IMG/VR virus record: IMGVR_UViG_3300013286_000029
Span: 1 to 36,707 of that record
From: a virus
Direction: 5' to 3' (one strand)
Length of the DNA stretch: 36,707 bases
This document shows positions 1-36,707 of this stretch, piece after piece (positions within the stretch are counted from its first letter, which is position 1; each line of letters opens with the position of its first letter). The notes under the pieces were generated by a model that saw nothing but the letters and a program-made list of their open reading frames with translations, made no database searches and was not told the origin of the DNA. A program made the position numbers and the translations under genes.

Positions 1-59
1 AGCCCCTGCCGGTGATGACAGAACCTCCAGCCGCCTTTGGGCGGCTTTTTAACGTTTGA
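1..59 (+). CDS. 3' end of the decoration-like gene that wraps around from the right edge
   Basis: If the window is joined end to end, the frame opened by the ATG at 36506 runs through the junction without a stop and ends at the TGA at 57-59, giving a protein of about 86 residues. The last residues read here would be roughly EPLPVMTEPPAAFGRLFNV. A terminator-like hairpin lies inside this coding end, as also happens at the 3' end of the portal gene. The alternative is that the contig ends are not truly adjacent and the gene stops elsewhere; the in-frame closure argues against that. Confidence 0.55.
   Translation, partial: PLPVMTEPPAAFGRLFNV
30..50 (+). terminator. Rho-independent terminator or attenuator before the gp10-like gene
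   Basis: A GCCGCC arm at 30-35 pairs with GGCGGC at 40-45 around a TTTG loop and is followed by five T (46-50). It is one of a family of similar short GC-rich hairpins between late genes of this phage. It lies just upstream of the tail-hub gene, so it probably trims or attenuates the late transcript. Confidence 0.7.
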
Positions 60-61
60 AC

Positions 62-1453
62 ATGCGCCGCACCATCCGAGCCACCATCGCGCGCGACATC
101 AATTGGATGTATCGACGCATTGAACCCACGGATCAGGCCAGCCTCGTTTACCGCGAGCAGTGTCCGGGCTTGACGCTGTGGGCGGCTATCGGTGCGGGTG
201 AGTTCCGGGGCGCATGGTCAACTGGCAAACGCGCTTTCGTGTGCATGGGCACTGGCGTTTATGAAGTGTTCAGCGGCGGCACCTACACGCTGCGCGGCAC
301 AGTGGTCACCAGCACCGGGCCTGTCGAGTTTGCGCAGGGCTTGTTCCAACTTGTCATGGTGGACGGCGTTGCAGGTTACGTGCTGACGCTGGCAAGCAAT
401 GCGTTTGCGCAGATCACAAGCCCGAACTTCTACGGGTCCAAGCGTGTGGCGTTCCTGGATGGCCGGTTTATCTTTGTCCACCCCGATACGCAGCAGTTCT
501 ACTGGTCTGCTGGCATTGATACGGCCACCGCCTACAACGCACTTGACTTTGCATCGGCAGAAAGCCAGCCGGACAACATCGTGGCTCACTTGGTGGATCA
601 CCGGGAAATCATCTTCTTTGGCGAATACACCACGGAGCCGTGGCTACCAATCCCATCGCAGGATCAGATTTACCAGCGCAACAGCGGTGCAACGTCTGAA
701 GTCGGCTGCGCGGCCACGTTCAGCGCTCAAAAGATCGACAACAGTGTGTTTTGGGTGGGCCTGGACAAGAACGGCACCGGCATGGTGTGGAAGATGGGCG
801 GCAACAGCGGGTATCAGCCGCAGCGCGTGTCTGACCACCTGGCCGAAGACTACCTAGCAGGTTCAAGCGATCTAAGCGGATCGCGGGCTTGGGTTTATCA
901 AGACGCAGGGCAGACGTTCTATGTGCTTTGGGCGCCTGGCAAAGACACCACGCTGGTCTATGACGCTTCAATTGGCCGATGGCACGAACGGTCGGAATTG
1001 GTGAACGGATCGCTAGCGCGCTGGCGCGCATGGGGCCATGTGTTTGCCTTTGGCCTACACCTTGTTGGTGACGGTGAAGGCAACCTTTACCGCATTGATG
1101 AGACGGTCAACAAGTACGGCTCTGATTTAATGTACCGCGAGACGACAAGCCCGCATGCCGTAGCGCCGTCGATCAAGTGGGTCTATTTCGATGTGATGAG
1201 GCTGAACACGACGCTGGGGCAAACCACGCTGACAGCCGCACCCAACATTGAAATGCGTTACAGCGATAACGGCGGTGAAACGTGGAGTAGCTGGACGCCC
1301 CGCAGTCTTGGCGCCATCGGCGAATTCAACAAACCGCCGACATGGCACCGGCTCGGAAGGGCTAAAGACCGCGTATGGCAATGGCGCGTAACCGAAGACT
1401 GCAAGTGCGCCGTTATTGGCCTGGATGTAACTAGTAGAGAAGGCACAGCATGA
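62..1453 (+). CDS. P22 gp10-like packaged-DNA stabilisation / tail hub protein
   Basis: This protein of about 463 residues has the size (P22 gp10 is about 470) and genome position of the P22-type DNA stabilisation protein, which closes the portal after packaging and forms the tail hub. It begins MRRTIRATIARDINWMYRR and has the repetitive beta-rich texture of that family, with many Gly/Trp/Tyr blade-like segments such as YDASIGRWHER. I use the ATG at 62 instead of the upstream TTG at 56 because the TTG overlaps the preceding stop and has no ribosome site. The 3' end overlaps the next gene (ATGA at 1450). It sits after coat, decoration and gp4-like genes, as in P22. Confidence 0.85.
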   Translation: MRRTIRATIARDINWMYRRIEPTDQASLVYREQCPGLTLWAAIGAGEFRGAWSTGKRAFVCMGTGVYEVFSGGTYTLRGTVVTSTGPVEFAQGLFQLVMVDGVAGYVLTLASNAFAQITSPNFYGSKRVAFLDGRFIFVHPDTQQFYWSAGIDTATAYNALDFASAESQPDNIVAHLVDHREIIFFGEYTTEPWLPIPSQDQIYQRNSGATSEVGCAATFSAQKIDNSVFWVGLDKNGTGMVWKMGGNSGYQPQRVSDHLAEDYLAGSSDLSGSRAWVYQDAGQTFYVLWAPGKDTTLVYDASIGRWHERSELVNGSLARWRAWGHVFAFGLHLVGDGEGNLYRIDETVNKYGSDLMYRETTSPHAVAPSIKWVYFDVMRLNTTLGQTTLTAAPNIEMRYSDNGGETWSSWTPRSLGAIGEFNKPPTWHRLGRAKDRVWQWRVTEDCKCAVIGLDVTSREGTA

Positions 1454-2034
1454 CCCTGCCGGTTTCCACGAAAAATGCAATGTTGGGCGGGCAAGCGTTC
1501 ACGCTCGCCAGCCTGCACACGGCATTCCCAGGCTCTACGGGGGCCAGCGAAGTGACAGGGGGTGCCCCTGCCTATGCGCAGAAAGCCATCACCATCAATG
1601 CTGCATCCGGTGGCGTTCGTTCTCTCAATGCGTCAGTGACGTTTGACGTTCCGGCCTGCACCGTTAAGTGGGTAGGCTTTTGGAATGCAGCGGTGTTTGT
1701 TGGCTGCGCCCCGAATGGCGGTGCAACGCCCAAGAATTTCATGAGCATTGCCTCCACCGATACCGTCTATTCGGCGGCGCATGGGTGGAGCGACACGCAA
1801 AAGATCGTGTTCTTCAACGGCACGCCTCCGGGTGGTCTGACTGAAGGCACCACCTACTTTGTGCGCGATGCGGCAACGGACTCGTTCAAGGTCGCAGCAA
1901 CGGCTGGCGGCGCCGCGATTGACCTGACCACGGCCAGCAGCTTCGGGTGCGTGGTTGCGGCCATCACGGAAGACGTGTACGCAGCGCAAGGCACGCACAC
2001 GCTTTCGACGGCGAGCATCGTCATACCGGACTGA
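1450..2034 (+). CDS. Virion-associated protein with a small beta domain (FCCH-like)
   Basis: The start overlaps the stop of the tail hub gene (ATGA), so the two are translationally coupled. The 194-residue product is rich in Ala, Thr and Gly. Its middle part (about residues 97-155) has the pattern D-TVYSAAHGWSDTQKIVFF...GG-TEGTTYFVRDA--DSFKVAAT, a short beta module that recurs in phage tail proteins and is often labelled a ubiquitin-activating E1 FCCH-like domain; that label is structural and does not imply ubiquitin chemistry. It occupies the P22 gene 26/14 interval, but I see no trimeric needle heptads. The role in the tail tip is inference. Confidence 0.6.
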   Translation: MTLPVSTKNAMLGGQAFTLASLHTAFPGSTGASEVTGGAPAYAQKAITINAASGGVRSLNASVTFDVPACTVKWVGFWNAAVFVGCAPNGGATPKNFMSIASTDTVYSAAHGWSDTQKIVFFNGTPPGGLTEGTTYFVRDAATDSFKVAATAGGAAIDLTTASSFGCVVAAITEDVYAAQGTHTLSTASIVIPD

Positions 2035-2035
2035 C

Positions 2036-3157
2036 ATGCCGAACGCACTGGACAGCATCGGGCCGACGCCACGCAATGCCCTGCTGGGCACGCTGGCCGA
2101 CTACCTGAGCAAAGCCAATGCTTTCGCCCAACAGCCAGACCGCACGATGCCGATGGGCAAGAGCAATCCTGTTCTTGCGCTACTGGCTAACGGTGTGGGC
2201 CTGCCAGATGTTGCCGCGACTGCTGACCGACTGAGCTACGGCCTGCCGGTGACACAAGGGCAAGGGCAGGCGATGCAGATGCTGCCTGAGACGCGCAATG
2301 CCCTGATGGCGGTTTTGCCGTTCGTTGCGAAGAACCCGGTTGCTGCGGGTAAGGCTGCGTTGGGGCTTGCTGGTGGCGGTGCTGATGCGGGTATGGCGGC
2401 AGAGCGCGCCATGTTCATCGGTCCTAACGCGAAAACATGGGACGCAGCGGCGGCGGCTAAGGCGGCGGCGATGGATGCTGCCGGTAGCGATGCCCGCGCC
2501 GTCTGGAAAGAGGCCGGCACGTTCAAGGGTGCGGATGGGATGTGGCGGCAGGAGATTGACGATAGCGGTTCAATGTTTCGCGGTTTTGGGGCGACCGACT
2601 CGCAGCCTGTTGGGCAAGCCATCCACCACCCCGGCGCTATAAAGGCATACCCGGAAATGGCGGACATGCGTGCGCAATCTGTGCCCGGTACTGGCGGCTC
2701 GTTTTCCGGTGAGATGGGTTACGCGCCGTCTAGCCCAACAGTAAATCTTGGGTGGGACAACGGGCAAAACACGCACAGCACCGCGCTTCATGAATTGCAG
2801 CATGCAGTACAGGGGCGCGAAGGCTGGGCGCTTGGCGGCAGTCCAAAGAGCATGGCTGACTTGCTATCACAACGCGCGCAACTGAAAGCCAAGTTTGATG
2901 CAGCGGTTGAACAATCCCTAACAGCGATCGACCCGATTGCAAAGGCCAACGCGCAGCAAGAACGGCAGTTCTACGGGCTGGCTCTTGGCAAATTGCCGAG
3001 GGTGGACAGCGCGCAAGACGCTTACCGAAAACTTGCAGGCGAAGCCGAGGCCCGCGCCACGCAAGCCCGTATGAACATGAATCAGCAGCAGCGCCGCGCT
3101 ACGTTCCCGTTCGACTCCTACGATGTCCCGGTTAACGAATTGATCGTCCGCAAGTAA
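2036..3157 (+). CDS. Predicted zinc metallopeptidase-domain virion protein (polyvalent-protein type)
   Basis: 373 residues. An HEXXH zinc motif (HELQH, residues 252-256) is followed downstream by GEAEAR, a plausible third metal ligand, and the tail (FPFDSYDVPVNELIVR) matches a common C-terminal signature of phage polyvalent-protein peptidase domains. The N-terminal half is Ala/Gly-rich and amphipathic and ends in a hydrophobic GKAALGLAGGG stretch. I chose the ATG at 2036, two bases after the previous stop; longer starts would run backward into the upstream gene. Such domains are found in proteins packaged and ejected with phage DNA. A second HEXXH protein of similar size and layout is carried in the cassette array at 16311-17474. 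Substrate is unknown. Confidence 0.7.
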   Translation: MPNALDSIGPTPRNALLGTLADYLSKANAFAQQPDRTMPMGKSNPVLALLANGVGLPDVAATADRLSYGLPVTQGQGQAMQMLPETRNALMAVLPFVAKNPVAAGKAALGLAGGGADAGMAAERAMFIGPNAKTWDAAAAAKAAAMDAAGSDARAVWKEAGTFKGADGMWRQEIDDSGSMFRGFGATDSQPVGQAIHHPGAIKAYPEMADMRAQSVPGTGGSFSGEMGYAPSSPTVNLGWDNGQNTHSTALHELQHAVQGREGWALGGSPKSMADLLSQRAQLKAKFDAAVEQSLTAIDPIAKANAQQERQFYGLALGKLPRVDSAQDAYRKLAGEAEARATQARMNMNQQQRRATFPFDSYDVPVNELIVRK

Positions 3158-3654
3158 TGGCTACCACCGGAGCCGTGCTGTACATCAAACCAACGATGTA
3201 CGGCACGACAAGCGCTGCCCGCTCGTCTGGCGCTGTGGTCTATGTGTCACCGCGCTTAGTCAGCGGCCTCTACAGCGCAATAACCGTAACTGCGTCCAGC
3301 GACTTGAGCAACAAACGGCCGAACCTTCCGCCAGCCCGTTCGCCGGTTGGCTGGGTGACGATAGACGGGCAGCGCCTGCCTGTCGAGTTTGACGCGCAGT
3401 TCTGGAACTTCTTACGCTTCCAGCACGAAATCAAGCTAGGCGGCATGAACGGCGCAACGCTGCCAGATGTGGTTACCACCGTCGAGACAACGCAGGCATC
3501 AGCGGCTACGACTTCGCAAGCTGTTCTGGCAGTCGCACAGCAAACGCAAGCCAACGCCGAAGCCTTGAGCGTGACAAAGCAAGTCGTAAAGCTAAACGGC
3601 CTGACAGGCGCAGATCAGATTCCCAATGTGGATTTGAGCGCGAATCTTCCTTGA
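3157..3654 (+). CDS. Conserved hypothetical tail-module protein
   Basis: 165 residues, with the start overlapping the previous stop (TAATG). Residues 1-50 are small-residue-rich with repeated GAVVYVSP-like pieces. The middle carries WVTIDGQRLPVEFDAQFWNF, a conserved-looking globular core. The C-terminal third (TTQASAATTSQAVLAVAQQT and on) is an Ala/Gln/Thr helix that could form a coiled coil. It sits between the metallopeptidase and the gp7-like ejection protein, in the interval where P22 keeps gp26 and gp14, so a minor virion or assembly role is likely. I do not recognise the family. Confidence 0.55.
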   Translation: MATTGAVLYIKPTMYGTTSAARSSGAVVYVSPRLVSGLYSAITVTASSDLSNKRPNLPPARSPVGWVTIDGQRLPVEFDAQFWNFLRFQHEIKLGGMNGATLPDVVTTVETTQASAATTSQAVLAVAQQTQANAEALSVTKQVVKLNGLTGADQIPNVDLSANLP

Positions 3655-3661
3655 GGCAAGC

Positions 3662-5083
3662 ATGGCAAACCCACTGATGAACAACTCTGACCCTTGGGCA
3701 TGGAACCAAGCGGCGCAGCAGCAAGACCCCGGGCTTTACGGGTGGAACAAGTACGGCATTGATGCCTCTTCGCTGTCGTTTGGTCCAACGCAAGAACTGT
3801 TGCGGAATGCCGGTCTGTGGCGGCCGGAGTTCGATCAGTACCTGCAGGATAAAGCACAGGCGATGGGCAACGGCGATGCTGACGGCGTGATGCCTCAGGC
3901 GCCAGACCTGTCGAGCTTGGCGGGCTATCAGTACGGAGATGCGCGCAGCCAAGGCTATGACCGGCTACAGGGATTGTTCGGGCCGGATGGCGCGATGGTC
4001 GGGAATGGTCTTGTCGGTCAGACGCAGGGCTTCAAGGGCCGCGACTACATGGAAGGCATCGGCACAGCCCTTGCGCCTATCGCTATCGGCGCGGGCCTCG
4101 GGGCGGCAGGCATTGGCCCCGGCATCGGCGGATTGTTCGGTGCTGGCGAGGCCGCAGCGGGTAGCGGCGCATTCCTCGGCGAAGGCATAGCTTCAGGCAT
4201 CCCCGCATGGGATGCCGCTGGTGGAGCGGCGTTGGGCGGCGGCGAGACGGCAGCACTTGGTGCGGGTCAAGTCGGCGCAATGGGCGGCGGTTTTGGCGCT
4301 CCTGGCGCAGAAGGGTTGGGCGGCATTACTGGCGGCGGTGGGTTGACGGGCTCCGGTGCGTCGCTGTATGCACCTGGCGGATTTGCTGGCGGTACGGGGT
4401 CGGCATTGTCTGGCGCCTCGTCTGGCGGCGGCGGGGGGTTACTTGGCGGACTCGGTAGTCTGTTTTCAGGCGGGTCTGGTGGCGGCATGTCACTTGGCAA
4501 CTGGTTGCAACTGGGGCAGGGCGCGCTGGGTCTGTATGGCAACCAGCGTGCCATAGGCGCAGCTCAGGACGCCACCAATCAAGCGAACCAGACGGCGCAG
4601 TCGATCTACAACCAGCAGCGGCAAGACAATATGCCGCTCATGCAAACCCGCGATTCAGCGCTGGGCAAGATCAATGCGCTGTTGGCAAACCCGTCAAGCG
4701 TGACGCAAGAACCGGGCTATCAATTCGGGCTTGAACAGGGCCAAAAGCAGCTTGACAACAACGCAGCGGCGACAGGCGCCTACTACAGCGGCGGACAACA
4801 GAAAGCAGCGGCCCGGTACAACCAAGATTACGCCAGCACGAAGTTCGATCAATCGCTCAACCGGCTGACAAACTTGGCGGGCATGGGGCAAGTCGGCGCA
4901 AACAACAACGGCAATGCCCTTGCGAGCTACGGTCAGCAAACCAGCCAGAACGCTCTGAACATGGGCAATTTCCGAGGTTCCGGGTATGCCGGAAGCGCTA
5001 ACGGCATTGGCAACGCGCTGGGCAGCGTGGCGAATGACTGGCAGACACAGCAGTACCTGCAGCAACTCGGAAGGAAGCCGTGA
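3662..5083 (+). CDS. DNA ejection (injection) protein, P22 gp7 position
   Basis: 473 residues preceded by a GAGG ribosome site. Residues about 130-280 form an extreme Gly/Ala-rich, membrane-like region (IAIGAGLGAAGIGPGIGGLF and similar), and the last 170 residues are Gln/Asn-rich helices containing the pattern EPGYQFGLEQGQKQLDNNAA...YYSGGQQKAAARYNQDYAS, which is typical of the DNA transfer protein family in podoviruses (P22 gp7-like). Ejection proteins travel in the capsid and form a conduit across the cell envelope. It is the first of three consecutive genes joined by stop/start overlaps, the same trio arrangement as gp7-gp20-gp16 of P22. It is longer than P22 gp7 (about 230). Confidence 0.75.
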   Translation: MANPLMNNSDPWAWNQAAQQQDPGLYGWNKYGIDASSLSFGPTQELLRNAGLWRPEFDQYLQDKAQAMGNGDADGVMPQAPDLSSLAGYQYGDARSQGYDRLQGLFGPDGAMVGNGLVGQTQGFKGRDYMEGIGTALAPIAIGAGLGAAGIGPGIGGLFGAGEAAAGSGAFLGEGIASGIPAWDAAGGAALGGGETAALGAGQVGAMGGGFGAPGAEGLGGITGGGGLTGSGASLYAPGGFAGGTGSALSGASSGGGGGLLGGLGSLFSGGSGGGMSLGNWLQLGQGALGLYGNQRAIGAAQDATNQANQTAQSIYNQQRQDNMPLMQTRDSALGKINALLANPSSVTQEPGYQFGLEQGQKQLDNNAAATGAYYSGGQQKAAARYNQDYASTKFDQSLNRLTNLAGMGQVGANNNGNALASYGQQTSQNALNMGNFRGSGYAGSANGIGNALGSVANDWQTQQYLQQLGRKP

Positions 5084-6534
5084 TGCCGTTCGATACCAGC
5101 GTTTTTCAGCAGCGGATGACGCCGATCAGCGGCACGAATGCGTTGATGCAAGCATTGCAGCTTCACGGTCAGCAACGGCAGAACGCACTGGCTGACTCTC
5201 AGATTGCAGAGCAGCAGGCCACGGTGGAAGAACGCAGCCGGCTTCGTAATGCCCTGATGGGCGGCACCAGGCCCGACACGCCTGAAGGTGTGAACGCGCT
5301 GGTCCAAGTAGCGCCGAATCTTGCGCCGACGATTGGCAAGGCGTATGCCGACATGCGACAAGCCAACGCCAAGTCAAGCCAGGAAGAGGCGACGGCCGCC
5401 AAGACGCGGCAAGAAACGCAACGTGCTGCGCTGACGAACCACATGCAGCTTTTGGGCGCAATGCAGACGCCGGAGCAAGCCGTGCAGGTGCTAAACATGG
5501 CAGTTTCTCAACATGGCTTGCCAATGCAAATGGCGCAGACGTATGTGCAAAACTTGCTGAAAAACCCGGCGCAGTTTGCAATAAAAAAGGCCGAGATGCT
5601 TGCGGCATTTGCATCGCAAAAGGATCAACTGGATGCAATGACACCAAAGCTGCAAAACATCACCCTTGGCGGCACCGATCAGATCGTTGACATGAACAGT
5701 CTAACGCGGGGCGCTGCGCCGACGACGTTGCAGCGGACGGTTTCCCCCGACACGGTTTATCAGGGCGACATTTCACGCGCAAACAACCGGGACACTCAGG
5801 CAGGGGAAAATTTGCGGGCTGGCATAAATCCTGACGGCAGCCCTATTGACGGTCAGGGACTAAGCGAGCAAGCGAAGATTGCAGCAGCGGCCCGCTATCG
5901 AATAGATGGGACGTTGCCGACAAATGTAGGGCGTGGCGCGCAAGGGCCTCGAGACATCCGCTTTATTCTCAATGAAGCGGCGCGTCAATCTGCCGAAGCA
6001 GGCGACACGCCAGAATCATCGCGTATTGCGCAGATTGCTAACAAAGCAAACACTGCTGCTTTGTCCAAATTGCAGACTCAACAAACAATGGTCGGCGCGT
6101 TTGAAAAGAACTTCAGCAAAAATGCCGATCTTGCAGAACAGCTTTCATCAACGGTAGACAGAACTGGCGTCCCGGTGTTGAACAAGTGGCTTAATGCAGG
6201 CAAGCGTTCTGTTGCTGGTGATCCAGCTATTTCGGCATTCGATGCGAACCTAAAAGCCACTGTCAACGAATACGCAAAGATCGTGGGCGGCGGCACTGGT
6301 AGCTCTGCTACAGCGCAAGGTGAAATTGCAAAGATCGAAAGCCTTCTAAGCGCAGCACAAACACCGCAGCAGGTTAAGGCGGTTCTAGATGTCATGCGCA
6401 AGGAAACGGCGAATCGGATGGCGGCGTTTGAAGATGAAAAAGCCGCTCTGAAGGGTTCAATGATTCAGCCACGGTCAGCACAGCCTGCGGCATCTGGCGC
6501 AGCCAAAACCGTTCACTGGAATGACCTGAAATAA
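5083..6534 (+). CDS. Internal virion / ejection protein, P22 gp20 position
   Basis: 483 residues, mostly polar, Gln/Ala-rich alpha-helix. The first 200 residues look like long helical heptads, and the C-terminal third contains the block VPVLNKWLNAGKRSVAGDPA...EYAKIVGGGTGSSA that recurs in podovirus ejection proteins, ending in a short KTVHWNDLK tail. The start overlaps the previous stop (TGATG); a GTG three bases upstream is an alternative. By position and composition it corresponds to the second ejection protein. Base composition is visibly more AT-rich than the flanking structural genes between about 5480 and 6400. Confidence 0.65.
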   Translation: MPFDTSVFQQRMTPISGTNALMQALQLHGQQRQNALADSQIAEQQATVEERSRLRNALMGGTRPDTPEGVNALVQVAPNLAPTIGKAYADMRQANAKSSQEEATAAKTRQETQRAALTNHMQLLGAMQTPEQAVQVLNMAVSQHGLPMQMAQTYVQNLLKNPAQFAIKKAEMLAAFASQKDQLDAMTPKLQNITLGGTDQIVDMNSLTRGAAPTTLQRTVSPDTVYQGDISRANNRDTQAGENLRAGINPDGSPIDGQGLSEQAKIAAAARYRIDGTLPTNVGRGAQGPRDIRFILNEAARQSAEAGDTPESSRIAQIANKANTAALSKLQTQQTMVGAFEKNFSKNADLAEQLSSTVDRTGVPVLNKWLNAGKRSVAGDPAISAFDANLKATVNEYAKIVGGGTGSSATAQGEIAKIESLLSAAQTPQQVKAVLDVMRKETANRMAAFEDEKAALKGSMIQPRSAQPAASGAAKTVHWNDLK

Positions 6535-8630
6535 TGGACGTTACCCTTCCAGACGGCACTGTGATCCACGGTGTGCCGGACGGTATCACTAAAGCCGATC
6601 TCGCTGCCAAGCTGAAAAGCAATGGTTACGATGTCAGCAAGCTAGATGCCTTGCCAGCAAGCGCTGTTCAACCACGCGCCACAGACGCAACAAACGCTGT
6701 AGGGACCGGCTTCTGGCGCGGCATGGCTGGGCTTGCCGGCCTGCCCGCTGACACTGCGGCCAATGTGCGCGATCTTGCTAAGGCAGGCGTTGGCAGTGCT
6801 TACATTGCTACAACCGGCAAAGCTCCTCCGGAATGGCTGCAAGTTGGCGACCGATCTAAAGACATCGGCAGCGGCGCGAACATCATCCGTGCAGCGCAAC
6901 AAACTGCGTCAGGCCGGCTGATGCTTGATCCGCAGAACCCATCTTATGAAGGTGGCTATCTGCAGCAGGCAGGCGGGGCGGCCACTGGAATCATGCGCCC
7001 TCAAACGCTGGGCCAGCTTGCAAACCAAGTGATCCTGACTCAGGCTGGCGCTGCCGGTTCAAAAGCGGTTAAAGATGCAACTGGCAGCAATGCTTTAGCA
7101 ATTACAGCTTCCATGATTCCAGGCGCCGTGCAGCACTACGGCACCGATGCGGTTAAGTTGGCAGTTCGCGGCGGCGAAGCTGGGCGCCAAGTGATGAACC
7201 AGCGGGTTCAGGACTTGCAGAACGCGGGTGTCAGTAACCCGACATTGGGCTTGGCATCTGGCAATGCCTTGATCGGCGGTGTAGAAAACCTGCTGCAAAA
7301 CACGCCGGGTGCTGTCGGCATCATGCGCCGCAACCGTGACGAGGCTGTCAGCGGCTTGCAGAACACGACCACTCAAGCAGCCGACCTCGCATCGACGAAT
7401 CGGGGCGCGTTGGAATCTGGCCGCAGCATCCAGGCTGGCGCAAAGACGTTCCGTGAGAGCTTCAAAGCTCAACAAACGGCGTTGTATGACCGTCTTGAGA
7501 AGTTTATAAGCCCACAAGCGCAGGTTGAGATTCCGGCCTCACAAGGCACGTTGGCGACTCTGAACGCAGACATTCCGACGATGCCTGAATTGTCAAAGCA
7601 GTTCAAAAACTCGCGCATTGTGGCAATCGAAAACGCATTGAAGAGCGATATGTCAGGCTCTACTGGCATCTCTTCAAAATCAAAAGACACAACGCGCGCT
7701 GCCATTGACGCCAATGGCGTTCCATATCTTATTCCTGGTATTACATCAACGAGACCGATTCCTGCCACACCAGAACGAAGCTCAATACCGTTTGAGGCAT
7801 TAAAAAAGACTCGCACATTGGTAGGTAACGAGCTTGCAGACAGCAACATCATTAGCGATGTTCCACGCAGCAAGTGGAACCCCCTGTATGGTGCTCTCAG
7901 CGAGGATATGCAAACTGCAGCCAACGCGGCAGGACCAGACGCATCCAATGCTTTGAATCGCGCCAACGATTACAGCCGAGCAGGTATGGCGCGGCTTGAC
8001 CGCATCGCACCTATCGTCAATCGTGATGCGCCTGAACAATCGTTCACTGCGCTCAACAACACGCTGCGAGAAAACGTGTCAACGTTTCAGGCTGTTAAGA
8101 AGTCGCTTCCGCAAGATGCGCGAGGCGATTTTGCTGGCACTGTCATTGAGCGCTTGGGAACCGCCAAGCCTGGTCAGCAGGATTCGCAGGGCAGCCGGTG
8201 GAGTCCTGAAACGTTCTTGACAAACTGGAACAGCATGAAGCCTCAGGCTCGCGCTGAACTGTTGTCGGGCATTCCCAATGCCGAGCAAGTGGCGGGCATG
8301 GTGGATTCGGTTGCTAAGGCAACGTCCATGATGCGCGATAACTCAAAAATGTGGGCTAACCCGTCGGGCACTGCGGCCAACGCGGCTGCACGCGGAACGC
8401 TTGGGTTGATCGTTGGCGGCGGTGGCGCTGCGGCTGCTGGCTTGCTTAACCCGTTGATCCCGCTTGGCGCAGCTGCTGGTGTTGGCGGCGCTAACTTGCT
8501 CGCTAGAGGTGTGACCAGCAAGTCAATCCGCGATGCGATGGGTCGTCAGACAACGATGGACCCTGAGCTTCTTAACTCGCTGATCTTGTCGCAAATCGGC
8601 GCTCGTTCAACCGAACAGCCCCGCAAGTAG
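6534..8630 (+). CDS. Large ejection / internal virion protein, P22 gp16 position
   Basis: 698 residues, with the start overlapping the previous stop (TAATG). It opens with a small beta module, MDVTLPDGTVIHGVPDGITK, found at the N terminus of many phage ejection and internal virion proteins. A long Ala-rich helical body follows. Near the C terminus is a strongly hydrophobic Gly/Ala segment (GLIVGGGGAAAAGLLNPLIP and on) that could insert into the host membrane. Size (P22 gp16 is about 610) and position as the last of the ejection trio support the call. A tiny open frame on the opposite strand overlaps its last 24 bases. No transglycosylase motif was seen. Confidence 0.68.
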   Translation: MDVTLPDGTVIHGVPDGITKADLAAKLKSNGYDVSKLDALPASAVQPRATDATNAVGTGFWRGMAGLAGLPADTAANVRDLAKAGVGSAYIATTGKAPPEWLQVGDRSKDIGSGANIIRAAQQTASGRLMLDPQNPSYEGGYLQQAGGAATGIMRPQTLGQLANQVILTQAGAAGSKAVKDATGSNALAITASMIPGAVQHYGTDAVKLAVRGGEAGRQVMNQRVQDLQNAGVSNPTLGLASGNALIGGVENLLQNTPGAVGIMRRNRDEAVSGLQNTTTQAADLASTNRGALESGRSIQAGAKTFRESFKAQQTALYDRLEKFISPQAQVEIPASQGTLATLNADIPTMPELSKQFKNSRIVAIENALKSDMSGSTGISSKSKDTTRAAIDANGVPYLIPGITSTRPIPATPERSSIPFEALKKTRTLVGNELADSNIISDVPRSKWNPLYGALSEDMQTAANAAGPDASNALNRANDYSRAGMARLDRIAPIVNRDAPEQSFTALNNTLRENVSTFQAVKKSLPQDARGDFAGTVIERLGTAKPGQQDSQGSRWSPETFLTNWNSMKPQARAELLSGIPNAEQVAGMVDSVAKATSMMRDNSKMWANPSGTAANAAARGTLGLIVGGGGAAAAGLLNPLIPLGAAAGVGGANLLARGVTSKSIRDAMGRQTTMDPELLNSLILSQIGARSTEQPRK

Positions 8631-8723
8631 AAGCAGCACGCCAACGACAAAAAGCGCCGGGCCAGCAAGCAGTTTAAGCGCCGCCCAGGAATCCTGGGTT
8701 GACTGATCCGGGATTTTGCTCAT
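8607..8723 (-). CDS. Possible 38-residue single-pass membrane protein, antisense
   Basis: On the minus strand an ATG at 8723 opens MSKIPDQSTQDSWAALKLLA and continues into an unbroken hydrophobic stretch (GPALFVVGVLLLLAGLFG) before a TGA. A polar N terminus followed by about 20 hydrophobic residues is the plan of a small inner-membrane protein. It fills the otherwise empty gap between the last ejection gene and the tailspike, overlapping the former by 24 bases. In P22 this interval holds the oppositely transcribed immunity/exclusion genes. Against it: only a weak ribosome site (GGGCGG next to the ATG) and no clear promoter. Confidence 0.4.
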   Translation of the reverse strand: MSKIPDQSTQDSWAALKLLAGPALFVVGVLLLLAGLFG

Positions 8724-8739
8724 CCGCCCACTGTACCAG

Positions 8740-8759
8740 ACCGCCTCCGGGCGGTTTTC
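8740..8759 (+). terminator. Terminator hairpin before the tailspike gene
   Basis: ACCGCC (8740-8745) pairs with GGCGGT (8750-8755) around TCCG, followed by TTTTC. It separates the ejection-protein genes from the tailspike. The same stem sequence recurs at 34045-34065. Tailspike expression would need readthrough or antitermination. Confidence 0.75.
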
Positions 8760-8778
8760 TTCGTTCTAGGGACCACCA

Positions 8779-10536
8779 ATGACCACCTACACCCAAGGCG
8801 GCGTCTTCCGCTCGTTCAAGGCGGATGGCACGCCCAACGCTTCGGGCTTTGTCTACACCTACGCAGCGGGCACGCTGACCCCTTTGGCTACCTACGTCAC
8901 GCCTGGCGGCAGTGCCAACGCGAACCCCGTGGCGCTGGGTGTGGATGGCGCAGCAACCATCTGCTTAGCCGACTGGGTGAACTATCGCTTCATCGAGAAG
9001 ACCGCTATCGGGACGACGATCAAAGACACGGACAACATCGTCAGCAACGGGGCACTTGCTGACCTCGCCAGCACGGCCAGCGGGAAGGGTGCGGCGCTGG
9101 TGGGGTGGCTGCGTGCGGCTACGTCGGCCATTGCTGCGACTGTCCAGAATAGATTGTCGTGGCTTCCGCTCAACCCGTTTGAGTTTATGACCATCGCTCA
9201 GATTGCGGACGCGCAATCTAGCACAACACCGACGCTAGATAGTTCGGCTGCGTTTGCTGCTGCGTGGGCTGCGGTAAAGACCAGAGGCGGAAAAATGGAA
9301 ATTCCGGCCGGCGTATATCTACACAACAGCGCATGGCTGATCGACATTGACTTAACACTTCCGCACAACTATGAAATAACCGGCTATGGGGCGACCATTT
9401 TTAATGGGGTCGCTGTCGCCGGTTTTGCTGTTGTAGTTTCAGGAAGCTATAACAACTTTGGAGCAACCATTCGTGGGTTGCAGTTCAATCACCGCAACAA
9501 TACTACAGTTGGTGGATGTATTCAAGCAATCGGCTCTGCAAACTTAAAAATCGAAAAATGCGCAGCGGAAATGCACAACACCAAAGCAGGCTATGCTGCA
9601 CTGGAAATTGGTCCCACTGTTCCCGGCAATGGCAACACCAATTCTTTTTGGACCTTAATTGATGGATTTTCCACCCGCCAGCGTAGCGGGGGTGACGGTA
9701 CAGTCGCCGCGATGGGAATTCGTTTGCGGGGCGTCGCAAATGCTACAAAAATTATTAACTGCCAGCTTGGTAGCGTCATAGATGCTATTCGCTTTGACAC
9801 TGACGGGGTGTCGGGAGGCCTGGCTAATGCTGTGAACATTCTGCACAATGATTTTGAAGGGTGCACCAACGCGATCACCTTCAATACGGCAGCCCCATGC
9901 ACTGCTATGCCGACTGGGGTACACATTGCATTCAACCGAGTTGAATCTGTGACGGGAGCGTTTTTGAACGTCACAGGCGCTGCGGTGGTAGATTCCAGCT
10001 ACCCACCTGTAGTGCGTGACAACTACTGCACTGTCGGCTCAGTCACAAACTATCTTGTTAATCCAAACAATCAGTATTTTTTTACGTCTGAAAGTTCTTA
10101 CTTTGGCGTCGGTCCTCGTAATTACATAGGCGGTCCATCCGACTATACGATAATTACGGAGGGGTCAGGGCGTAACTTAGTCATTAGCAACCTGAGTGGT
10201 GTTAGCACCTATGATTCGGGTCACCTAAAATTTGGCGTCTATCATATGTGGGTTGACGGCGCAACATCACTTCCATTCATGAAGTCAAATGGCGTGGCTC
10301 CTACCAGTTCGCAAGACGGCTCAATGTGCGGAGTTTTACGGGGTTCTGCTACTTTTGCAGCAGCTACCTCTGTAGTGGTTACAACTGGGTACACGATGGC
10401 ATCAGCAAATTACTCAGTGAATATCGACGCCAACACCAACCGCACATTCTGGGTCACTGGCAAGACAACTACGCAGTTCACAATCAACGCGGCGGCTGCA
10501 AACTCGGACACTGTTGGATGGGTGCTGTCAAAGTGA
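8779..10536 (+). CDS. Tailspike / tail fibre with beta-helix receptor-binding body
   Basis: 585 residues. The N-terminal ~110 residues (MTTYTQGGVFRSFKADGTPN...GFVYTYAAGTLTPLATYVTP) form a conserved adaptor that attaches the spike to the tail. Residues about 160-440 have the signature of a right-handed parallel beta-helix: D-AAF-AAWAAVKTRGGKMEIPAG followed by regularly spaced short beta turns rich in Asn, Gly and Val (IRGLQF, LKIEKC, TKIINC). Such spikes bind and often cleave surface polysaccharide, but I cannot identify catalytic residues. The body, roughly 9480-10340, is clearly more AT-rich than its N terminus, a sign that the receptor-binding part was exchanged. Confidence 0.82.
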   Translation: MTTYTQGGVFRSFKADGTPNASGFVYTYAAGTLTPLATYVTPGGSANANPVALGVDGAATICLADWVNYRFIEKTAIGTTIKDTDNIVSNGALADLASTASGKGAALVGWLRAATSAIAATVQNRLSWLPLNPFEFMTIAQIADAQSSTTPTLDSSAAFAAAWAAVKTRGGKMEIPAGVYLHNSAWLIDIDLTLPHNYEITGYGATIFNGVAVAGFAVVVSGSYNNFGATIRGLQFNHRNNTTVGGCIQAIGSANLKIEKCAAEMHNTKAGYAALEIGPTVPGNGNTNSFWTLIDGFSTRQRSGGDGTVAAMGIRLRGVANATKIINCQLGSVIDAIRFDTDGVSGGLANAVNILHNDFEGCTNAITFNTAAPCTAMPTGVHIAFNRVESVTGAFLNVTGAAVVDSSYPPVVRDNYCTVGSVTNYLVNPNNQYFFTSESSYFGVGPRNYIGGPSDYTIITEGSGRNLVISNLSGVSTYDSGHLKFGVYHMWVDGATSLPFMKSNGVAPTSSQDGSMCGVLRGSATFAAATSVVVTTGYTMASANYSVNIDANTNRTFWVTGKTTTQFTINAAAANSDTVGWVLSK

Positions 10537-10595
10537 CTTCCAGCCACGACGTTGGTGGGCACCTAAACGGCAAATAACGAGCAGGAACCCCAACC

Positions 10596-10883
10596 ATGCC
10601 CATGCCTTCGATCCCGGCTGACAAGGCCAATCACGTCATCTACGGCGCGGTCGCCTTCGTGGCCGGCGCCTTTGCAGCGCATCCAGCCGGCCTGCCGCCC
10701 GCCTACTGCGGCCTGGCGCTGGCCGTCATTGCAGGCGCGATCAAAGAGGCGTCAGATGCCCTCATCAATTACCGCGCCACGGGCAACCCGATGGTGGGCC
10801 CGCACGGCGTGGAGTGGCTGGACTTCGCGGCCACGGCTTGCGGCGGGGTGTTGGGGTTTGTGGCGGTGCTGTGCAATGGCTGA
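10596..10883 (+). CDS. Small membrane protein, start of the lysis cassette
   Basis: 95 residues with two or three hydrophobic segments (about 15-32, 36-48, 75-93). The pattern DKANHVIYGAVAF...AGAIKEASDALINY...EWLDFAATACGG, with charged residues between hydrophobic helices, belongs to a small membrane protein type seen in phage lysis regions. It is preceded by an AGGA ribosome site and overlaps the next gene. A holin, antiholin or accessory lysis role is inferred from context only. Confidence 0.6.
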   Translation: MPMPSIPADKANHVIYGAVAFVAGAFAAHPAGLPPAYCGLALAVIAGAIKEASDALINYRATGNPMVGPHGVEWLDFAATACGGVLGFVAVLCNG

Positions 10884-11274
10884 ACCCACCAGCGCCACCC
10901 TGGCGGCGGCCGCCGCCATCACCACAGGCACGCTGACGCTGGCCGGCAGCTTTTATGGCGTGCCGGCAGATTCCATGCTGGCCGCCACGCTGGGCGCCGG
11001 CATTGCCATGTCGTCAGCACAGCGCATCGACTTGACGCGACCGTCCATCCTGGCCGCGCTGGGCGTGTTCGGCAGTAGTCTGGTGCTGGCCGTATTCCTG
11101 GGCCCGCTGCTGGGCATCGTGGCCGATGGCCTGATGCTCAAGCTGACCGGCATCGACCTACCCGACGCGCCTGTACGCGCGGCTGCAAGCCTGCTGACGG
11201 CGCTGGGCGGCCAGCGGTGGCTGCCGGCCATGCTTGACCGGGTGACGGCTGCCATTGCTGGGGGCGCCAAATGA
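10876..11274 (+). CDS. Probable holin-type membrane protein
   Basis: 132 residues, starting at the ATG at 10876 and overlapping the preceding gene by 8 bases. It has three predicted membrane segments: residues about 8-25 (Ala/Thr-rich), 35-52, and a strong one at about 58-80 (LAALGVFGSSLVLAVFLGPL). A charged, partly amphipathic C-terminal tail of about 45 residues follows. Size, topology and the position two genes upstream of the muramidase fit a holin, although three other small membrane proteins in the cassette could also play this role. It overlaps the next start (ATGA). Confidence 0.6.
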   Translation: MAEPTSATLAAAAAITTGTLTLAGSFYGVPADSMLAATLGAGIAMSSAQRIDLTRPSILAALGVFGSSLVLAVFLGPLLGIVADGLMLKLTGIDLPDAPVRAAASLLTALGGQRWLPAMLDRVTAAIAGGAK

Positions 11275-11555
11275 GCGCATGGATCATGGTCTTGATAGCT
11301 GCGCAAACCGCTATCGGCTTGGCTGTAGCCGGCGGCGCTTTCCTGACGCTGACCCACGCCATCGACAAACACACGCCTGCGACCAGGCGCGTCTTGTTTG
11401 TCGGCCTGCTGGTGGCGGGCGTCTGGTACGGCATGGAGCCGCTGATTCTTGGCGTGCCAACAAGCACCAAGCCGGGTTTGCTGTTCGCTGGATTCGTGGC
11501 CTGGGTCATGCTTCGCTGGCGGCACACGCTGGTGGTGGCGGCCGGGCTGGATTGA
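11271..11555 (+). CDS. Small membrane protein of the lysis cassette
   Basis: 94 residues with three hydrophobic helices (about 4-28, 40-58, 66-80) separated by charged turns such as HAIDKHTPATRR. The start overlaps the previous stop. It lies directly before the muramidase. I do not recognise the family. A holin or antiholin function is plausible by location only. Confidence 0.55.
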   Translation: MSAWIMVLIAAQTAIGLAVAGGAFLTLTHAIDKHTPATRRVLFVGLLVAGVWYGMEPLILGVPTSTKPGLLFAGFVAWVMLRWRHTLVVAAGLD

Positions 11556-11565
11556 GGGAGGCCGT

Positions 11566-12033
11566 ATGACTTTCGACGACGCATTCGCTCGCACCATCAA
11601 CCACGAGGGCGGCTACACCGAAGGGAAAGACGATCCTGGCGGCGAGACGAAATTTGGCCTGTCCAAGCGCGCCTATCCCCAACGCAACATCGCCGCCCTG
11701 ACGCTGGCCGACGCCCGCGCCGTGTACCTGCGCGATTACTGGGGCCCGGCCGGCTGCGATGCGGTGCCCGATGACATCAAGGCTGACCTGTTTGATGCGG
11801 CGGTAAACAGTGGTGTCCGAGCGGCCGTCAAGCTGCTGCAGCGCGCCGTGGGCGAGGCCGAAGACGGCGTGCTGGGCCCGCGCATGCTGCAGGCCGTCAA
11901 TGCGATGTCGGCGCCGCGACTGGCGGCAAGGTTCAACGGCGCGCGGCCGGCATTCATGGCGGGGCTGACCACCTGGCCGACATTCGGGCGCGGCTGGGCG
12001 CTGCGTGTGGCTGATAACCTGCTAGGGGTTTGA
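11566..12033 (+). CDS. Endolysin: N-acetylmuramidase of the glycoside hydrolase 108 type
   Basis: 155 residues. The N terminus carries the family signature: TINHEGGYTEGKDDPGGETKFG-SKRAYP, with Glu14 in HEGGY as the expected catalytic acid, followed by the D-A-A-VY---YW motif. The C-terminal half (DDIKADLFDAAVNSGVRAAV...LLQRAVG...DGVLGPRML) matches the peptidoglycan-binding half usually paired with this domain. It cleaves the glycan backbone of peptidoglycan at lysis. I chose the ATG at 11566 after a GGGAGG ribosome site. There is no signal peptide, so it should depend on a holin for export. Confidence 0.9.
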   Translation: MTFDDAFARTINHEGGYTEGKDDPGGETKFGLSKRAYPQRNIAALTLADARAVYLRDYWGPAGCDAVPDDIKADLFDAAVNSGVRAAVKLLQRAVGEAEDGVLGPRMLQAVNAMSAPRLAARFNGARPAFMAGLTTWPTFGRGWALRVADNLLGV

Positions 12034-12035
12034 AA

Positions 12036-12425
12036 ATGGCACTTGATCCGCTTACTGCTGGCGTTGACCTAGCTACCACGGTCATCAACAAAATCTGGCC
12101 CGACAAGAGCGCAACCGAAGCGGCGCAGCTCGCGGCGGCCGTAGCCATTGTGCAGGGCCAGCTCGACACGAACAAAGCCGAGGCCACATCGCCAAGCGCG
12201 TTCACCAGCGGCTGGCGGCCCGGCATTGGTTGGGTTTGCGCGTTGGCGCTGTTTTTCCAGTACGTTGGGCGCCCGCTGCTTGCCTGGGGCGGCATCGTCA
12301 CCGGACATCCGCTGCCTCCGCTGCCGGGCATCGACGACAACCTTTGGCAACTCATGCTGGGCATGCTGGGCCTGGGCGGGCTGCGGACGGTGGAAAAGAT
12401 CAAGGGCGCAGAAGCCAACAGGTGA
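12036..12425 (+). CDS. Three-TM holin of the gene-transfer-agent release family
   Basis: 129 residues. The N terminus is soluble and helical (residues 1-45), followed by a conserved block S-FTSGWRPGIGWVCALALF, a second hydrophobic segment around PLLAWGGIVTG, and a third, LWQLMLGMLGLGGLRTVEK, the hallmark of the GTA_holin_3TM family. The ATG at 12036 is used; the TTG at 12030 overlaps the muramidase stop. It closes the lysis operon and is followed by a strong inverted repeat. No Rz/Rz1 spanin pair is recognisable next to it. Confidence 0.8.
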   Translation: MALDPLTAGVDLATTVINKIWPDKSATEAAQLAAAVAIVQGQLDTNKAEATSPSAFTSGWRPGIGWVCALALFFQYVGRPLLAWGGIVTGHPLPPLPGIDDNLWQLMLGMLGLGGLRTVEKIKGAEANR

Positions 12426-12634
12426 TGGTGGCGCCATCAAGGCCAATGCTACCGGAATTGCTACGGTAGCATTTTCGTAGCAGCAAAACCTTCCCATTGA
12501 ACTACGGCGGGGCCGGGCACCGCTCAATCCGCGTTTACCCGTAGATTTGCTACTTCACGCCTAGCGTACTCTCCCGTTGAATCATTGGCCGTCACAAGAC
12601 GGCTGCATCGGGTTTGCTACGGGAGTGCTACGGC
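12426..12634. other. Candidate attP region with repeated TGCTAC motifs upstream of the integrase
   Basis: This non-coding gap holds seven copies of TGCTAC or its complement in 190 bases: forward at 12446, 12459, 12548, 12615 and 12626, reverse at 12467 and 12477. Three are extended to TTGCTAC. Such dense repeats next to an integrase gene are what arm-type integrase sites around attP look like. A second small inverted repeat (GCCGTC 12588-12593, GACGGC 12598-12603) lies between them. The core crossover sequence cannot be identified without a host attB. Confidence 0.5.
12445..12473 (+). terminator. Strong inverted repeat ending the lysis operon
   Basis: AATGCTACCG (12445-12454) is perfectly complementary to CGGTAGCATT (12464-12473) with a 9-base loop, followed only by TTCG. 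It may terminate late transcription, but its arms contain the TGCTAC motif repeated through the attP candidate, so it may instead be an integrase- or excisionase-binding palindrome. Confidence 0.5.
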
Positions 12635-13714
12635 GTGAGTTCCATCATACCTGTCGGGGACAAGTGGCGCGCACAGGTCAGGCGCAAGGGCTACAAAGCG
12701 CAGACCAAGACGTTTGCGCTGAAGCGAGATGCCGAGGCGTGGGCGCGCAGGCTGGAGGCCGGGATCGACAAGGCAGGGCCGGTCGCCAAGACGGACGATA
12801 TGACGGTTTCTGACCTGATCGACAGCTACCGCGACATGCGGATGGACCTTGGCAGGCCGGTCAGCCCGACGACAAATACCCACTACATGCTCAACCATCT
12901 GGCCGAAGACCTGGGGCCTGAACTGGTGTGCGACCTGACTCCTCAGCGGCTGGCTAGATGGGCCAAGGAGCGCAGGGAACAAGGCGCAGGCGGTTACACC
13001 GTCAACATGGAACTGTCAGCCCTTGGCACGGCTATCCGGCACACGGCCAGTTTCCTCAACATCGTCATGCCCGACGTGGTGGGCGCGGCTCGCCCGCTGC
13101 TGCACTACGGGCAGCTAATCACTGGCGGCAACAAGCGCACACGGCGCCCGACTGAAGACGAGCTAACCCGCCTGCTGGTCTGGCTGCAAACCCGGAACCC
13201 GATCATTGCAGACGCGGTTCGAGTCGCGGCCATCACGGGCATGCGGCGGGCAGAACTGGCGCGCATCTTGTGGGCAGACATCGACGAAGGCAAGAAGGCC
13301 GTTCTGGTGCGTCAGCGCAAGCACCCCAGGCGGATAGAGGCGCGGGATGAGTTGGTGCCGCTGCTGGGCGATTCATGGAGCATCGTGCAGCGCCAGGCCA
13401 GGACAGATCAGCGCATCTTTCCGGTATCGCGCGAGGCGTTGACGGACGCGGTGACGGCTGGCACCAAGGCGCTAGACATCCCGAATTTGCATCTTCACGA
13501 TATGCGCCGCGAGGCTACTTCGGCAATGCGAGATTTAGGGCTCGACGCGAGCGCGAGGAAGGCGGTGACGGGGCATCGCTCGGACGCGGTTCACGAGATT
13601 TACGTTGCGGTTGATCTTCAGCAACTACATGCGCAGTTCGACGCTGCTCAAGGTAAGCAGCAACGTCCGCCGCGTCAGCGTAAAGCGCGCGGCCATCCAC
13701 CCGCATCCAAGTGA
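12635..13714 (+). CDS. int: Phage tyrosine-type site-specific integrase
   Basis: 359 residues. The N-terminal part (SSIIPVGDKWRAQVRRKGYK) is an arm-binding-like beta domain, followed by a SAM-like core-binding domain. Catalytic residues are visible: Arg in TGMRRAEL (about 204-205), HxxR in LHDMRRE (His288, Arg291), His314 in GHRS and nucleophile Tyr323 in IYVAVD. I chose the GTG at 12635 with GGGAG nine bases upstream; the longer TTG start would add residues encoded by the TGCTAC repeats. It integrates and, with an excisionase, excises the prophage. It lacks the extra helix region that marks integron integrases, so it is not IntI. The last 200 bases overlap a convergent gene. Confidence 0.92.
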   Translation: MSSIIPVGDKWRAQVRRKGYKAQTKTFALKRDAEAWARRLEAGIDKAGPVAKTDDMTVSDLIDSYRDMRMDLGRPVSPTTNTHYMLNHLAEDLGPELVCDLTPQRLARWAKERREQGAGGYTVNMELSALGTAIRHTASFLNIVMPDVVGAARPLLHYGQLITGGNKRTRRPTEDELTRLLVWLQTRNPIIADAVRVAAITGMRRAELARILWADIDEGKKAVLVRQRKHPRRIEARDELVPLLGDSWSIVQRQARTDQRIFPVSREALTDAVTAGTKALDIPNLHLHDMRREATSAMRDLGLDASARKAVTGHRSDAVHEIYVAVDLQQLHAQFDAAQGKQQRPPRQRKARGHPPASK

Positions 13715-13841
13715 AGTCGCCCAGCGTGCGGCGGTTCCTGATAGTGCCGGGAGCGATGCCGATCTGCTCCGACACCTGATCCAACGTCAAGGACATGGAG
13801 CCGTATTTCTCGGCCAGGAAAAGGACTCGCCAGAGTGTCAT
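13515..13841 (-). CDS. Helix-turn-helix protein, candidate excisionase
   Basis: 108 residues from the ATG at 13841. Residues 14-65 form a small winged/HTH DNA-binding domain: SLTLDQVSEQIGIAPGTIRN, then FTWMRVDGRALYADAADVAAY, resembling excisionase/MerR-type folds with a recognition helix and wing. The C-terminal tail is low-complexity, Pro/Ser/Arg-rich. It is the last gene of the leftward operon and converges on int, overlapping its 3' end by 200 bases. A DNA-binding protein in this position is the natural candidate for recombination directionality factor, but that is inferred from context. Confidence 0.6.
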   Translation of the reverse strand: MTLWRVLFLAEKYGSMSLTLDQVSEQIGIAPGTIRNRRTLGDFTWMRVDGRALYADAADVAAYLEQRRTAHVVAEDQPQRKSREPRPSDAPSPPSSRSRRALNLALPK

Positions 13842-13851
13842 GCGTGCCCCA

Positions 13852-14166
13852 TCAGTGAAAATTCCTCGCAGCCAGCAGCCTCGGCACTTGCCCAGCAATC
13901 CATCGCAGCAACTCCTTTGACGCGGCGCAGTGAAGAACTTCGCCCGTCTGCGCATCGACGCAGCGCCAGGAAACGTAGCCCATGCGCGGTTCGATCAGCA
14001 CGTCACGCCAGCCCAGCGCGGACAGCATCATGGGGAACGGCTGGCGCACGTCATCAGGCCCGCGATCAGGGGTGCCGTCCGCACGCTCCTGATCCGCGCG
14101 AAGTTCGGCGGCGTGCCATCGGGCTCTGGCTGCGTTGACGTGGCGTTGTGATTTGCGTCGTTGCAT
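13852..14166 (-). CDS. Hypothetical phage protein
   Basis: 104 residues from the ATG at 14166. The N-terminal 40 residues are very Arg-rich and helical (MQRRKSQRHVNAARARWHAA). The C-terminal half looks globular, with GYVSWRCVDAQTGEVLHC and KELLRWIAGQVPRLL. It lies ten bases upstream of the HTH gene in the same operon and just downstream of the collapsed cassette site, so it marks the return to phage backbone. I do not recognise a family. Confidence 0.5.
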   Translation of the reverse strand: MQRRKSQRHVNAARARWHAAELRADQERADGTPDRGPDDVRQPFPMMLSALGWRDVLIEPRMGYVSWRCVDAQTGEVLHCAASKELLRWIAGQVPRLLAARNFH

Positions 14167-14187
14167 GGCAAAAAGTCAGTGGATGTC

Positions 14188-14205
14188 ACTCAACATACGT
14201 TAGGC
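14188..14205 (-). other. Collapsed attC-like site at the distal end of the array
   Basis: Read on the minus strand, GCCTAAC (14205-14199) contains the stop codon of the preceding cassette gene, as is common in attC. Only four bases later comes GTTGAGT (14194-14188), which fits GTTRRRY. The usual 40-100 base stem between the boxes is missing, so it looks like an attC that lost its centre. It marks the array/backbone boundary. The second box could be chance. Confidence 0.5.
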
Positions 14206-14481
14206 AGCACCAATATGCGCGTCCGCCATCTCGTCGAAGTTCTCAGGCGTGGCGTTCATCATTGCGGCCTCTGTGTCAGGCCACCCGCCCTGTTGCCGCA
14301 ACCAGCGCCACCTGTCTGCGTCCTTGCGCAGTTGGGCCAGCACGTCGCCATTAATCTGCACTGTGTTGCTGAACGTGCAGCCCTGAAACCCCGGCTGCGG
14401 CATTGGGGCGGCTGCGGTCAGTTGGGCCACGTAGCCCACGGTCATCTTGTCCACTTCAGTCCTTTCGTTGTCATCACACAT
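14200..14481 (-). CDS. Cassette gene: hypothetical protein
   Basis: 93 residues from the ATG at 14481, only 13 bases after the attC box that begins this cassette; the TAA stop lies inside the GCCTAAC box at the other end. It contains the segment VLAQLRKDADRWRWLRQQGG, a motif seen in many small phage proteins of unknown function, and a C-terminal acidic ATPENFDEMADAHI. No promoter is visible in the cassette, so it should be read from the upstream operon. Function unknown; the LRKDADRWRWLR type suggests phage ancestry. Confidence 0.65.
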   Translation of the reverse strand: MCDDNERTEVDKMTVGYVAQLTAAAPMPQPGFQGCTFSNTVQINGDVLAQLRKDADRWRWLRQQGGWPDTEAAMMNATPENFDEMADAHIGAA

Positions 14482-14493
14482 GGGTCGGGTGCT

Positions 14494-14560
14494 GCCTAAC
14501 CCCGTATTCGAGCCGATAGCCCCGGAGTACCGGGTCTACGGCTCAATACGAACGTTAGGT
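14494..14560 (-). other. attC site 1 (methyltransferase cassette)
   Basis: 67 bases. Minus-strand boxes are ACCTAAC (14560-14554) and GTTAGGC (14500-14494). The inner arms pair as CGTATTCGAGCCG (plus strand, from 14503) against CGGCTCAATACG, leaving one extra C unpaired, the strand-discriminating feature of attC. The methyltransferase stop codon lies one base from the first box. ACCTAAC is the exact complement of GTTAGGT at the start of this cassette (15256-15250). Confidence 0.9.
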
Positions 14561-14561
14561 T

Positions 14562-15218
14562 TCACAACAGCCCTTCCTGCACGCATTCGCGCGGAGGTTC
14601 GGGCGGCAGTAGCGTGCCCTGGGCCTGGGCGCGGCTGATGCGCTCGCAGGCGATGTCAAAATACTTGCGCTCTCGCTCGATGCCCGTGAACGCCTTGCCA
14701 AGCTGGGTGCAGGCAACGCCGGTTGTGCCGCTGCCCATAAACGGGTCCAGCACGCGGGATGCCTTCACTGCCGACATGAGTTCAACCGTAAGCGATACGG
14801 GCTTTTGTGTCGGGTGGTTCACAAACTCATCGGCGCAGGCGGCAAAGTTCGGCATCACTGCTGCATGACGATAGACCCTTGCTTTAGTGCCGCTGCCGAA
14901 AGCGAAGATACGCTCGTAGTGGTGGCCCGCGACGTTCCCGGTTTCTGAGCGTGGGTGAATCGGGACCGACTTGTGCCAAATGTGAATTGCAGAGTAGTGC
15001 GCTGCCGGTGGATTGCCGTACCACGGCCAGAACACATAACCAACGAACGGGCCAAGCATGTCCAGGCACGCATTGACGGCGTCTGTCGGGAAAAGGTCTT
15101 CCCGCCCAAAGTACGGCGGGTCTGTCAGCACCATGTCGCCGGGCGCCAGCAGTGGCAGCACCTCGCGGCAATCCCCGTGCCACAGTTCCGCATTCCCGAT
15201 CACTACTTTCTCAGCCAT
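14562..15218 (-). CDS. Cassette gene: orphan DNA N6/N4 methyltransferase (beta-type motif order)
   Basis: 218 residues. The catalytic motif DPPY (residues 33-36) comes before the AdoMet-binding motif DPFMGSGTTG (158-167), the order of beta-class amino-methyltransferases, with a target-recognition region between. It transfers methyl groups from S-adenosylmethionine to adenine or cytosine N4 in a specific DNA sequence. The ATG at 15218 is chosen because AAGGA sits five bases upstream; the ATG at 15224 would have no spacing. No restriction endonuclease accompanies it, so protecting phage DNA from host restriction is a likely role. The gene is the whole content of its cassette. Confidence 0.9.
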   Translation of the reverse strand: MAEKVVIGNAELWHGDCREVLPLLAPGDMVLTDPPYFGREDLFPTDAVNACLDMLGPFVGYVFWPWYGNPPAAHYSAIHIWHKSVPIHPRSETGNVAGHHYERIFAFGSGTKARVYRHAAVMPNFAACADEFVNHPTQKPVSLTVELMSAVKASRVLDPFMGSGTTGVACTQLGKAFTGIERERKYFDIACERISRAQAQGTLLPPEPPRECVQEGLL

Positions 15219-15249
15219 CTTCATCCTTGGTCAGTGCGCCACCAGTGAA

Positions 15250-15337
15250 ACCTAACCCCGCCACTCAAGCGGACGCCTGCCAGCGTCCTGTCGTTTGCCG
15301 TCAGTCGCACGGGCGCCGCTTACTGGCACCGTTAGGC
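15250..15337 (-). other. attC site 2
   Basis: 88 bases. Minus-strand boxes are GCCTAAC (15337-15331) and GTTAGGT (15256-15250). The inner arms CCACTCAAGCGG and CCGCTTACTGG pair with an unpaired base and a mismatch. A longer variable central stem follows. Its first box complements the box that starts its cassette (GTTAGGC, 15668-15662). Confidence 0.88.
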
Positions 15338-15430
15338 CCGTCTTTCCGGGCTGTCAGCGCTCGCTGCGCAGTAGGTGTGCCACCGCTACGTGGCGCCGCT
15401 TAGGCATCGGCGGCTTGCCCCTCAAGGCAT

Positions 15431-15634
15431 CTAAGGCCAATCCGTCTTCGGGCCATACGCCCAGCGCCGCAAACGTGCGGTCGTGCGTTGCAGCCGGGCT
15501 GGCGGTGCCACGGTCGTGCAGGTGTGCAGCGCTTCGGCTGCGGGCCGCCACAGGGCCACGGTAGCGCGCGGCAGTAGACCTGCCAGCCATGCAAGGCATG
15601 CTGCTAGGCGGTCAAGGTGGCGGGCAAACATCAT
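15431..15634 (-). CDS. Cassette ORF of uncertain frame
   Basis: An excellent ribosome site (AGGAG) precedes the ATG at 15634, 28 bases inside the cassette, and opens a 67-residue frame with a hydrophobic stretch (LAACLAWLAGLLPRATVALW) that ends early at 15431. An overlapping frame on the same strand, 15599 down to 15354, is open to within 16 bases of the attC and is where a cassette gene would normally end. Both have GC-rich third positions. Either one frame is spurious or a frameshift split a single gene of about 90 residues. No family recognised. Confidence 0.4.
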   Translation of the reverse strand: MMFARHLDRLAACLAWLAGLLPRATVALWRPAAEALHTCTTVAPPARLQRTTARLRRWAYGPKTDWP

Positions 15635-15661
15635 TTCCTCTCCTACAGTTGTGGCGAACGG

Positions 15662-15718
15662 GCCTAACACGCAATTCAAGCCGAGCCGAGTACGGCCGGC
15701 TTAATTGCAACGTTGGGC
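15662..15718 (-). other. attC site 3 (compact, textbook form)
   Basis: 57 bases. Minus-strand boxes are GCCCAAC (15718-15712) and GTTAGGC (15668-15662). The arms GCAATTCAAGCCG (15671-15683) and CGGCTTAATTGC (15697-15708) pair fully except one extrahelical C. The centre is a short GC-rich hairpin. The RHH gene stop lies one base from the first box. GCCCAAC is the complement of GTTGGGC at the start of its cassette. Confidence 0.93.
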
Positions 15719-15719
15719 G

Positions 15720-15902
15720 TCAGCGGCCCGCGTTGCATCGTTTCTCGATCCACGCCTGTAGCGTCAAGCCGGCAGCAGTGGCACGCATCAACCAAGCGGC
15801 CTTGGTGTCGGGGTGCACGCGCATTTCGACGCGCGCGGTTTTCCCCTCGCCATCGGCAAGGGGCTTGCGCCCCGGCTTCGCTTTCTCCGGGGCTGCGCTC
15901 AT
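15720..15902 (-). CDS. Cassette gene: ribbon-helix-helix DNA-binding protein
   Basis: 60 residues. After a basic, AT-hook-like leader (KPGRKPLADG) comes a compact RHH fold: strand KTARVEMRV, helix HPDTKAAWLMRATAAG, helix TLQAWIEKRCN. RHH dimers bind short repeats and commonly repress their own promoter. It overlaps the upstream gene by ATGA, and the promoter of the pair has two 16-base direct repeats that suit such autoregulation. The arrangement recalls toxin-antitoxin cassettes, but the partner does not look like a known toxin. Its stop abuts attC site 3. Confidence 0.75.
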   Translation of the reverse strand: MSAAPEKAKPGRKPLADGEGKTARVEMRVHPDTKAAWLMRATAAGLTLQAWIEKRCNAGR

Positions 15903-16105
15903 TCGATGTCCAGACCGATGCGCTTGGCGTCGTCCTGGCTGATCGTGATGCCGGCCGGGTGCTCATAGCGGGCCGACACGTCAGAGCCAATGGGGTACAC
16001 GCTGCAATCCATGCGGGTGGCGGCGCTGCCGTCGGCGTGCAGAACATCGACATTGCCGTCTTCGTTGATGCGGCCGAAAAATTCACCGTGTTGGTCTTGG
16101 TACAT
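15899..16105 (-). CDS. Cassette gene: small acidic protein paired with the RHH protein
   Basis: 68 residues from the ATG at 16105 with GGAG at proper spacing. It begins MYQDQHGEFFGRINEDGNVD and ends ITISQDDAKRIGLDIE; Gly/Asp-rich beta strands suggest a compact beta fold. It is the first gene of a two-gene cassette, coupled by a 4-base overlap to the RHH gene, and is served by its own promoter. I do not recognise a toxin or enzyme motif. The operon logic (protein of unknown action followed by an RHH regulator) is the only clue. Confidence 0.65.
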   Translation of the reverse strand: MYQDQHGEFFGRINEDGNVDVLHADGSAATRMDCSVYPIGSDVSARYEHPAGITISQDDAKRIGLDIE

Positions 16106-16149
16106 GCTGCTCTCCGGTCGGTTGCTGCGCGATCTGCTGCAGTGGTATT

Positions 16150-16178
16150 AATGTACGGCAGGGAATGCGCCAAGTAAA
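16150..16178 (-). promoter_or_regulatory. Promoter inside the RHH cassette
   Basis: On the minus strand a -35 box TTTACT (16178-16173) and a -10 box TACATT (16155-16150) are separated by exactly 17 bases, about 45 bases upstream of the ATG at 16105. It is the only cassette with a convincing internal promoter, so this pair could be expressed in a lysogen when the early operon is silent. Confidence 0.6.
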
Positions 16179-16201
16179 GCATATTTGTACGGCAGGCAAT
16201 G
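16152..16201. repeat. Two direct repeats overlapping the cassette promoter (candidate operators)
   Basis: TGTACGGCAGGGAATG (16152-16167) and TGTACGGCAGGCAATG (16186-16201) differ at one position and start 34 bases apart, close to three helical turns. One copy covers the -10 box and the other lies just upstream of the -35 box. They are good candidate sites for the RHH protein encoded by the cassette. Confidence 0.65.
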
Positions 16202-16228
16202 TAAAGTTCGCGCGCTTCGGACACAGAC

Positions 16229-16288
16229 GCCCAACCCCCGCATCAACTCGGACCGTCTGACGGCGGCCGGTTATGCGGAACGTTAGGG
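16229..16288 (-). other. attC site 4 (metallopeptidase cassette)
   Basis: 60 bases. Minus-strand boxes are CCCTAAC (16288-16282) and GTTGGGC (16235-16229). The arms CCGCATCAACTCGG and CCGGTTATGCGG pair with two unpaired bases (C and T). The first box departs from RYYYAAC at one position but is the exact complement of GTTAGGG that starts its own cassette at 17521-17515, so the deviation was inherited as a unit. Confidence 0.88.
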
Positions 16289-16310
16289 CGCATCAATACA
16301 CCCATTCGAA

Positions 16311-17474
16311 CTATCGCAGCGCATTCGAGCCGTCGTCGTTGGCAAACAGGCCAGCACCAAGCAGCCCAGTGCCAGCAGCGGGCGCAAGCGAGTTGAATTG
16401 AATCGTCTTGTTCAAATTAGGGTTCGCGTTCACGTACTCACGAATCCGCGCGGCTGTGTTCGGCGCAACCGTCTTGAGATAGTTCGGGTCGCGCATGTAG
16501 GCACGCACCGCCTCGGCCATCAGTTCGGCGTCAGTTTGGTTCGCTGCGTAGCCCTGGCCCTTCGGCGTCATACCGCGCCCGGGCTTGAACCACCCTGCAG
16601 TGTTTAGGTCTTCATAGACCTTGCCTAGTTCTTTGCTTAGCCCCTTGGTTGGAATCCGCGAGCCTCCCGGCCCAAGAACTCCGAACACAAGATCATCAAT
16701 GCCGTGCCCGAGTTCATGCTCAAACACGCGGCCCGCTTGTTCGCCTTGAAGCGACTGGTCTGTAAAAATCCGCCGGTCAGGCCCGCCAACGTAGCGGCCT
16801 GCATCGCCCTTCAGGTCTGGGCCGGTTCTGGCGGCGGCGTATCGCTGAATACCAAGCGCGTCGGCAAGCCGGTTCGCATCGCCTCTTGCGATGCCTTCGT
16901 CCACGCCGCCTCCCACTCTGCGTCCTGCGACGTATTGCGCGGTGATAGGACGCCCGTCGATGTCAAACGCAAGTCGGCTTCCGTCCGGTCCTGCAGCGCC
17001 TTGTGGGTAGTCGGCATTGAATGGCCTCTGTGCGGTAGGTTTGGGGTCAAAAATATTCGGCGTCTTGCTTGCGCGAACATCGGAAAGCGCAGATGCGATT
17101 TTACTATTTGCAGGGGTTTCAGCCAAGCGCATCAACGCGTTTACAGGCTTGCTTACGTCGGGCTTTACGCCAGCCAGAAGGCCAAGAAGACCGCCCGTGA
17201 AATTGCCCGCAGTGTCTGCCGCAGAACCTGGCGTATCGGCCAGCAAACCGCCGCGCCGCATGCGCTCTGCAATCCACTCGCTGCCGCCAACAGGTGGCCC
17301 CAACAGGTCAGGCGGCTTGCCCAGCAAACCGGTCTTGTGCCCAGCGTATCCGCCGCCCGCAATCAGCAGGTTCAGCAGTGCATTGCCCATGTCTGCCGGG
17401 GCGCCAAGCCCGTCAGCCCAAAAGCCTCGGCTTGTGCCTTGCCCGAATTGCTGTAGTGCGTTCGTTGGCCCCAT
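16311..17474 (-). CDS. Cassette gene: HEXXH metallopeptidase-domain protein of virion type
   Basis: 387 residues from the ATG at 17474 (GGAG seven bases upstream; a TTG at 17498 is less likely). The motif VFEHELGHGIDDLV holds an HEXXH zinc site at about 253-257, and DAELMAEAVRAYMRDPNYLKT supplies a likely third ligand. The N-terminal half is Gly/Ala/Leu-rich with GFWADGLGAPADMGNALLNL and AADTAGNFTGGLLGLLAG, the texture of proteins packaged in phage heads. Its layout parallels the 2036-3157 gene of this phage. It is long for a cassette gene. Likely an ejected or polyvalent protein; substrate unknown. Confidence 0.75.
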   Translation of the reverse strand: MGPTNALQQFGQGTSRGFWADGLGAPADMGNALLNLLIAGGGYAGHKTGLLGKPPDLLGPPVGGSEWIAERMRRGGLLADTPGSAADTAGNFTGGLLGLLAGVKPDVSKPVNALMRLAETPANSKIASALSDVRASKTPNIFDPKPTAQRPFNADYPQGAAGPDGSRLAFDIDGRPITAQYVAGRRVGGGVDEGIARGDANRLADALGIQRYAAARTGPDLKGDAGRYVGGPDRRIFTDQSLQGEQAGRVFEHELGHGIDDLVFGVLGPGGSRIPTKGLSKELGKVYEDLNTAGWFKPGRGMTPKGQGYAANQTDAELMAEAVRAYMRDPNYLKTVAPNTAARIREYVNANPNLNKTIQFNSLAPAAGTGLLGAGLFANDDGSNALR

Positions 17475-17514
17475 AATCTGCTCCAGAATGCCTGTCAAGT
17501 TATCGTCGAATGCG

Positions 17515-17640
17515 CCCTAACCATTCGCTCAAGCGGAGAGCCAACGGCATGCCACAAAGCCCGCCAGCCGGGTTGGCACATTATCCGTCCGTCGGGCTTT
17601 GTGTCATACCGTCGTCTCCCGCTTAGCTCAAACGTTAGGC
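17515..17640 (-). other. attC site 5 (long form) at the backbone/array junction
   Basis: 126 bases. Minus-strand boxes are GCCTAAC (17640-17634) and GTTAGGG (17521-17515). The outer arms GCTCAAGCGG-AGA and TCTCCCGCTTAGC pair with unpaired bases. The centre is a second, perfect stem CACAAAGCCCG/CGGGCTTTGTG. The stop codon of the upstream phage gene lies inside the site, just beyond its first box. Confidence 0.88.
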
Positions 17641-18116
17641 CCTTCAATCCCGCGAGCAATCTTGCTGGCGGCGTTCCGCGCGTTCACCGTCACGCCGTCA
17701 GCGTGCGTCTCGCCCCAGCGGCGGGCAATGGCGGCGCAGCGTGCGCGCTCGGCGGCCACAGCGGCATCCAGTTCCGCCTGCCCATACAGCGGGTCGTTCT
17801 TCCTGTTGCCGTCGGTGTCGGCTACCCAAACGTCAGTCCTTGGCGGCGGTGGCCCGAGCACAGCGCGCACCAGCCTGTCGCCCCGCTCGCGCAGAATCCG
17901 CAGGCTCTCGCCGCCATCTTCGGCCTCATCTTCAACTGATGCCAACACGCCGCAGGCCTCAGCGATCCAGCGTGCGAAAACCTCGCGCTCGCGCTGCTGC
18001 CGTTCAATCTCTGCCGCCGCACGCGCAAACAAGCCGGCGCTTTGTGCAGCTTGGTCGCCTTGCCACTTGCGTGCGGCTGCGGTCTGTAGCTCGGTAAGCA
18101 CGTTGCTGGGCGTCAT
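17628..18116 (-). CDS. Hypothetical early protein whose 3' end lies in an attC site
   Basis: 162 residues from the ATG at 18116, overlapping the ninB stop by ATGA, so it is coupled to the phage recombination operon. It is Ala/Arg/Glu-rich and largely helical, with QSAGLFARAAAEIERQQRER and ELDAAVAAERARCAAIARRW, a pattern frequent in phage early proteins of unknown role. The last codons (EGPNV) and the stop are written by the attC box GCCTAAC and the following bases. Either a cassette attC fused to a backbone gene, or this gene arrived as part of a cassette that lost its leading box. Confidence 0.65.
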   Translation of the reverse strand: MTPSNVLTELQTAAARKWQGDQAAQSAGLFARAAAEIERQQREREVFARWIAEACGVLASVEDEAEDGGESLRILRERGDRLVRAVLGPPPPRTDVWVADTDGNRKNDPLYGQAELDAAVAAERARCAAIARRWGETHADGVTVNARNAASKIARGIEGPNV

Positions 18117-18520
18117 GCTGCTTCATCCTCGTAAACAGTTACCCCACGCGCTGCGGCAGTGGCGTGCAGGAATTCGAGCCATTCGCTAAATCGCGCCTTG
18201 CTCATCTTGCTTGTGCGAAGGCCCAGCAAAACCATGCCGCCGTCCAGGCCCATTGCCACGCGCACGGTTTCGCGGCTGAATGCGGCGCTGAGAATGTCCT
18301 TCCATTCGCCCGCCGTCAGCTTGCACATAGCGCCATTCACGGGCCATTGCAGTTGCTGCGCAAACGCTTCCAAGATCGGCCACTGCGCGGAGTTCTGATC
18401 CAGGCTTCGCTTCGGCGGCTCGACTGTGACCCGCCAGCCTTCCGGCGCGTTTGCCACGGCTGCAACAGCACGGCGGCGGGCCAGGTCGTGCGCCATCACG
18501 TAAATCTGCTTGTCGCTCAT
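18113..18520 (-). CDS. ninB: NinB-like recombination mediator
   Basis: 135 residues. It shows the NinB (lambda Orf) signature: WRVTVEPPKRSLDQNSAQWP followed by WPVNGAMCKLTAGEWKDILSAAF and a C-terminal LRTSKMSKARFSEWLEFLHA. Lambda Orf helps load annealing or RecA-type proteins on SSB-coated DNA, substituting for RecFOR. It overlaps both neighbours by ATGA. The presence of an ERF annealing protein and a Ref-like nuclease in the same operon fits a phage recombination module. Confidence 0.88.
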   Translation of the reverse strand: MSDKQIYVMAHDLARRRAVAAVANAPEGWRVTVEPPKRSLDQNSAQWPILEAFAQQLQWPVNGAMCKLTAGEWKDILSAAFSRETVRVAMGLDGGMVLLGLRTSKMSKARFSEWLEFLHATAAARGVTVYEDEAA

Positions 18521-18810
18521 GCTTTGATTACTCCACGCTGCGCTAGGTCGGCCAGCGTCATCAGAATCGCCTTGTCCATTCGGCTGCGGCGCTCGTCGCG
18601 GTTCATGTTCTTGCCGCTGTCAATCTCGGCGTGGCATTCAACGCACAGGGCCGCTGTCCAGCAGTCATGCGCCTTGATGCCCATGCCTTTGCCTTCGTTG
18701 CGGTGTGCCGCTTGTGTTGCGCCTTCCCGGTAGCACAGAACGCACGGCAGCGAAGCCACGGCACGCAGCCACGTTTCGCTGCGGTAAGTGCGCTCTTTCA
18801 GGTAGTTCAT
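18517..18810 (-). CDS. Ref-like RecA-dependent nuclease (HNH-type zinc fold)
   Basis: 97 residues. CVLCYREGATQAAHRNEGKG followed by AHDCWTAALCVECHAEIDSG gives two CxxC/H pairs framing an AAHRNEGKGMG motif, the pattern of the Ref family (phage P1 Ref is a RecA-directed endonuclease) and related HNH-fold proteins. It probably nicks or cuts DNA during recombination. Coupled on both sides by 4-base overlaps in the ERF-NinB operon. Shorter than P1 Ref (about 186), so only the nuclease core is present. Confidence 0.8.
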   Translation of the reverse strand: MNYLKERTYRSETWLRAVASLPCVLCYREGATQAAHRNEGKGMGIKAHDCWTAALCVECHAEIDSGKNMNRDERRSRMDKAILMTLADLAQRGVIKA

Positions 18811-19298
18811 TTGATCGCCAGCCGATAGCCCTGAACCAGCCGCGCGTCCACAACATCACGCCCAGCCAGCAGCGCGGCCTTGATCGCGGCTTTGTCAGGC
18901 TCTACGGTGGTTTTCGTGCGCAGGAATTCGGCGGGCAGTTCGGCACCTTCCAGCACAAACACGCTTGGCGGCTTCTTCGCTACCTTGGCGCTGAATTCAT
19001 CGGTGCAGACTTCGCCCAGGCCAGTAGCCTGCATTGCACCCAACGCATATTCGCGCAGGGCATCGGTGCGTGCTTGCAGGGCCCTGGCGCGCTCTTGCAT
19101 GCGCTTTGCGGCATCGGCAGCGCCTGTCGCCAGAATGTCGAGTTCCAGGCTGTAGGCAATGACGGCACGCAGCTTGGCTTCGATCTCGCCTTGCATGCTT
19201 TCCACGGTATCGGCCACCACTTCGGGCGGCAAGTCAAGGTCGGCAAGCTGGGCCAGTTGGGCGCGGTACTCAGCCGCGATCTGGTAGAGGGCTGTCAT
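18807..19298 (-). CDS. Gp157-family protein
   Basis: 163 residues from the ATG at 19298, overlapping the ERF stop by ATGA. It follows the Siphovirus Gp157 family plan: an N-terminal long helix starting MTALYQIAAEYRAQLAQLAD, a central helical region rich in Ala/Arg/Glu, then the conserved C-terminal beta part with KKPPSVFVLEGAELPAEFLR and KAAIKAALLAGRDVVDARLV. The family is common in phage recombination operons and has been linked to phage resistance in streptococci, but its biochemistry is unknown. Probable DNA-metabolism partner of ERF. Confidence 0.82.
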   Translation of the reverse strand: MTALYQIAAEYRAQLAQLADLDLPPEVVADTVESMQGEIEAKLRAVIAYSLELDILATGAADAAKRMQERARALQARTDALREYALGAMQATGLGEVCTDEFSAKVAKKPPSVFVLEGAELPAEFLRTKTTVEPDKAAIKAALLAGRDVVDARLVQGYRLAIK

Positions 19299-19870
19299 CA
19301 CGCGGCCTTTGGCCAAGCGGCTTCAAGAGCAATTTGAGTGCGCTCGTCTAGCAAAAGCCAAACCTCATCAAGCAGCATCTTCGGCCATTCGCACATTGCC
19401 AGGGCTGCGCCGGTAGCGTCACCAGCGGCTACGCCAGTCATGATGCGTTGGGCGCGGGCGTTTGCTGTCATGGCGGGTTCATTGCTGGCCTGCGTGCGTT
19501 TGCTGGCGGCATTGCCGTCGTCGTCTTCCGGCGCGATGCCACAAGCAGCCATCAGCGAATACCTGCGCGCATAGGTAAGCGCAGAGCCGTAGCCCTGTGG
19601 GTCTTGCTTGCTTGCTGGAACGTGCAGCGGGCCAGATGCCCACGTTTCACCCGACTCGTGCAAGAACAGTGTTTCCACTGTCACGCCAGTAGCGTCTTCC
19701 CGCGTTTGCTGAAGCAAGGCGATGCCGTTGCTGTTCAATGCGTCCTGCACCGCTTCAATGCAGGCACCCAGGTCGGCATACTTGCTGCGAAAGGCGGGGT
19801 TGGTCTTGTCTTTCAGCGCAGGCCCAAAAGCGCGCTGTGCTTTGACAATGGCGGCGGCTATGTTTTTCAC
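19298..19870 (-). CDS. erf: ERF-family single-strand annealing recombinase
   Basis: 190 residues. The family core is clear: IAAAIVKAQRAFGPALKDKT, NPAFRSKYADLGACIEAVQD, then GVTVETLFLHESGETWASGP and QGYGSALTYARRYSLMAACG. ERF proteins (P22 Erf) form rings that anneal complementary strands and help circularise the injected genome. I chose the GTG at 19870: AGGAG lies eight bases upstream and it makes the GTGA overlap seen throughout this operon. The GTG at 19879 is too close to that site. The C-terminal ~50 residues are helical. Confidence 0.9.
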   Translation of the reverse strand: MKNIAAAIVKAQRAFGPALKDKTNPAFRSKYADLGACIEAVQDALNSNGIALLQQTREDATGVTVETLFLHESGETWASGPLHVPASKQDPQGYGSALTYARRYSLMAACGIAPEDDDGNAASKRTQASNEPAMTANARAQRIMTGVAAGDATGAALAMCEWPKMLLDEVWLLLDERTQIALEAAWPKAA

Positions 19871-20082
19871 TTGCTGCACTCCTGTTCGTGGCGCTCACTG
19901 CGCGCCGTTTCGATCTGCTCGCGCTGGTATTCGTTGGCCTGTTCTTCCAGGCTCAACACAGCGGCAGCTTCCGTCGGCCCGCGTCCGATCAGGTCGCCAG
20001 GTTCGTAGCAGTCAAACGTCGCAGCCCAGTCAAATGCGCCTGACGGGATCGGCGGGTGTTCGTAGTGCGTGACGATGTTCAT
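19867..20082 (-). CDS. Small conserved phage early protein
   Basis: 71 residues from the ATG at 20082, overlapping the upstream stop. It opens MNIVTHYEHPPIPSGAFDWA and continues ATFDCYEPGDLIGRGPTEAA, a family of small acidic proteins common in lambdoid early operons with unknown function. The helical C terminus is rich in Glu and Arg. It is coupled downstream to ERF. Confidence 0.65.
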   Translation of the reverse strand: MNIVTHYEHPPIPSGAFDWAATFDCYEPGDLIGRGPTEAAAVLSLEEQANEYQREQIETARSERHEQECSK

Positions 20083-20345
20083 TTGCCACCCCACAGCGAA
20101 TAGGCAGCAGCAGCCAGCGCAGCCAAAACCGCCAGCGTAGAGACAACGTAAGTTCCTACGATCCAGGCGCGGTCGCTGGGCGTCATCGGGTCGCGCTCGT
20201 CAATGTCGGCAACGCAGTCGCACATGCGGCCTTGGTTGCAGTTGCCGCTGCATTGGCCGTTTTCGCGCCTGACTTGCTCAACCAGCGCGGCCGGGATGCG
20301 CGCCGGGGCTTGCTGACGGGCCAGGGTTTCAGGTGACGTAGGCAT
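20079..20345 (-). CDS. Small Cys-rich protein with C-terminal membrane anchor
   Basis: 88 residues. The middle has a tight cysteine cluster (CSGNCNQGRMCDC), followed by a hydrophobic helix close to the C terminus (TYVVSTLAVLAALAAAAYSL), suggesting a tail-anchored inner-membrane protein with a possible metal-binding or disulfide-linked head. It overlaps its neighbours by ATGA and TGATG. The gene upstream also encodes a C-terminal membrane helix, so the two may act together, perhaps in superinfection exclusion; this is speculative. Confidence 0.6.
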   Translation of the reverse strand: MPTSPETLARQQAPARIPAALVEQVRRENGQCSGNCNQGRMCDCVADIDERDPMTPSDRAWIVGTYVVSTLAVLAALAAAAYSLWGGK

Positions 20346-20470
20346 CAGATGACTCCGGTAAACATGAGAAGGATGACGGCGACAGCAGCGGCACCGATGA
20401 TTCGGTCGGCTGTGTCCCAGTCGCTGAACAGGTCGGCTGCCTCGACCATTGCGCTGCGGATGCGGCTCAT
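20345..20470 (-). CDS. 41-residue membrane protein
   Basis: An ATG at 20470 (overlapping the upstream stop by ATGA) opens MSRIRSAMVEAADLFSDWDT and continues into a C-terminal hydrophobic segment RIIGAAAVAVILLMFTGVI. The stop overlaps the ATG of the next gene (TGATG). The perfect coupling on both sides within a compact operon makes this short frame credible. Function unknown. Confidence 0.65.
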   Translation of the reverse strand: MSRIRSAMVEAADLFSDWDTADRIIGAAAVAVILLMFTGVI

Positions 20471-20790
20471 GCTTTCACCTCAGACGCTGCGCCTTCGATG
20501 CAAAGCAGGCTGTTGATCTGGCGGTCTAGTTCCAGCAGCCGCATTCCGCTGCGCAGCTTCTCGTCTTCGATCTGCTTGCGCAGCGCAGCGACTTGGGCCG
20601 ACACGACTTCGGCACGCGGCATCAGCGTGATCTGCACCTCGGCGTAGCCAACGAGGACGTGATCCTTGTCGTCGCTGAAGTCATGGGCCGTGATGTACAG
20701 CCCACGTGCAAGGTGATCGTTGGTCAGCGTGGTCAAGTCGGCACCTTGCAGGCTGCTGTACTTGCTCTGATAGACGTTGAGGCGGCTCAT
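20467..20790 (-). CDS. Hypothetical early protein with C-terminal coiled coil
   Basis: 107 residues from the ATG at 20790. The N-terminal 55 residues look globular (MSRLNVYQSKYSSLQGADLT, HDHVLVGYAEVQITL-like segments). From about residue 60 on there is a continuous helix with leucine/charged heptads (QVAALRKQIEDEKLRSGMRL). It is the second gene after the leftward promoter and coupled on both sides. I do not recognise a family. Confidence 0.6.
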   Translation of the reverse strand: MSRLNVYQSKYSSLQGADLTTLTNDHLARGLYITAHDFSDDKDHVLVGYAEVQITLMPRAEVVSAQVAALRKQIEDEKLRSGMRLLELDRQINSLLCIEGAASEVKA

Positions 20791-21287
20791 GCTGCGTGCC
20801 TCGCGTCAATGTCGCGCCAGCCGTCGCGGTCGTCTGCCGCACTGCCGCAGGCCTCTTGCTCGATTTCTTCTTGCCAGCGTTCGATGATCGAATCGGCAAG
20901 GAAGTCGGACGGGTCGCACCAAGTGCCGTTGATGAACACCTGCAAGATGGTGACTTCGGCGGGTTCGTCGGGGCAGCAGTCTTCAGGCGGCCCGAAGTAA
21001 CGGCCAGCGCGCCCCGGCGTGAACTCGTACTCGCCCAGCGGCTTGGTGACGAAACTGCAGCCGCGCTGGGGCTTGTGGCCGTTGCCCTTGAGCAAGTCCA
21101 GTTCTTTTGCCAGGGCCTGCGCTTCATTCAGCAGCAGATGCGGCGCGTCGGTTGCCACGCGGGCCAGCCAAGCGGACATCAGGCGCGGGCTTGTGGGCTT
21201 GCGCAAGGCCTTGGCGGCCGCCAGGTCGGCGGCGTTGGCCTGGGCGCGCTGCTCGGCGCTCAGTGCGGATTCGAGGATGGTGCTCAT
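20787..21287 (-). CDS. First gene of the leftward early operon, hypothetical
   Basis: 166 residues from the ATG at 21287, preceded by GGAG at good spacing and about 45 bases downstream of the predicted start of the PL transcript. It has a helical, Ala-rich N-terminal half (MSTILESALSAEQRAQANAA) and a globular middle with EYEFTPGRAGRYFGPPEDCC and VFINGTWCDPSDFLADSIIE, and ends in an acidic helix. Lambdoid phages place antiterminator N or host-takeover genes here, but no Arg-rich N-like motif is visible. Function unknown. Confidence 0.6.
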   Translation of the reverse strand: MSTILESALSAEQRAQANAADLAAAKALRKPTSPRLMSAWLARVATDAPHLLLNEAQALAKELDLLKGNGHKPQRGCSFVTKPLGEYEFTPGRAGRYFGPPEDCCPDEPAEVTILQVFINGTWCDPSDFLADSIIERWQEEIEQEACGSAADDRDGWRDIDARHAA

Positions 21288-21336
21288 CTGCTGCTCCAGG
21301 CGCGGCACCCGGTGGGTGTCTTCAGCGCATGGGTGC

Positions 21337-21365
21337 AGTGTAAGCGTGCTAAATACAAAGCGCAA
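21337..21365 (-). promoter_or_regulatory. Leftward early promoter (PL-like)
   Basis: Minus-strand -35 TTGCGC (21365-21360) and -10 TACACT (21342-21337) with a 17-base spacer, about 45 bases upstream of the first leftward gene. Two operator copies cover the -10 and -35 elements, so the repressor would block it directly. It should drive the whole operon down to 13515, including the cassette array. Confidence 0.7.
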
Positions 21366-21410
21366 GCACGCTAACAATCCCGACAAGGCAAGTATGGATT
21401 AGCACGCTTA
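21341..21410. promoter_or_regulatory. Left operator cluster (three repressor-site copies)
   Basis: Three copies of a 12-base near-palindrome related to TTAGCGTGCTAA: TAAGCGTGCTAA (21341-21352), CAAGCACGCTAA (21363-21374) and TTAGCACGCTTA (21399-21410). The first two overlap the PL promoter. The perfect version is at 22297-22308 between the repressor and cro genes. The arrangement matches lambda OL/OR. Confidence 0.75.
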
Positions 21411-21490
21411 AACCAGGGGGGGGTAAGGTAAATATTGACCCCGCTGGTGCTGATGTCTCAGCTACGCTTTGCCACAAACGAGGGCGCTAG

Positions 21491-21904
21491 ATGTCGAGTG
21501 TCGATTTCCGCGTGGCGCACCTAGGCGCCTCTGTTGTCGCTGGCTTGCTTGCTAAGGGTGTGCTGCTGATAACGGTCAGTGGCAGCGTCACAGGTTCAAC
21601 GGTGCGCAGCGTGAGGCCGTTGCTAGCCGCAAAGTACCGGGCCAGCGCCCGCGTGGTTATTGCCGACTACAGCGGAGCGCTCATGGCGCTGGACGCTGCT
21701 GACATATGGGACTTGATGACAGCTGGCTGCGACCAAAGCGTGCCGCCGTTACCTGCGGCGTTTGTAGTCAGCCCCAGCATGGCTGGGCCGATGACAGATG
21801 CTGCGCTGTCAGCCGGCATCTCGCGCGGCTTGCTGTGCGTGGTCAAGCGGGATGTTCAGTCCGCGCTTGCGTGGGCTGCCTCGGCACGGGTGCCGTGCTA
21901 TTGA
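21491..21904 (+). CDS. Hypothetical protein convergent with the repressor gene
   Basis: 137 residues on the plus strand, with GAGGG at proper distance from the ATG at 21491. The sequence alternates beta and alpha segments: GVLLITVSGSVTGSTVRSVR, RVVIADYSGALMALDAADIW, AAFVVSPSMAGPMTDAALSA. This loosely recalls a STAS/anti-anti-sigma-like fold, a guess from pattern only. Its 3' end overlaps the convergent repressor 3' end by 62 bases. It lies inside the immunity region, so it may be expressed in the lysogen; no good promoter was identified upstream. Confidence 0.55.
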   Translation: MSSVDFRVAHLGASVVAGLLAKGVLLITVSGSVTGSTVRSVRPLLAAKYRASARVVIADYSGALMALDAADIWDLMTAGCDQSVPPLPAAFVVSPSMAGPMTDAALSAGISRGLLCVVKRDVQSALAWAASARVPCY

Positions 21905-22247
21905 CGAGGTTATGCGCTGCAGCATACAACTTCAGGAGTTGATCGGGCGGCATACCCTTTGCCCAGTCCAATATCTGCGCGACGATGGGGTGCAACGGAT
22001 CGGCTTTTGCGCTTGGTGGCGCCATCTTCGGTCCTTCCCCCTTTGCCAGCCAGAGGGCGGCAAAGCCAGATTCAGCCTCAAGCCGTTGCGCTGCCTCGAT
22101 TTTGCCTATGGTGTGGATGACCTTGCTGCCCTTGCCCATCCACTGCGAGACCGTCGATGACGACTGACCAGAAACGCGCATAACGTCAGCATGCGACCAG
22201 TTCTTGGCTCGCATCATTTCGGACAGGCGGTCAGGTAGCGTATTCAC
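21843..22247 (-). CDS. CI-like prophage repressor without a peptidase domain
   Basis: 134 residues from the GTG at 22247, where the family usually begins (MNTLPDRLSEMMRAKNWSHA). The XRE/lambda-type helix-turn-helix spans about residues 14-35, with DVMRVSGQSSSTVSQWM as the DNA-reading part, followed by LWLAKGEGPK, a typical end of the domain. An in-frame ATG at 22292 would extend it by 15 residues and cover an operator half. The C-terminal part (about 60 residues) is too short for an S24 autopeptidase, so RecA-triggered self-cleavage is not expected and induction must work differently. It is divergent from cro. Confidence 0.8.
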   Translation of the reverse strand: MNTLPDRLSEMMRAKNWSHADVMRVSGQSSSTVSQWMGKGSKVIHTIGKIEAAQRLEAESGFAALWLAKGEGPKMAPPSAKADPLHPIVAQILDWAKGMPPDQLLKLYAAAHNLVNSTAPVPRQPTQARTEHPA

Positions 22248-22273
22248 GGCACAGATTAGGCCACTGCAACCGA

Positions 22274-22311
22274 TTAGCGGGCTTGCGTTCATGCGGTTAG
22301 CGTGCTAACCT
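22274..22311 (+). promoter_or_regulatory. Right operator and PR promoter
   Basis: -35 TTGCGT (22283-22288), 17-base spacer, -10 TAACCT (22306-22311). A perfect 16-base palindrome GGTTAGCGTGCTAACC (22295-22310) lies over spacer and -10, and a weaker copy TTAGCGGGCTTG (22274-22285) lies over the -35. The expected transcription start falls at or next to the cro ATG (22318), so cro mRNA may be leaderless. Confidence 0.7.
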
Positions 22312-22317
22312 ATAGGA

Positions 22318-22536
22318 ATGGACAAGCAAACAGCGATTGATCTGCTCGGCGGCACCGTGACCAGTGCGGCCTGCGCAGTGGGCGTCACGCCATCGGCGGT
22401 TACGCAATGGCCGGATGTTTTGCCGCCTCGCACGGCTGATCGTGTGCAGGCGGCCTTGTGGCGCATCGCAAACCGCATACCTCACCCAGTGCCGCAGATG
22501 GCGAAAGATGCGCAGACAGACAAGGCTCCGGCATGA
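22318..22536 (+). CDS. cro: Cro-like repressor (YdaS/Cro type)
   Basis: 72 residues. MDKQTAIDLLGGTVTSAACA-VGVTPSAVTQW-P is the compact helix-turn-helix of Cro/YdaS proteins, followed by LPPRTADRVQAALWR as the dimer-side helix. It is the first gene of the rightward early operon, divergent from the repressor, with the operator palindrome immediately upstream. It should repress repressor and early transcription during lytic growth. No ribosome site of normal strength precedes it; the transcript may be leaderless. Its end overlaps the next gene by ATGA. Confidence 0.85.
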   Translation: MDKQTAIDLLGGTVTSAACAVGVTPSAVTQWPDVLPPRTADRVQAALWRIANRIPHPVPQMAKDAQTDKAPA

Positions 22537-22943
22537 AGCGTGCTCTGGCCCCGATTCCGCGCGGCCTCCCGGATCACCGGAACCGCGAGCACAAGAACTA
22601 CTTGTACGCCTTCGAGTTTGCTGACGGCACGGTGAAGATCGGCGTTACGTGGAACCCGCAGCAGCGAGCGGGCTCGGTCTACACAAAGCACAAACGCGCC
22701 ATTGTCCGAGCTTATGTGGCTCCAGTTGTTGATGGCTATCGGACGACGGCCGAACGCGCGGCTTTGGCATCGGCCCGAAAGATCGCAATGCTGATGCCGG
22801 GCGAAACAGAAATCTTTGTTGGGCTGCGGTTTCACGAGGCCACTCATGCAATCAGGCAATCCGCAGCGCGCCTGTACGACAGGCGGACTGGCAAAGCGTT
22901 GCGCCGTCCGCATGCCGAATTGGCGAAACAGGCCGCAGCATGA
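22533..22943 (+). CDS. GIY-YIG/T5orf172-like protein
   Basis: 136 residues from the ATG at 22533, coupled to cro by ATGA. The segment NYLYAFEFADGTVKIGVTWN followed by PQQRAGSVYTKHK resembles the T5orf172/GIY-YIG nuclease core (Y..YxF..G..KIG.T.NP..R). The C-terminal third is helical and basic. In this position it could process DNA or RNA early in infection. Catalytic activity cannot be judged from the sequence alone, and a classical GIY-YIG triad is not strict here. Confidence 0.6.
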   Translation: MKRALAPIPRGLPDHRNREHKNYLYAFEFADGTVKIGVTWNPQQRAGSVYTKHKRAIVRAYVAPVVDGYRTTAERAALASARKIAMLMPGETEIFVGLRFHEATHAIRQSAARLYDRRTGKALRRPHAELAKQAAA

Positions 22944-23095
22944 CCTGCCGCCGCTGCCAGTCCGCCAGCCGGATGCTGCTCTGCACGCACTGCGCACGGC
23001 TGCTGCTGGGCCGGGTGAAGGGTAGCCAAGTCTCCTCCGCCGCGGCCCGCGCGGCTTTGCCCGGGGCGTGTGCCTCGGGCTTCTTCTTCCAATAG
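22940..23095 (+). CDS. Small zinc-ribbon protein
   Basis: 51 residues. The ATG at 22940 overlaps the previous stop (ATGA). Two CxxC pairs (MTCRRCQSASRMLLCTHCAR) form a treble-clef or ribbon-like zinc site, then an Ala-rich tail. The last 12 codons lie over a strong hairpin followed by a T-rich run (23059-23090), so the true functional end may be near the cysteine core. A partner for transcription or replication proteins is possible; no specific family recognised. Confidence 0.5.
   Translation: MTCRRCQSASRMLLCTHCARLLLGRVKGSQVSSAAARAALPGACASGFFFQ
23059..23090 (+). terminator. Early rightward terminator (tR1-like position)
   Basis: GCCCGGGGC (23059-23067) pairs with GCCTCGGGC (23072-23080) with one G-T pair and a GTGT loop, followed by TTCTTCTTCC. 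It lies three genes after cro, where lambdoid phages attenuate rightward transcription before replication genes. It implies an antitermination factor or leaky readthrough. Confidence 0.6.
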
Positions 23096-23105
23096 GAGCG
23101 GCGCC

Positions 23106-23309
23106 ATGATCCGCGACGACAAGCGCACCGAAGAACTGAAGCTCCGGCTTACCGAGCGCGAAATGCTCGACGTGTCGCGGCTGGCCGCTGTTGATGAGCG
23201 GTCTACCTCCGAGTACATCGTCCGGCTGTTGCGTGCTTCCATGTACGGCAGTGTCTGCGTGAAGCTGACATCCCAACAAGGGCCGGAGCGGGCCGGAGAG
23301 GGCCTGTGA
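23106..23309 (+). CDS. Ribbon-helix-helix / CopG-like small regulator
   Basis: 67 residues from the ATG at 23106, with AGGAG at proper spacing. KRTEELKLRLTEREMLDVSR gives the strand and first helix, and DERSTSEYIVRLLRASMYG the second helix of an RHH DNA-binding domain. It occupies the cII position between cro and the replication genes, so a role in early regulation is plausible. Its last 10 codons are spelled by three tandem GC-rich decamers. The stop overlaps the next start by GTGA. Confidence 0.7.
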   Translation: MIRDDKRTEELKLRLTEREMLDVSRLAAVDERSTSEYIVRLLRASMYGSVCVKLTSQQGPERAGEGL

Positions 23310-23349
23310 GGACCGAAGCGGGACAGATGGTCCCGAATAGGGCCGGTGA
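23280..23349. repeat. GC-rich decamer repeats at an ORF junction
   Basis: GGGCCGGAGC, GGGCCGGAGA and GGGCCTGTGA stand in tandem (23280-23309), and a fourth copy GGGCCGGTGA occurs in the same 10-base register at 23340-23349. Between them is GGGAC-agatg-GTCCC (23320-23334), the same motif that is dense at 26625-26766. One repeat per helical turn suggests a protein-binding array, but chance from coding bias is possible. Confidence 0.4.
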
Positions 23350-23971
23350 GGGCTGCATCCCTGAAATCCTCCGCAATCTCAATTCTTTGATCCATGAACT
23401 GCCGGACAGAATCCAGTCCAAGCCCTTGATCGGCGGCCCGTTCGGTGCTTCGGGATACGTGCTGGCATCAATGGGGTTCACGCTCAGCGGTTTGCACTGC
23501 GTGACTTACATAGTGTTTGAAGAGCGGCACTGGGTGGCGATAGGCGCCGCCCACACGAAGGCCGAAGCGCTGCAACAAGGCCGCGCCTTCATTCGGCATC
23601 TTGGCCCGCATCGGGTGGCCGAACTGGCTGCGCAGATCGCTGCGGAGCGTGTTGCTTCGGCGGTGGTGGAAAAGGCGGCGCGCGCTGAAGAGGCTGCCGC
23701 TCCGCAAGCCGAGCCCCGCAAGAAGAACGCGGTCCCTCGTCGGCGCCGCGCCTTGTTCGAGAAGTTTGGCGGCCAGTGTTACTACTGCGCTTGCCATCTT
23801 GAACTGGCGGACAAGTGGCACATCGAGCACAAGTTGCCGAAGGCGCTGGGTGGCACGAACGACCCCGAGAACCTTGTCGTCGCCTGCGCGCCTTGCAATC
23901 TGCGCAAGCGAGACCGCACAGATACAGAGTTTGAAGCCATCGAGCGGCCGGCGTTGAAGGTGGCGGCATGA
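23306..23971 (+). CDS. HNH endonuclease-domain protein
   Basis: 221 residues from a GTG overlapping the previous stop. The C-terminal domain is a clear HNH: CYYCACHLELADKWHIEHKL, then PKALGGTNDPENLVVACAPC-N-RKRDRT, with two CxxC zinc pairs and the metal-binding His residues of DKWHIEHK. The N-terminal 100 residues are a separate globular domain (GGPFGASGYVLASMGFTLSG, FEERHWVAIGAAHTKAEALQ) of unknown role, joined by a charged Ala/Glu linker. Either a replication/recombination nuclease or a homing-type enzyme. It lies between the RHH regulator and the replication genes. Confidence 0.78.
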   Translation: MRTEAGQMVPNRAGEGCIPEILRNLNSLIHELPDRIQSKPLIGGPFGASGYVLASMGFTLSGLHCVTYIVFEERHWVAIGAAHTKAEALQQGRAFIRHLGPHRVAELAAQIAAERVASAVVEKAARAEEAAAPQAEPRKKNAVPRRRRALFEKFGGQCYYCACHLELADKWHIEHKLPKALGGTNDPENLVVACAPCNLRKRDRTDTEFEAIERPALKVAA

Positions 23972-24534
23972 ACGCCGGCACCCTGGCCACCCTTCGCAGC
24001 CGATCGGCCCTCGTGGCAGCGATCTACGTCCTGGCGCAGCGCCCGAACGGCGTCAGCGCTGCCGAGGTGGTCACGGCCACAGCGGACACGTTCAAGACGT
24101 GCCACAACAGCGCCAGCGGCACCCTGTCGTGGATGACGCGCACCGATCGGGTTGCGCGCCGCAAGGTCAAGGAAGGCCGCACCACGAGCCGGTTCTATGC
24201 CGACCAAGCTGTGCTGCTGTCCGACATCGAGAGCCGCAGGGAAAACGAGTGGCGCCAGAAGCTGACCGGGCGCAGCGGCCCGAAGGTCGGCACGAAGCGG
24301 CCGGACGTGGCAGTCAGGAACGCCCAGCGCGCCGTCGTCAGGACCGCTGCCCGTCAACCCCTGCCGGCGATGCCGATCAAGGCGCAGACCGAGGTGCGCA
24401 TCACGAGCTTGACCAAGATCACGATCGCGCCGGCCTTCATCGATCGGCGCTGGGCGCCGGATGTCGTTTGCCGGGTCGTGGATCCGAACGAGTGCCGGCC
24501 GTGGGCCAGGGCGGCGACGGAGCGCAGGGCATGA
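23968..24534 (+). CDS. Hypothetical DNA-binding-like early protein
   Basis: 188 residues, ATGA overlap with the HNH gene. The first 85 residues resemble a winged helix: SRSALVAAIYVLAQRPNGVS, AEVVTATADTFKTCHNSASG, RVARRKVKEGRTTSRFYADQ, that is a helix-turn-helix followed by a wing. The rest is basic, then a globular end (VRITSLTKITIAPAFIDRRW). It sits directly upstream of the primase-helicase, a position where lambdoid phages keep origin-binding or helicase-loading proteins. Assignment as a replication accessory protein is contextual. Confidence 0.55.
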   Translation: MNAGTLATLRSRSALVAAIYVLAQRPNGVSAAEVVTATADTFKTCHNSASGTLSWMTRTDRVARRKVKEGRTTSRFYADQAVLLSDIESRRENEWRQKLTGRSGPKVGTKRPDVAVRNAQRAVVRTAARQPLPAMPIKAQTEVRITSLTKITIAPAFIDRRWAPDVVCRVVDPNECRPWARAATERRA

Positions 24535-24635
24535 AGCTGCTGTGGGCCCTGCTGCACTTACCACTTGACTGCATCCGGCTGCGCAGCGTTTCGCGCGCAC
24601 GCTGGGTTCTGGACTACCGGCTGAACGAGGCCTGA
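24531..24635 (+). CDS. 34-residue ORF
   Basis: An ATG at 24531 overlapping the previous stop (ATGA) opens MKLLWALLHLPLDCIRLRSV and ends after DYRLNEA. It has a hydrophobic N terminus and a basic middle. Coupling and the five-base gap to the primase-helicase support translation. It may only serve to keep ribosomes moving into the next gene. Function unknown. Confidence 0.4.
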   Translation: MKLLWALLHLPLDCIRLRSVSRARWVLDYRLNEA

Positions 24636-24640
24636 TCGTG

Positions 24641-26623
24641 ATGCCGCAGCCAGAATCATCCTTGGTCGTCAGCAACAGCGCGTTTCTGCGCACGCTGGCG
24701 CGCGAGGCCCCAAATGGGTCGTCCTTGTGGGTGACGGCTTTTGGTGGCAGCCCTGACCTGACCGATGCCAAGAACTGGCACGGCGCACCCTACAGCCCCG
24801 CGACGATGGCCAGCAGGGTCAATGGCTGGACGACGGAGAACACCTACTTCAGCGTGGCTGCGCTTCGGCCATCGGCCGACGGCGAACTTCGCAGGCGCAA
24901 GGTGAATTTCGTGCGGCTGCTGGCGCTGGTGGCCGACGACGTGCATCTCGAGGACATCCAGGGCAGCGTCAGCTACGTACTGACGACGAGCCCGGGTAAG
25001 TCGCAGGTCGGCATCATCATCGACGGCCGCGACGACGACGCAGCCAATCTGCAGTTGGTCGGCCGGCTGGTCACGACGATGGCCGACAAGGGCTTGTTGC
25101 GTGCTGACGCCAGCGGCAACAACGCGGTGCGCTACGTGCGCCTGCCGGTGGGGCAAAACCAAAAGCCGCGCGAGTCTGGTGCATGGCAGCACCGCATGGA
25201 ACGCTGGGAGCCCAGCGTCGTGCTGAGCCTGGCCGACGCCGCGGCAGCCTTCGGCGTCGATCTGGATGCGCTGCGCGTTTCCCCGGAGGCGTCTGCCCCA
25301 GGGCCAGGCTCTGTGGTGCCGCAGGACGATCGGTTGCGCATCCTGACAGCCAACGTTCTGCGGGGCGAGAACCTGCACGACAGCTTGAACCAGGTCGCGG
25401 CAAGTCTTGCTGCGACGGCCATGCCAGGCGGCGCCATCGTCAACATGCTGCGCGCCCTTATGGAAGCCAGCCACGCGGCGAAGGACGAGCGCTGGCAGGC
25501 CCGCTATCAGGACATCCCCCGGTCGGTCAGCACGGCACAGGAGAAGTTCAGCCGTCCGATCGTGCCGGCAGTCACCGGCTACGCGGCCGACGAGGACGAG
25601 GCGAAGGCCAAGGCAGCGATGCTGCCGCTGCTGACGCTGGATGAACTGGCGAAAGCCAGCAAGTCGATGTCGTGGCAGGTGAAGCACTTGATCCCCGCTG
25701 ACAGCATCGGGATGATGTTCGGCGGCTCCGGCACGTTCAAGAGCTTCATCGCGCTGGACATGGCTCTGCACATAGCCCACGGCTTGAAGTGGATGGGCAA
25801 GAAGACCAAGCAGGGCGCCGTGATCTACATCGCCGCCGAGGGCGGAACCGGACTTTATCGGCGGGTGATGGCCTGGCACACGCAGCGTGGCCTGCACTGG
25901 GAAAACATCGACTTCCGCGTGGTCACCGTGCCGGTCAACCTGATGGCTGATGCTCAGCAGGTGGTAGAGGCGGCCAAGGCCGCGGACATGACGCCGGCCC
26001 TGGTGGTCGTCGACACGCTGAGCCAGACCTTCGACGGCGAGGAGAACAGCGCCAACGAGGTCGCAGCCTACCTGCGGCAACTGGGCACCGACTTCAGGTC
26101 GCTGTGGCTGTGCACGGTGCTGGTGATCCACCATAGCGGCCACAGCGCCACTGAGCGGCCCCGCGGCAGCAGCACCATGCGGGCGAACGTGGATTTCCTG
26201 ATCGGTGTGTTTCGCGACGAGAAGGAGATGCTGGCCACGATGGTGTGGAGCAAGCAGAAGGACGGCGAACTTCCTGTCGACTCCGACTTCAGCCTGAAGT
26301 CCTACACCCTTAATCACGACGAGGACGGCGAGCCGGTGACATCCCTGGCCGCTTGGCACCTGTCGTCCAAGGAAGAGATTCAGGAGGCTGTCGAGAGCGA
26401 AGCCGCAGCCGGCCGTGGCGGTCGCCAGTCCGCGCTGCTGTCACTGGTGCAGAACGGCATGACCGAGAAGGAACTGCGCAAGGCGTTCTTCGAGGAACTG
26501 GACAGCAAGCTGGACTACGACACGAAGAAGAAGGCCTTCTATCGGGCCCGTGATCGTGCTGTCAGTCAGGGCTGCATCGAGGTCGTAGAAGGCTTTGTCA
26601 TTGATTTGCGGAGGAACAAATGA
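24641..26623 (+). CDS. Primase-helicase: RepB-type primase fused to RepA-like AAA ATPase
   Basis: 660 residues. The N-terminal ~230 residues fit a RepB-like archaeo-eukaryotic primase domain (VNFVRLLALVADDVHLEDIQ, NNAVRYVRLPVGQN). The C-terminal half is a RepA/RSF1010-like hexameric helicase domain: Walker A GGSGTFKS (361-368), Walker B LVVVDTLSQ (Asp458), and the sensor-like VLVIHHSGHS. A helical C terminus follows. It should unwind and prime phage DNA. The ATG at 24641 is used; a GTG three bases upstream has GAGG at better spacing and is possible. A repeat cluster resembling an origin lies immediately downstream. Confidence 0.85.
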   Translation: MPQPESSLVVSNSAFLRTLAREAPNGSSLWVTAFGGSPDLTDAKNWHGAPYSPATMASRVNGWTTENTYFSVAALRPSADGELRRRKVNFVRLLALVADDVHLEDIQGSVSYVLTTSPGKSQVGIIIDGRDDDAANLQLVGRLVTTMADKGLLRADASGNNAVRYVRLPVGQNQKPRESGAWQHRMERWEPSVVLSLADAAAAFGVDLDALRVSPEASAPGPGSVVPQDDRLRILTANVLRGENLHDSLNQVAASLAATAMPGGAIVNMLRALMEASHAAKDERWQARYQDIPRSVSTAQEKFSRPIVPAVTGYAADEDEAKAKAAMLPLLTLDELAKASKSMSWQVKHLIPADSIGMMFGGSGTFKSFIALDMALHIAHGLKWMGKKTKQGAVIYIAAEGGTGLYRRVMAWHTQRGLHWENIDFRVVTVPVNLMADAQQVVEAAKAADMTPALVVVDTLSQTFDGEENSANEVAAYLRQLGTDFRSLWLCTVLVIHHSGHSATERPRGSSTMRANVDFLIGVFRDEKEMLATMVWSKQKDGELPVDSDFSLKSYTLNHDEDGEPVTSLAAWHLSSKEEIQEAVESEAAAGRGGRQSALLSLVQNGMTEKELRKAFFEELDSKLDYDTKKKAFYRARDRAVSQGCIEVVEGFVIDLRRNK

Positions 26624-26991
26624 TGTCCCGTTTTGGTTACAAATCTGTCCCGAAAACAGGGACAAACACAAAAGGGACGGGATCGCGCACGCGTATAGGG
26701 AAACGGGACAATGTCCCGTCCCTTTTGGGGACGGAACAAAGTCCCCTTTCCGCCGGTACCTGTCCCTTTTTGGAGAAGTCAAAAACCCTGCTTGACGCAG
26801 GCGCTGCGACTGGCTGGGAACGTGCGTTTGTTGGTGGCGTCGAGTCATACGCACAGAAGCACGGCGCCGGAACTGATGCCCAGATCGAAACGCTGAAGCA
26901 GGTGATCGGCAAGTTGGAGGACAGGTCCTTCCGCGCAAAGATGGCCGCAGACCCCCGCTTTGCCGGCTGGGCGGCAGGGAGCCAGAAGTGA
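26620..26991 (+). CDS. Protein encoded across the candidate origin
   Basis: 123 residues from the ATG at 26620, with GGAGG five bases upstream; the stop of the helicase overlaps it. The first ~50 residues are low-complexity (Gly/Thr/Ser/Lys/Pro) and are written by the GGGAC/GTCCC repeats, much as lambda O is encoded across ori. The rest looks like a real helical domain: TGWERAFVGGVESYAQKHGA, then AQIETLKQVIGKLEDRSFRA. Origin-binding or helicase-partner function is inferred from place only. Confidence 0.6.
   Translation: MMSRFGYKSVPKTGTNTKGTGSRTRIGKRDNVPSLLGTEQSPLSAGTCPFLEKSKTLLDAGAATGWERAFVGGVESYAQKHGAGTDAQIETLKQVIGKLEDRSFRAKMAADPRFAGWAAGSQK
26625..26766. repeat. Iteron-like repeat cluster, candidate replication origin
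   Basis: The pentamer GGGAC or its complement GTCCC occurs ten times in 142 bases, starting at 26625, 26647, 26659, 26674, 26705, 26713, 26718, 26728, 26741 and 26762, often extended to TGTCCCG or ACGGGACA. The centre is a 17-base palindrome ACGGGACA-A-TGTCCCGT (26703-26719). The repeats are interspersed with short A- or T-runs. Placement just after the primase-helicase gene is right for an origin. Confidence 0.65.
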
Positions 26992-27209
26992 ACCCCGCCG
27001 ACCTCGAGCCCGTCTTCGGCGCCGACAGCCATCCCGCCGCGAAGCGCGCCATTGAGGAGCGCAACGAACTCTTTCGCATCCGCGCCGCGACGCTGCTCAA
27101 AGATCGAGCGTGGGTCCGATCGGCCGCACCTGATGCGCTGGAGTGGGCGATGACCTGGGCAAGCGTGAAGCCGCTGGCGCGGGCGCTGGGCACCGGTGAA
27201 CCAGCATGA
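26988..27209 (+). CDS. Hypothetical early protein
   Basis: 73 residues from a GTG overlapping the previous stop (GTGA). Mostly helical, with KRAIEERNELFRIRAATLLK and ALEWAMTWASVKPLARALG. It is coupled to the next gene by ATGA. No family recognised; a small replication-region protein by position. Confidence 0.55.
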   Translation: MNPADLEPVFGADSHPAAKRAIEERNELFRIRAATLLKDRAWVRSAAPDALEWAMTWASVKPLARALGTGEPA

Positions 27210-27496
27210 GCGCTTGGCGCCTTGCTTCCAGAGAGCTGTACGAATCCGGTCGGCCAATGCGAACTGCCGAACTGATGAATGACGACGGCCCGGGGATTCA
27301 GGCGGCGCAACAGATGGGCTTGGTCACGCGCACGAATGGATATGGCCGCGGCGTACCAGCGATCTGGCAACTCACGCCGCTGGGGATTGACTGGTGCGAG
27401 GGTCGCGTGACCGTCGAATACCAGTTCCGGGCTGGGTATCGCTGGGCGGCAACCTGGCTGCGGGCGCTTCCCAAGGGTTTGAGGTTGGCGGCATGA
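27206..27496 (+). CDS. Winged-helix-like early protein
   Basis: 96 residues with an ATGA overlap at the start. MSAWRLASRELYESGRPMRT, then AELMNDDGPGIQAAQQMGLV and PAIWQLTPLGIDWCEGRVTV, form a helix-turn-helix followed by a beta wing, the pattern of small winged-helix regulators. It ends the rightward early operon; beyond it the coding strand switches. A very short frame (27493-27522) follows it and is probably not a gene. Confidence 0.55.
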   Translation: MSAWRLASRELYESGRPMRTAELMNDDGPGIQAAQQMGLVTRTNGYGRGVPAIWQLTPLGIDWCEGRVTVEYQFRAGYRWAATWLRALPKGLRLAA

Positions 27497-27534
27497 GCGA
27501 CTTGGCGTTTGAGCGGACATGAGGCCGCACGAGG

Positions 27535-27717
27535 TTATGTCGCTCGCACGGACGCCGGCCTGCCGACTGGCCGCGCTGGCACCCCCGCCCGAGCAAGGGC
27601 GCGGCGCACGGTGGACACGGCTAGGCCGTATTTGTCGGCGGCCTGCTGCGGCGTGCAGGCCGTGCGCTGTAGGTGCGCCAGGGCCAGCACGACTTCGCGG
27701 GATGGCCTGCCGCTCAT
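27535..27717 (-). CDS. Small helix-turn-helix protein of the minus-strand island
   Basis: 60 residues from the ATG at 27717, overlapping the upstream stop by ATGA. CTPQQAADKYGLAVSTVRRA is a clear helix-turn-helix of the resolvase/Hin type, preceded by a short basic helix and followed by an Arg/Pro tail. It is the last gene of a three-gene leftward unit and could regulate that unit's own promoter or the divergent late-region promoter. Confidence 0.6.
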   Translation of the reverse strand: MSGRPSREVVLALAHLQRTACTPQQAADKYGLAVSTVRRALARAGVPARPVGRPASVRAT

Positions 27718-27914
27718 TGGCCGGGCATCCGCAGGTGCGGGGTGCGGACGGCGGCGAGAGAAGCGACGGTGTTGCCGGACTCCTGCCAGTTGTTGTTCAC
27801 GATGTCGCAGGCGCTGTATTCCTCAACCGCGTCTTCAACCAAGAGGCGAACGGCGCGGTTCATCAGGTCGATGTCGGCCTGGCTGAACCCGCTGGTGTTT
27901 TCGAGAGTAAACAT
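27714..27914 (-). CDS. Hypothetical protein of the minus-strand island
   Basis: 66 residues from the ATG at 27914. MFTLENTSGFSQADIDLMNR is followed by AVRLLVEDAVEEYSACDIVN; the pattern, an acidic helical protein, is seen in several small bacterial and phage proteins of unknown function. Coupled to the HTH gene by ATGA. Confidence 0.55.
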   Translation of the reverse strand: MFTLENTSGFSQADIDLMNRAVRLLVEDAVEEYSACDIVNNNWQESGNTVASLAAVRTPHLRMPGQ

Positions 27915-27923
27915 TGCGGCGCC

Positions 27924-28148
27924 TCAGATCGCGGTGGCGACGACGCTCTGTGCGGAGCGCGTGCCGTGGTAGGTGTCGGCGTAGTCAGCGGCCATCTCGT
28001 CAACGCTGCCAAAGTCCATTTCCTGCGCTACAAATTCCAGCGCGGCTTGCTCGCTGGCGAACTCGCCGGTGTACAGGGTGCTAGTGCGGCCAGCGGGCCA
28101 GCCGCCTTGTGGGCTGAGGGTGGTAGCGGTGACTGTGTAGGCTGCCAT
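27924..28148 (-). CDS. Hypothetical protein, first gene of the minus-strand island
   Basis: 74 residues from the ATG at 28148, where GGAGAG sits at proper spacing; a longer start at 28208 has none and would overlap the promoter. MAAYTVTATTLSPQGGWPAG begins a small beta-rich protein with an acidic helical end (ASEQAALEFVAQEMDFGSVD). It is about 50 bases downstream of a good promoter, so the island may be expressed independently of the lytic programme. Confidence 0.6.
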   Translation of the reverse strand: MAAYTVTATTLSPQGGWPAGRTSTLYTGEFASEQAALEFVAQEMDFGSVDEMAADYADTYHGTRSAQSVVATAI

Positions 28149-28193
28149 TGTCTCTCTCCGGTTAGGCGCCGAACCGTTCAGCGCATGAGTGAT

Positions 28194-28222
28194 AATATAG
28201 AGCATCATGCACTATTAAACAA
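28194..28222 (-). promoter_or_regulatory. Promoter of the minus-strand island
   Basis: Minus-strand -35 TTGTTT (28222-28217), 17-base spacer, -10 TATATT (28199-28194). It lies in a short AT-rich patch that stands out from its surroundings. A small palindrome CGGTT...AACCG lies between the promoter and the ATG at 28148 and could be an operator. Confidence 0.65.
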
Positions 28223-28282
28223 GAGGTATTTTCTAGGTGCAAACCCTAAGATGGAAACGGGCAGGGCTTTAGGGGCGCACGC

Positions 28283-28645
28283 ATGAGCGCAATGCAACGA
28301 CGCAAAGGCGCAGCCGCTGAGCGCGAAGCCTTGCGCCTGCTTGGCGACGAATTGGGCCAGTCCCTGACGCGCAACCTGCAGCAGACACGGGAGGGCGGGG
28401 CCGACTGTCTGGCCGTCCGCGGCTGGGCTATCGAGATCAAGCGCCAAGAAGCCCTTTCCAGGCCTGCATGGTGGCGTCAGGCGTGCGAACAAGCGGCACG
28501 CATCGGCGCAGAGCCCATGCTGCTGTACCGACGCAACAGGGAGGCGTGGACAGCATGGATACACACACGGGACGGCAAATGGCGCGAGGGCACGCTGGTG
28601 GATGCGGCTGGCGCCATCCGCGAGAAGTGGGCGGCGTGGCCGTGA
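28283..28645 (+). CDS. Holliday-junction-resolvase-like PD-(D/E)XK nuclease
   Basis: 120 residues. MQRRKGAAAEREALRLLGDE, then TREGGADCLAVRGWAIEIKR: the GAD...IEIK residues are the metal-binding D and E-x-K of the PD-(D/E)XK fold, with an N-terminal Glu in AAEREA typical of Hjc-like and phage resolvases. LSRPAWWRQACEQA follows as a conserved helix. It probably resolves branched DNA before packaging, as RusA or gp-Rap do in lambdoid phages. It overlaps the next gene by GTGA. Confidence 0.75.
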   Translation: MSAMQRRKGAAAEREALRLLGDELGQSLTRNLQQTREGGADCLAVRGWAIEIKRQEALSRPAWWRQACEQAARIGAEPMLLYRRNREAWTAWIHTRDGKWREGTLVDAAGAIREKWAAWP

Positions 28646-29013
28646 AGCGCGACTACATCGACTTTCACGCCGTAGCCGAGCGGCATGAGGTCATCCATGC
28701 CAGGCTGCAGAACTGGGCGCGATCCCTCTACAGCCCGCCAGGCCAAAAGACGGCAGCAGGATTCGACGGCTACCAAAGCCCTGCGCAAGTTCGGGCAGAG
28801 ATAGAAGCAAGCGTCCCAGTCGATCAGCAAGATGCTCGCAAGATCGCACGCGGAGTAACGGAACTTCCAGAAAGGCATCGAAAAGCCGTGCAGTGGTCCT
28901 ACGTGCTGCGGTCATCCGTTTCGGCTGGGCGCCGGTACGTTGTGGCGACAGAGCTGGAACTTGAACGGCTGATCGTGGACAGCCGCGATATGTTGCGCAA
29001 TTTAAAAATCTAG
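28642..29013 (+). CDS. Probable late-gene regulator (Q/RinA-like position)
   Basis: 123 residues from a GTG overlapping the previous stop. The C-terminal part (VTELPERHRKAVQWSYVLRS through ELERLIVDSRDMLRNLKI) looks like a sigma-like or RinA/Q-type helix-turn-helix with a hydrophobic core. The gene is immediately followed by a candidate promoter, a strong terminator and then terminase, the exact arrangement of antiterminator Q, pR' and tR' in lambda. The family cannot be fixed by eye; context is the main evidence. Confidence 0.5.
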   Translation: MKRDYIDFHAVAERHEVIHARLQNWARSLYSPPGQKTAAGFDGYQSPAQVRAEIEASVPVDQQDARKIARGVTELPERHRKAVQWSYVLRSSVSAGRRYVVATELELERLIVDSRDMLRNLKI

Positions 29014-29021
29014 GTTAGAGT
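28993..29021 (+). promoter_or_regulatory. Candidate late promoter (pR'-like)
   Basis: TTGCGC (28993-28998), 17-base spacer with an A/T-rich middle, TAGAGT (29016-29021). It lies at the very end of the Q-like gene and about 75 bases upstream of a strong terminator. Box matches are moderate. Confidence 0.45.
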
Positions 29022-29097
29022 CGCGGCAACCCGCGCGCAACAGCAACAGCGAGCCCGTCCATTTCGGAGGCCGCATCGACAGCGATAAGCGGCATAC

Positions 29098-29121
29098 AGC
29101 CCGCCTCCGAGCGGGCTTTTT
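29098..29121 (+). terminator. Strong terminator before terminase (tR'-like)
   Basis: AGCCCGC (29098-29104) pairs perfectly with GCGGGCT (29111-29117) around CTCCGA and runs into five T. It would stop transcripts from the promoter just upstream unless antiterminated, a lambda-style late-gene switch. Confidence 0.8.
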
Positions 29122-29154
29122 CATGCGCGCACCGACTTGCAGCGGTTCGCCTGC

Positions 29155-29574
29155 ATGACAGCCGAGAGGCGCAGTCCCGTGTTTACGCAAGAGAAGGCCG
29201 ACGCTATCTGTTCGCGCGTGGCTGAAGGCGCAAGTCTGCGCAAAGCCTGCGAAGAAAACAGCATCAGCCATACCGCGTTTTTGCTTTGGTGTAGAACGCG
29301 CACGGAACTTGCTAACCAATACGCGCAGGCGCGGACAGTCGGCACCGAGGCTGAATTTGAAGCGTTAGCAGAGCTTCAAGAAGAGTTGCCAGAGCGTGGA
29401 CCTAGCGGGACAGTAGACCCCGGTTGGGTGGCTTGGAAGCGCCTTCAGATTGACACCCGCAAATGGGAGTTGAGCAAGAAGGCGCCGAAGAAGTACGGCG
29501 AGAAGTTGGAAACAACAGTCGAGGCCGGCGAAAGCATCCAGCGCATCGTGCGCGAGATAGTCCGTGCCGGTTGA
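29155..29574 (+). CDS. Terminase small subunit
   Basis: 139 residues from the ATG at 29155 (a TTG at 29137 overlaps poorly supported sequence). The N-terminal HTH (EGASLRKACEENSISHTAFL) recognises packaging sites; the central helices and the end (WKRLQIDTRKWELSKKAPKK) with KYGEKLE are typical of phage small terminases. It overlaps the large subunit gene by 11 bases. It forms the DNA-recognition ring of the packaging motor. Confidence 0.85.
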   Translation: MTAERRSPVFTQEKADAICSRVAEGASLRKACEENSISHTAFLLWCRTRTELANQYAQARTVGTEAEFEALAELQEELPERGPSGTVDPGWVAWKRLQIDTRKWELSKKAPKKYGEKLETTVEAGESIQRIVREIVRAG

Positions 29575-30799
29575 GCTTCGGATACGGACGCCCGAAGTCT
29601 TTGAGCCGCTGCTAGGCGAGAGCCGTTACAAAGGAGCATGGGGCGGCCGAGGTTCTGGAAAATCTCATTTCTTCGCTGAATTGCTGATTGAGCGCTGCCT
29701 GATGGCAAAGACGGATGCGGTCTGCGTCCGTGAAATCCAAAAGTCACTAAGCCAGTCGGTCAAGAAGCTGCTGGAAGCCAAAATCGAAGCGATGGGCGTC
29801 GGCTCGCACTTTGATGTGCAGCAAAGCGTGATCTACGCTGCAAACGGCGGCAGGCTCATGTTTCAGGGCATGCAGAACCACACAGCCGACTCGATCAAGT
29901 CGCTGGAAGGTTTCGACATTGCGTGGGTCGAGGAAGCGCAAAGCCTTAGCCAGCGCTCGCTTGATCTGCTGCGGCCTACGATTCGCAAGGCCGGCTCCGA
30001 ACTGTGGTTTAGCTGGAACCCAAGCCTAGACACTGATCCCGTTGACGCTCTGCTACGCGGTGACAGCCCGCCACCTGGTGCTGTGGTTGTACGTGCGAAC
30101 TACCGAGACAACCCGTGGCTTCCTGAAGTCCTGCGCTCTGAGCTGGAATACGACCAAAAGCGAGACCCGGACAAGTTTGCGCACGTTTGGCTGGGTGAGT
30201 ACCAGCGCAACAGCGAAGCGCGCGTCTTCCGCAACTGGAAAATTGAAGAATTCGAGACTGACCCTAGCGCAACATTTAGGCTTGGAGCCGACTGGGGTTT
30301 TAGCGTAGACCCAAGCGTTCTGGTTCGCTGCTACATCCAAGGTCGGCGCTTGTTTGTCGATTATGAAGCCTACATGGTCGGCTGCGAGATAGACCAGCTT
30401 CCTGACCTATTCGACCGCGTGCCTGATTCGCGACGGTGGTTTATCACGGCGGACTCTGCCAGGCCAGAAACGGTTAGCTACATGCGCAGGCATGGCTTTC
30501 CAAAGATCAACAGCGCTCACAAAGGCCCTAAATCGGTAGAAGAGGGCGTCGAGTTCTTGAAAACGTTTGACATTGTGGTTCACCCGCGATGCAAGCACTT
30601 GATAGATGAATTGACTCTGTACAGCTTCGAGATCGACCCGCTGACAAGTCAGGTTTTGCCAAAACTGGCGGACAAAGACAACCATGTCATTGACGCGCTG
30701 CGATATGCCTGCGAAGGCGCTCGCAAGGCGTGGAAGAAGCCCGAAGAAGTGGAACAAGAGGACGAGTTTGCGCCAGCAGGCGGCGCTTGGATGGCATGA
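29564..30799 (+). CDS. Terminase large subunit (Terminase_3 family)
   Basis: 411 residues from a GTG inside the small-subunit gene. ATPase: Walker A GGRGSGKS (27-34), Walker B IAWVEEAQ (119-126), coupling motif WFSWNPS (about 148-154). Nuclease: GADWGF (Asp243), ADSARPE (Asp297) and KDNHVIDALRYA (Asp377), the three acidic residues of the RNase H-like fold. It drives DNA into the prohead and cuts it. All key residues are present. The relation to COG1783-type terminases suggests headful packaging, in line with a circularly permuted assembly. Confidence 0.93.
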   Translation: MPVELRIRTPEVFEPLLGESRYKGAWGGRGSGKSHFFAELLIERCLMAKTDAVCVREIQKSLSQSVKKLLEAKIEAMGVGSHFDVQQSVIYAANGGRLMFQGMQNHTADSIKSLEGFDIAWVEEAQSLSQRSLDLLRPTIRKAGSELWFSWNPSLDTDPVDALLRGDSPPPGAVVVRANYRDNPWLPEVLRSELEYDQKRDPDKFAHVWLGEYQRNSEARVFRNWKIEEFETDPSATFRLGADWGFSVDPSVLVRCYIQGRRLFVDYEAYMVGCEIDQLPDLFDRVPDSRRWFITADSARPETVSYMRRHGFPKINSAHKGPKSVEEGVEFLKTFDIVVHPRCKHLIDELTLYSFEIDPLTSQVLPKLADKDNHVIDALRYACEGARKAWKKPEEVEQEDEFAPAGGAWMA

Positions 30800-31128
30800 A
30801 GCCAGCAACCTACACCGAAGGCCCAGCAAGCGCCCGCGTCGCGCTATGCGAGCTTGTCGCCCCTGAACTGCGGCCCAAGCTGCGCGAGGTTTCTGCGCTG
30901 GTGTGCGATGAAGCGGCGCGCGGCAAGGGCCACGCAAAAGCATTGATGGGCCGGCTAACAGCAATGGCAGATGACCACGGCATGACCTTGCTGGTGGTGG
31001 TTGAGCCATTCGCAGATAGCCCGATGGACACAAAGACACTGGCCGACTGGTACGTGCGGCTTGGTTTCAAACAGATTCAACAGACCCCGCCAGTGATGGC
31101 GAGGCAACCGAAACAACATGGCCGCTAA
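30796..31128 (+). CDS. GNAT-like acetyltransferase-fold protein
   Basis: 110 residues from the ATG at 30796, overlapping the terminase stop by ATGA. The core EAARGKGHAKALMGRLTAMA matches the GNAT acetyl-CoA-binding loop and helix (R-x-x-G-x-G/A), followed by strand TLLVVVEP and the C-terminal WYVRLGFKQ typical of the fold. It overlaps the portal gene by 11 bases. Phage GNAT proteins between terminase and portal recur, but their substrates are mostly unknown. Confidence 0.7.
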   Translation: MKPATYTEGPASARVALCELVAPELRPKLREVSALVCDEAARGKGHAKALMGRLTAMADDHGMTLLVVVEPFADSPMDTKTLADWYVRLGFKQIQQTPPVMARQPKQHGR

Positions 31129-33217
31129 CGACGATCTGCTGAAAGAGGCGCGCGACCGCCTTGCGCTGTGCGTCAAAGCAGAGGCAGATGATCGCCGCGA
31201 AGCGTTGGATGATTTCCGCTTTCTGGCTGGGGAACAGTGGCCGGATGACATGCGCCGTCTGCGCCAAGTCGAGGCGCGGCCTTGCTTGACGATCAACAAG
31301 CTGCCGGCATTCGTGCATCAGGTAGTCAACGACCAACGGCAAAACCGGCCCAGCATCAAGGTTCACCCAGTAGATAACGGCGCCGATGTAAAGGTTGCCG
31401 AAGTTGAGCAGGGGATGATTCGGTACATCGAATACAACTCGAATGCAGACGTTGCTTATGACACGGCCATCAGTCACGCAACTATCGGCGGAAAAGGTTT
31501 TTTCCGGCTGAAAACGGATTACGCGGACGAGAAGAGCTTCGACCAAGAAATACAGTTTATGCGGGTACAAAACCCGTTCACGGTCTACGTTGACCCGTTC
31601 AGCACCGAGCCGGACGGTTCCGATATGCGGTTTTGCTTCGTGACCGAAGTGCTGAGCCGGGACGAATTCAAGGCCCAATTCCCGAAGGCCAGCACGACCA
31701 CAAATGCCGATGCGCTAATGGTCGGGCAGGGTGATTCTGGCCTGACATGGATAAGCACAGACAACATCCGCGTTGCCGAGTATTACCGCGTCGAAACCAC
31801 GCAAGCCAAACTATGCAGGCTTGTGACTGGCGAAGATGTTTTTGAGGACGACGCGCCAGCAGGTTCGCAAGTAGCCGTCGATCCGCGTACCGGCAAGCCA
31901 ATGGAGCGCATGAGCGAACGGCGCAGCGTGCATTGGTACAAGCTGACCGCTGCGGAAGTGCTGGAAGAAACAGAGATTCCGTGTCGCTGGATTCCGGTAT
32001 TTCCTGTGTACGGGGACGAGCAGATCGTAGACGGCAAGATTCGGCGTAATGGCATGGTTCGCTGGGCTAAAGACCCGCAGCGTATGTACAATTTCTGGAT
32101 GACTTCTGCCACAGAAGAAGTCAGCTTGCGTCCAAAAGCCCCATTTATCGGCGCAGTAGGTCAGTTTGACACTGCCAAGAAAGATTGGAAAGCAGCTAAC
32201 ACGCGGTCATTCGCGTATCTTGAATATGACCCGATTGAAGTCAACGGCAACCTAGCTCCCGCCCCGCAGCGCCAGCAAATGGCGGATGTGCCGACTGGCG
32301 TTCTTGCGATGGCTATGCACGCCAGCGACAACATCAAGGCCACGACAGGCATATTTGACGCATCGCTTGGTGCGCAGGGCAACGAGACCTCGGGCCGTGC
32401 GATCACCGCGCGTCAGAAAGAAGGCGATACAGCAAACTTTCACTTCGCTGACAACTTGGCTCGCACCATTCGGCACGCTGGCCGGTGCATCGTCGCCATG
32501 ATTCCCTGCGTCTATGACACGCAGCGGGTTGTGAAAGTGCTGGGCGCGGATGAAAAGATGGACATGGCGACGATCAACAAGCCGCTAGATCAGCCCGAGC
32601 AAGACCCCCAGACAGGCGCGATCAAGACCGTGCTTAACGACTTGACCATCGGCCGCTATGACGTGACGGTTGGTGTTGGCCCAAGCTACACCACACAGCG
32701 CGCTGAAGCGGTGGACGCCATGATGCAAGCCGGCCAGGCTTACCCGACGCTGTGGCAAGTTGCAGGCGACAAGATCATCCGCTCAATGGACTGGCCCGGC
32801 GCAGAGGAAATTGCTGACCGCTTAGAGCGCACTATTCCGCCACAGATCAAAGACGATCCCAGCGAACAGCAAGGGCCGCAGCAATTGCCGCCGCAAGTGA
32901 TTGATGCGCTACAGCACGCACAGCAGGAAATCCAGCAGCTTCAGCAGCAACTGCAAGAGGCGTCCAGCGGCATGGCCGCTAAGCAATTGGACGCGCAAGT
33001 GCGTGCGCATGTTGCAGAGTTGCAGCAGCAAACCGCTATCGAAGTGGCGAAGATCAGCGCCGATTCTCGGCAAGACGTAGCAGAGCTAACCGGCATGGTT
33101 CAGCTTCTACTGCAGCGAATGCAGCCACCGCCACAACTGGCGACAGCCGTAGGCGAAGACCTCGGCGAAACAGAACAGACAGAGGCTCCTTCGGGAGCCT
33201 CTTCTTCTTTGGGCTGA
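31118..33217 (+). CDS. P22-type portal protein
   Basis: 699 residues (P22 gp1 is 725). The N terminus has the family blocks DDRREALDDFRFLAGEQWPD and PCLTINKLPAFVHQVVNDQR, then QNPFTVYVDPFSTEPDGSDM and the long stem/wing domain. The C terminus is a Gln-rich coiled coil (HAQQEIQQLQQQLQEASS and on) corresponding to the P22 barrel region. The dodecamer forms the DNA entry vertex and binds terminase, then gp4 and gp10. The last codons overlap a strong terminator hairpin. Confidence 0.9.
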   Translation: MAANDDLLKEARDRLALCVKAEADDRREALDDFRFLAGEQWPDDMRRLRQVEARPCLTINKLPAFVHQVVNDQRQNRPSIKVHPVDNGADVKVAEVEQGMIRYIEYNSNADVAYDTAISHATIGGKGFFRLKTDYADEKSFDQEIQFMRVQNPFTVYVDPFSTEPDGSDMRFCFVTEVLSRDEFKAQFPKASTTTNADALMVGQGDSGLTWISTDNIRVAEYYRVETTQAKLCRLVTGEDVFEDDAPAGSQVAVDPRTGKPMERMSERRSVHWYKLTAAEVLEETEIPCRWIPVFPVYGDEQIVDGKIRRNGMVRWAKDPQRMYNFWMTSATEEVSLRPKAPFIGAVGQFDTAKKDWKAANTRSFAYLEYDPIEVNGNLAPAPQRQQMADVPTGVLAMAMHASDNIKATTGIFDASLGAQGNETSGRAITARQKEGDTANFHFADNLARTIRHAGRCIVAMIPCVYDTQRVVKVLGADEKMDMATINKPLDQPEQDPQTGAIKTVLNDLTIGRYDVTVGVGPSYTTQRAEAVDAMMQAGQAYPTLWQVAGDKIIRSMDWPGAEEIADRLERTIPPQIKDDPSEQQGPQQLPPQVIDALQHAQQEIQQLQQQLQEASSGMAAKQLDAQVRAHVAELQQQTAIEVAKISADSRQDVAELTGMVQLLLQRMQPPPQLATAVGEDLGETEQTEAPSGASSSLG
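33182..33210 (+). terminator. Terminator inside the 3' end of the portal gene
   Basis: GAGGCTCC (33182-33189) and GGAGCCTC (33194-33201) form a perfect 8-bp stem with a TTCG loop, followed by TTCTTCTTT. The sequence encodes the last residues of the portal protein (EAPSGASSSLG). It should reduce transcription into scaffold and coat or define mRNA ends. Confidence 0.75.
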
Positions 33218-33262
33218 CGCCCCGTGAGTTGGCGCACGTTGACGCCTTCAGCCTGACAGGCA

Positions 33263-34024
33263 ATGACCCAAGAAACCCTAGTCGCACCGGCCGCGACTGA
33301 AAGCACGGCGCCGGATGCAGCTAGACCTGAAGTTGCTGCGCAGGACTCGACCGCTCCCGAGGGCACTGAGGCGCAAGCCGAGGGCGATGAGGCGGAAACG
33401 GCAGAGAAAGACCCCAAGGAAGTAGAGCTAGCACGTCTGCGGCGCGCACTAACAAAGGCGCAACGCAACAACGGCCGGCTGTCGCAGCAAGCGCAAACGC
33501 TGGAACAACAAGTCCAGCAGTATCAACAGCAGAACCCACCCGCTGAACCGCAGCCGCGTGACGTTGTGCTGTCTCTGGCCCAGCAAATGGCCCAACAGAT
33601 GCGCGAGCAGGAAACCCTGCAAGCAAGCGTCCAGAAGGTCATGAGTGCCGGCCAGAAGTTGCCAGGCTTTGATGACGCCTGCAACGCCGTCAACGAGGAA
33701 ATCCCGTTTTATGAGAGCGGGCGGCCAACTGCCTTTCTCGATGCGGTGATGGACTCAGACGCGCCAGCGAAGCTACTGCACTATCTTGGGCAAAACCCTG
33801 ATCTTGCCGCAGAACTCGCAAACCTGAAGCCTGCACAAATGGGCCGCCGCATTGAGCGCATTGAAGCGCAGATGAAAGCTGGCCCAGCAGCAAAGCCCGT
33901 CAGCGGCGCACCGACGCCAGCTAAGCCCATAAGTGCCCAGCGCGGCGCCAAGAACCCCGAAGACATGAGCTTCGATGAGTACAAGGCGATGCGCAAAGCG
34001 CAAGGGGCTAGCTGGTCCCGGTAG
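33263..34024 (+). CDS. Scaffolding protein
   Basis: 253 residues, very acidic at the N terminus (residues 1-55), then a coiled coil (ELARLRRALTKAQRNNGRLS, QTLEQQVQQYQQQ), a mostly helical middle, and a Pro/Ala/Lys-rich basic end (GAPTPAKPISAQRGAKNPED, then SFDEYKAMRKAQG). The charged, helical design with a short basic C-terminal coat-binding segment and position between portal and coat are those of P22 gp8-type scaffolds, which direct procapsid assembly and then leave. Confidence 0.8.
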   Translation: MTQETLVAPAATESTAPDAARPEVAAQDSTAPEGTEAQAEGDEAETAEKDPKEVELARLRRALTKAQRNNGRLSQQAQTLEQQVQQYQQQNPPAEPQPRDVVLSLAQQMAQQMREQETLQASVQKVMSAGQKLPGFDDACNAVNEEIPFYESGRPTAFLDAVMDSDAPAKLLHYLGQNPDLAAELANLKPAQMGRRIERIEAQMKAGPAAKPVSGAPTPAKPISAQRGAKNPEDMSFDEYKAMRKAQGASWSR

Positions 34025-34044
34025 CTGCTGACAACACCAAACAG

Positions 34045-34065
34045 ACCGCCTTCGGGCGGTTTTTT
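34045..34065 (+). terminator. Terminator between scaffold and coat genes
   Basis: ACCGCC (34045-34050), TTCG loop, GGCGGT (34055-34060), then TTTTT. It has the same stem as the hairpin at 8740-8759. Located 18 bases upstream of the coat ATG, it may protect the 5' or 3' ends of processed messages. Confidence 0.8.
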
Positions 34066-34082
34066 AGTTTCTGGAGCATCAA

Positions 34083-35303
34083 ATGTCGAACTCTCTCGCA
34101 ACTTGCAGCATCATCGCCAAAGAAACCCTGGCGATCCTGCAAAACATGCTGTCTTTCACTTCCGGCGTCAACCGGGACTGGCAAGACGAATTCAGCGGCA
34201 ACCAATCGCGCGGCTATTCGCCGGGCGCCACCATCAACATCCGCAAGCCGCCGCGTTACACCTACCGCGCTGGCCGCGTGGCGGTGCCGCAGGCAACCAC
34301 GGAAACCACGATCCCGTTGACGCTTTCTCAGGGCGGTGTTGACCTGTCGTTCCTGTCTTTCGAGCAGACTTTGAGCCTGCAACAGAAGGAACGCAAGCTG
34401 CAAGCGGCTGTTGCCACGGTTGCTAACGAAATTGACCGCCAAGGTTTGTTCATGGCGTACCAAAACACGGCCAACGCCACCAACATCGCTTCCGGTGCTG
34501 GCGGCGCGACTCCGGCCACTTCGCTGGCTTCGACGCAAATCTTCACCGACGCAAACCGCAAGCTGGACGAAATGGCCGCGCCGCGCGACAAGCAGCGCAC
34601 CATGATTGCCGGCCCTGCGCTGAACGCTTCGCTGGTGTCGGGTCTGTCGGGCCTGTTCAACAGCCAGGACAAGCTGTCCAAGCAGTACGGGACCGGGTTG
34701 GTGGTGGATGCGCTGGGCCTGAACTTTGCGATGGACCAGAACGTCGCCACGCACACCAACGGCGCGGCTACGGCCACCAATGCCGCCATGTCGGGCCAAT
34801 CGGGCTCGTCCATCACGGTGACGGCCACGGCTGGCGGCACGCTGACCAAGGGCACCGTCATCGGCTTTCCTGGCGTGTTTGCCGTCAACCCGCAGTCGCG
34901 GCAATCGACCGGCGTTCAGATGCTGTTTGTCGTGACTGCGGATGTGTTGGTCGGCGCCACGTCCATTCCGATCAGCCCGGCAATGGTCACCTCTGGCCCG
35001 TTCCAAAACTGCACGCCTTCGACCACTTCAGCGGCTTACACCATCTACGGCGCGGCCTCCACGGCGTACCAGCAGAACCTGGTGTACCACCGCGACGCCT
35101 ACACCCTGGCGTGCGTCCCGCTGTGGGCGCCTGCCGGTGGCAAGGGCGTGATCGACTCGTCAACGATGAGCGATGACGGGCTGAGCGTGCGCGTCATCCA
35201 GTTCTATGACGGGGTGAACGACAACGCGATCTTCCGCTTCGACGTGCTGTTCGGCTGGGCGGCGACCTACCCTGAACTGGGCAACCGGATCTTCCTGGCC
35301 TAA
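34083..35303 (+). CDS. P22-type major coat protein
   Basis: 406 residues (P22 gp5 is 430). It starts MSNSLATCSIIAKETLAILQ and contains FTSGVNRDWQDEFSGNQSRG, typical of the P22 coat family, with the HK97-like core and an inserted beta domain (SSITVTATAGGTLTKGTVIG to PISPAM) that corresponds to the telokin-like I-domain. It forms the icosahedral shell. Codon use is strongly biased to GC-ending codons relative to the ejection genes, as expected for the most highly expressed gene. Confidence 0.92.
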   Translation: MSNSLATCSIIAKETLAILQNMLSFTSGVNRDWQDEFSGNQSRGYSPGATINIRKPPRYTYRAGRVAVPQATTETTIPLTLSQGGVDLSFLSFEQTLSLQQKERKLQAAVATVANEIDRQGLFMAYQNTANATNIASGAGGATPATSLASTQIFTDANRKLDEMAAPRDKQRTMIAGPALNASLVSGLSGLFNSQDKLSKQYGTGLVVDALGLNFAMDQNVATHTNGAATATNAAMSGQSGSSITVTATAGGTLTKGTVIGFPGVFAVNPQSRQSTGVQMLFVVTADVLVGATSIPISPAMVTSGPFQNCTPSTTSAAYTIYGAASTAYQQNLVYHRDAYTLACVPLWAPAGGKGVIDSSTMSDDGLSVRVIQFYDGVNDNAIFRFDVLFGWAATYPELGNRIFLA

Positions 35304-35310
35304 AGCCAAT

Positions 35311-35330
35311 GCCGGGCCTTCGGGCCTGGC
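35311..35330 (+). terminator. Hairpin after the coat gene
   Basis: GCCGGGCC (35311-35318) pairs with GGCCTGGC (35323-35330) around TTCG, with one G-T pair. The following TCTAC is not a proper T-run, so it may stabilise the coat mRNA 3' end instead of terminating. Confidence 0.5.
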
Positions 35331-35349
35331 TCTACATTAAGGAATCACC

Positions 35350-35748
35350 ATGACAATCTCTCTCCTTCGCGTTTACAACGGTACGCCTGCCGGCTCCGTT
35401 GTGACCTATCCCGACTCAACCGAAGCAGCCCTGATTACCCAAGGCTTGGCCACGGCATCAACCGCCGCCAGCACCACGGCCGGCGCGCTGACCATCAACG
35501 CCATGTCCGGCAAGTCGGCCATTGCAACCGGCGCTTCATCGGTGGTCATCACCAACAACCTTGTGACGGCCGGGTCCAAGGTGTTCTCCTACGTTTCGCA
35601 GGCAACGGCCGACGGCACTTTGCTGCGCGTGGAGCGTGTGGTCCCGGCTGCCGGCTCGTTCACGATCTACGGCACTGCCAACGCCACGGCAAACACCCTG
35701 GTTGACTGGGTTGTGCTGAACAGCATCGTGTCGCCGGCCTCGGTCTAA
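35350..35748 (+). CDS. Putative head decoration protein
   Basis: 132 residues preceded by AAGGA. N-terminal module: MTISLLRVYNGTPAGSVVTY then STEAALITQGLATAS. C-terminal module: Ala/Thr/Val-rich beta domain (VITNNLVTAGSKVFSYVSQA, RVERVVPAAGSFTIYGTANA). Small beta proteins just after coat often decorate the capsid. The N-terminal module is repeated in the gene at 36506. Function inferred from position and composition. Confidence 0.6.
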   Translation: MTISLLRVYNGTPAGSVVTYPDSTEAALITQGLATASTAASTTAGALTINAMSGKSAIATGASSVVITNNLVTAGSKVFSYVSQATADGTLLRVERVVPAAGSFTIYGTANATANTLVDWVVLNSIVSPASV

Positions 35749-35768
35749 ATCGCTCTCCTGCGATCTTG

Positions 35769-35796
35769 GGGCGGCCTTCGGGTCGCCCTTTCTTTT
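35769..35796 (+). terminator. Terminator after the decoration-like gene
   Basis: GGGCGGCC (35769-35776), TTCG, GGTCGCCC (35781-35788) with one G-T pair, then TTTCTTTT. It lies 10 bases before the gp4-like start and limits transcription from the very abundant coat region into tail genes. Confidence 0.75.
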
Positions 35797-35806
35797 GGGG
35801 TGAGTC

Positions 35807-36505
35807 ATGGCATTCGCTGGCAGTCTCGTTACATCGGCGCTTCGGCTGCTGGGCGTGATTGGTGAAAACCAATCGCCATCGCCTGAACAAATGGCCGATG
35901 GCATCGACACGCTCAATGACTTCATTGACGCGCTGAACCTTGACAGCTTGGCGGTGTACCAGACGACAAACGATCAGGTCACGACCGTGCCAGGCCAAGG
36001 CGTTTACACGGTCGGGCCGGGCGGCAATTTCAACGTTGATAGGCCGGTGCAGATCAATGCGGCTTACGTTGACTATCAAGGCGTATCGTTCCAGCTTGAC
36101 GAAACCACGCAGGAAGAATTCAACCTTATCACGCTCAAGACGATGAGCCAAGTGTTGCCTCGGTTCTTTCTGTACCTAAACACGTTTCCGCTCGGCACGC
36201 TTCAACTGTGGCCCGTTCCATCGGCCGCCATCACGTTGAGCCTGACGGTGGACCGCGTCATTGGAGCCATTGCCGCGACAGACACGCTATCGCTAGCTCC
36301 TGGCTACTCCAAGATGTTCAAATTCAATCTTGCGCGAGAGTTGGCTTCGCAATTCAATATGCCTGTGTCGCAAGACGTGATGAGAATTGCCAAAGAATCG
36401 TTAGCCGACATTAAGCGCGCGAATCGGACGCCCGCTGTTGCTTCTTATGACACGGCACTCGTCAACCGAACGACTGGTTTGGCTGGCTTTCTTTCGGGGT
36501 ATTAA
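35807..36505 (+). CDS. gp4-like head-completion / tail adaptor protein
   Basis: 232 residues. The N terminus (LVTSALRLLGVIGENQSPSP, then MADGIDTLNDFIDALNLDSL) is the helical signature of the P22 gp4 family, the first adaptor that binds the portal ring after packaging; P22 gp4 is shorter (166). The middle is beta-rich with NVDRPVQINAAYVDYQG, and the C-terminal helices (FKFNLARELASQFNMPVSQD, RIAKESLADIKRANR) complete it. It is positioned between coat/decoration and gp10, as in P22. Confidence 0.85.
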   Translation: MAFAGSLVTSALRLLGVIGENQSPSPEQMADGIDTLNDFIDALNLDSLAVYQTTNDQVTTVPGQGVYTVGPGGNFNVDRPVQINAAYVDYQGVSFQLDETTQEEFNLITLKTMSQVLPRFFLYLNTFPLGTLQLWPVPSAAITLSLTVDRVIGAIAATDTLSLAPGYSKMFKFNLARELASQFNMPVSQDVMRIAKESLADIKRANRTPAVASYDTALVNRTTGLAGFLSGY

Positions 36506-36707
36506 ATGAGCGTCACGCTGCTATTCCCATACGGCTCCTATGCAAAGGATGCGGTTGTCTCGTTGGATCGAGCCACAGAAGCGGCATTGGTTGCCCAAGG
36601 ACGAGCGACATACAGCACGAACCCGGGTTCGGTGTTTGCGCCACTAACGCCAATCGAGCAGCAGGGCCTGCGAGATATTTTGCCGCAAGGTCAAGCCCTG
36701 GTGTCAG
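36506..36707 (+). CDS. Small decoration-module paralogue, cut by the window edge
   Basis: The ATG at 36506 directly follows the gp4-like stop (TAAATG). 67 residues are visible and the frame stays open to the edge, closing at 57-59 if the map is circular. The start MSVTLLFPYGSYAKDAVVSL, followed by TEAALVAQGRATYS, repeats the N-terminal module of the 35350 protein (LL--Y----VV--D--TEAAL--QG-AT-S). It has a C-terminal helical segment (LTPIEQQGLRDILPQGQALV). Possibly a second decoration or a head-tail minor protein. Confidence 0.65.
   Translation, partial: MSVTLLFPYGSYAKDAVVSLDRATEAALVAQGRATYSTNPGSVFAPLTPIEQQGLRDILPQGQALVS

Follow-up and report, generated by a model that had tools for sequence, protein, structure and literature searches.

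A probable attI-anchored attC array with reversed cassette genes and no integron-integrase gene at the end of a phage early operon

We analyze a stretch of viral DNA of 36,707 nucleotides (IMG/VR record IMGVR_UViG_3300013286_000029, positions 1 to 36,707; hereafter, the window) in which a gene of 162 codons, ORF162, starts on the stop codon of ninB and ends inside an attC site. We read the region as an integron array that lacks an integrase gene, is anchored at an attI-like site and holds cassettes whose genes run in reverse, with the ORF162 junction being its distal and oldest end; judging from sequence comparison, we put the probability of this reading at roughly 0.78. Followed in attC polarity (+ strand), the array would run from the attI-like site (14179-14205) through five cassettes with (-)-strand genes to the attC at 17515-17640, the point at which the early operon of the phage (ninB, ORF162) would read into the array. 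Cassette gain or loss would take place at the attI end, through attI x attC recombination driven by the IntI of a Burkholderiales host acting in trans, and the reversed orientation would let the phage operon, which comes in from the opposite end, transcribe the genes. Somewhat less firmly, we consider it probable that several kinds of Burkholderiales-infecting phages keep such an integrase-less integron (attI plus the neighbouring gene g104) at the end of the early operon, borrow the host IntI, and draw on a phage-specific pool of reverse-gene cassettes expressed by the phage operon.

Layout and gene polarity of the array

With thresholds of at least 10 for the arm score and at least 13 for the core, five attC sites are found in 14494-17640. 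Shuffled windows scanned at the same thresholds yield roughly one per 36.7 kb, or none, so the cluster is not a product of chance. The sites have the RYYYAAC...GTTRRRY boxes, hairpin and strand asymmetry that define attC, with hairpin z-scores from -2.0 to -10.1, and five sites with no intI form what is termed a CALIN (at least two attC sites, no intI). A search of the window against Rfam gave no match.

Cassette 1 (14200-14554) holds one gene (14200-14481, -) and an attC of + polarity (14494-14560; hairpin z = -7.0). Cassette 2 (14555-15331) carries an N6/N4 DNA methyltransferase gene (14562-15224, -; PF01555, E = 1e-16) followed by its attC (15250-15337). A short ORF on the (-) strand, with an ambiguous strand call, and an attC at 15662-15718 make up cassette 3 (15332-15712), and two genes (15720-15902 and 15899-16105, both -) precede the attC with the weakest hairpin (16229-16288; z = -2.0) in cassette 4 (15713-16282). 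Cassette 5 (16283-17634) consists of a gene for a 395-residue protein (16311-17498, -) and the distal attC (17515-17640), which is + by the arm position weight matrix (PWM), has both core boxes and contains the ORF162 stop codon. This last site folds into an imperfect hairpin of -44 kcal/mol (z = -10), and none of 200 shuffles was equally stable.

The 395-residue protein is large for a cassette product and has a metalloprotease-like HELGH motif; it matched no Pfam or PHROG family, and a suspected paralogy with the window gene at 2030-3154 was not supported. Methyltransferase or methyltransferase-like genes recur in phage cassettes, at 14562-15224 in the window, at about 3480-4420 in a related phage locus, L212, and in a later L212 cassette (the L212 calls were made by eye from the sequence), a recurrence that would fit an anti-restriction role.

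As a reference for gene direction, we used 20 regions downstream of intI in Burkholderiales genomes. There, the attC arms read GCCTAACCCnnCGnTCAAGCGG...CGCTTAnCTCnAACGTTAGGC on the gene strand; in the window and related phages, the genes lie on one strand and this arm sequence on the other. Assessed by leave-one-out, an arm matrix orients 40 of 44 bacterial sites in the standard way; it reads all five window attCs as inverted. When cassette genes were assigned to a strand by a codon model (trained on window genes and applied to sites picked by our own scanner), not one of the 47 scorable cassettes in the window and about ten related phage arrays followed the convention that a gene runs in the direction of its attC (0 same, 47 opposite, 17 ambiguous), against 45 same, 4 opposite and 31 ambiguous in Burkholderiales chromosomal integrons. 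Calling strands by the longest ORF was tried and set aside in favour of the codon model, as it is misleading in GC-rich DNA (37 versus 13). Folding provides an independent test, since the matrix played no part in the choice of strand: the gene-sense strand is the stabler in 62 of 70 phage sites, and the antisense strand in 88 of 104 bacterial ones. For the attC at 17515-17640, the gene-sense strand reaches -44 kcal/mol versus -29.6 for the other. These sequence patterns show an inverted polarity of the phage cassettes, which places the start of the array at the opposite end from ORF162, beside the gene at 13852-14166.

The attI-like site and exchange beside it

That gene, g104 (13852-14166, -), has the place and direction of intI in an integron and adjoins the candidate attI (14179-14205, +), a degenerate copy with its G|TT at 14199/14200. 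It belongs to no Pfam or PHROG family, and its predicted model (pLDDT 78) has no fold match in the PDB. Homologues occur in several IMG/VR phages and on one betaproteobacterial contig from a metagenome-assembled genome (MAG), and the single hit among 399 host-order genomes is that same contig. This MAG contig (CAIKLM010000001.1) begins, at its position 1, inside the attI-like site that precedes g104; variation of the adjacent array in the population, breaking the assembly, would have this effect. Phage-type tyrosine integrases also lie near g104, at 12614-13714 in the window and 2038-3099 in locus L149, in opposite directions relative to g104, and a tRNA-gene-like sequence is found just past a g104-like gene in locus L055 (about 14715-14785).

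Wherever the last cassette gene is readable, an RYYYAAC-type box is followed by a conserved leader, GCCTAAC|GTGTTGTAGGCAACATCTGGAGACTTTGC; the gene varies from phage to phage and the RYYYAAC junction is constant. All ten readable sites carry the leader, with g104 as the neighbour in nine and a different gene in one (L057). Read in reverse, the element is GATGTTGCCTAMAACAC|GTTAGGC, which is similar to CTACTTTAC|GTTRRRY, the core of Burkholderiales attI. When a PWM trained solely on 20 bacterial attI sites was run on the eight other phage loci whose intact site was scanned, the terminal site came out on top in every one. The attI-like sites score 27-38, and everything else in 2.4 Mb scores at most 17.1. 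The window site scores 27.2 with the phage-attI PWM, in whose training set it was included, and is the sole match of at least 15 in the window. When the R box is excluded and sites are left out one at a time, the attI-like site ranks first in 7 of 10 loci, third in L147, ninth in L057 and 18th in the window, and the window copy reaches P = 0.03 with the bacterial PWM. Given this weak signal with the R box excluded, the window copy is identified mainly by position and homology, and, being degenerate, it may no longer work. An empty attI, in which an operon gene would be joined directly to GTGTTGTAGGCAACATC-g104, was not found in 2.4 Mb.

A comparison of three sister phages bears on where the array changes. 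L148 has a single cassette, in the order gene137-attC-cassette A-attI-g104. L212 and L213, whose records end within the array, short of g104, keep gene137 (its protein being 99% and 92% identical, respectively, to that of L148), the attC and cassette A, and the three are 90-97% identical up to GAGGGCCTAA|C. Beyond this point, L148 continues into attI and g104, and L212 and L213 into an attC and a methyltransferase-like cassette; the latter two then diverge where the following cassette ends, at ACGCCCAA|C. The differences fall exactly at RYYYAA|C, which locates the change on the attI side, with the side of the backbone gene being shared. The difference between L148 and L212/L213 could reflect excision and not insertion, and the sites involved are the same either way. 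Exchange at such exact boundaries lends indirect support to IntI-type recombination of the attCs.

The element before g104 might instead be a mere promoter or leader, and the end of the last cassette a relic of deletion. Its distance of about 35 bp from the start codon would suit this, as would the poor match of the window copy to attI. However, the RYYYAAC junction is kept although no two phages share a last gene, the matrix trained on bacterial attI sites puts the element first in eight loci, and the sister phages exchange sequence precisely at it, so we regard a promoter or leader as quite improbable and favour an attI-like anchor.

Other array-bearing phages show further variation. Two records have a short attC array immediately following ninB in addition to one that ends at g104: L031 (2045-6610 and 10583-10997) and IMGVR_UViG_3300009031_000015 (loci L054/L145 and L057). 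Small cassette genes are common to the arrays of different phages at 88-93% DNA identity (L003 6690-6850 with L054 6571-6738; L002 7050-7230 with L055 12760-12928). The distal end of L055 (6800-6850) is a truncated attC that retains a single arm and abuts a phage gene, which is another form of end erosion. The portal protein of the window was not found in 12 other array phages, in a search that had no positive control and in which some records are fragments; the array module is thus seemingly not confined to one phage lineage.

The ORF162 junction

ORF162 (17628-18116, -; 162 aa) follows ninB (18113-18520, -; PF05772, E = 2e-25; 42 relatives recovered), which closes the phage recombination operon. 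The sequence-only reading with which this work began had noted that the gene is coupled to ninB by ATGA, that its last codons and stop lie in an attC, and that no cassette-start box precedes it. All three observations hold: the ORF162 start codon sits in the ATGA at the NinB stop and overlaps it; its 3' end, GGG-CCT-AAC-GTT-TGA, runs into the attC at 17515-17640; and no GTTRRRY or RYYYAAC box is present on the gene strand in 17641-18560.

The two ends of the gene differ in what they match. Its last ~43 codons (17635-17762, -) correspond to the end of a complete cassette gene in G002 (locus L003), at about 98% DNA identity over about 127 nt or, at greater length, 95% over 145 nt; the shared block spans -17 to +128 nt around G|TT, where similarity ends abruptly. 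Searches with ORF162 returned real matches to the C terminus alone, all of them in attC arrays. Relatives without attC sites that encode the same C terminus, which would have spoken against the earlier reading, were sought and none was found: the C terminus adjoins attCs only and is absent from INPHARED, from PLSDB and from a GTDB scan that detects close relatives only. The module of about 42 residues carries four different N-termini (in ORF162, L003/G002, L047 and L002), which makes ORF162 a fusion. These matches show that the C terminus is cassette DNA. It would be the remnant of a truncated sixth cassette, the other part of which was lost on joining the ninB-coupled gene, probably within a shared 'AERxRCAA' segment.

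The N-terminal ~119 codons (17760-18116, -), which carry the ATGA coupling, have no relatives in IMG/VR, INPHARED or PLSDB, and no homologue of ORF162 was found at the same place in array-less relatives, which is what would mark a backbone gene. We favour an operon gene as the source of this part, in view of the exact coupling to ninB. It could also be cassette DNA itself, in which case ORF162 would be a cassette gene throughout, with its upstream attC lost and ninB brought against its start codon. The same 42-residue module does end complete cassettes in L047 and L003/G002, where the N-termini are different, and occurs in L002 as well, and the N terminus of ORF162 is found in no other phage. 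Yet no attC remnant lies upstream, the exact ATGA coupling is that of the next gene in many ninB phages, and simple erosion of a cassette boundary would produce a 4-nt overlap of this kind only by coincidence. On balance, we find an origin wholly within a cassette doubtful and prefer a fusion of an operon gene to a cassette end.

Both origins that the sequence-only reading had offered for the junction thus survive in part. It had proposed that a cassette attC became fused to a backbone gene, and a cassette-derived 3' end with its attC does appear to be joined to a gene of the ninB operon, but the 3' ~127 nt are of cassette and not of backbone origin. Its alternative, that the left boundary of a cassette was lost, agrees with the survival in ORF162 of only the 3' part of one.

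The further step of the first proposal, in which the other cassettes docked, by attC x attC recombination, at an attC fused illegitimately to the backbone gene, fares less well. ORF162 is indeed ATGA-coupled to ninB and ends in an attC, and an operon gene ends in the terminal site in L031, L056, L057 and L148 as well. In L057, it is ninB itself whose stop codon (TAA) falls in the terminal R box; this box, GTTACTC, is a poor one, which would suit a displaced half of the original attI. For the genes at the array ends of L031 (84 aa), L056 (149 aa) and L148 (137 aa), no useful array-less relatives were found that would give the native 3' end. However, attC polarity and fold asymmetry make the ORF162 site distal, the attI-like site lies opposite, the sister phages change at that opposite end, and the C terminus of ORF162 is cassette and not backbone DNA. 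We therefore consider docking at ORF162 very unlikely and retain the attI-like site as the point of entry. The suggestion that the junction records the founding of the array is reasonable in general, as the NinB of L057 illustrates, but in the window that record has been overwritten by the truncated cassette.

Possible integrase supply and comparison with known systems

No IntI was found above the TIGR02249 cut-off in 12 related phage records, some of which are fragments, and no intI stands next to the attI-like site, as it would in an integron. The only tyrosine recombinase found in the window (12614-13714) is the phage integrase. In the order to which the g104 MAG belongs, 96 of 250 genomes encode an IntI above the family cut-off. 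From metagenomic contigs, we infer the host and a supply of IntI in trans.

One could equally imagine that a block of host chromosomal cassettes was captured once, illegitimately, and now persists as an inert CALIN; the lack of intI in the window and its 12 relatives and the Burkholderiales type of the attC arms would be in keeping with this. Host cassettes, however, have their genes in the normal orientation (45 versus 4) and the phage cassettes never do (0 of 47), the C-terminal module of ORF162 is absent from the GTDB scan, and the exact-boundary differences between sister phages speak for ongoing recombination. A single inert capture is accordingly hard to credit, and an array that is still exchanging cassettes appears far better suited to the data. 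Phage attC clusters could previously be read as captured debris; the attI-like anchor, the uniform reverse polarity and the exact-boundary differences point to active exchange of phage genes on the host integrase. Methyltransferases and other accessory genes could be exchanged by phages in this way, a route that is open to testing, and polarity would tell the old end of such arrays from the new.

Clusters of attC sites without intI (CALINs) in phages, some with DNA methyltransferase cassettes, were reported by Qi et al. 2023 (PMC9892861), who found IntI1 to recombine phage attCs with attI1 in E. coli. Among their phages, MW202573 has reverse polarity when tested as here (in both of its 2 scorable cassettes), and the arms of TJE1 look conventional, unlike those of the window. 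Their text describes neither an attI-like anchor in the intI-less CALINs of virulent phages nor an inverted gene/attC polarity, and we found no description of either in our searches of the open-licence literature. The closest named phages, the P22-like podoviruses EBPR podovirus 1 and Rhodoferax phage P26218 (portal identity 49-52%), have no ninB gene and no attC-type array in their deposited annotation. The sedentary chromosomal integrons of Burkholderiales share their attC arm sequences with the phage arrays, and their attI core, CTACnnnACGTTRRRY, resembles the phage site; however, they have intI beside attI and genes in the attC direction, where the phages have g104 and reversed genes. Phage attC clusters are thus known, and an attI anchor without intI, together with reverse-gene cassettes, appears to be new.
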